Part shown: piece after piece, positions 1-33,669 of the stretch
How positions within the stretch are numbered: the first letter of the stretch is position 1
How the letters are laid out: every line of letters starts with the position of its first letter
Assembly (NCBI GenBank): GCA_035652535.1
Contig: DASRDP010000126.1
Coordinates: 1-33,669, forward strand
Origin: Chloroflexota bacterium
GTDB lineage: Bacteria > Chloroflexota > UBA6077 > SHYK01
DNA length: 33,669 nt
Reading direction: 5' to 3'
Notes under the pieces: generated by a model
The model's input: the letters and a program-made list of their open reading frames with translations, nothing else
The model's database searches: none
What the model was told of the DNA's origin: nothing
Translations under genes and position numbers: made by a program

Positions 1-1369
1 GGCTCATGTACTCGAGGTCTTTCAGCCGGGGGGCGGGGATCAGCGTCTCGGTCACATCAATGCCGATGGCGCGGAGATCGCTGGCGACGAGGTTCATCTG
101 CGGCTCGTTGTCGCCAGCTCTCGGCGTGCGGATCTCGAAGCTGAGGGGCTGGCCATCCGGGCCAACCACGGCGCCGTTCGGTGAGCGCGTCCAGCCCGCG
201 TCTCCCAGCAGGGCGAGGGCGCGGCTCCGGTCGTAGGACAATGGAGGAGCGAGCTGACGAACCCGCTCGTAGTACTGGTTCTCGGGGATGAGGAGGTTGA
301 GCGCGGCCGGGAGCATCCCCATTGACACGCCGCCGGCGATGGTGTCGCGATCCAGCGCGTGGACGACGGCCTGGCGGACGCGCTTGTCGAGAAGCGCAGG
401 CTGGCCGGAGCGGGCTGGGTCGAGCTGAAAGCGAGCGAACCGGGTGCTGGTGGGGAATGTGAGCACGCGACCGTCGCCGGTCCGGTCCCAGGTCTCGCGA
501 ACGATCGCGCCGGCAGAAGGGGGAAGCGTGATGCCAACCGTCGCATCGATCGATCCGCTCAAGAGATTGGCGACGACCGTGTTGGGATCGGAGATCACGT
601 GGAAGGTGATCTCATCGATACTGGGCTTCCCGAGATAGTAGCGATCGAAGGCGCGAAAGATGAGCTGGACACCCTGCTCCCATTGGGTGAGTTGATAGGG
701 CCCGTTTCCGACGTAAGCGGGACCAGTCCAGAACGGGCTGCTCTGAAAGACGGCGCGGTCTCGTTCGTAAGATTCCGCGAGGAGGTGCTCGGGCAGGGGT
801 TCGAGCTGACCCGGCCCCAGGCGATCGGCCTGGGCGTACGGTCTGCTCCAGGCCACCACGAACGCGCGATCGTCCAGGATATCGATATGGTCGATGAGCT
901 GCTCGGGCTCGCGCGTGACGACCGAGATCTCGGGGTCCTGGTAGACGCGCAGGGCGAAGGCGAAATCGGCAGCCGTCACGGGGGAGCCGTCGTGCCAAAG
1001 GGCCCCGGACCGGATCGTCCAGGTCGTCCGCATCGTGCCGTCCGGGTCGATGCGCCACGTGCCGTCGTCCTGGGACACGAGGCCCTGCGCGAGGCGGGGG
1101 AGGACGGCATCGTGCGCATCGAGAAGGGTGAGCGGGCTGTTGGTCATGAAGTGGTACTCGGCCGCGTAGGACGTGGCGATGGTGTCGAGCTTGGTCGCGA
1201 GGCCGCCCGTTTCCTGGGCGATGGCCACGGCGAGGCGCGAGGGCTGACCCGGGGCTCGGTCGCCGCCGGCGCTCGCGGCGTCGCCGCTGGAGGCGGAGCG
1301 AGGACCGCTCGCCGGGCTCCCGCACGCGACTGCGAGGAGGACCATGAGGAGAACCGTGACCCTGGACAC
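1..1369 (-). CDS. ABC transporter substrate-binding lipoprotein, family 5 (3' end beyond window)
   Basis: Reading the minus strand gives an open frame of about 456 codons that runs off the left edge. The N-terminus is a lipoprotein signal: a hydrophobic stretch followed by LLAVAC, with the lipidated Cys at residue 16. The body has hallmarks of family 5 (peptide/nickel/opine type) periplasmic binding proteins, including TWTIRSGALWHDG, DFAFALRVYQDPE, FDRYYLGKPSIDEI and DPNTVVANLLSG. I chose the GTG at 1369 because GGAGG lies 4 nt upstream and the full signal peptide is then included; an ATG at 1345 would shorten it. About 100-150 C-terminal residues are missing compared with the paralogue at 8767-10479. 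No permease or ATPase gene is adjacent in the window. The substrate cannot be read from the sequence. The gene is divergent from the hydrolase at 1448. Confidence 0.88.
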   Translation of the reverse strand, partial: MSRVTVLLMVLLAVACGSPASGPRSASSGDAASAGGDRAPGQPSRLAVAIAQETGGLATKLDTIATSYAAEYHFMTNSPLTLLDAHDAVLPRLAQGLVSQDDGTWRIDPDGTMRTTWTIRSGALWHDGSPVTAADFAFALRVYQDPEISVVTREPEQLIDHIDILDDRAFVVAWSRPYAQADRLGPGQLEPLPEHLLAESYERDRAVFQSSPFWTGPAYVGNGPYQLTQWEQGVQLIFRAFDRYYLGKPSIDEITFHVISDPNTVVANLLSGSIDATVGITLPPSAGAIVRETWDRTGDGRVLTFPTSTRFARFQLDPARSGQPALLDKRVRQAVVHALDRDTIAGGVSMGMLPAALNLLIPENQYYERVRQLAPPLSYDRSRALALLGDAGWTRSPNGAVVGPDGQPLSFEIRTPRAGDNEPQMNLVASDLRAIGIDVTETLIPAPRLKDLEYMS

Positions 1370-1421
1370 GCGGCCTCCGGACGGGGCATCGGCGGCGCCA
1401 ACCGCCGCTGGGCTGCGGAAC

Positions 1422-1427
1422 TATAAT
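1422..1427 (+). promoter_or_regulatory. -10 box (TATAAT) upstream of the isochorismatase-like gene
   Basis: A perfect TATAAT lies 20 nt before the ATG at 1448. Transcription would start about 14 nt before the ATG, leaving a short leader containing GGAGG at 1436-1440. No good -35 hexamer is seen at the expected spacing. Confidence 0.5.
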
Positions 1428-1447
1428 CCGGCGTCGGAGGTGACGGC

Positions 1448-2191
1448 ATGAACTCGCGGCCATGGGATCGATTTCTCACCGAGAACGACAAGGCGCATCT
1501 GGCGGCATCAAAGCACGTGCCGATTGGCTTCGGCGAACGGCCGGTTCTGCTGCTCATCGACATCTACCGCGGCGTGATGGGCGACGAGCCACAGGAGTTG
1601 ATGGAAGGGATCAAGACCTGGCCCGGCCATACGGGAATGGCGGGCTGGAACGCGATCCCGCACGTTCAGCGGCTTCTCGCCGCGGCGCGCGAGGCGGGGA
1701 TCCCGGTGATCCACGCGACTGGCAATCCGGGCATTCCCCACTGGTCGGATAGACGGGAGGCGCTGAGGGGCCGGCCGACCGATCCGGCGGCGGTTGCGCG
1801 CCAGCGGCGGCGCTTCGACATCATCGACGAGGTGGCCCCGATCGACGGCGAGATCGTGATCCGGAAGTCCTCGCCCAGCGCATTCTTTGGGACGATCCTG
1901 GCCGCGCACCTCAACTACGTTGGCGCGGACACGGTGATCGTCGGGGGCGAGAGCACGAGCGGGTGCGTGCGCGCCTCGGTGGTCGACGGGTGCACGTACC
2001 GGTTCCGCATGGCCGTGGTCGAGGAGTGCGTGTGGGATCGGCACGAGGCCTGCCACGCCATCAACCTCTTCGACATGAATCAGAAATATGCCGACGTGGT
2101 GAGCGTCGACGAGACGGTCGACTGGCTGCGAAGCTGGCGAGCGCGCCAGGGCTCCGCCGAGGCGGAGCTGGCGCTGGCCGGGAGTCGATAG
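1448..2191 (+). CDS. Isochorismatase-family cysteine hydrolase (N-carbamoylsarcosine amidase-like)
   Basis: A 247-residue cysteine hydrolase of the isochorismatase fold. The catalytic triad is visible: Asp38 in VLLLIDIYRG, Lys140 in IVIRKSSPSAF and Cys173 in ESTSGCVRASVVDG. The GCVRASVVDG motif with a preceding cis-peptide-like stretch is typical of the N-carbamoylsarcosine amidase and maleamate amidase branch. These enzymes hydrolyse C-N bonds of small amides in the cytoplasm. GGAGG sits 7 nt upstream of the ATG. The DUF3891 gene follows after 30 nt on the same strand, so the two are probably co-transcribed. The substrate is not determinable; the nearby aromatic-catabolism genes make a maleamate-like or other ring-derived amide plausible, but that is inference. 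Confidence 0.9.
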   Translation: MNSRPWDRFLTENDKAHLAASKHVPIGFGERPVLLLIDIYRGVMGDEPQELMEGIKTWPGHTGMAGWNAIPHVQRLLAAAREAGIPVIHATGNPGIPHWSDRREALRGRPTDPAAVARQRRRFDIIDEVAPIDGEIVIRKSSPSAFFGTILAAHLNYVGADTVIVGGESTSGCVRASVVDGCTYRFRMAVVEECVWDRHEACHAINLFDMNQKYADVVSVDETVDWLRSWRARQGSAEAELALAGSR

Positions 2192-2221
2192 CGGCCGCGT
2201 GGCGGGACGGGAGGATGCACG

Positions 2222-3046
2222 ATGTTTGCGCGTGAGCTGCCCGACGGGACGTACGCGATGATCGAGCAGGAGGACCACACCGACCTTTCCGCCCAGTTCG
2301 CCGCCCATTGGGGGAACGAGCGGTTCTCGAGGCCCGAGCCATTCCAATCGGTGTTATTCGGGACGATCTACCACGATAGCGGCCACCGCGAGATGGAGGC
2401 GGACCTGCCCATCGACGTGGAGCGCGGCGTGCCGTATGCGATCGGCCGAACGCCGCCCGGATTGCGGCGGGCCGAGGCGGACGCGGCGAACGCTCAGTGG
2501 GTACGCGGCCGCGATCCATACGCGAGCCTGCTGGTCTCCATGCACCATGCAGGCCTGCGCAAGGACCGTTACGGGAGCGCCCGGAAGCGGACGAACGGCC
2601 CGGACGCGGCCGGCGACGGGAAGAGCGCGGGATTCGAGGCCGCGTTCGCCGACCTGGAGCCGTGGCAGCGGGCGGTGTGGGAGGATCTCGGGCTGGACGC
2701 GCCGAAGGCGCGCGAAGCATTCTGGCACAACTACCGGCTGCTCCAGGTCTTCGACCTGCTCTCGCTCTACTTCTGCCGCGACGGCGTGCGCGACGGGAAG
2801 CTTCAGGAGGTGGTGTACGAGCGGGTGCCGGTGCGCGTTGGATCCGACGAGGTGGTCGAACTCCAGCTCACCCCGACGGGTCCAGCGTCTCTCCGCATGG
2901 CGCCGTACCCGCTGGACGCGGACGCGGTCACCGTGGCGATAATGACGCGGGTCATCACACCGGCGCCCGACGCGCCCGAGCCGGTGGCGAGGGAGCGGTA
3001 CTACCAGGCTCGCCGCGTGCCGCTCGTGTGCGAGATTACGAAGTAG
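2222..3046 (+). CDS. DUF3891 family protein
   Basis: A 274-residue protein that I assign to DUF3891 from its N-terminal pattern (QEDHTDLSAQFAAHWGN), the following YHDSGHREME and the later VSMHHAGLR, WHNYRLLQVFDLLSLYFC and APYPLDAD segments. The conserved His and Asp residues (DH, YHDSGH, MHHAG) resemble a metal-binding HD-like helical protein, but no activity is established for the family to my knowledge. No signal peptide or membrane segment is seen, so it is probably cytoplasmic. GGGAGG precedes the ATG at normal spacing. It lies 30 nt after the isochorismatase-like gene, suggesting a two-gene unit. The 246 bases after its stop (3047-3292) hold no recognisable gene. Confidence 0.75.
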   Translation: MFARELPDGTYAMIEQEDHTDLSAQFAAHWGNERFSRPEPFQSVLFGTIYHDSGHREMEADLPIDVERGVPYAIGRTPPGLRRAEADAANAQWVRGRDPYASLLVSMHHAGLRKDRYGSARKRTNGPDAAGDGKSAGFEAAFADLEPWQRAVWEDLGLDAPKAREAFWHNYRLLQVFDLLSLYFCRDGVRDGKLQEVVYERVPVRVGSDEVVELQLTPTGPASLRMAPYPLDADAVTVAIMTRVITPAPDAPEPVARERYYQARRVPLVCEITK

Positions 3047-3292
3047 ATTGCCCGTATCGTTCTCGGCGGGACACGTGCCAGCCAATGCTGTTTAGCGGTT
3101 CGTTCGGAAATGCAGCGGAAGGTGAATTCCGAATTCGCGTGCCCGCGCTGATTCTGGGAGCATAGAGCGTGGACCGGTTCTAGTAACCCCCTGACCCTTC
3201 AACGTGCCTTGGTACAAGTCGGCTGGGCCGGTGGCGTCGGGCGAATCATTCGGCGACAGCGAACAGGATTGCCATTGCAGCGAAGGTTGCTC

Positions 3293-4108
3293 GTGCCAGC
3301 GTACCCGGCCTTCGTGGACGAGACGGGCATTCTCACTGGCCCTACACGGCAACAACCGGTGTACGGCATCGGCTTGCTCGTCGTGAAGAATTCACCAATC
3401 GTCACGGACAGCCTGTACCGACTTCACTTTAATTTCCGGTCGGCACGCGCGACGGAGCGTGGCAAGCTCATTCGGGCAATTCGGAGCGAAGAGCGATCTC
3501 CGACGCTTGATGAGCTTCATCTACTGCTCCGCGACACTCGGCACCATGAATACAAGTTCAGCGAGGTCACAAGCAGAAATCTCCAACAATACATCGATCT
3601 CCTCAACGTCTTCTTCTCAGTGGGCGACTTCGAGTTCCATGCTCTGCTCATCGACCGGCTCGACGACGCTTTTTCACTCGGTCGCTGAAATGGGGATCAC
3701 TGGCGGGCGTACGTTGCGATCGCGCGCGAGCTTCTCCGAAAACGGCTGAGAGATCCTGCGTTTGTCATCGTCGACCTTCAGGGGGAGCCGCTTGCCGCAA
3801 GAGAGCACTTGGAGGATGTGATATGCGCGATCCCCAAGGTGACCGGTTGCCTTCGTGCAAGTTCTGAGACCTTCGTGTATCTGCAGATGACTGACCTCTT
3901 GCTTGGGGCATTGCAGTTCGATTGGCGAGACGTCCAGGGGAACATCGCACGGAGCTCACGTCGAGGCGAAGCGAAACGAAATCTCGTTTCCTTCGTAAAG
4001 AACCAGCTAGGCATATCGCCGTCTGAACCGATTTTGACGCCGAACGCGCGGTTCCGGAAAAAGAGCAGACCCGTCCGGTTTACGGCGTGGATGTGGAGGC
4101 CACAGTAG
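3293..4108 (+). pseudogene. DUF3800 family protein, interrupted by an in-frame TGA at 3686-3688
   Basis: Two open segments lie in one frame, separated only by a TGA at 3686-3688. Together they make a normal-length DUF3800 protein (RNase H-like fold, often on mobile elements). The N-terminal part has FVDETG and VYGIGLLVV, then HHEYKFSEV and FEFHALLIDR. After the TGA the frame continues through NGDHWRAYVAIA, FVIVDLQGEPL and the family's C-terminal signature VYLQMTDLLLGALQFD. No frameshift is needed, so a single nonsense change is the simplest reading. The start is uncertain: GTG at 3293 gives PAYPAFVDETG, while an ATG at 3209 adds an unconvincing extension. GC content here is visibly lower than in the flanks, suggesting transfer. 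Positions 4109-4316 contain nothing I can support. Confidence 0.7.
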
Positions 4109-4316
4109 AAGAATATGCCAACGTGCGGCTATGTCCGGCGTCCATCCCGCGAGCGGGACGACGTTACTCCGACCACTCCGCACGTTGCTCGTGATTATAG
4201 CATCGCCCTTTCGGACAGATCGGCCCAGTTCCGAGAGCGCGCGTCAGCAAAGTGCGTTTCGATAGTGCCGTTCTCCACGCCGACATCCCGGACGATCTAT
4301 CGGCACGCCTTGTCAG

Positions 4317-4967
4317 TTAGAGGGCAATGAGGCCGCGTCGGTAGGCCAGGGCGACGGCCTCGCTGCGGCTGGCCGCCCCGAGCTTCGCGAGAATCGATCC
4401 GACGTGGAACTTGACCGTGTGCTCGCTGATGCCGAGGCGCTGAGCGATCGCCTTGTTCGGCAGGCCCTGGGCGATAAGGGCCACGACCTCCAGCTCCCGC
4501 CGCGTCAGGAGGTCGCCGTCGACATCTTCGGGAGGCCCGGAATGCGCCGCGCCTAACGCGCCAGGCGCGAGGGCAGCGTCAAGGACGACGAGCCCGCGCG
4601 CCACGGACCGAACGGCCTCCGCCACCTCATCCGCCGTCGAGTCGGGGAGCAGAAAGCCGCGTGCCCCGCGCCGAATGAGCGCGGACAGGTCGGCGCCTGT
4701 CGAGGCCGATCCCACCAGGACGATCGGGGTCGCGGTGTCCGAGTCGCTGGATGGGATCCCGCCGCTCGGACTGGGCTCGTCGCTCCATTCGAGGAGCACG
4801 ACGTCAGCGTCGAGGGAGCGTGCGAGGGCGACGAGGTCGTCGGCGGGTGTCCCCTCGCCGACGACCTCAAGATCGTCCAGATCCGCCAGAAGTCCCCGCA
4901 ACCCGGCCCGCACGACGGGATGGCGGCCAGCCACCACCACGCGGATCGGCCGGTGGGGATCGCTCAT
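4317..4967 (-). CDS. LuxR/NarL-type transcription regulator with degenerate receiver domain
   Basis: A 216-residue protein with a receiver-like N-terminus (about 8-120) and a C-terminal LuxR helix-turn-helix (about 150-212: LTRRELEVVALIAQGLPNKA, then ISEHTVKFHVGSILAKLG). The HTH is complete and should bind DNA. The receiver has lost the residues needed for phosphorylation. The usual Asp-Asp pair in ADDH is AGRH (residues 13-16), the phosphoacceptor Asp is Glu60 (VVLLEWSDE), and the conserved Lys after GARGFLL is Pro. It therefore probably works without a kinase, perhaps locked on by the Glu or controlled by ligand or protein. The ATG at 4967 overlaps the upstream protease stop in an ATGA, implying translational coupling. 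It is the last gene of a three-gene operon with two proteases. Confidence 0.88.
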   Translation of the reverse strand: MSDPHRPIRVVVAGRHPVVRAGLRGLLADLDDLEVVGEGTPADDLVALARSLDADVVLLEWSDEPSPSGGIPSSDSDTATPIVLVGSASTGADLSALIRRGARGFLLPDSTADEVAEAVRSVARGLVVLDAALAPGALGAAHSGPPEDVDGDLLTRRELEVVALIAQGLPNKAIAQRLGISEHTVKFHVGSILAKLGAASRSEAVALAYRRGLIAL

Positions 4968-5590
4968 GCCACTACCCGAACCCGCGCCGCGGCCGCGTGC
5001 CTGGCAGCGATGAACCGCTGGACGGCACGCGTTGGGACGGCCAGGGCAAGCCCGCCGGGCATCACGACGTTTGGGATGCCCACGACGCGGCCCGAGCTGT
5101 CGGCGAGGGCGCCGCCCGAATTCCCCGGGCGGAGGACGATCGCGGTGCGAACTGGGTTCTCGGCGCCGGGCGCTGTGACGACGACGCCCATGGTCGCGAC
5201 GTTCCGCTCGCCCAGCGGGTTTCCGATCGCGAGGACCAATTCGCCGGTCCGCAGGTCGGCCGAGTCTCGAACGGCGGCAGGATTCCACGGGAGGGGAACC
5301 GCGACCTCCGGCTCGAGCAGGGCGAGATCGAGAGCGGTCGAGCGGCGGGTGACGCGAGCAGGAATACGGCTCCCGTCGGCCAAGATCACCTGCGCGAATG
5401 GCCCCGGCGCGACGTGGTAATTCGTGACGATCGCGCCTGCCTCGGTCCACACGACTCCCGAGCCGGACGTTTCACGCGAGCCGCGCACCATCACCACACT
5501 GCGCTGGACGGCTTCGATCACGGAGGCCAGGTCGGCGGCAAGCGACTCGCTCCTCGATTGGGCTTCGACCGCGGTGGTCATGGCCGTCAC
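4964..5590 (-). CDS. Trypsin-like serine protease (HtrA-type catalytic domain, no PDZ)
   Basis: A 208-residue protein consisting of only a chymotrypsin-fold protease domain. The triad is intact: His59 (TNYHV), Asp88 (TALDLALL) and Ser158 (RPGNSGGAL). No signal peptide or membrane helix precedes it; the N-terminus is a short amphipathic stretch, so a cytoplasmic location is likely, unlike classical DegP. The frame opens with GTG at 5590, which overlaps the upstream HtrA stop as GTGA. An ATG at 5581 with GGGAG 8 nt upstream is an equally good start. It ends in an ATGA overlap with the LuxR-type regulator. The tight coupling suggests the three products act together, possibly in regulated proteolysis. 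Confidence 0.88.
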   Translation of the reverse strand: MTAMTTAVEAQSRSESLAADLASVIEAVQRSVVMVRGSRETSGSGVVWTEAGAIVTNYHVAPGPFAQVILADGSRIPARVTRRSTALDLALLEPEVAVPLPWNPAAVRDSADLRTGELVLAIGNPLGERNVATMGVVVTAPGAENPVRTAIVLRPGNSGGALADSSGRVVGIPNVVMPGGLALAVPTRAVQRFIAARHAAAARVRVVA

Positions 5591-6507
5591 TCCCGCTCGC
5601 CGGGCGTGACGCTCAGGTCTCGGACCTCGCCGCCTCGAAGCAGCCGCAGGGTGACGTGCTTGCCGACGAGATCGGCGCCGAGGGCGGCCTGCAAGGCCTC
5701 TGGATGGGTCACGGGGCGATCGTTCACAGCCAGGAGAACGTCGCCGAGGAAGAGTCCGCCGCGGTCGGCCGGGCTCCCGGGCTCCACATTCAGCAGGAGC
5801 AAGCCGGTCTGCTGGTCGACGTGCGCCTTCTCCCGCAGCGCATCGGGGACCTCGATAGGACGGGAAGTGACGCCAAGATACGCGCGGCGGATCCGCCCGT
5901 GGGCGACGAGCGCATCGACGATCCCACGGACGACGGCGGTGGGCAGGGCGACGGACTGGCCGCCCGCGAGGTGCGAGCTATTCATACCCATGACTCGGCC
6001 CGACGCATCGACGATGGGTCCGCCGGAGTATCCGGGGTACAGGGTGAGATCAGCGCGGAGGTAGCTGTCGATGGCGCCGCCGCGCATGCTTCGCCACGAG
6101 CCGCCCACCGCGCTGATGATCCCGAAGCTGGCGCTCGTGGCGCCGGACGCGGTCCGCCCGATGGCGAGCGCGAGGCTGCCAACGCGAGCGCTCTCCGCCG
6201 GCGCCAGCTCGGCGGGACGCCCGGCCGCGGAAGCCGGGCGGAGGACCGCAACATCGCTGCCCGGATCCCGGCCGATCAGCGTCGCGCCGATTCGGTGGCC
6301 GCCGGAGGTTACGAGCGAGATCTCATCGTGCCGCTCGATGACGTGATCGGCCGTGACGACGATGCCTCCCTCGGGCCAGACGATGCCGGTTCCGGGGACG
6401 CGACGGCGCGCGTCGACCCCGACGACGGATTGGGACGCGCGCTCGACGGCGTCGGCCAGGTCGGCCGAGAGAGCGGCGAGCAGGTTGGCATGTTCTTCAG
6501 CGCTCAT
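5587..6507 (-). CDS. HtrA-like serine protease with C-terminal PDZ domain
   Basis: A 306-residue S1C protease. The catalytic residues are His55 (TADHV), Asp85 (GSDVAVL) and Ser161 (YPGYSGGPI). A PDZ domain spans about residues 208-303 (YLGVTSRPIEV, GLLLLNVEPGSPADRGGL, GDVLLAVNDRPV). I set the start at the ATG at 6507 because AAAGGAGA lies 8 nt upstream; an in-frame extension to 6594 has no support. There is no signal peptide or N-terminal anchor, which is unusual because most HtrA proteins act outside the cytoplasm. It is the first gene of the operon and overlaps the next protease. The 166-bp gap to the divergent SDR gene must hold both promoters. Confidence 0.9.
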   Translation of the reverse strand: MSAEEHANLLAALSADLADAVERASQSVVGVDARRRVPGTGIVWPEGGIVVTADHVIERHDEISLVTSGGHRIGATLIGRDPGSDVAVLRPASAAGRPAELAPAESARVGSLALAIGRTASGATSASFGIISAVGGSWRSMRGGAIDSYLRADLTLYPGYSGGPIVDASGRVMGMNSSHLAGGQSVALPTAVVRGIVDALVAHGRIRRAYLGVTSRPIEVPDALREKAHVDQQTGLLLLNVEPGSPADRGGLFLGDVLLAVNDRPVTHPEALQAALGADLVGKHVTLRLLRGGEVRDLSVTPGERE

Positions 6508-6673
6508 GTCGAATGTCTCCTTTGAACTGCGCCCGAGGCCTCGTGGCGACTGATGAGAGCATACGATCGGGCGCCACGCGAGCCATCGCCACAATGGGGA
6601 GATTCGGTCCTGCCCGTTCGACCAGGTCTATGATGTCGCCGAGCAGATCTCGAGCGATGGAGGGGACGAGCGC

Positions 6674-7426
6674 ATGACGAACCGCCTGGTAAACAAGGTC
6701 GCGATCATCACCGGAGCGGCGAGCGGACAGGGGCGCGTTGCCGCGGAGTTTTTCGCGCGTGAGGGCGCCACGCTGGTGCTGGCGGACGTCGATTCCGAGG
6801 GACTGGAAGAGACACGGGCGCTGGCTCGGAAGGCTGGGGGCGACGCCGCGCTCTTCTCGGGAGACCTGGCGCAGGAGGAATCAAACCGGGCACTCATGGC
6901 CATGACGATCGATCGGTTCGGGCGAATCGACGCGCTCTTCAACGTCGCCGGGCTCGTTCGCTTCGGCTCGGCGCATGAGGTCAGTCTCGAGGACTGGAAC
7001 TTCGTGATGCTCCACGAGCTGACCATCACGTTCCTGGCATGCAAACACGCGTTAGGACGGATGATGGCGCAGCGCAGCGGGTCAATCATCAACATGTCGT
7101 CGGTGTCCGGGCTGTTCGGCTCGCCGCGCCACGCGGCCCACGCCGCGACGAAAGCAGGCATCGCGGGTCTGACCAAGCAGATGGCGGTGGATTATGGGCC
7201 CTATGGAATCCGCGTCAACGCGATCGCCCCGACCCAGATCGCCTACGCGTCGGGCCAGCGGCGAATCGCCGCGCAATCCCAGATGCGTGCGCCCACCGAG
7301 GTGCCGCTGGGGCGGCACGCGACGCCCGAGGACACGGCGCACTGCGCGGTGTACCTGGCGTCTGACGAATCGAGCTTCGTGACGGGCCAGGTGCTGGTGA
7401 TCGACGGGGGCGCGACCGCGCGTTGA
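6674..7426 (+). CDS. SDR family oxidoreductase with His in place of the catalytic Tyr
   Basis: A 250-residue classical short-chain dehydrogenase/reductase. Visible motifs are the Rossmann TGAASGQG (residues 13-20), the NVAG motif (90-93), the catalytic-Ser region NMSSVSG (140-146) and the cofactor-proximal IRVNAIAP. The normal YxxxK is HAATK: His156 sits where the catalytic Tyr belongs, 13 residues after Ser143 and 4 before Lys160. Codon 156 is CAC, one transition from TAC. ADVD after the second strand suggests NAD(H) preference. The change may weaken or alter catalysis. It is divergent from the protease operon and convergent with the amidohydrolase. Its substrate is unknown. Confidence 0.88.
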   Translation: MTNRLVNKVAIITGAASGQGRVAAEFFAREGATLVLADVDSEGLEETRALARKAGGDAALFSGDLAQEESNRALMAMTIDRFGRIDALFNVAGLVRFGSAHEVSLEDWNFVMLHELTITFLACKHALGRMMAQRSGSIINMSSVSGLFGSPRHAAHAATKAGIAGLTKQMAVDYGPYGIRVNAIAPTQIAYASGQRRIAAQSQMRAPTEVPLGRHATPEDTAHCAVYLASDESSFVTGQVLVIDGGATAR

Positions 7427-7437
7427 TGGCGTGGGCT

Positions 7438-7487
7438 CGCCCTTCGACAGGCCTGTCCTGAGCGAAGCCGAAGGGCTCAGGGCGAAC
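7438..7487. repeat. Dispersed palindromic repeat (CCCTTCGACA...CTCAGGGCGAACG type)
   Basis: This 50-bp element contains CGCCCTTCGACAGG, CCTGAGCGAAGC, CCGAAGGGC and CTCAGGGCGAACG, which can fold into nested hairpins. A close relative lies inside the coding region at 29214-29260. It sits between two convergent genes (stops at 7426 and 7497) and may also serve as a bidirectional terminator. Confidence 0.65.
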
Positions 7488-7496
7488 GAGAAGAGA

Positions 7497-8657
7497 TTAT
7501 GGCTCGCCGAAGAAGTGGACCGGGTTGTCCCAGAGCATCTTCCGCTTGCGCTCGGGGGTGAGCAGATCCCAGCTCAGCACCTGGTCCACGGACCGCGGGA
7601 ACCGCGATTCCGAGTGCGGGTAATCCGAGCCGAACATCAGGATGTGGTCGCCCATCAGGTCGTCGACCATCTTCACCATCTCGGGGCCCTCGTGGATCAC
7701 GATGCCGGTGAAGAAGCGGCCGCCGGTCAGATACTCGCTCAGTCGGTACTCCAGGTTCTCGGCCACGTAGCCCATGTACACGGCCTGGTCGTCCATTCGC
7801 GCAGCCCAGAAGGGGAGCCAGCCAAAGCCGCACTCCAGCACACCGAAGCGGATCGACGGGTATCGGTCCATGATTCCGCCGCCGACGAAGGACGCCACGG
7901 CGCGCATCGCGCCCCAGGGGTGCCCGGCCAGGCGGCCGAGAAATGGATTCCCCCACAAGTCGCGATAGCCCGGATAGCTGGACGAGCCGCTATGGTGGAT
8001 GACGGCCAGCCCCTCATCGGCCGCGGCCGCCCATAGCGGGTTGAGGTCCGGATGGTCCAGCGGGTAGTCCAGAGGGAGCTGTGGATAGATGGCGACGCAC
8101 CACGGCTCGCGACCCCACCGCCGAACTTCCGCGATGGACGCATCCAGGCTCTTTGGGGTGACGGTGAGGCACGTCTTGAGGCGATGGGGGTCCGCGCCGC
8201 AGAAGTCGTTCAGATAGCGGTGCTGCGCCTTGATGAACTCCATTTCGAGGGTAGGGTCCGGGTGGCTGGCGCCCCCGGTGTGGACGATGAAGTGGACGTC
8301 GGTCCCCTCCTCGTCCATGTCACGCAGGCGTGCCTTCACGTCGTAGTCCCCGCCACCCTCGGTCGGCAGGTGCTCGCCCATGAACGTCTGGAAGTGCCGT
8401 TCCTTCCCCTCGACGGGCCCTGCTTCGCCGAGCCTGCGGGGCGGCGCGGAGCTCCACCCCTCACCGCGGCCAAATCGATACCAGTGGCGATATGGCGGCT
8501 GGCGGATCTCGCCAGCCATGCCGACGCGGATCTCGACGCGGTGCTCGTCGAGGTCGTGGATCCGCTCGCGGACGATCGGGTCGAGGTAGGGTGCGATGGA
8601 CTCCGCCGACGGCCGCATGTGGGTATCGGCGTCGAATACTTTGAAACCGTCGCGCAT
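7497..8657 (-). CDS. Amidohydrolase family protein (ACMSD/amidohydrolase-2 type)
   Basis: A 386-residue TIM-barrel metal-dependent hydrolase or decarboxylase of the amidohydrolase-2 group, which includes ACMSD and related aromatic-acid decarboxylases. Motifs are FDADTHMRP at the N-terminus (residues 8-16, metal-binding Asp/His region), VIHHSGSSS (219-227) and MFGSDYPHSES (341-351), which carries the catalytic Asp345. I chose the ATG at 8657 because CGGAGGG lies about 5 nt upstream; an in-frame extension to 8750 is unlikely. The neighbours (lig and molybdenum hydroxylase operon, dihydroxyphthalate-decarboxylase-like gene) make a decarboxylase or hydrolase of an aromatic-ring product plausible, but the substrate cannot be read. 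Confidence 0.87.
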   Translation of the reverse strand: MRDGFKVFDADTHMRPSAESIAPYLDPIVRERIHDLDEHRVEIRVGMAGEIRQPPYRHWYRFGRGEGWSSAPPRRLGEAGPVEGKERHFQTFMGEHLPTEGGGDYDVKARLRDMDEEGTDVHFIVHTGGASHPDPTLEMEFIKAQHRYLNDFCGADPHRLKTCLTVTPKSLDASIAEVRRWGREPWCVAIYPQLPLDYPLDHPDLNPLWAAAADEGLAVIHHSGSSSYPGYRDLWGNPFLGRLAGHPWGAMRAVASFVGGGIMDRYPSIRFGVLECGFGWLPFWAARMDDQAVYMGYVAENLEYRLSEYLTGGRFFTGIVIHEGPEMVKMVDDLMGDHILMFGSDYPHSESRFPRSVDQVLSWDLLTPERKRKMLWDNPVHFFGEP

Positions 8658-8766
8658 GGCGTCCCTCCGAATGTCGCGTCGAGTCGTCCTGAAACCAACG
8701 TCGCGGACGCTGTCCGCTACATGGTGCGGGAAGTCCATCCGTCGCGGCAAGGAGCAACGATGAGGC

Positions 8767-10479
8767 TTACACCTTGAGGTCCCACTGGTCGGCGTTCCAC
8801 GTCGGGTTGAGGCCGGCCACGTTCACGAGCTTGTTGCTGATCATGGTCGGGTCGAGGGCGAAGTAGATGCCGAGGACGACGACGTTGGAGGTCATGTGGT
8901 GGATGATCTCGGCGAGCGCCGCATTGCGCGGCTCTTTGGGAATCGTCGTCACGAACTGATCGATGAGGGCGTCCAGCTCCGGATTTTGATAGCGCGTTCG
9001 GTTGAGCCCGCGGAAGTCGTTGCCCGGCACCGGCGTGTCGCGACCGTAGTATCGCGTGACCGCGTCGGCTCCGGACGGCTGCCGGACCACCTCGAAGGCG
9101 GGTCGGGTGGCCCGATACTCGCGGTCCGGGGCGCGCTGCGGAGGGAACGTGACGGGATCCGCTGCGATGCCGAGCTGTTTCCAGTACTCGGTGACTCCGA
9201 AGAGCGTCTTTTCCTGCAGATCGTCGCCCTGGCGCGTCCGAATCTCGATCTTGAGCGGAGTGCCGCTCGTGTCTGCATACACGCCATCCGGGCGCTTGGC
9301 GTAGCCGAGCTCCTCGATCCGTTGGGCGGCGGTGCGAGGGTCGAAGTCGTAGCGGACGATGCTGTTTTCGACCGCGCCGTATTCGGGGTCGCTGGGCGAA
9401 ATCAGGCTGTCCGCGACGGGCGAGAGACCCTGCTGGATCGTATCCGACATCTCTTTGCGGTTGATGGCGAGGAGCAAGGCGCGCCGCATCGTGACCTCAG
9501 AGAGGACGGCGGGTGTCGGGTTCAGCAGCTGGGGAAACAGCGCGACCCACGTCGTGCCTACCGGCGCCTCCATATGGCCGTCGGTCCACTGGTCCCGAAT
9601 CTGGACTCCCCACTCCAACGAGAACCGCCCGCCCAGCGTCAGATCGACGGCGCCGGCGAGGAGATTCGCGGCGATGGTGCTCGGGTCAGGCATGAAGCTG
9701 ATGTCGATCTGATCGATCTTGGGGCGGCCCAGGAAGTACCGATCGTTGGCGTCGAGGAGCATGTGCGCATTCTCGACGAACTCGTGGACGCGAAAGGGGC
9801 CAAGACCGACGTAATCGTGGGTCCAGAACGAGAGCTGGGTGAATCCGGCCGGGTCGTCGTTGTACGCGCCCTCCAGCAGGTGCCTGGGCATCGGCAGGAC
9901 CGTCGACCCGGCCGTGCGGGTGAAGAGGGTGTCAGCTTTGATGTAGGGCTTGGACCAGGCGACCGTGAAGGTCAGCGGATCTGGGGTGTCGACGCGGTCG
10001 ATCAAGCGGAAGGCGTTGAGCCCGGCGAGGCCGACCTGAGGATCCTGCGCCACCCGCACGCTGAACGCGAGATCATCGGACGTGAAGGGCTGGCCGTCGT
10101 GCCAGAGAACTCCCTTGCGGAGGTGCCAGGTGGTCTCCATGCGACCATCCGGCTGAACGGTCCAGAGCTGGTTCTCGATGGACGGAAGCTCCTCCGCGAG
10201 CCGGGGTCGCAGGGCTCGACGATCGTTCTCGACGGCCAGGCCGGCATGGATCAACTCCTGCAGCTCGTCGACGCCAGGCACGCTGCCGGAACCCGCCGAA
10301 TTGATGGCCTGGCTCAGCGTATACGGGTTGCCGCGCATGACCGCGTTCACGACCTTCGGGCCGCTTGGGGCGGAACCGGATTGCGCCGACGGGCCGCCCG
10401 GGCTTCCCGAGGGGCCGGCGCAACCGATCATCATCGCGGCGACGATCACGGCGGGGATTAGCCCCTGTGCGGAACGCAT
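8767..10479 (-). CDS. ABC transporter substrate-binding lipoprotein, family 5
   Basis: A 570-residue solute-binding protein of the peptide/opine type. The N-terminus is a lipoprotein signal with lipobox MMIGC (Cys20), followed by a Ser/Gly/Pro-rich linker. Family motifs are TTWHLRKGVLWHDGQPF, DLAFSVRVAQDP, FVENAHMLLDANDRYFLG and PDPSTIAANLLAG. It is a paralogue of the truncated protein at 1-1369. I placed the start at the ATG at 10479, preceded by GAGGGGGAG; an in-frame extension to 10719 overlaps the upstream kinase gene and is rejected. No transporter membrane subunits are nearby, so it must work with permeases encoded elsewhere, or as an orphan receptor. It is 109 nt from the amidohydrolase start, on the same strand. 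Confidence 0.9.
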   Translation of the reverse strand: MRSAQGLIPAVIVAAMMIGCAGPSGSPGGPSAQSGSAPSGPKVVNAVMRGNPYTLSQAINSAGSGSVPGVDELQELIHAGLAVENDRRALRPRLAEELPSIENQLWTVQPDGRMETTWHLRKGVLWHDGQPFTSDDLAFSVRVAQDPQVGLAGLNAFRLIDRVDTPDPLTFTVAWSKPYIKADTLFTRTAGSTVLPMPRHLLEGAYNDDPAGFTQLSFWTHDYVGLGPFRVHEFVENAHMLLDANDRYFLGRPKIDQIDISFMPDPSTIAANLLAGAVDLTLGGRFSLEWGVQIRDQWTDGHMEAPVGTTWVALFPQLLNPTPAVLSEVTMRRALLLAINRKEMSDTIQQGLSPVADSLISPSDPEYGAVENSIVRYDFDPRTAAQRIEELGYAKRPDGVYADTSGTPLKIEIRTRQGDDLQEKTLFGVTEYWKQLGIAADPVTFPPQRAPDREYRATRPAFEVVRQPSGADAVTRYYGRDTPVPGNDFRGLNRTRYQNPELDALIDQFVTTIPKEPRNAALAEIIHHMTSNVVVLGIYFALDPTMISNKLVNVAGLNPTWNADQWDLKV

Positions 10480-10519
10480 CGGCTCCCCCTCGGGCGAGAT
10501 TCTTATGATGCTCTTAAAT

Positions 10520-12199
10520 TTACCGATTATACAGATCGGCGATGGAGGCGACGACGGATTCCGGGTCCGAGCCGCCAGATCGGTCGATGACGAACGGTTC
10601 AAACGCGTCAGGCTGAAACGGAGCGCAATCGCGAAGCTGTTGATAGACCTCCCACGTGGCATCTGACACGTTCGTCGGGTCGGCCGCCCGTGTCTCGAGC
10701 CGAGCCCGGACGGTCGCATCGTCGGCCTGAGTGAGGACGAAGAGGACGTGCGCGCCGAGGCGAGTCGCCATGCGGCGCACCAGGGCGCGCTGCCGGGCCT
10801 CCGCGAAGGTGCCGTCGAGGACGACGGACACCCCGCGCCGGAGCCAGCGAGCGCCGAGAGCGCGCACCGCCGCGTACGTTCGTCGGGTCATCTCCGGCGT
10901 ATAGAGGCCAGCGCCGAACGCCGCGGTTGGGTGTTCGGTGGGAGCGAGGCGCGCGAGCTGCTTGCGCACCACGTCCGTTGAGATGGGCACCAGCGCGAGT
11001 CGGCGCGCGAGCGTACGGGCCAGGGTCGTCTTGCCCGTGCCGGGGAGGCCGCAGGTCACGAGGATCAGCGGGCGCGGGGCGCCGCCGGCGTAGGCGAAGG
11101 CGAGATCGAAGTACGCGCGCGCCTCAGCGGTGATCTCCTGCCGGGTCGGATCTGGGAGACTGGCCTCCGCGAGGCGCAGGCTCAGCACTTTGCCCCGAAC
11201 GAACGCCCGATAGCACTTGTAGAAGTCAAGGAGCGTGCCGACTTCGCTGTCCGATGATCGGCGGACGTACTCGTCCACGAAGATCCAGCCCAGGTCAGCC
11301 CGGCCGGCGTGGTCCAGGTCCATGCTCAGGAAGGCGACCTCCGCCGCCACATCCCCGCAGCGATAGCCCGCCGCGAACTCGATGCAGTCGAAGGCCACGA
11401 TCCGGTCGTCCACCAGGCAGATGCTGTTGGAGTGGAGGTCCCCGTGGCCATCGCGAACGCGATGGGTGGCGATCCGTCGAGTGAACAGCCGGTCATTTGC
11501 GTCGAGGAAGCGGCCCACGTATCGCCGAATCACTTTCAGCTCCCACGACGGCAGCGTGACCTCGAGGTAGGGCTCGATCTCGCGAAGGTTGCCCTGCCAG
11601 TGGGCGTCGATGTTGGAGCGGTCGCCGTACTCATCGACCCCGGGACCGGTCGCGGCCGTCGCGTGGAATCGGGCCACCATCCGGGCGATGCGGCGGATCA
11701 ACGCGGGGGTGGCCTCCTCGCGCGCGAGCAATCGGGAGAGCATGCCCTCCGCGGGGAGCCGTCGCATCCAGACCGCTCGCTCCAGCACGCGGCCGGGTCC
11801 GCCGACGCGAATCTCTCCATCGCGCTCGACGACGTCCACGACGCCGAGGTACACGTCCGGGGCCATGCGGCGGTTGAGCTGGACCTCCGCCTCGCAGTTG
11901 GCCGCCCGCCGCGCGAAGGTCGAGAAGTCGACGAACCCGAGCGTGACCGGCTTCTTGAGCTTGTAGGCGTAGGGCCCGGCGAGAACGACCCATGACACGT
12001 GGGTCTCGTGGAGCTCCAGGTCGTGGGCGGGGTGGGGATAGGCCTCGGGGCGAAGCAGCCCGCGAATGATGGGGGGCAGCCGCGCTACGTCGGCCACGGC
12101 CGGCTCGCTCCCAGTAGCGACTCCCACGCTTCGCGGGAGATGTCTGCCTGGTTCACGGTTGGCGCCGGCAGCGCCGTATCGATGTCGCCGCGATTCCAT
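10520..12199 (-). CDS. APH-like phosphotransferase fused to P-loop kinase
   Basis: A two-domain protein of up to 559 residues. The N-terminal half resembles aminoglycoside/choline-type phosphotransferases: YAYKLKKPVTLGFVDF, the catalytic HGDLHSNSICL and FDCIEFAAGYR. The C-terminal part (from about residue 385) is an AAA/gluconate-kinase-like P-loop domain with Walker A GLPGTGKTT and VVLDGTFAEA. This fusion is a known but functionally unassigned family. The start is uncertain: the frame opens with an ATG at 12199 that has no ribosome site, while family members usually begin shortly before the LPPIIRGLLRPEAYPHP segment, so GTG at 12127 or 12097 may be used. It lies 17 nt after the molybdenum hydroxylase large-subunit gene, so it may belong to that operon. 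Small-molecule phosphorylation is likely; the substrate is unknown. Confidence 0.85.
   Translation of the reverse strand: MESRRHRYGAAGANREPGRHLPRSVGVATGSEPAVADVARLPPIIRGLLRPEAYPHPAHDLELHETHVSWVVLAGPYAYKLKKPVTLGFVDFSTFARRAANCEAEVQLNRRMAPDVYLGVVDVVERDGEIRVGGPGRVLERAVWMRRLPAEGMLSRLLAREEATPALIRRIARMVARFHATAATGPGVDEYGDRSNIDAHWQGNLREIEPYLEVTLPSWELKVIRRYVGRFLDANDRLFTRRIATHRVRDGHGDLHSNSICLVDDRIVAFDCIEFAAGYRCGDVAAEVAFLSMDLDHAGRADLGWIFVDEYVRRSSDSEVGTLLDFYKCYRAFVRGKVLSLRLAEASLPDPTRQEITAEARAYFDLAFAYAGGAPRPLILVTCGLPGTGKTTLARTLARRLALVPISTDVVRKQLARLAPTEHPTAAFGAGLYTPEMTRRTYAAVRALGARWLRRGVSVVLDGTFAEARQRALVRRMATRLGAHVLFVLTQADDATVRARLETRAADPTNVSDATWEVYQQLRDCAPFQPDAFEPFVIDRSGGSDPESVVASIADLYNR
10526..10531 (-). 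promoter_or_regulatory. -10 box (TATAAT) for the solute-binding protein gene
   Basis: On the minus strand TATAAT lies 46 nt upstream of the ATG at 10479, in a locally AT-rich patch inside the last codons of the upstream kinase gene. This would let the lipoprotein gene be transcribed separately from the operon above it. The -35 is weak. Confidence 0.4.
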
Positions 12200-12216
12200 T
12201 AATCATTCGCGGATTA

Positions 12217-14553
12217 TCACGTCTCTTCGGCCTGGCGGATCGCTTTCCAGAGCTTGGGCGCGGTGAAGGGCATGTCGATCTGGGTAATAGCGAGCGGAGC
12301 GAGCGCGTCCATGACCGCGTTGGCCACCGCGGCGGGGGAGCCATTGGTCCCCGCCTCGCCCACGCCTTTGACGCCGAGGGGATTAAACGGGTTGGGGGTG
12401 ACGGTCTCGCCGAGGACGAGCTTGGGCATGTCAGACGCCCGGGTGACCGCGTAGTCCATGAGGGAGCCGGTGAGGGCCTGCCCCGTCTCGTCGTAGAGCA
12501 TGTGCTCGCGGAAGGCCTCGCCGAGGCCCTGCGCGACGCCGCCGTGGATCTGGCCCTCCACGATCATGGGGTTCACGATGACGCCGCAATCGTCCACCAG
12601 GACAAGCGTCTCAACGGTCGGCGACCCGGTGTCTCGATCGATGCGCACGGAGGCGATGTGGGTGCCAAAGCCCCATGCCTCGCGACGCGGGTCAAAGAAG
12701 ACCGTCTCCTGGAGGCCCGGCTCGAGTCCTGGCGGCACGCGCCCGGAGTAGGCGGCCGCAGCGATCTGCCGCCAGGTGATGGTTCGGTCGGGAACGCCGG
12801 AGACCGCGAAGCCGCCGTCCGCTTGGACGACATCCTCCGGGGCGACCTCGAGCAGGTGACCGGCGATCTTGCGCGCCTTGTCGACGATCCGCTCGGTGGC
12901 GAGGCCGAGGGCGCCGCCGCCCATCACGGTGCTTCGGCTGCCGAATGTGCCGGTGCCTTGCTGGACGGCGACGGTGTCACCGTGCTGGATGGTGACGTGG
13001 TCCATGGACGTGCGGAGCCGCTGAGCGACGATCTGCGCGAAGACCGTCTCGTGGCCCTGGCCGTGGGTACTGGATCCGGTGAGCACGGTGATCTCGCCGG
13101 TTCGCTCGATTCTCACCGTGCCGCTCTCGAATCCCGCGCCTCCGCTGGGCTCGACGAAGGTGGAGACGCCGACGCCCACCAGCTCGCCTCGTGCGCGGCG
13201 CGCGTCGCGGTCGCGGATCAGCTCGTCATACCTCGACATGCGGATCGCCTCGTCCAGCGATCGCTCATAGTCGCCAGAGTCGTACTCCACACCGACCGCG
13301 GTGCGATAGGGGAACTGATCGGGGCGGATGAAGTTCTTGCGGCGAATCTCGATTCGATCGATCCCCAGCTCGCGCGCGGCCTGGTCGGCCAGGCGCTCGA
13401 TGTTCAGGACCGCCTCGGGTCGGCCAGCGCCCCGGTACGGACCGGTCGGGACCGTGTTGGTAAAGACGGCGACGACCTCGACCTGGACGTTGCGAATCTG
13501 ATAGCAGCCCGGCGCCATCGCCATCATGCGTTGGGGTGGGCCCGCAGTGCTCGACTGGAGGTAGGCGCCGAGATTCGCGACGACGCGGACTTTCAGGCCG
13601 AGCATGGTGCCGTCCCGGCGAAGCGCCAGCTCGGAGGTCATGGCCTGGTCGCGGCCCTGGATTGTCGTGAGAAAGTCCTCGTTGCGCGTCGCGACCCACT
13701 TCACCGGCCGCCGCAATTGGAGGGCGAGGTGGCACGCGAGCACGTCCTCTCGGTAGAGCGGCCCTTTGCTGCCGAAACCTCCACCCACATCCGGCGCGAT
13801 GGCGCGGATGCGATTCTCGGGAAAGCCGAGCACCGTCGCGAGGTCGGCGCGCACGCGGTGCGGGCCCTGACTCGAGAGCCACACCGTGAGGCTTTCGCCG
13901 AACGGGTCCGGGCTGGCGACGACGCCGCGCGGCTCGAGGGCCATGGCCACCTGGCGCGGGCTGGCGATGTGGAGCCGGGTCACAAGGTCCGCCTCGGCGA
14001 AGGCGCGCTCGACGTCGCCGCCCTCGCGTCGGGCCACGTAGCACACGTTGCTGTCGAGCTCCTCGCGAGCGAGCGGCGCGCCCGGGGCGAGGGCCTCTTC
14101 TGCGTTGGAGACCGAGGGGAGCGGCTCGTACTCGACGCGGATCGCGTTGACCGCGTCCTGAGCGATGGCTCGGCTCGTCGCCACCACCGCCGCGATCGGG
14201 ACGCCCACGGCGTGGACCGCGCCCCGGGCGAGCACGGGATGGGGTGGCACCTTCATGCCGGGAACCATCTGCTGGGCGGTGATGTTCAGGCGCTCCGGGA
14301 GGTCGTCCCCGGTCACCACGGCCTCGACGCCCGACAATCCCCGGGCCGCGCTGACGTCGATGGCGGTAATGCGAGCGTGGGGGTGCGGGCTTCGCAGGAA
14401 AGCCAAGAAGAGCATGCCGGGAAGCTGCACGTCGTCGACGAATCGACCGGTGCCCGATACGAGACGGGGATCTTCGACCCGCCGAATCGACGCGCCGATG
14501 AGGCCGTCGGCGGAGTGACCGACGGCGGGACCGTCCCCGTGGGTGCTCGTCAT
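12217..14553 (-). CDS. Molybdenum hydroxylase large subunit (xanthine dehydrogenase/CoxL family)
   Basis: A 778-residue molybdopterin-cytosine-dinucleotide-binding catalytic subunit of the xanthine dehydrogenase family. Motifs are GRFVDDVQLPGMLFLAFLRS near the N-terminus, PDVGGGFGSKG, the active-site loop GPYRGAGRPEA and the C-terminal GVKGVGEAGTNGSP, which contains the catalytic Glu. The loop reads YRGAGR rather than the AYxCSFR of true CO dehydrogenase, so this is a form II-like or aldehyde/aromatic hydroxylase, not a CO oxidiser. I chose the ATG at 14553 because GGAGG lies 5 nt upstream; an ATG at 14583 is also in frame. It is the third hydroxylase subunit gene after the FeS and FAD subunits, 78 nt downstream of the latter. 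Confidence 0.92.
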   Translation of the reverse strand: MTSTHGDGPAVGHSADGLIGASIRRVEDPRLVSGTGRFVDDVQLPGMLFLAFLRSPHPHARITAIDVSAARGLSGVEAVVTGDDLPERLNITAQQMVPGMKVPPHPVLARGAVHAVGVPIAAVVATSRAIAQDAVNAIRVEYEPLPSVSNAEEALAPGAPLAREELDSNVCYVARREGGDVERAFAEADLVTRLHIASPRQVAMALEPRGVVASPDPFGESLTVWLSSQGPHRVRADLATVLGFPENRIRAIAPDVGGGFGSKGPLYREDVLACHLALQLRRPVKWVATRNEDFLTTIQGRDQAMTSELALRRDGTMLGLKVRVVANLGAYLQSSTAGPPQRMMAMAPGCYQIRNVQVEVVAVFTNTVPTGPYRGAGRPEAVLNIERLADQAARELGIDRIEIRRKNFIRPDQFPYRTAVGVEYDSGDYERSLDEAIRMSRYDELIRDRDARRARGELVGVGVSTFVEPSGGAGFESGTVRIERTGEITVLTGSSTHGQGHETVFAQIVAQRLRTSMDHVTIQHGDTVAVQQGTGTFGSRSTVMGGGALGLATERIVDKARKIAGHLLEVAPEDVVQADGGFAVSGVPDRTITWRQIAAAAYSGRVPPGLEPGLQETVFFDPRREAWGFGTHIASVRIDRDTGSPTVETLVLVDDCGVIVNPMIVEGQIHGGVAQGLGEAFREHMLYDETGQALTGSLMDYAVTRASDMPKLVLGETVTPNPFNPLGVKGVGEAGTNGSPAAVANAVMDALAPLAITQIDMPFTAPKLWKAIRQAEET

Positions 14554-14631
14554 ATCGACCTCCGTGGTTGAGAGCGTGGACATGAACTGCGCCGCGCCCG
14601 TTCGATGGACTTCGTCATCGCCGGCCGAGCC

Positions 14632-15501
14632 TCACGCGGGGAGCCGGGCGACGGCCGATTCGATGGCGCGCCGAGCCAGGACTGTGGCGAGGTGGCGCTT
14701 GTACTCCGCGCTGGCGTAGGGGTCGTCGTCTGGGTCCGTGCCCTCGGCTGCGCGGCTGGCGGCCGCGGCGATGGCGTCCGGCGTGACGGGCGCGCCCTGT
14801 AGCGCCTCCTCGACGCCGCGTGCGCGCGTTGGACCGCCGCCGAGCCCGCCCAGCGCGATCCTGGCGGACTCGAAGGCGCCGTTCGGGGCCCGTCGAACCA
14901 GCGCGCCCGCGCTCACCAGAACGTAGCCCGAAGCCGGATGCCCGAGCTTGGCGTAGGCAGTCGCCACGTTTCGCGGCGGGATGGGGATGCGGACCTCGGT
15001 CAGGATCTCGTTCGGCGCGAGGGCTGTCGTGAAAAACCCGGTAAAGAACTCGTCGGCTTGGACGAATCGGCGGCCATTGGCCGAGGCGAGCGCGAAGGTC
15101 GCGTCGAGGGCCGTGAGGATGACCGGCTCGTCGGCGCCCGGGTCCGCGTGGGCGGCGCTCCCGCCGATGGTCCCGCGGTTCCGGACCTGCACGTCGCCGA
15201 TCAGGCTCGCCGCGTCGGCGAGGCCTGGCAGATGCTGGCGCACGAGGGGAGACTCAGCGAGGTCGGCGTGCACCGTCAACGCTCCAATGACGAGCGTCTC
15301 CCCGTCGACGCGAACGCCGGCAAGTTCGGGAACGCGGCCGAGATCGATGAGCGAACCCGGTTCGGAGAGGCGAAGCTTCATGGCCGGGATCAGACTGTGG
15401 CCGCCTGCCAGCAGCTTGGCCTCGCCGGACAGCCGAGTCAGCAGGTCCAACGCCTCTTCCAGGGAGCGGGGCGCGACGTAGGTGAAGCTAGCCGGGTACA
15501 T
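14632..15501 (-). CDS. Molybdenum hydroxylase FAD-binding (medium) subunit
   Basis: A 289-residue FAD subunit of the xanthine dehydrogenase/CoxM type. The FAD-binding motifs are [16 protein letters not shown] (about residues 35-50) and [18 protein letters not shown] (about 108-125). The C-terminal domain includes the GALVRRAP and [13 protein letters not shown] segments. It passes electrons from the molybdenum and FeS centres to an acceptor. Its start overlaps the FeS-subunit gene by 14 nt, indicating a shared transcript. Length is normal for the family. The order FeS-FAD-Mo matches many catabolic hydroxylases, whereas classic CO dehydrogenase operons run M-S-L. Confidence 0.92.
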
Positions 15502-15996
15502 GCTGGCCTCGCAGCCGCTGCGCTGCCCACCGCACTGACTTCACGATGTTCACGTAGCCGGTGCAACGGCAGATGTTTCCTTCGAGGGCGTGCGCGATCT
15601 CCGCGTCCGATGGGTCCGGATTCGCGCGCAGGAGCGCCACGGCGCTCATGATCATGCCCGGTGTGCAAAAGCCGCACTGGAGTCCGTGCTCTTCTCGGAA
15701 CCCCTCCTGCACCGGGTGAAGCGTTCCCCGGGGAGCCAGGCCTTCGATCGTGGTGATCTCGCGACCCTGCGCCTGTACGGCGAGGATCGTGCAGGACTTC
15801 ACGGCCCGTCCATCCAGCAGCACCGTGCACGCCCCGCACTGGCTCGTGTCGCACCCGATGTGGGTCCCGGTGAGCCCGAGGCGCTCTCGGATGAGCTGAA
15901 CGAGGAGGAGCCTCGCCTCCACATCCTCCGCTCGTGGCTCGCCGTTCACGGTGAGCTGAACGCGATGGAGCGCGCCTCGTTGGTTCTGAACCGCCG

Positions 15997-16000
<4 letters not shown>
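15488..16000 (-). CDS. Molybdenum hydroxylase [2Fe-2S] (small) subunit
   Basis: A 170-residue iron-sulfur subunit with two [2Fe-2S] sites. The plant-type ferredoxin motif is [16 protein letters not shown] plus the later Cys in VKSCTIL. The C-terminal helical cluster has [10 protein letters not shown] and [13 protein letters not shown] set the start at the GTG at 16000, which overlaps the ligC stop as GTGA and has GGAG 8 nt upstream; an in-frame ATG at 16045 lies inside ligC. This overlap couples the hydroxylase to the ligABC genes and is direct evidence that they form one operon. Confidence 0.93.
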
Positions 16001-18177
<2,177 letters not shown>

Positions 18178-18294
18178 CGATCTCGTCCTCGGATGGGGAT
18201 TTATGCCTGGTGTAGCTCAATGGTACCGCGAACGTGGCAGGCAGTCTTACGGTATCTGAGACGCGCCATGGCGTCGGCGCTCGGTTGTGTAGCC

Positions 18295-18300
18295 TATACT
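18295..18300 (+). promoter_or_regulatory. Possible -10 box (TATACT) upstream of ribB
   Basis: TATACT lies 78 nt upstream of the first possible ribB start, within the ligA-ribB gap. No matching -35 is evident and no FMN-riboswitch motif could be recognised in the leader. Confidence 0.25.
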
Positions 18301-18372
18301 CTCGCGTGCAACACGTATAGACGAGGCAAGGCGTGGAACCAACGTTGGTGAAACTCGCGTTCTGGCACGTGC

Positions 18373-19035
18373 GTGCTGCGAGGTAGCCGCTTGGCCCTTA
18401 TCGAGCTTGTCACCCACGTCCACGACGTGATCGCCGCGTTTGCGACGGGAAAGCTCGTCCTCATCGTGGACGACGAGCGCGAGCACGAGGGCGACGTGGC
18501 CATCGCGGCGAATCGCGTGGACGCCGCCGCAGTGACCTTCATGGCCACGCAGGCGCGCGGGCTGGTTTGCGTGCCGATGCTGGGCTCCCGACTGGATGAG
18601 CTGGAGCTGCCGTTGATGGCGGGGCCGCGGCGCACCAGCGACCTGCCGGCGTTCACGGTCTCGGTGGACGCGCGGGAGGGGGTCACGTCCGGGATCTCCG
18701 CGGAGGACCGAGCGAAGACGGTCCGCGCCCTCATCGACCGGCGGACGCAGCCGACGGACCTCATTCGTCCCGGCCACGTGTTCCCATTGCGGTACGAGGA
18801 GGGTGGGGTCCTGACCCGGCCCGGGCATACGGAGGCGGCGGTCGATCTCGCGCGGCTGGCCGGGTGTTATCCGGCCGCGGTGATCTGCGAGGTGATGAAC
18901 GACGACGGGACCATGGCGCGGCGTGGACAGCTCGAGCCCTTCGCGGAGCGGTACCAGCTTCCGGTCATCACCATCGCCCAGATCATCGAGTACCGTCGGC
19001 GCACCGAGGCAATGCAGCTCTTCCGGGGCAACTGA
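18373..19035 (+). CDS. ribB: 3,4-dihydroxy-2-butanone 4-phosphate synthase
   Basis: A stand-alone RibB of up to 220 residues. It makes the four-carbon riboflavin precursor from ribulose 5-phosphate with Mg2+. Active-site motifs are VDDEREHEGD, RTSDLPAFTVSVDA, GISAEDRAKT, RPGHVFPLR, TRPGHTEAAVDLARLAG and EVMNDDGTMAR. No GTP cyclohydrolase II domain is fused. The start is uncertain: GTG at 18373 has no ribosome site, while TTG at 18391 has GAGG 7 nt upstream and gives a normal N-terminus. No other riboflavin genes are nearby. Confidence 0.93.
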   Translation: MLRGSRLALIELVTHVHDVIAAFATGKLVLIVDDEREHEGDVAIAANRVDAAAVTFMATQARGLVCVPMLGSRLDELELPLMAGPRRTSDLPAFTVSVDAREGVTSGISAEDRAKTVRALIDRRTQPTDLIRPGHVFPLRYEEGGVLTRPGHTEAAVDLARLAGCYPAAVICEVMNDDGTMARRGQLEPFAERYQLPVITIAQIIEYRRRTEAMQLFRGN

Positions 19036-19088
19036 CCGCGGGCCCAGGGCGGGCGCTTCGCGAGACGGGGAATTTTGCTCCGCCAGAG

Positions 19089-19094
19089 TACAAT
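19089..19094 (+). promoter_or_regulatory. -10 box (TACAAT) placed for a leaderless nrtR-like transcript
   Basis: TACAAT is separated from the ATG at 19102 by only 7 nt, and no Shine-Dalgarno sequence is present. Transcription would start at or next to the A of the ATG, so the mRNA is probably leaderless. The -35 is weak. Confidence 0.4.
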
Positions 19095-19101
19095 ACCAAC
19101 C

Positions 19102-19899
19102 ATGAACGCGCTGGATGAGGTGACGCTCACCCCCACGGCCTTGCTGGCCGTGGACGTCGTCGTGTTCACGCTGCGGCCGGCTCCTGTCGAGCAATCGTGG
19201 CAGGTGCTCCTGGTGCGGCAATCCGATGCAGGCCACCCGCCGCAGCCGAGGATGCGCCATGCCGTGGAGCTGCGAGATGTCGCCAGTGCGGGGAGCGAGG
19301 GCGTGCGCTACGCGCTGCCCGGGGTGCTGGTTGAGGCGGACGAGACCTTCGACGGCGCCGCGCGGCGCGCGCTGGCCGTGAAGGCCGGGCTCGACGCGCG
19401 CGACTGGTACCTGGAGCAGCTCGCAACCTTCGGCAGCCCCACCCGCGACACGCGGGCCCGCGTCGCCTCCGTCGCGCACATCGCCCTGGTCAGGAGCGAC
19501 GACCTGGCATTCAGCTCGAGCGCCGCGGCGGACGCCGTGGAGTGGCACCCGGTGGGGGAGATCCCCTGGGACGCCCTCGCCTTCGACCACGCCGCGATGT
19601 TGCGCGAGGCGATCCAGCGGGTACGGGGCAAGGTCCGATACGCCTGGGTGCTGTTCCAGCTCCTCCCACCAGTTTTCACGATATCCGAGCTACGGGCCGC
19701 ATACGCGGCGATCCGGGATCCCGACGTCATGCACCTGAGCACCTCGAACATGCGCAAGCTCTTCGGGCGGCTCATCGAGCGGGGCATGCTCGTTCCCGTC
19801 GGGGAGCGGGCGCAGGCGAAGGGTCGGGGCAGACCGGGCGATCTCTTTCGCTTCAGCGGCCCCTTGACGGGCACCTGGGCGCGCGAGCTTCCCTGGTAG
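19102..19899 (+). CDS. nrtR: NrtR-type Nudix-fold transcriptional regulator of NAD synthesis
   Basis: A 265-residue protein with a Nudix-like N-terminal domain and a C-terminal winged helix (FTISELRAAYAAIRD, STSNMRKLFGRLIERGMLVP, KGRGRPGDLFRFS), the NrtR architecture. The Nudix box is degenerate: the REUXEE segment reads RRALAVKAG, lacking the metal-binding Glu pair. It should therefore sense rather than hydrolyse a nucleotide; ADP-ribose is the known NrtR effector. YLEQLATFGSPTRDTRARV is typical of the family. nadA follows 80 nt downstream, supporting control of NAD synthesis. The start at 19102 is chosen by family length and the -10 position; an in-frame start at 19075 is possible. Confidence 0.87.
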   Translation: MNALDEVTLTPTALLAVDVVVFTLRPAPVEQSWQVLLVRQSDAGHPPQPRMRHAVELRDVASAGSEGVRYALPGVLVEADETFDGAARRALAVKAGLDARDWYLEQLATFGSPTRDTRARVASVAHIALVRSDDLAFSSSAAADAVEWHPVGEIPWDALAFDHAAMLREAIQRVRGKVRYAWVLFQLLPPVFTISELRAAYAAIRDPDVMHLSTSNMRKLFGRLIERGMLVPVGERAQAKGRGRPGDLFRFSGPLTGTWARELPW

Positions 19900-19979
19900 C
19901 GCACGTCGGTCGCCTTGGGAGGAAACGCGGCGACGAATTCTGCTCATTCATATCAAAAATCGTCGACGGAGGTGATGAT

Positions 19980-21011
19980 ATGGCCCTCCAGGAACATGGC
20001 TTCCACGGTGCCGAGTCGTCGTTGGGCGTTTCGCTCAACGGAAGCGTTGACACGGGCAGCCTTCTCGAAGAGATTCGGGCCCTCAGAACGGAGCGGAACG
20101 CCGTGATCCTGGCCCACAACTATCAGGTCCCCGAGATCCAGGACGTGGCCGACTACGTTGGCGACTCCCTCGGCCTCGCCCAGGCGGCGGCCAGGACCGA
20201 CGCGGACGTGATCGTCATGTGCGGCGTGTACTTCATGGCGGAGACCGCCAAAATCCTCTGCCCGGACCGCGTGGTGCTCATCCCCGACCGCGCCGCCGGT
20301 TGCTCGCTGGCGGACTCGATCACCGTGGGACAGCTTCGCGCGTGGAAGGCCGAGCACCCTGGCGCGGTGGTCGTCGCCTATGTGAACACGAGCGCGGCGG
20401 TGAAGGCGGAGAGCGACTACTGCGTGACCTCTGGCAACGCGGAAGAGGTCGTCCGGTCAATTCCTGCCGATCGCGAGATCCTGTTCCTGCCGGACATGTT
20501 TCTCGGCGCGCACGTGGAGCGGGCCACGGGACGGACGATGCACGTGTGGATGGGCGAGTGCCACGTCCACGCCGGGATCCGCCCGGACGAGATCGAGCGG
20601 CGCCGGGCGGCGGACCCGGAGGTGGATCTCCTCATCCACCCGGAGTGCGGCTGCACCGCGCAGATGGTGTGGGCGCGCTCGGGTGGTGTCATCGGCTCGA
20701 CGCGCTCGTTCCTGCTGTCCACCGAGAAGATGCTGTCCCACGCGCGATCGTCGCCGCGAAGTCGCTTTCTCGTGGCGACGGAGACCGGCATGCTCCACCG
20801 CCTTCGCAAGGAGCTGCCCGAAAAGTCCTTCGAGGCGGCGGATCCGGGCGCCGTGTGCCGATACATGAAGATGATCACGCCCCTGAAGCTGCGGAACACG
20901 CTGCGCGACCTGGCGCCGCGCGTCGAGGTGCCCGGCGAGGTCGCATCGCGCGCGCGGGTGGCGATCGATCGTATGCTTGCGGTGCCGGCGACGCGCCCGA
21001 GCTTTGAGTAA
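19980..21011 (+). CDS. nadA: Quinolinate synthase
   Basis: A 343-residue NadA, which condenses iminoaspartate with dihydroxyacetone phosphate to quinolinate. The three [4Fe-4S] ligands by family comparison are Cys81 (VMCGVYFMAE), Cys194 (WMGECHVHAG) and Cys293 (AVCRYMKMI). Other signatures are ILAHNYQVPEIQDVADYVGD, DRAAGCSLADS and IHPECGC. The ATG at 19980 has GGAGG 7 nt upstream; the frame is open further upstream but overlaps nrtR and is rejected. nadB and nadC do not follow, so the rest of the pathway lies elsewhere. Confidence 0.95.
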   Translation: MALQEHGFHGAESSLGVSLNGSVDTGSLLEEIRALRTERNAVILAHNYQVPEIQDVADYVGDSLGLAQAAARTDADVIVMCGVYFMAETAKILCPDRVVLIPDRAAGCSLADSITVGQLRAWKAEHPGAVVVAYVNTSAAVKAESDYCVTSGNAEEVVRSIPADREILFLPDMFLGAHVERATGRTMHVWMGECHVHAGIRPDEIERRRAADPEVDLLIHPECGCTAQMVWARSGGVIGSTRSFLLSTEKMLSHARSSPRSRFLVATETGMLHRLRKELPEKSFEAADPGAVCRYMKMITPLKLRNTLRDLAPRVEVPGEVASRARVAIDRMLAVPATRPSFE

Positions 21012-21033
21012 GCGTGGAAGGAGGTGCCCATCC

Positions 21034-22248
21034 ATGCGAACGCTTGCAGACCTCCGATCGATGCAGGCCGCGTGCGACACGTGGAACACGCGGCTGGTGG
21101 GATACCACGACCTGGATGGGCACGGCGACGGGATGCAGCTCGTCAAGGTGGGGCGGTACCTCTACGTGGCCCACGTGGGCACGAGCGAGATGGCGCTCTC
21201 GATCCTCGACTGCGCGGACCCGTCGAGCCCCCGGCTGCTGCGCCAGCTCCCCCATCCGCCGAACACGCACCGCCACAAGGTGCAGGTCGTGGGGAACGTC
21301 CTGATCCAGAACAACGAGCAGGTCGCCTATTCCACGGACTTCCCGAACGTGCCACCCGTCACCGGGATCGACGTGTTCAGCCTCGACGACCCGACGGACC
21401 CAAAGCAGATCGGATTCCATCCCGTGGGCGGGCGTGGCGTGCATCGCATGTGGTTTCGCGAGGCGCCCTATGCGCACGTGGCCGCGTGGCTGCCGGGCGC
21501 GCGGGCTCGCGGCTATCAGATCGTCGACCTATCGGAACCGGCCGCGCCCCGGGTGGCCGGTGAGTGGTGGCTGCCGGGCTCGAAGGATGGCGATCTGGAT
21601 CCATGGACGCCCCTGACCGAGAACGCCCACTACCAGGTGCACGGCGCGATTCCCTGCGGCGACCGCGCCTACGTCTCGTGCACCGACGCGGGAATGGCGA
21701 TCCTCGACATCTCGGACATGGGCGCGCCGAAGGTGGTGAGCCGGATCAACTGGAGTCCGCCGTATGGCGGATACGCCCACACCAGCTTCCCGCTACCGGA
21801 GCGAGGGCTCGTGGTGCAGGTGTGCGAATCCGTCAAGAGCACGCTGGCGGAAGACGGAGACAAGCGCATCTGGCTGATCGACGTGCGCGACGAGCGCCAG
21901 CCGGTGATCATCAGCAGCTTCCCGCGCCCGGTGCCACCGACGGGCGCGCCGTACGCCAGCTACGACGAGCGGCCGCTCCGGTTCGGGCCGCACAACATCC
22001 ATGAGAACTACCCGGGCAGCTTCCAGAGCGATCGGCGGATCTATTCCACGTGGTTCAACGCGGGGCTGCGGGTGACGGACATCGGCGACGCCGATCGCCC
22101 GACGGAGATCGGGTACTTTGTCCCGCCCCCGCCACCCGGGCAGCGGGCGCCCCAGATCAACGACGTATACGTGGACGCGGACGGGCTGATCTACGTGACC
22201 GATCGGATCAGCGGCGGGCTGTACGTGGTGGAGTACACGGGAGGATAG
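21034..22248 (+). CDS. LVIVD-repeat beta-propeller-like protein
   Basis: A 404-residue protein built from LVIVD-type repeats: repeated blocks of the form xxxYVAHxGxxxLxILDxxDPxxPxxL, for example YLYVAHVGTSEMALSILDCA, GYQIVDLSEPAAP, GMAILDISDMGAPKVV, IWLIDVRDERQPVII and GLRVTDIGDADRP. Such repeats are predicted to form a beta-propeller. There is no signal peptide, so a cytoplasmic location is likely, although many relatives are secreted. The ATG at 21034 has GAAGGAGG 9 nt upstream. It lies 22 nt after nadA and may share its transcript. Conserved His residues (HRHKVQV, GVHRMWF, AHYQVHGAI, PHNIHENYPG) could bind a metal. The function is unknown. Confidence 0.82.
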   Translation: MRTLADLRSMQAACDTWNTRLVGYHDLDGHGDGMQLVKVGRYLYVAHVGTSEMALSILDCADPSSPRLLRQLPHPPNTHRHKVQVVGNVLIQNNEQVAYSTDFPNVPPVTGIDVFSLDDPTDPKQIGFHPVGGRGVHRMWFREAPYAHVAAWLPGARARGYQIVDLSEPAAPRVAGEWWLPGSKDGDLDPWTPLTENAHYQVHGAIPCGDRAYVSCTDAGMAILDISDMGAPKVVSRINWSPPYGGYAHTSFPLPERGLVVQVCESVKSTLAEDGDKRIWLIDVRDERQPVIISSFPRPVPPTGAPYASYDERPLRFGPHNIHENYPGSFQSDRRIYSTWFNAGLRVTDIGDADRPTEIGYFVPPPPPGQRAPQINDVYVDADGLIYVTDRISGGLYVVEYTGG

Positions 22249-22257
22249 GCCCGGTGG

Positions 22258-22294
22258 CCCCCTATCCCAGCCTGGCCCCGCAAGGGGGTAGGGG
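22258..22294. terminator. G/C hairpin between convergent genes (repeat-derived)
   Basis: CCCCCTATCCC and GGGGGTAGGGG form imperfect arms around an inner CCCCGCAAGGGG hairpin. It lies between the convergent stops at 22248 and 22334, so it may terminate both transcripts. The same CCCCGCAAGGGG core recurs at 25688, inside the terminase gene, so it is also a member of a dispersed repeat family. Confidence 0.5.
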
Positions 22295-22333
22295 CTCAGC
22301 GCGGGCGCTTTCGCGAACTCGGGGCGTGCGAGC

Positions 22334-23278
22334 CTACTCCATGCTCAGCGTGTTGGGGGCGAACAGCTCCTCGACCTCGTAGCGGCGCGGGATGACGCCC
22401 TGCTCCACGTTGTACCGAATCATCGTGGACAGGGTGGCGCGGTTGGCCGCGACGCCGTAGGGGAAGGGGTCGGGCCCGACCATGCCCTTCAGCTTTACGA
22501 CGTTCTCGTCCTGGGGGGTGAGGTCCGTCGCCGTGTTGAGACGCTGGAGGTACTCGCGCTTCGCGCGCGCGAAGGCGTCGAACAGGGCCGTCGTGACCCA
22601 GCCGTGGTCCTTGAGCACGGAGTTCTTCACCACCACCATGTGGTTGATGGGGTAGACGCCCGTGCGGCGGAAGAAGGAGATGGCGGCATCCTGGGCGTTG
22701 GGAATCAGCGGCGCGACGTCGGGTGAATCGATGGGGCCGGTGCCGATGGCGGCCGCGATGTCGCCCGAGAGCAGGAGCTCCTTGAGGTCGGTCTCCGGCG
22801 CGACTTTCTGCACGTTGCGGGGGAGCTTGAACTCCTGGACGTGCTCCTCGTCGGGGACCACCCACGTGATCTTACTGAGATCGACCCCGTACTCGTTGGC
22901 GAGGATGCCGCGCACCCAGATCCCGCCGGTTACGGTGTATGCGCGGACGCCGACCCGCTTGCCCTCGAGGTCGGTGGGCTGGGAGACCCTGCTCCGGGTG
23001 TTGACGAGGATCGAGCCGTGCTGAAACGAGCGAAGCGGGAAGATCGGGATGGCGGTGAAGGGCTTGTTGAAGGCCTTGGCGCAGATGTAGGTCGAGATCG
23101 CCATCTCGGAGATGTCGAACTCCTCGTTGCGGATCATCCGGCGGAAGGCCGCGATGATGGGCGTGACCTCGACGTGGTCGAGGGTGATGCCCTGGGGTGC
23201 GATCGAGCCATCCTTGAGGGCCCGGGTATGGCCGTAGGTGCCGATGGCGGTCTTCAGGGTCAGCGGCTGCGTCTGCAT
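22334..23278 (-). CDS. 4,5-dihydroxyphthalate decarboxylase-like protein
   Basis: A 314-residue protein related to the 4,5-dihydroxyphthalate decarboxylase (Pht5/PhtD) group, which shares the periplasmic-binding-protein fold. Typical segments are IGTYGHTRALKDGSIAPQGI, FRRMIRNEEFDISEMAISTY, AIPIFPLRSFQHGSILVN and DLEGKRVGVRAYTVTGGIWV. It has no signal peptide, which favours an enzyme over a transport receptor. If it is a true decarboxylase it would give protocatechuate, the substrate of LigAB encoded 4 kb away. Many homologues are annotated only as substrate-binding proteins, so the enzymatic role is uncertain. GAGGAGG lies 6 nt before the ATG at 23278; a longer frame to 23323 is unlikely. Confidence 0.75.
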   Translation of the reverse strand: MQTQPLTLKTAIGTYGHTRALKDGSIAPQGITLDHVEVTPIIAAFRRMIRNEEFDISEMAISTYICAKAFNKPFTAIPIFPLRSFQHGSILVNTRSRVSQPTDLEGKRVGVRAYTVTGGIWVRGILANEYGVDLSKITWVVPDEEHVQEFKLPRNVQKVAPETDLKELLLSGDIAAAIGTGPIDSPDVAPLIPNAQDAAISFFRRTGVYPINHMVVVKNSVLKDHGWVTTALFDAFARAKREYLQRLNTATDLTPQDENVVKLKGMVGPDPFPYGVAANRATLSTMIRYNVEQGVIPRRYEVEELFAPNTLSME

Positions 23279-23397
23279 ACTGCGCCTCCTCGGATGGTGA
23301 TCAAGCGTCCGAGGATAGCACACGGATCGCAGGGCCGCGAGGAGCGGCCGCGACGGCGGGGACCGTCAGTGGCCAAGGGGCCACGGTGGCGCGTCAC

Positions 23398-23606
23398 GCG
23401 TGGGCTGGGGCGCTCTGCTTCGGGTCGATGGGAGCCGCGCCGGCGCGTCAGGCGTGGGCTGGGGCGCTCTGCTTCGGGTCGATGGGAGCCGCGCCGGCGC
23501 GTCAGGCGTGGGCTGGGGCGCTCTGCTTCGGGTCGATGGGAGCCGCGCCGGCGCGTCAGGCGTGGGCCGGGGCGCTCTGCTTCGGGTCGATGGGAGCCGC
23601 GCCGGC
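23398..23606. repeat. 54-bp tandem repeat (3.9 copies) at the 3' end of the VOC gene
   Basis: The unit starts GCGTGGGCTGGGGCGCTCTG and ends GCGCGTCAG. Copies lie at 23398-23451, 23452-23505, 23506-23559 and 23560-23606 (partial). They are almost identical; one C/T difference is visible in the last copy. On the minus strand each unit encodes the tail GAAPIDPKQSAPAHA and a TGA, so the repeat is a multiplied gene 3' end including the stop. The unit is 18 codons long, so loss of the first stop would extend the protein in frame. Confidence 0.9.
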
Positions 23607-23960
23607 CCAGTGGCCGAGGTCGATCTCGATGTTCTCGATGCCGGTGTACTTCACCTCGTAGTTCACCGGGCCCATGTCGATGCGGTTCATCTGGGTGGCG
23701 CCGAGCGCCTCGAGGCGCTGCCGCGTGGCGGCCTCGTCCGCGACGGTAAAGCCGATGTGCTCGATGCCGGGGCGCGGGACCTTGCCGTCGCCGCGGGCGA
23801 TGCGCATGGGCAGGATCGTGATGTTCAGTGTGCCGTCGGTCAGGTCGACGGCGCCGTTGGATCGGCGCTGGACGATCTCCATCTCGAGGCCCTGCACGAA
23901 GAAATTGGCCATGGCCTCGACGTCCTCGGATCGGTACGCGATGTGCCGGATCTTGCCCAC
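23556..23960 (-). CDS. VOC (glyoxalase/extradiol-fold) family protein
   Basis: A 134-residue single-domain vicinal-oxygen-chelate protein. It shows IRHIAYRSEDVEAMANFF at the N-terminus with a likely metal ligand His6, IEHIGFTVADEAATRQRLEA at the start of the second beta-alpha module, and YTGIENIEIDLGHW near the C-terminus with a likely Glu ligand. Such proteins include lyases, epimerases and dioxygenases, and I cannot choose between them. The last 15 residues come from a 54-bp unit repeated downstream of the stop. GGGAGGTGAT lies upstream of the ATG at 23960. It is divergent from the DsbA-like gene. Confidence 0.85.
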   Translation of the reverse strand: MGKIRHIAYRSEDVEAMANFFVQGLEMEIVQRRSNGAVDLTDGTLNITILPMRIARGDGKVPRPGIEHIGFTVADEAATRQRLEALGATQMNRIDMGPVNYEVKYTGIENIEIDLGHWAGAAPIDPKQSAPAHA

Positions 23961-24064
23961 GGAATCACCTCCCGCTGCGGTCGTCGCCGCAAGCTTACCA
24001 CGCGGGAAACGTGCCGGGGCGATTACAATCGAGCGTTGATCGTATTGCGTTTGGGGGTGGGATC

Positions 24065-24667
24065 GTGTCGATCGAGCTGACCGTCTTCAGCGACTTCATC
24101 TGACCGTGGTGCTACGTCGGCCAGGCTCGGGTCGACAGGCTGGCGCGGGAGTACGACGTAGTCGTACGCTACCACGCCTTCGATCTGCATCCGGGTATCC
24201 CGCTCGAGGGTCAGAAGATCCCCTGGGACCCGGCGACGATGGCGGCGCGGCGTGGGCGTTTCGCCGAGGCGGCGGCTGCCGAGGGTCTGGAGGTGGGGGA
24301 GCGCACCCACTGGTACAATTCCGCGCCGGCGCACCAGGCCGCCCTGTGGGCCGATGAGCGGGGGAAGGGCGCGGAGTTTCGTCACCAGGTGTTTCGCGCC
24401 TACTTCGTGGACGATCGCAACATCGGCTCGGCCGACGTGCTGGGCGAGATCGCGACCGGGCTTGGATTGGACGCGGCGGGTCTCCGGTGCGCGCTCTCGG
24501 AGGAGGCGTACGCGGGGCGGGTGGAGCAGGAGTACGAGGCGGCGCGGGAGCTGGGCGTGACGGCGGTGCCGACGTTCGTGGCCGGCGGGTACGCCGTGGT
24601 GGGCGCGCACCCGTACGAGAGCTTCGAGCGGCTGATGGAGGCGGTCGGCGGGCAGCGGCGAGGTTAG
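24065..24667 (+). CDS. DsbA/FrnE-type thioredoxin-fold oxidoreductase, candidate selenoprotein (UGA at 24101-24103)
   Basis: Reading through one TGA, this frame gives a complete 200-residue DsbA/FrnE-like protein. The first strand is SIELTVFSDF, followed by I-TGA-PWCYVG where relatives have CPWCYVG. Further family features are FDLHPGIPLEGQ, the helical insert with RHQVFRAYFVDDRNIG and the cis-proline motif VTAVPTFVAGGYAVVGAHP. The TGA stands exactly at the first Cys of the CxxC pair (position 13), and the resolving Cys16 is present. A SECIS-like hairpin lies downstream. Selenocysteine insertion is the most interesting reading; a TGC-to-TGA nonsense mutation or sequencing error is the alternative. 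The frame downstream is open to TAG at 24665. The start is GTG at 24065 with a GGGGGTGG stretch upstream. There is no signal peptide, so the protein is cytoplasmic, as FrnE-like proteins often are. Confidence 0.7.
24116..24136 (+). promoter_or_regulatory. Candidate bacterial SECIS hairpin
   Basis: GTCGGCC (24116-24122) pairs with GGTCGAC (24130-24136) through seven base pairs including one G-U. The 7-nt loop is AGGCTCG (24123-24129). The loop starts 19 nt after the TGA at 24101-24103 and has G at its second position, like the AGGUCU loop of Escherichia coli fdhF. Spacing and form fit the general bacterial SECIS pattern. Hairpins of this size also arise by chance in GC-rich DNA. Confidence 0.5.
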
Positions 24668-24784
24668 AGGGGCGCCGCTGGGACGCACGCAAGGACGTGG
24701 CCGACCACGGGCGAGGCGCCGTGGTTTGTGCCCGGTAGGCAAAGCAGGGTGAGATAAAAGCCCAGGCCTCGTGCTATTCTCGAT

Positions 24785-24800
24785 TAGAACAAACGTTCTA
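24785..24800 (+). promoter_or_regulatory. LexA/SOS-box-like palindrome upstream of the terminase gene
   Basis: TAGAACAAACGTTCTA contains GAAC-AAAC-GTTC, a perfect match to the GAACRNRYGTTC form of the Bacillus/Actinobacteria LexA box. It is flanked by TCGA on both sides, extending the symmetry. A TATTCT (24775-24780) just upstream could be a -10, so a bound repressor would overlap the transcription start. The terminase GTG lies 14 nt after the GTTC. Confidence 0.6.
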
Positions 24801-24811
24801 TCGAGGATGCC

Positions 24812-26587
24812 GTGGCCGAGTCCAGCGACCAGCTACTCTCCCCGCGCGAGGAGGGCCTCCGCCGACTCCTCGCCGACATCGAGCTGTTCAGCCGCCACGT
24901 CGTCGGCGTGCCGCTTCGTCCCTATCAGCTCGAGCCGGCTCGGGCGATTCTCGACTCCGTTCTCCACCATCGCGGCCGAACCTTCACCGTGATGATGAGC
25001 CGCCAGGCCGGCAAGAACGAGCTTTCCGCCCAGCTCGAGGCGTACCTCCTCAATCTCTTCCAGCGCACCGGCGGCGTCGTGGTCAAGGCCGCGCCCACCT
25101 TCCGTCCGCAGATCGTGAACAGCATCCTGCGGCTCGAGCGGACGCTGGAGAACGGCCTGAACCGCGGCCGCTGGACACGCCAGCTCGGCTCGATGATCCA
25201 GCTCGGCCGCGCGCGCGTCTCCTTCTTCTCCGGCGAGCCGGAGAGCCACGTCGTCGGCGCCACCGCCAGCCTCCTCCTCGAGGTCGATGAGGCGCAGGAC
25301 TTCGACGAGGAGAAGTACCTGAAGGACTTCCGCCCCATGGGCGCCACGACGAACGTGACGACGGTGCTCTATGGGACGGCCTGGACGGCCGACACCCTGC
25401 TGGAGCGGGCGCGCCGCGAGAACGTGCGCCTGGAAGCGGCGGACGGCGAGCGCCGCGACTTTCGCTACCCCTGGTACGTGGTGGCGGCCCACAACCCAGA
25501 CTACCGCGCCTATGTCGAGGCGGAGATGGCGCGGATGGGGCCGGAGCACCCGCTGGTCCGCACCCAGTATCTGCTCGACGCCGTCGAGAACGGGGGCCGC
25601 TTCCTCTCGGAGACGCAGCTCGCTCAGCTTCGGGGCGAGCATCCGCGGCTGGCGAGCCCGGGGGGTACCCCCCTCCCCGACCCTCCCCCGCAAGGGGGGA
25701 GGGGAGAGATAGCCCCCTCACCCTCCCCCTGTCCCCCACGCGTGGGGGACAGGGGACTCTTCGGTGATCGGCCCGCGCCCGATTCCGCGGGGGAGAGGGG
25801 ACTCTACGTCGCCGGGATCGACGTGGCGGGGGAGGACGAGCAGGCGGAGGACTCTGCCCTCCGGTCGCTCAAGCCGCGCAAGGATTCGACCGCCGTCACC
25901 ATCTGCGCCGTCACGTGGGCCCCCCTACCCCGACCCTCCCCCGCGAGGGGGGAGGGAGGCACTGGAGGCGGCTCCCCCGCGAGGGGGGAGGGAGGCACTG
26001 GAGGCGGCTCCTCCGCGAGGGGGGAAGAGGACCGCGGGGATAGTGGCGCGGCCTTCTCTCCCGAGCCGGTGCGGCTCGCGCCTCGTGCCTCTCTGGCAGA
26101 ACCCACGATTCACATCGTTCAGCACTACTGGTGGACGGGACGGAAGCACCGCGAGCTGTTCCCTCAGCTCGTCGACCTGCTGAAGCACGTCTGGGGCTGC
26201 CGCGCCGTGGTGATCGACGCCACCGGCGTCGGCGCCGGGGTGGCGAGCTTCCTGGTCGGCGCCCTGCCGGGCGTGGCGCGGCCGTTCCTCTTCACCGCGG
26301 CCTCGAAGAGCGCCCTGGGCTACGGGCTGCTGGGGGCGATCAACGGCGGCCGCTTGAAGATGTACGCGGAGGGCGGCAAGCCCGGCTCCACGGCGTCCCC
26401 GGAGAGCGCGGAGTTCTGGGAAGAGATGCGCCTCGCGCAGTCCACGCTGCACGAGAACCAGCGCCTCTCCTTCTTCGTCGACCCGCGCGAGGGCCACGAC
26501 GACCTGCTGATGTCCCTCGCGCTGGCGGTGGAAGCCGCGGCCGGGACGCAGCCCCGCGTCGCCCGCGGGCTGAGGGCCGCGCGATGA
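24812..26587 (+). CDS. Phage terminase large subunit
   Basis: A 591-residue DNA-packaging motor protein. The ATPase part has the terminase-type Walker A SRQAGKNE (residues 63-70) and Walker B LLLEVDEAQDF (154-164, Glu160). The RuvC-like nuclease part begins GLYVAGIDVAGEDE with Asp337 and ends near EGHDDLLMSLALA. Two Gly/Pro-rich low-complexity inserts interrupt it, at about residues 285-330 (between ATPase and nuclease) and 370-413 (inside the nuclease domain, after the first strand). Both are made of palindromic repeat DNA and stay in frame. The start is GTG at 24812, with GAGGAT just upstream. The stop overlaps the portal start as ATGA. Whether the protein still packages DNA is unclear. Confidence 0.9.
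   Translation: MAESSDQLLSPREEGLRRLLADIELFSRHVVGVPLRPYQLEPARAILDSVLHHRGRTFTVMMSRQAGKNELSAQLEAYLLNLFQRTGGVVVKAAPTFRPQIVNSILRLERTLENGLNRGRWTRQLGSMIQLGRARVSFFSGEPESHVVGATASLLLEVDEAQDFDEEKYLKDFRPMGATTNVTTVLYGTAWTADTLLERARRENVRLEAADGERRDFRYPWYVVAAHNPDYRAYVEAEMARMGPEHPLVRTQYLLDAVENGGRFLSETQLAQLRGEHPRLASPGGTPLPDPPPQGGRGEIAPSPSPCPPRVGDRGLFGDRPAPDSAGERGLYVAGIDVAGEDEQAEDSALRSLKPRKDSTAVTICAVTWAPLPRPSPARGEGGTGGGSPARGEGGTGGGSSARGEEDRGDSGAAFSPEPVRLAPRASLAEPTIHIVQHYWWTGRKHRELFPQLVDLLKHVWGCRAVVIDATGVGAGVASFLVGALPGVARPFLFTAASKSALGYGLLGAINGGRLKMYAEGGKPGSTASPESAEFWEEMRLAQSTLHENQRLSFFVDPREGHDDLLMSLALAVEAAAGTQPRVARGLRAAR
25665..25802 (+). repeat. Palindromic repeat insert inside the terminase gene
   Basis: This stretch contains several G/C palindromes: CTCCCCGACCCTCCCCCGCA with AGGGGGGAGGGGAG, then TGTCCCCCACGCGTGGGGGACA, then GCGGGGGAGAGGGGACTC. 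These are dispersed-repeat sequences rather than protein-derived ones. They encode a Pro/Gly/Arg-rich linker between the ATPase and nuclease domains. Confidence 0.75.
25936..26027 (+). repeat. 36-bp tandem repeat inside the terminase gene
   Basis: The unit starts CTCCCCCGCGAGGGGGGAGG and ends CACTGGAGGCGG. Two full copies (25936-25971, 25972-26007) and a partial third (26008-26027) encode SPARGEGGTGGG repeats in frame. Each unit contains the palindrome CTCCCCCGCGAGGGGGGAG. Confidence 0.85.
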
Positions 26588-28143
26588 GGATGATCGCCCG
26601 CGCCCTGCCCCTTCCCCGTCGACAGGGTCCGGATGAGCCGGGGCTCGCACTGCTGGCGCAGCTCCGGGCGCGCGACGCCGGGCGGCTGCGCGGATACCAG
26701 GACCTGCTCGACTTCTACGACGGGACGCACTTCACTCGGCCCCGCCGCGGGCGAACGAGCCTCGTGGTGAACTACGCCCGGGCCGTGGCGGACAAGGGCG
26801 TCGCGTACCTCTTCGGCCGCGGCGTGCGGTTCTCCGTCCCCGTCGAGCGCGAGGAGGCTGCCCCCACCCCACCCTCCCCCGCTGCGGCAGGGAAGGGTGC
26901 AAGTTCACCCCCCTCTCCCGCCGTGGCACGAGAGGGAGCCCTTCCGTTGCCTCGCCCCCCTCTGGGGGGAGAGGCCGGCCGCGCCGACAAGGCGCGGGCG
27001 GGAGAGGGGGCACCCGGGGCGGGGGAGGAAAAGGCGCGCGCGGCCGAGCGGCTCCTGAATCGCATCGCCGAGGAGAACGACCTGGATCTGGTGCTGCTCC
27101 AGGCCGCGACGAACGCCTCGGTGCTGGGCGACGCCGTGCTGAAGGTCCTCTGGGACGCGGCGGGGCGCGTGCGCGTGGTGAACGTGGATCCTTTCTGCTT
27201 CTTTCCCACCTGGGCGAGCGACGATATCGCCACACTCCGCGAGGTCGTCCTCGCCGGGCGCGTCAGCGCGGCCGAGGCCGCCGAGCGCTTCGGCGTGACT
27301 CGAGGCCCCGCGCCGAGCGGGAGCGCGGCGGCCCCGGCGATGCTGGACACCATCGAGCGATGGACCGATGCGCGCTTCCAGCTCGTCGTGGGAGACCAGG
27401 TCGTGCGAGATGGGCCGAACCCCTACGGGTTCATCCCCTTCGTGCACGTGGCCAACCTCCAGCCCCCGAATAGCGCCTGGGGCGTGTCGGACCTGGCGCA
27501 GCTCATCGCGCTGAACCGCGAGCTGGACGAGCGCATGAGCGACCAGGCCGACCTGATTCGCTACCACGCGGACCCGCCGGTCGTGTTTCGCGGCATCGAG
27601 GAGCACTCGGACCTGCCCGTCGGCCCGGGAACGGTGTGGGACCTCCCGCGCGACGCCGACGTGGCGCTCCTGGAGTGGCGGGGCAACGCGCCTGCCCTCC
27701 AGGACCACATCGAGCGCGTGCTCCGAGCCATCTACGACGTGTCCGAGACGCCGCGAACGAGCTTCGGCGACTCCGGCCGCCTGCTCTCGGGCGTGGCGTT
27801 GGAGACCGAGCTGCAGCCGCTGGTCCATCGCACGCTGCGCAAGCGGGTGGGCTGGAGCGCGGCGCTGCGCCGATGCGCGCGCATGGTGCTAACGCTCGTC
27901 GAGCGGTTCGAACCCGGCCGCGCGCCCGGGGCGTTCGCGCCGTACCGCGCCCAGGTGATCTGGCCGCAGATGCTCCCGCGCGACGACGACGCCGACGCAC
28001 AGCGGAACTTGAGTCTGGTGCAGGGGGGATTGCGCTCGCACCGCGGGGCGATGGAGGCCCTGGGCGATCTGGACCCGGAGGTCGAGCTGGAGCGCGTCCG
28101 AGCGGATCGGGCCTTTCTCGATCCGCCGAGGACGGTGCTGTGA
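26584..28143 (+). CDS. Phage portal protein (SPP1 gp6-like)
   Basis: A 519-residue portal-type protein, which forms the DNA channel at the capsid vertex. Evidence is the N-terminal LLDFYDGTHFTRPRRG and NYARAVADKGVAYLFGRGV, and the central ALNRELDERMSDQADLIRYH, PVVFRGIEEH and SGRLLSGVALETELQPLV, all typical of SPP1 gp6-like portals, together with its place directly after the terminase. The start is the ATG at 26584 in an ATGA overlap; a longer open frame upstream overlaps the terminase and is rejected. Residues about 90-149 are a Pro/Ala/Gly-rich insert made of palindromic repeat DNA that is unlikely to be part of the original fold. The body after the insert (RAAERLLNRIAEENDLDLVL) is normal. 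Confidence 0.85.
   Translation: MRMIARALPLPRRQGPDEPGLALLAQLRARDAGRLRGYQDLLDFYDGTHFTRPRRGRTSLVVNYARAVADKGVAYLFGRGVRFSVPVEREEAAPTPPSPAAAGKGASSPPSPAVAREGALPLPRPPLGGEAGRADKARAGEGAPGAGEEKARAAERLLNRIAEENDLDLVLLQAATNASVLGDAVLKVLWDAAGRVRVVNVDPFCFFPTWASDDIATLREVVLAGRVSAAEAAERFGVTRGPAPSGSAAAPAMLDTIERWTDARFQLVVGDQVVRDGPNPYGFIPFVHVANLQPPNSAWGVSDLAQLIALNRELDERMSDQADLIRYHADPPVVFRGIEEHSDLPVGPGTVWDLPRDADVALLEWRGNAPALQDHIERVLRAIYDVSETPRTSFGDSGRLLSGVALETELQPLVHRTLRKRVGWSAALRRCARMVLTLVERFEPGRAPGAFAPYRAQVIWPQMLPRDDDADAQRNLSLVQGGLRSHRGAMEALGDLDPEVELERVRADRAFLDPPRTVL
26851..27030 (+). repeat. Palindromic repeat insert inside the portal gene
   Basis: The DNA has CCCCCACCCCACCCTCCCCC, CCCCCCTCTCCCGCCGTGGC and CGCCCCCCTCTGGGGGGAGA blocks with GAGAGGGGG counterparts, all of dispersed-repeat style. 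It reads as an in-frame Pro/Ala/Gly-rich segment of about 60 residues. Confidence 0.65.
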
Positions 28144-28149
28144 GGGGCG

Positions 28150-28287
28150 CCATGCTGAGCGCGGCGAAGCATTGTTGTCAGGCGAGATCCTTCGGGCTTC
28201 GCCCTCAGGATGACCGTTTCGTCAGACGCCATCAGGATGGCCGTTTCGTCAGACGCCCTCAGGATGGCCGTTTCGTCAGATGGCCTA
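28150..28287 (+). repeat. Dispersed repeat fragment plus 27-bp tandem repeats
   Basis: ATGCTGAGCGCGGCGAAGCA and GAGATCCTTCGGGCTTCGCC followed by CTCAGGATGAC match the repeat found twice at 33016-33080 and 33220-33285. It is followed by three copies of a 27-bp unit (AGGATGGCCGTTTCGTCAGA plus CGCCCTC) at 28207-28233, 28234-28260 and 28261-28287 (the last diverged). The stretch separates the portal gene from the zinc-ribbon gene and has no convincing gene of its own. Confidence 0.8.
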
Positions 28288-28323
28288 CGGCCGTGCGCCA
28301 GCTCGACCAGGGCTGATCCAGAG

Positions 28324-28614
28324 ATGAGCGAGACGATGAGCAGGACGTGGAGAGACACGGAGGTGAGCACACGATGCGGGCGATGCGCGGGGCCGATGTT
28401 TCCCGACGAGGACGGCGACCGGTTCTGTCTCCTATGCGGCGAGCGGACCTATGGCTGGCTGAGCGGCTTCGTGGACTGGCTGGTGGACGCCATGGAGCGC
28501 CAGGCGCAGCGGGAGCGGGCTCGTGACCACGCGCGCCGGGCTGCGGTCGCTGGTTCGGCAGGAGCTCGGCGACGCCGGTGGGACGCAGTTGTGGGCCGAC
28601 GCACTCCTGAATGA
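28324..28614 (+). CDS. Small zinc-ribbon protein in phage module
   Basis: A 96-residue protein with two CxxC pairs (TRCGRCAGPMF and RFCLLCGERT) about 20 residues apart, a zinc-ribbon signature. A short helical segment (GFVDWLVDAMERQAQRER) and a basic tail follow. The ribosome site for the ATG at 28324 is weak, and the open frame extends further upstream through repeat DNA. The last 92 nt overlap the next gene in another frame, so the C-terminal tail may be a by-product. The role is unknown; small zinc-ribbon proteins are common between phage packaging and head genes. Confidence 0.55.
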   Translation: MSETMSRTWRDTEVSTRCGRCAGPMFPDEDGDRFCLLCGERTYGWLSGFVDWLVDAMERQAQRERARDHARRAAVAGSAGARRRRWDAVVGRRTPE

Positions 28615-29158
28615 GTGGATCGCCGAGGCGGTCCGTCTGTATGGACGCACGCTCCCCAAGGAGGCGACGGCGACGATCACCACTGTGGCGGACCAGGCGG
28701 CCTATGCCCTGCCTGCCAACCTCGAGCGCGTTCTGCGGGTGGAGTACCCGGCGGGCGTGCCGTGGAGCCCTCGGCTCGCCCTCCGACAGACGCAGGGCGA
28801 GGTGGGAGCGGAGAGCGGCGGCAGCTACGGCGCCTTCGCGGGCAACCTGGAGCTGAACCCCGCGCCCTCGGCCTCGGGAGAGGCCGTTCGCCTGGACTAT
28901 CTGGCGCGCTACGCGGAGCCAGCGGCGGATGGCGACACGCTGGAGACGCCCGCGAGCGACGACGACATCCTGCTGCGGCTCACGGTGGCACGGGCGCTGC
29001 GGTGGATCACCCTGGATGAGGCGAAGCGCCAGCGATTCGAGCGCCAGCGCGGGGCGAGCGCTTCCGACGTGGCGACGCTCTACGAGCAGGAGGCGCGGGA
29101 CCTCATGGAGGAACGAAAGCGGCGCGTGCGGACCGGGACGCTGAGCTGGGCCGGATGA
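28523..29158 (+). CDS. Phage head-tail adaptor-like protein
   Basis: A 211-residue protein with the pattern of head-completion or adaptor proteins: an N-terminal helix (LRSLVRQELGDAGGTQLWAD), LLNEWIAEAVRLYGRTLPKE, then a beta-rich middle and a helical C-terminus (DVATLYEQEARDLMEERKRR). The assignment rests on this pattern and on its place between the portal and capsid genes. The GTG at 28523 has GGGAG 7 nt upstream. In the middle, LALRQTQGE is encoded by CGCCCTCCGACAGACGCAGG, a near copy of the dispersed repeat that also gives DALRQAQGE in the following gene, so this gene too has absorbed repeat DNA. Confidence 0.6.
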   Translation: MTTRAGLRSLVRQELGDAGGTQLWADALLNEWIAEAVRLYGRTLPKEATATITTVADQAAYALPANLERVLRVEYPAGVPWSPRLALRQTQGEVGAESGGSYGAFAGNLELNPAPSASGEAVRLDYLARYAEPAADGDTLETPASDDDILLRLTVARALRWITLDEAKRQRFERQRGASASDVATLYEQEARDLMEERKRRVRTGTLSWAG

Positions 29159-29176
29159 ACGCAAAGGGGGAGATGC

Positions 29177-29728
29177 ATGGGAGAGAGCACAGCTCTGACC
29201 GTTCATGGTGAGCCCGTCGAACCACGAACGGACGCCCTTCGACAAGCTCAGGGCGAACGGGAGGATGTGGGCGAACGGGAGGATGTGGGCAAACGGGAGG
29301 ATGTGGGCGAGCGAGAGGATGTGGGCGAGCGAGAGGATGTGGGCGAGCGGGGTGAGGTGGAGGCGGAGATCGCAGCTCTGCGCGCGCAGCTCGCGGTCGT
29401 CCAGCAGGAGCACGAGCGTGAGGCGACCGCCCTGCGCGCGGCGGCTTCCGACGCGCAGCGCGGATGGGTCGAGGCCCACCGCCGGGCGATCCTCGCCGAG
29501 CACGCCGGGCAGATCGTGGAGGAGCTGGTGGCCGGCAGCACGATCGAGGAGCTGGACGCCAGCGTCGAGGTCGCCCGGGCGGCCTACGGCCGAGCGCTGG
29601 AGGCTGCGCGGCGCGAGTTGGGCGCGACGGTGATCCCCGTGGGCGCGTCGCCCCGCCTCGAGCCCAGCGCGGAGGATCTGAGCCCCATCGCCAAGATCAC
29701 CGCCGCGCTGAGCCGCAACCATCGATGA
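29177..29728 (+). CDS. Coiled-coil protein with EREDVG repeats (scaffold-like position)
   Basis: A 183-residue, highly charged protein. Residues about 12-26 (GEPVEPRTDALRQAQGE) are encoded by a dispersed chromosomal repeat. Residues about 27-56 are five hexapeptides of the form EREDVG from an 18-bp tandem repeat. The rest (about 60-150) is a long Ala/Glu/Arg-rich coiled coil (EAEIAALRAQLAVVQQEHER onwards). Its place before the capsid gene suggests a scaffold or assembly role, but that is inference. GGGGGAG precedes the ATG at 29177. The stop overlaps the next possible start as ATGA. Confidence 0.7.
   Translation: MGESTALTVHGEPVEPRTDALRQAQGEREDVGEREDVGKREDVGEREDVGEREDVGERGEVEAEIAALRAQLAVVQQEHEREATALRAAASDAQRGWVEAHRRAILAEHAGQIVEELVAGSTIEELDASVEVARAAYGRALEAARRELGATVIPVGASPRLEPSAEDLSPIAKITAALSRNHR
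29214..29344 (+). repeat. Dispersed repeat followed by five 18-bp tandem repeats, in frame
   Basis: ACGCCCTTCGACAAGCTCAG plus GGCGAACG (about 29231-29258) is the same element type as at 7438-7487. It merges into an 18-bp tandem array (GAACGGGAGGATGTGGGC and variants) with copies starting at 29255, 29273, 29291, 29309 and 29327. The first array unit appears to have grown from the repeat's own GGGCGAACGG end. Confidence 0.85.
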
Positions 29729-29754
29729 GTGAGACGACAGAAGGAGCGAGCAGG

Positions 29755-30162
29755 ATGACCGAGGCGCATGCCGGCAACGCCGCACACGAGGAGTACACCA
29801 ACCTGGCCTGGCAGGCCAACGTGAAGCGCACCTACGACGAGTATCAGCAGGAGTCGCTGGAGTCCATCCGGGAGCAGCGGCTCGTGTTCCACAAGCTGAT
29901 GTCTGATGCGCAGCAGTTCGACAACCAGCGCCAGGCGATCGCCAATCAGGCGCTGCAGAACGCCGTGGAGACGGCGAATCTGGTGGGCAAGCAGGCGACG
30001 CGCCACAGCGACCTCGCCATCGACCACCAGTGGAACGAGGAGCCGGCCCAGGCGGCGGGTGAGGCGGAGATCCTCCGGACGATGACCCTCGACGAGACGA
30101 GTCTGAAGGCGATCGGCGCCGCCGTGGCCGCGGCCGTTTCCGAGGCGCTGGCGAACAAGTAA
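29755..30162 (+). CDS. Small helical phage protein of unknown function
   Basis: A 135-residue soluble, mostly helical protein (ANVKRTYDEYQQESLESIRE, QQFDNQRQAIANQALQNAVE) with a short Ala-rich C-terminal helix (LKAIGAAVAAAVSEALANK). No family is recognised. It lies between the coiled-coil gene and the major capsid gene, so a scaffold, decoration or core role is possible. I chose the ATG at 29755 because AAGGAG lies 8 nt upstream; an ATG at 29725, overlapping the previous stop as ATGA, adds ten residues. Confidence 0.7.
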   Translation: MTEAHAGNAAHEEYTNLAWQANVKRTYDEYQQESLESIREQRLVFHKLMSDAQQFDNQRQAIANQALQNAVETANLVGKQATRHSDLAIDHQWNEEPAQAAGEAEILRTMTLDETSLKAIGAAVAAAVSEALANK

Positions 30163-30240
30163 GGAAGAGGCGCTGGGTCGGCGGGGTGGCGTCGCCGTCT
30201 CGCCGATCCAGCCGACCGGTTACTCAGAGGAGATGAGCCG

Positions 30241-31134
30241 ATGGCGCTGACGCTTGCGGAGAGCGCGAAGCTCTCCACCGACATGCTCCAGCGGGGCGTG
30301 ATCGAGACGATCATCGAGGAGTCGCCCATCTTTGCGTACCTCCCCTTTCTGACAGTGGAGGGGAACTCATTCAAATACAACCAGGAGAACACCCTGGGCG
30401 GCGCCAGCTTCTACGCCGTGAACGCCGTGTGGACCGAGGGCACGGCCACCTTCACCCAGAAGACGGCCAACCTCTCCATCCTGGGCGGGGACGCCGACGT
30501 CGACAACTTCATCCAGCGCACGCGGTCCAGCATTCAGGACCAGCGGGCGATCCAGACACAGCTCAAGGCCAAGAGCGTCGCTCGCGCCTTCGAGCAGACG
30601 GTGATCACCGGCGACAGCTCGGTGGATACCAACAGCTTCGACGGGCTGGTCAAGCTGGCCAGCTCCGCCCAAACCCTCGAGGTCGGGGCGACCGGCGGAG
30701 CGTTGACGCTGGCCCTGGTCGACCAGCTCATCGATCTGGTGAAGGGTGGGAAGCCGGACATCCTGCTGATGAGCCGGCGGACGCGCCGCAAGCTGAAGAG
30801 CCTGCTCCAGGCGTCGGCGCACTACGTCGAGAGCGGCACGACGGCGTTCGGGGCGCAGGTGATGATGTACGACGGCATTCCCGTGTACGTGTCGGATTTC
30901 CAGCCTGACACGGAGACGGGCTCGGGGGGAGGCTCAGCGCTCTCGAGCATGTACGCCATCCACTTCTCGGAGTCCGATGGCCTGTGCGGCCTGCAGAACG
31001 GGGCGATCGAGGTGGTGGACATCGGCCAGCTCGAGACGAAGGACGCGAGCCGTGTGCGCATCCGCTGGTATGTGGGGCTCGCCCTCATGCGGGACTCGGC
31101 GATCGCGCGGCTGCGCTCCATCAACGCCAGCTAG
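30241..31134 (+). CDS. Phage major capsid protein
   Basis: A 297-residue capsid protein. The N-terminal segment (MALTLAESAKLSTDMLQRGV, IETIIEESPIFAYLPF), KTANLSILGGDADVDNFIQ, the PDILLMSRRTRRKLKSLLQA strand-helix unit and GIPVYVSDFQPD are typical of HK97-fold major capsid proteins of siphophage-like elements. C-terminal strands include SMYAIHF and ASRVRIRWYVGLALMRDSAI. GAGGAG lies upstream of the ATG. It carries no repeat-derived insert, unlike its neighbours, which suggests it is still under selection. Confidence 0.87.
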   Translation: MALTLAESAKLSTDMLQRGVIETIIEESPIFAYLPFLTVEGNSFKYNQENTLGGASFYAVNAVWTEGTATFTQKTANLSILGGDADVDNFIQRTRSSIQDQRAIQTQLKAKSVARAFEQTVITGDSSVDTNSFDGLVKLASSAQTLEVGATGGALTLALVDQLIDLVKGGKPDILLMSRRTRRKLKSLLQASAHYVESGTTAFGAQVMMYDGIPVYVSDFQPDTETGSGGGSALSSMYAIHFSESDGLCGLQNGAIEVVDIGQLETKDASRVRIRWYVGLALMRDSAIARLRSINAS

Positions 31135-31162
31135 GCTCCGGATGGCAGAAAGGATCTGAGAC

Positions 31163-31813
31163 ATGGCTTCTTCCCCGACGATTCTCCACGCTTCGGGCGT
31201 GACGCGCGTCACGCTCGGGGCAAGCGTCTCGTGCAACGTCGGCGACCTCATCGGGTTCGATGGGAGCAACTGGGTGCTCGCGGACGCCGACGCGCGCGTG
31301 GCGGCCGAGTTCGTGGCCATGGAGACCCAGCCGGCCGGCGGGTCCGTGGCGGTGTGCCAGGCGGGCGTGCTCTACGATCCGGACGCGCCGTTCACGGCGG
31401 GCAGCAGCTACTACCTGTCCACCACGGCGGGCAGCTACGCGCCGACGCCGCCCGCGGCATCGGCGACGCTGACGATCCTGCAGCGCGTGGGCAAGGCGGT
31501 GACGACCGACACGCTGGCGTTCAACGTGCTGCGGCACGGGCCGCTCTTCCTGCGCGCCCAGGTGACCTATGACCCGGCGTCGCTGGCGGCGACGACGGCG
31601 CGCAACGATACGGTGAGCGTGACCGGGCTCCTCACGACCGACGTCGTTCGCGGGGGGAGCACGGTGAACAACGCGCTCGAGGCGGGGCTGGTCATCAGCC
31701 AGATGGACGTGTCCGCGGCGGATACGCTGCGGATTCGACTGCACAACCCCACGGCGGGCGCGGTCGACGGCGCGTCGCTGATCCACACGATCGTCGTGGA
31801 GCGATACACGTGA
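31163..31813 (+). CDS. Capsid decoration-like protein
   Basis: A 216-residue beta-rich protein directly after the capsid gene. The N-terminal half (SCNVGDLIGFDGSNWVLADA, AAEFVAMETQPAGGSVAVCQ) resembles head-decoration proteins of the DUF2190 type. The C-terminal half (RNDTVSVTGLLTTDVVRGG, LEAGLVISQMDVSAADTLRI) looks like a second beta-sandwich of the sort seen in phage surface proteins. AAAGGAT precedes the ATG. The assignment rests on pattern and position. Confidence 0.65.
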   Translation: MASSPTILHASGVTRVTLGASVSCNVGDLIGFDGSNWVLADADARVAAEFVAMETQPAGGSVAVCQAGVLYDPDAPFTAGSSYYLSTTAGSYAPTPPAASATLTILQRVGKAVTTDTLAFNVLRHGPLFLRAQVTYDPASLAATTARNDTVSVTGLLTTDVVRGGSTVNNALEAGLVISQMDVSAADTLRIRLHNPTAGAVDGASLIHTIVVERYT

Positions 31814-31979
31814 CGCCCTGAGCGAAGCGCGAGCGCGTCGAGGGGTCGTGCAGGGACCTCCTCGGCGCGCCCGCGCCGAATCGCCGACCCTTCGCCCCGC
31901 CAGCTCGGCGGGAGCAAGCCCGCCTTCAATCGGGCGGCTTCTGAAGGGTCGGAGGAAACGATTGTGGGAGAGGAGGCCC
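31814..31979. other. Intergenic spacer with repeat fragments
   Basis: This gap between two phage genes holds CCTGAGCGAAGCGCGAGCGC-type dispersed-repeat sequence. It also has an imperfect inverted repeat GACCCTTC / GAAGGGTC (31889 region against 31941 region) enclosing CCGCCAGCTCGGCGGG. No gene is supported here. Confidence 0.45.
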
Positions 31980-32246
31980 ATGAATTCGAATCCAGCGATT
32001 GTGACGGTCCCGCTCATCACGGGATTCATCGAGGCGCTCAAGCGCGCGGGCATCGTGCAGCCGCGGTACGCGGCCCTGGCGAGCCTCGCCGTTGGGACCG
32101 CCGCCTCGATAGGCGCGTACCTGACCACCGGGACGGGGGCCCAGGGCCTCTACGATGCCATTCTCCAGGGCGCGGCCGTGGGTCTGGCCGCGTCGGGCCT
32201 CTACTCGGTGGCGAATGCCGCGGCCGGCAGGTCGAGCCCGCGATGA
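31980..32246 (+). CDS. Small membrane protein, holin-like
   Basis: An 88-residue protein with two hydrophobic segments, about residues 30-49 (YAALASLAVGTAASIGAYLT) and 60-81 (AILQGAAVGLAASGLYSVAN), separated by a short Gly-rich turn. This topology and its place in a phage module suggest a holin or a related phage membrane protein; no specific family is recognised. AGGAGG is 3-4 nt before the ATG at 31980. Its stop overlaps the next gene as ATGA. Confidence 0.65.
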   Translation: MNSNPAIVTVPLITGFIEALKRAGIVQPRYAALASLAVGTAASIGAYLTTGTGAQGLYDAILQGAAVGLAASGLYSVANAAAGRSSPR

Positions 32247-32974
32247 TCGAGCCGTCATATCTCTTGCTGGCGCCCTGCCCAGACCTCGCCGGCGCCCGTA
32301 CCCTCGCCACCCACGCCGTCATGGCCGGCAGCCTCGCCGCTCGTCCACCGGCGGGGCTCGCCGGCCGCCTCTACCTCGCCACCGATACGAACGGCGGCAC
32401 GCTCTATCGCGACAGCGGCGCCAGCTGGGTCCAGGCTGCAGGTGCCGTCACCAGCTCGGGCATAACGGTACTGGGCCGCTCGACCAGCCAGGTCACGCTG
32501 GGGAACACCACCGCGGAGACCTCGCTCTACAGCCTCACCGTCCCAGGCGGCGCCCTCGGCACCACCGGCCTATTGCGCGTGTCCATGGCCGGGACCGTCG
32601 TGCAGGGCACGGGCACCGCCCGAAACCTCACCCTCCGCCTCAAATACGGCGGCGCCACCGCCGCCATCATCATCCACGCCGTCGCCAGCGGCACCACCAC
32701 AGGCATCGTCCGCCTCGAGGCCGTGCTCTTCGCCGCAGGGGCCACGAACGCCCAGCGCGCCTACGGCCGGTCCGACTTCTACCAGGGGGCGGCGGGGCTG
32801 GTGGCGAACCCGCCCACCACCAGCCGAGTGGCGGCGTGGCAGGGCTCCGGGGACGATTCGCTGGCCATCGACAGCACCACCGATCAGACCCTCGAGCTCA
32901 CCGGACAGTGGAGCGGAACGATGGAACCCAGCACCGCCTTCAAGAGCCAGCTCGCCATCGTGGAGCTTGCGTGA
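32243..32974 (+). CDS. Phage fibre-like structural protein, unidentified
   Basis: A 243-residue protein rich in Gly, Thr, Ser and Ala with predicted beta-strand repeats (GLAGRLYLATDTNGGTLYRD near the N-terminus; LGTTGLLRVSMAGTVVQGTG in the middle). The N-terminal segment resembles the short domains that precede trimeric phage fibre modules. The C-terminal half is a probable beta-sandwich (DQTLELTGQWSGTMEPSTAF). Codon use is richer in C-ending codons than in upstream genes. Translation is coupled by an ATGA overlap. Confidence 0.6.
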   Translation: MIEPSYLLLAPCPDLAGARTLATHAVMAGSLAARPPAGLAGRLYLATDTNGGTLYRDSGASWVQAAGAVTSSGITVLGRSTSQVTLGNTTAETSLYSLTVPGGALGTTGLLRVSMAGTVVQGTGTARNLTLRLKYGGATAAIIIHAVASGTTTGIVRLEAVLFAAGATNAQRAYGRSDFYQGAAGLVANPPTTSRVAAWQGSGDDSLAIDSTTDQTLELTGQWSGTMEPSTAFKSQLAIVELA

Positions 32975-33005
32975 TGGGCTTCCCCGTTTGCGACCTGCCG
33001 GTTAG

Positions 33006-33352
33006 GGGCGCGCCTGTCATGCTGAGCGAAGCGAAGCATCTGTGGCTCGCGAGATCCTTCGGGCTGCGCCCTCAGGATGACGGACGGAGGGGGCTCGTGC
33101 CCTTCGGCGGGCCTGTCCTGCAGGATGATGGATGGAGGGGGCTCGTGCCCTTCGGCGGGCCTGTCCTGAGCTGTGCCGGAGGCCTCCGGGCGAGCGGACG
33201 AGGGCAGGCGGGCGCGCCTGTCATGCTGAGCGAAGCGAAGCAACTGTGGCTCGCGAGATCCTTCGGGCTGCGCCCTCAGGATGACGGATGGAGGGGGCTC
33301 GTGCCCTTCGGCGGGCCTGTCCTGAGCTGTGCCGGAGGCCTCCGGGCGAGCG
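33006..33352 (+). repeat. Duplicated dispersed-repeat block
   Basis: Two long direct copies begin GGGCGCGCCTGTCATGCTGA at 33006 and 33210. Each contains GCGAGATCCTTCGGGCTGCG, CTCAGGATGACGGA, GCTCGTGCCCTTCGGCGGGC and GAGCTGTGCCGGAGGCCTCC. The first copy also has an internal 48-bp tandem duplication (GGAGGGGGCTCGTGCCCTTC unit at 33086 and 33134). No gene is supported in 32975-33378. Confidence 0.88.
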
Positions 33353-33378
33353 TGAAGACGGGGCGCTGGGCGTAGCCC

Positions 33379-33669
33379 ATGGCCACCTACCACCTCACCC
33401 TCGATGGCCAGGGCTACCTCATCGACGAGGCCAGCTACCGCAAGGCCGTCGCCAGCCCCTTCGCACCCAAGCAGCGCCAGGGCGACGCCGGCTACGGCGA
33501 TCTCGCCCGCGCATCCGTCTGGGCCCTCACCGACTGGCGCGGCGGCATGGGCTACAACACCTTCGACCCAGACCGCCCAGACCGCTACGACTCCGGCCCC
33601 GGCATCGACTCCAGCCAGGGCGACCTCCGCCTCGGCCGCGCCCTGATGGTCGTCGACCAGGGACGCCTC
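33379..33669 (+). CDS. Phage-module protein of unknown function (3' end beyond window)
   Basis: A frame of 97 codons from the ATG at 33379 is open to the right edge. The start MATYHLTLDGQGYLIDEASY, with FAPKQRQGDAGYGDLA and WALTDWRGGMGYNTFD, resembles the N-terminus of large hypothetical proteins at the end of tail or receptor regions in Chloroflexota prophages, as far as I recall. No domain can be assigned from the part seen. There is no clear ribosome site. Codon use is C-ending, as in the fibre-like gene at 32243. Confidence 0.6.
   Translation, partial: MATYHLTLDGQGYLIDEASYRKAVASPFAPKQRQGDAGYGDLARASVWALTDWRGGMGYNTFDPDRPDRYDSGPGIDSSQGDLRLGRALMVVDQGRL

Follow-up and report, generated by a model that had tools for sequence, protein, structure and literature searches.

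The window analysed here, a stretch of 33,669 nucleotides from a Chloroflexota bacterium, represents one of the 168 contigs of a 4.45-Mb genome and carries on its reverse strand three neighbouring genes that we designate A, B and C. Gene A (5587..6507, − strand) encodes an HtrA-type serine protease of 306 amino acids with a Trypsin_2 domain and a C-terminal PDZ domain and without an export signal, and an AAAGGAG sequence lies upstream of its ATG at 6507. Gene B (4964..5590, − strand) encodes an HtrA-like serine protease without a PDZ domain, of 208 amino acids from GTG 5590 or 205 from ATG 5581. Gene C (4317..4967, − strand) encodes a NarL/FixJ-type regulator of 216 amino acids that combines a pseudo-receiver with a GerE/LuxR helix-turn-helix (HTH) domain. 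All three frames are open and follow one another in the order given by an earlier, sequence-only reading of this DNA, which had also described a 4-nt overlap at each junction. The ATGA shared by B and C is solid, whereas the GTGA shared by A and B hangs on the GTG start of B. Homologues of B align to ATG 5581, three codons past GTG 5590, where methionine is invariant (alignment column M4), and the alignment makes ATG 5581 the better supported start; with this start, a short gap and no overlap separates A from B. Neither overlap is kept elsewhere, as the spacing ranges from −32 to 226 nt between A and B and from −28 to 183 nt between B and C in the first loci compared.

Apart from A, B and C, each neighbouring gene is found at 11 or fewer of the 95 loci described below. 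The lack of a kinase noted earlier for the window agrees with this, as neither a kinase nor any other gene is conserved beside the trio. We rejected a tRNA-linked island, since the window contains no tRNA, and an anti-phage defence system, since PADLOC returned only weak matches through shared domains (RT-Protease_XI for the protease domain and CARF3 for the HTH).

Linkage across Chloroflexota

A-like genes occur in 141 of the 400 genomes of our sample of the phylum (E 1e-60). After removal of duplicate A sequences from a collection that included the best 80 of 558 relatives, 95 distinct A loci were left. At 80 of them a C-like regulator is encoded on the same strand within 2.5 kb; with the exception of L138, an ordinary response regulator that was left out, these regulators (79/80) are of the pseudo-receiver type, so that C is linked to A at 79 of the 95 loci. 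The genes of the trio are thus kept together across Chloroflexota; neighbours that part in related genomes would have spoken against the sequence-only reading. By script, the gene orders are A-B-C at 37 loci, C-A-B at 28, A-B at 13, C-A at 9, A-C at 6 and A alone at 2, and inspection by eye assigned L063 and L123 to C-A-B as well. That these partners recur in two different arrangements argues against chance or simple hitch-hiking.

The seed set of this survey consisted of 30 stretches, chosen by the strongest matches to B across 101 genomes. With the window included, A and B stand together in 25 loci, and C adjoins them in 21. When these 25 loci, picked through B, are set aside, C remains linked at 58 of 70 A loci (hand tally), and a hand reading of positions in the 101-genome set places C next to A in 34 of the 38 genomes that bear A. 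A contig scan with B alone found no relative; a scan with the A alignment did. B is present at 79 of the 95 A loci, and several genomes contain A and C without B. The conserved core is therefore A plus C, and B is more dispensable. Several of the loci without C stop soon after A or B. At one of these (L041) the contig ends, and a C with the C-terminal tail characteristic of the family opens another contig of the same genome (G028).

Two proteases and a pseudo-receiver regulator

Pfam assigns Trypsin_2 plus PDZ to A and Trypsin_2 only to B, in agreement with the single PDZ domain of the window's A and the lack of one in the window's B. The B sequence is long enough to accommodate a PDZ domain at 33 of 79 loci, and B often lacks the domain. 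Both catalytic triads had been described as intact. In the window they consist of H55/D85/S161 (A) and H59/D88/S158 (B), and the triad is present in every A (95/95) and every B (79/79) of the loci examined. Neither protease of the window shows a signal peptide or transmembrane segment by N-terminal hydropathy, which bears out a second claim of the same reading; C has no signal peptide either. Measured as the mean Kyte-Doolittle value over 17 residues near the N-terminus, with a cut-off of 1.6, hydropathy stays below the cut-off in 94/95 A and 77/79 B. Homologues starting further upstream might have restored a signal peptide; the longest plausible starts yield none, and only L143 rises above the cut-off, marginally. 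A strongly hydrophobic N-terminal stretch is found in 12 of 17 other HtrA loci of the phylum used as controls, two loci being counted twice. Three of the controls (L067, L210 and L215) belong to a second HtrA-like group without such a stretch, with an initial motif resembling LDAYSxxVVxVVDKV.

Not every Deg protease is exported, and A and B both lack the signal peptide or anchor seen in DegP and DegS. They also depart from the GNSGG sequence around the catalytic serine. The residue before this serine is usually Asn in HtrA proteases; in A (residue 160) it is Tyr in the window (YSGG) and Phe in 87/95 loci, and in B it is Asn in 50/79 and His in 21/79 (together 71/79). The aromatic side chain at this position of A may change the oxyanion hole. 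The AlphaFold model of the A monomer has a pLDDT of 95.6, and its best structural neighbours are MucD, DegP and DegQ, peptide complexes of DegS and AlgW being listed as well. A thus folds like MucD, DegP and DegS, of which the solved complexes include C-terminal hydrophobic peptides. At 26 of 79 loci (hand count) B ends in Ala-Ala, regardless of the preceding residues or the presence of a PDZ domain. This end is a possible degron or PDZ ligand; as it is not general, we rejected it as a shared signal of B.

C had been read as a DNA-binding regulator, and Pfam indeed identifies its GerE HTH domain. The receiver half of the window's C has no Pfam match, being too diverged for the model; curated NarL-like profiles align across the full length of the protein, so that C joins a GerE HTH to a receiver fold as NarL/FixJ regulators do. 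Its AlphaFold model (pLDDT 89.7) has LiaR, ChrA, VraR, NarL and DesR as best structural neighbours. A histidine kinase, the usual partner of such regulators, is not among the conserved neighbours of the 95 loci. In the window, C lacks the acidic pair and has Glu at the position of the phospho-Asp and Pro at that of the Lys, as expected for the non-phosphorylatable regulator that had been proposed. The full phosphorylation set (two acids, Asp and Lys) is found in 0/79 C and in 53/60 NarL-type controls, the latter being rows taken from the window's own genome (L002, L203 and L204) and related genomes, with L168 and L206 representing one gene. The first acidic position is occupied by Ala, Ser or Gly in 79/79 C, the Lys is kept in 3/79 and the Thr in 5/79; the phospho-Asp is kept in 59/79 and an acid at the second acidic position in 22/79, mostly in the C-A-B group. 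The lack of a full set in every C fits the definition of a pseudo-receiver, a receiver fold without key phosphotransfer residues, and replacement of the phospho-Asp by Glu is discussed as a possible phosphomimic in the same source (PMC12632262). Judged from its residues, C is a pseudo-receiver NarL-type regulator.

Predicted operator and promoter of gene A

Counts of spaced 4-mers in the sequences that precede the genes revealed that CCTR-N10-YAGG is over-represented before A in both gene orders. A symmetrised matrix of the corresponding 18-bp dyad scores at least 8 bits upstream of A in 88 of 93 loci (the 95 loci minus two with less than 100 bp of upstream sequence) and is missing at 5; reversed sequences gave 2 such loci and single-base shuffles 1–4. 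As the matrix was iterated on the same loci in which the matches were counted, the fair test is cross-validation between gene orders. The matrix trained on A-B-C loci recovered 34 of 37 C-A-B loci (dinucleotide shuffles: mean 1.0, maximum 4), and the matrix trained on C-A-B loci recovered 36 of 42 A-B-C loci (mean 0.8, maximum 4). The predicted operator precedes A in both orders, even where C stands upstream of A. In the C-A-B order it sits between C and A, and control of C itself by the operator is consequently not clear there. Three loci of one genus (L040, L044 and L045) consist of A-B and the operator without an adjacent C and away from contig ends; each of these genomes holds a second locus, A-C, which suggests that one regulator may serve two proteases.

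In the window, predicted operator site 1, CCTGGTCGAACGGGCAGG (6609..6626, − strand), begins 119 bp before the ATG of A and is the only perfect match in the 4.45-Mb genome. Predicted site 2, TCTCCCCATTGTGGCGAT followed by G (6585..6602, − strand), is weaker and overlaps the −35 position. A predicted −10 element, TATGCT (6558..6563, − strand), places the predicted transcription start at about 6551, the start being set 12 bases past the position at which the −10 box begins. Relative to this start the two sites are centred at about −66.5 and −42.5. The arrangement recurs in other loci, in which a second, weaker operator copy with GATG at its end lies about 24 bp downstream of site 1. Of 85 loci, 49 have GATG at the −35 place (at most 2% at other offsets) and 46 have TANNNT at the −10 place (1–11% at other offsets), and 46 of the 47 TANNNT boxes found begin at +62 to +64 relative to the dyad. 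The lux box of LuxR is likewise centred at −42.5 in the account of PMC3376562, and the shared position of the predicted site points to an activator layout. Proximity of the dyad to the promoter would also suit a repressor of the protease operon that stress inactivates. We regard this alternative as improbable: both sites lie upstream of the −35 position or touch it, none covers the −10 element or the start, and the promoter has no good −35 hexamer, as expected if it depends on an activator.

Matches of at least 14 bits within the 95 loci, obtained with a matrix trained on these same promoters, number 69 in the promoter regions and 15 in the remaining sequence of about one megabase. We rejected a wider regulon, since the window's genome holds 8 matches with at most one mismatch on both strands and 9 matches to the reversed pattern. 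Among 17 operator-like sites inspected in relatives, most lie inside or beside unrelated reading frames, and one (L261, genome G054) precedes an A-C pair. On the opposite strand of the window, a short-chain dehydrogenase-like gene (6674–7426, +) begins 48 bp from site 1, and the operator could act on this divergent gene too; no such gene was found to recur at the other trio loci (95 loci). A palindromic operator copy that precedes a short-chain dehydrogenase-like frame (L253, 3005–3924) echoes this neighbour; its genome (G008) has no strong match to A.

The operator is the strongest link between the regulator and the protease, and it had escaped the sequence-only reading. We infer that the operator is bound by C and that C acts as an activator.

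C-terminal tail and proposed circuit

The last six residues of the window's C, RGLIAL-COOH (residues 211–216; 4320..4337, − strand), follow the pattern G-phi-phi-x-phi, which ends 79 of 79 C and 4 of the 60 NarL-type controls. The final residue is Leu in 67, Val in 6 and Ile in 6 of the 79 proteins, and the third-last is hydrophobic in all 79. Class II PDZ ligands have hydrophobic residues at positions 0 and −2 and a free choice at −1, a pattern that the tail of C matches in sequence. The PDZ domains of DegS and AlgW read hydrophobic C-terminal ends, and the PDZ domain of A belongs to this type. The GLIAL tail had been guessed to be a PDZ ligand, and the comparison of C with the controls strengthens this guess. 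In the AlphaFold model the tail block has a pLDDT near 91, which suggests that it may be packed and argues somewhat against a free tail.

Taken with the operator, these features lead us to propose, with a probability of about one half, that the trio is a self-contained cytoplasmic proteolysis homeostat in which C activates the A promoter and A restrains C through its PDZ domain. C would act as a phosphorylation-independent NarL-type activator, its dimer binding the tandem operator of the protease promoter, with sites near −66.5 and −42.5, and switching on A and B, as well as C itself in the A-B-C order. The PDZ domain of A would recognise C by its exposed hydrophobic C-terminal end, and A would degrade or sequester C, so that the protease level would limit its own synthesis. 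Misfolded cytoplasmic proteins, by filling the PDZ domain and active site of A, would spare C and thereby raise the amount of protease. Binding of the tail by the PDZ domain and the negative sign of the feedback of A on C are both presumed here, and the trio would serve as a stress-sensing or regulated-proteolysis unit, much as the sequence-only reading had suspected.

It is also conceivable, if less likely in our view, that C drives the protease promoter through the operator but is left alone by the proteases, the pseudo-receiver sensing a small ligand or protein and the tail being part of the HTH dimer. The operator and the linkage would be explained equally well, and the tail, which follows the final HTH helix (residues 201–210) and is confidently modelled, could complete a dimer interface. 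Nevertheless, the NarL-type controls share the same HTH and rarely end in this manner, and such a scheme gives no reason for the constant pairing with a PDZ protease. Adjacency, the conserved tail as a docking site and the lack of a kinase would fit a scheme in which C becomes active only when the protease cleaves or unlocks it, for instance by releasing the HTH from the pseudo-receiver, with A as sensor and C as output. We give this little credence, as the linker between receiver and HTH (residues 141–150, pLDDT about 53) is not conserved in sequence, and the sole operator found is on the protease gene, which under activation by cleavage would create a runaway loop.

The proposed homeostat can be set against several known systems. 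DegS and AlgW, like A, are HtrA proteases with a PDZ domain, and their peptide complexes are among the structural matches of A. Through this domain they read hydrophobic C-termini and steer a transcriptional response (sigma-E); they are periplasmic and cut an anti-sigma factor. A, by contrast, lacks an export signal, and the only regulator linked to it is a DNA-binding pseudo-receiver protein. ClgR of Actinobacteria activates protease genes and is itself a substrate of ClpP through its C-terminus. ClgR is not of the NarL type and ClpP is an ATP-dependent barrel protease, whereas the partner of the regulator in the trio is an ATP-independent HtrA protease. NarL, LiaR/VraR and DesR share the whole-protein fold and HTH with C; unlike them, C is devoid of phosphorylation residues, has a bare hydrophobic C-terminus and is partnered by an HtrA protease. 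In Mycobacterium, an HtrA-like gene, pepD, adjoins the response-regulator system MprAB that controls it, and PepD feeds back on the stress network (PMC3062566). MprA is paired with a kinase and PepD works outside the cytoplasm, whereas the trio has neither kinase nor export signal. BldM, WhiI, ChxR and HP1043 resemble C in having a response-regulator fold without a working phosphorylation site, yet none is presented with a protease partner in the main text of PMC12632262, in which “protease” and “proteoly-” are absent.

The component families are thus known, and the principle that a protease feeds back on its own activator is known from ClgR-Clp. The sequence-only reading did not recognise the layout as described, and we likewise found no account of the gene pair in the open literature searched, a body that leaves most subscription papers and preprints outside. 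In that literature, an unexported HtrA protease, a pseudo-receiver, a dedicated operator and a ligand-like tail are undescribed as a linked unit.

More tentatively, and at less than even odds, we suggest that the trio is a phylum-wide kinase-free signalling unit in which the sensor partner of a NarL-type pseudo-receiver is no longer a histidine kinase but a cytoplasmic HtrA protease: the PDZ domain of this protease would read the tail, misfolded proteins would compete for it, and the freed regulator would activate the protease gene through the tandem operator. If true, two-component systems would have a parallel in this “protease-regulator” system, and there would be an answer to how one class of pseudo-receivers gets switched off. 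Since the module comes with a conserved partner, a candidate tail for docking and an operator of predicted position, the question is open to direct tests that need one promoter and three small soluble proteins. The module also suggests that HtrA proteases have a role in the cytoplasm in this large phylum, most of which is uncultured.

Follow-up and report, generated by a model that had tools for sequence, protein, structure and literature searches.

The window, a 33,669-nt stretch of Chloroflexota DNA, carries a 200-codon gene whose UGA at codon 13 is very probably read as selenocysteine (Sec), which would place this residue in the active site of an enzyme that handles disulfides. On the sequence evidence laid out here, we put at roughly 95% the probability that the gene encodes a selenoprotein in which UGA-13 inserts Sec into an FrnE-type thiol/disulfide oxidoreductase. 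The features on which this reading rests are the following.

24065..24667, + strand: predicted Sec-containing FrnE-type DsbA-family gene; GTG start, TAG stop at 24665-24667, 200 codons plus stop
24101..24103, + strand: in-frame TGA, codon 13, predicted selenocysteine, the U of U-P-W-C; the closest relatives also have TGA at this codon
24110..24112, + strand: Cys-16 codon (TGC), predicted resolving Cys; invariant in alignment A3
24116..24136, + strand: SECIS-type hairpin; stem GTCGGCC (24116-24122)/GGTCGAC (24130-24136), loop AGGCTCG (24123-24129)
24569..24571, + strand: Pro-169 codon, expected cis-Pro position opposite the active site of the thioredoxin fold; invariant in alignment A3 and placed with the structural model

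An In-Frame TGA at the Active-Site Position of an FrnE-Type Gene

The frame at 24065-24667 contains no stop apart from the TGA at codon 13, which aligns with the first Cys of the CPWC catalytic motif in homologues. The earlier note had located a TGA precisely where the CPWC motif has its first active-site Cys, in a 200-codon frame that is otherwise intact, and both the description and its coordinates proved right. Reading the TGA as U gives SDFI-U-PWC-YVGQARVD around the active site; the residues preceding U13 are VSIELTVFSDFI, followed by U-PWCYVGQARVD. Besides U13, the protein contains only the cysteines C16 and C140. When the TGA is taken as a stop, the longest in-frame ORF left is one of 142 aa from 24239. 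Because gene calling of this kind drops the active site, the enzyme is easily overlooked or misannotated in Chloroflexota genomes.

A sequencing or assembly error, in which one base of a true TGC or TGT (Cys) codon was miscalled, might be considered, given that TGA lies one base away from either codon and that the window is a contig (C126) of a draft assembly (4.45 Mb, 98% complete, 168 contigs). However, the close relatives within the class (47–61% identity) each contain exactly one in-frame TGA, located at the same codon within a U-P-W/F/Y-C motif, and TGA at this codon recurs in independently assembled relatives over much of the phylum, which makes such an error extremely improbable. The alignment of homologues that the earlier note had called for thus reveals TGA, not Cys, in the close relatives, together with a conserved and covarying hairpin (see below).

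It is also highly improbable that the gene is a pseudogene, with the TGA a real stop that inactivated a former Cys enzyme, or that only the downstream ORF is used. The frame is mechanically interrupted and the short ORF has a start of its own, but its product would lose the active site, there is no further stop or frameshift, and the TGA has been retained over deep divergence. In addition, coding constraint persists past the TGA. Compared with seven relatives, codons past the TGA differ at 0.50–0.58 of third positions and at 0.21–0.40 of first and second positions, and dN/dS in this region is 0.06–0.35 in nine pairs of closely related Sec genes. These comparisons indicate purifying selection on the part of the frame that lies downstream of the TGA.

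The Genome Encodes a Selenocysteine Machinery

The earlier note proposed looking for selA, selB, selC, and selD in the same genome, and all four are found: SelA (447 bits) and SelB (338 bits for the main match, 366 with its neighbor in frame) on contig C104, SelD (380 bits; L011:1381-2600) on contig C130, and a tRNA-Sec (69.5 bits) to which ARAGORN assigns the anticodon tca. The SelD of this genome is itself a predicted selenoprotein, with a TGA in HCSGUASKIG.

Elsewhere in the window, TGA acts as an ordinary stop codon and ends three neighboring ORFs. With TGA in normal use as a stop and the Sec machinery present, a general reassignment of the codon is neither needed nor supported. Near-cognate tRNAs are known to read through UGA in bacteria, and a code change or leaky read-through by a normal tRNA, for example one for Trp, could place another amino acid at codon 13. 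The probability of this is very small, however, as the TGA stands exactly at the catalytic Cys, relatives alternate TGA with Cys codons and not with Trp codons, the neighboring ORFs use TGA as a stop, and the tRNA-Sec and SelB are accompanied by a covarying hairpin. Selenocysteine is thus the preferred reading of codon 13.

In the 80 genomes tested, SelB scored above the cut-off in 50 of the 51 with a Sec form and in 23 of the 29 with Cys forms only; six of the seven genomes without SelB are Cys-only (p 0.008). Genome G113 carries a TGA form, yet its SelB is not above the cut-off, perhaps owing to an incomplete assembly.

A SECIS-Type Hairpin Follows the TGA

The hairpin has seven pairs, one of which is G-U, and begins 12 nt past the TGA, with the loop 19 nt from that codon, exactly as the earlier note had described it. 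The published model for bacterial SECIS elements (bSECIS) specifies a loop of 3–9 nt, a stem of 4–16 bp, a spacing of 16–37 nt, a G in the first two loop positions, and a folding energy of at most −7.5 kcal/mol (PMC13188914). The window hairpin agrees with all of these constraints (7-nt loop AGGCUCG, 7 bp, 19 nt, −9.7 kcal/mol folded alone), and the suggested fit to a bacterial SECIS is borne out by the bSECIS rule, by folding, and by conservation and covariation in relatives. Against dinucleotide shuffles, the window hairpin does not stand out from what sequence this rich in GC would give (z −1.0), and 7% of its synonymous recodings fold as well; that it is more than chance is indicated by the joint recurrence of TGA and hairpin in the closest relatives. 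An Rfam search of the window returned no family, a result of little weight given how variable bacterial SECIS elements are.

For a family-wide test, the stretch 10–39 nt past the codon was compared with synonymous-codon recodings in 59 Sec and 41 Cys genes. The mean z was −1.81 in the Sec genes and −0.11 in the Cys genes (p 3e-11; p 6e-6 when only Chloroflexota Cys genes are compared), and the bSECIS rule, in our own implementation, holds for 44 of the 59 Sec genes, with 15 failing this simple rule, and for 6 of the 41 Cys genes (p 4e-9), all of these p values being inflated by shared ancestry. All six core stem pairs, in a common register, are present in 33 of 55 distinct Sec sequences and in none of 39 Cys sequences. 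Compensatory changes are also seen: three stem pairs have changed on both sides among 21 Sec rows, for which the covariation score is higher than in any of 500 shuffles or in any register reached by sliding, although these rows were picked for their common register and the test thus leans toward structure. The recoding, core-pair, and bSECIS-rule tests took all rows.

Predicted Fold and Function

The protein matches PF01323 (DSBA domain) at 123.7 bits (cut-off 25.6), and its best sequence match is Deinococcus radiodurans FrnE (5cnw, E 8.1e-27). The best PDB fold matches of its AlphaFold2 model (pLDDT 95.8) are likewise the D. radiodurans FrnE entries (TMq 0.85–0.90; 5coh top, TMq 0.88), followed by SCO1869, so that the fold ranking agrees with that of the sequence search. 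The DsbA/FrnE-type identity proposed in the earlier note therefore holds by both sequence and predicted fold. In the model, U13 lies just before helix 14-29 and P169 at the start of strand 170-173, positions that the active site and the cis-proline occupy in the thioredoxin fold. SCO1869, a putative DsbA oxidoreductase of Streptomyces coelicolor (PDB 3gl5), is the second-best family by sequence and fold, but the solved entry is not a selenoprotein and its function is not established there.

D. radiodurans FrnE (DR_0659; PDB 5cnw, 5coh, 5co3, 5cp1, 5xwh) is 31–32% identical to the window protein, has its CPWC motif at the same place and, like the window protein, has no signal peptide. It differs in having Cys where the window protein has Sec and in containing a C-terminal CX4C (residues 239-244), which is absent from the 200-residue sequence of the window protein. 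In D. radiodurans, the mutant shows sensitivity to cadmium and diamide, and a role as a cytoplasmic disulfide reductase, with the active site regenerated through this CX4C, has been proposed for FrnE (PMC8945050). The FrnE proteins of D. maricopensis and S. roseofulvus also lack the CX4C (PMC8945050), and the motif is thus not defining for FrnE. In the window protein, which lacks it, recycling would have to run through another partner.

The window protein sequence has no visible signal peptide and opens directly with the first beta strand, which suggests that the protein is probably cytoplasmic. The function that we infer as most likely is Sec-dependent reduction of disulfides in the cytoplasm, in which U13 would be the attacking and C16 the resolving residue; raised reactivity would be expected of the Sec form. 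In the mechanism that we infer, as regards Sec insertion, location, direction of catalysis, and substrates alike, SelB with Sec-tRNA(Sec) would bind the hairpin just past the UGA, and the ribosome would place Sec at codon 13 instead of stopping, to give a 200-residue FrnE-type thiol/disulfide oxidoreductase of DsbA fold. The Sec-13 selenolate would then attack a substrate disulfide or oxidized thiol, Cys-16 would resolve the mixed bond to leave an intramolecular Se–S bond, and a cellular reductant would reduce this bond.

Given the DsbA-type fold of the selenoprotein, its main activity might be that of a DsbA-like oxidase, a DsbC-like isomerase, or a seleno-peroxidase, and not that of a cytoplasmic disulfide reductase. 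We consider this unlikely, though a contender: the protein has no visible signal peptide, and Sec in UxxC motifs generally favors the reducing direction. The later proposal of a cytoplasmic reductase role for D. radiodurans FrnE (PMC8945050) also argues for the reductase.

Sec and Cys Forms across the Chloroflexota

In a survey of 400 Chloroflexota genomes, with a relative defined as a match at E <= 1e-20, relatives are present in 94, of which 64 have an in-frame TGA copy and 30 have stop-free copies only; this split was counted from the search table, and the TGA position was checked in the fetched sequences. A gammaproteobacterial MAG (L025) also has UPWC, and a plasmid search returned distant relatives only, all at <60% identity. 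To explain the Sec/Cys labels, a protein tree built from 82 rows requires 9 changes (8–9 in bootstrap trees), compared with an average of 21 for shuffled labels. The tree thus contains long-lived Sec clades with repeated Sec/Cys switching. It is a tentative proposal, whose odds we place a little below even, that Sec is the default, perhaps ancestral, state of the cytoplasmic FrnE-type enzyme in much of the Chloroflexota and has repeatedly been converted to Cys, for which L111, described below, would be an example. If so, cytoplasmic selenium-dependent disulfide chemistry would be among the core traits of these lineages, and its recycling would not involve the CX4C of D. radiodurans FrnE. In this clade a single enzyme occurs naturally in dozens of Sec and Cys versions, with gain and loss of the SECIS, which makes the clade well suited to the questions of why selenium is retained in a redox enzyme and how a switch to Cys occurs.

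Several individual sequences stand out. L111 (genome G268, which has SelB) contains a TGC Cys codon within an otherwise all-Sec clade and retains a strong hairpin (z −3.7) close to where the SECIS would lie; it may have switched from Sec to Cys recently, in which case the hairpin would be a SECIS relic. A distant relative, L076:1501-2013 (genome G022), has U-P-W-A, with a predicted Sec and no resolving Cys. L127 and L128, with two TGAs each, were considered as candidates for a double-Sec motif and rejected, the second TGA being C-terminal and evidently an ordinary stop.

Relation to Known Selenoprotein Families

The Sec-containing DsbA-like family was reported in 2005 from the Sargasso Sea survey, under COG2761 (the FrnE group), as nine sequences with UxxC (PMC1088965). 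A 2006 bacterial survey listed the family four times, with Anaeromyxobacter among the organisms (PMC1794560), and in GOS it appears as "DsbA 1," with 63 sequences (PMC2398784). Reviews of 2022 and 2026 list the family, the latter describing the functions of such proteins as largely uncharacterized. By published descriptions, this family (COG2761/PF01323, also "DsbA-like protein form 1") has in common with the window protein the PF01323 domain, a UxxC with Sec first, and a SECIS just downstream; as for the window gene, Cys homologues are widespread. The reported members come from marine metagenome reads and from a few genomes, whereas the window gene is from the Chloroflexota, in which the Sec form is widespread. 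A literature search of partial coverage found no paper describing the Sec DsbA-like family in this phylum. The kind of protein is already known, and the phylum-wide spread and SECIS covariation are modest additions; prior knowledge is extended by a Sec clade that is deep, spans the phylum Chloroflexota, and shows repeated Sec/Cys switches.

The Rcas_1661 family thioredoxin-like (seleno)lipoprotein (NF041057; "DsbG-like"), which is included in the reviews, is also a thioredoxin-fold selenoprotein with UxxC, but the window protein matches NF041057 at 49.4 bits, over the C-terminal half only and below the curated 190-bit cut-off. The Rcas_1661-like Sec paralogues of sister genomes have a long export-type N terminus that is absent from the window protein. 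Sister genomes encode further DsbA-superfamily proteins with an in-frame TGA (L074, L075, L080-L085, and L087; UPFC, UPYC, UPAC, or UPGC) whose N termini are of the export type, as in the Rcas_1661 Sec lipoproteins. In the window's own genome, no DsbA-superfamily TGA protein was found besides the window gene.

Genes and Repeats Flanking the Predicted Sec Gene

Prophage-like structural genes (24812-31134) start 145 nt past the Sec gene and include a portal gene (SPP1_portal, 26131-28143, 84 bits) and a major capsid gene (SU10_MCP, 30241-31134, 41 bits); the ORF at 24812-26587 is terminase-like by eye and has no Pfam match. Just upstream of the first phage-like gene lies a palindrome, AGAACAAACGTTCT (24786-24799), with the LexA-box-like core GAACNNNNGTTC; it is the sole match in the window, where 0.27 would be expected by chance. 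On the other side of the Sec gene, a 54-nt tandem repeat at 23388-23606 (4.1 copies, 98% alike) overlaps the 3′ end of a glyoxalase-type gene on the minus strand (23556-23960). GC-rich palindromic REP-like repeats (CCCTCCCCCGCGAGGGGGGAGGG and variants) are located in frame inside ORF 24812-26587, at 25660-26025, and part of them forms a 36-nt tandem repeat at 25936-26025.
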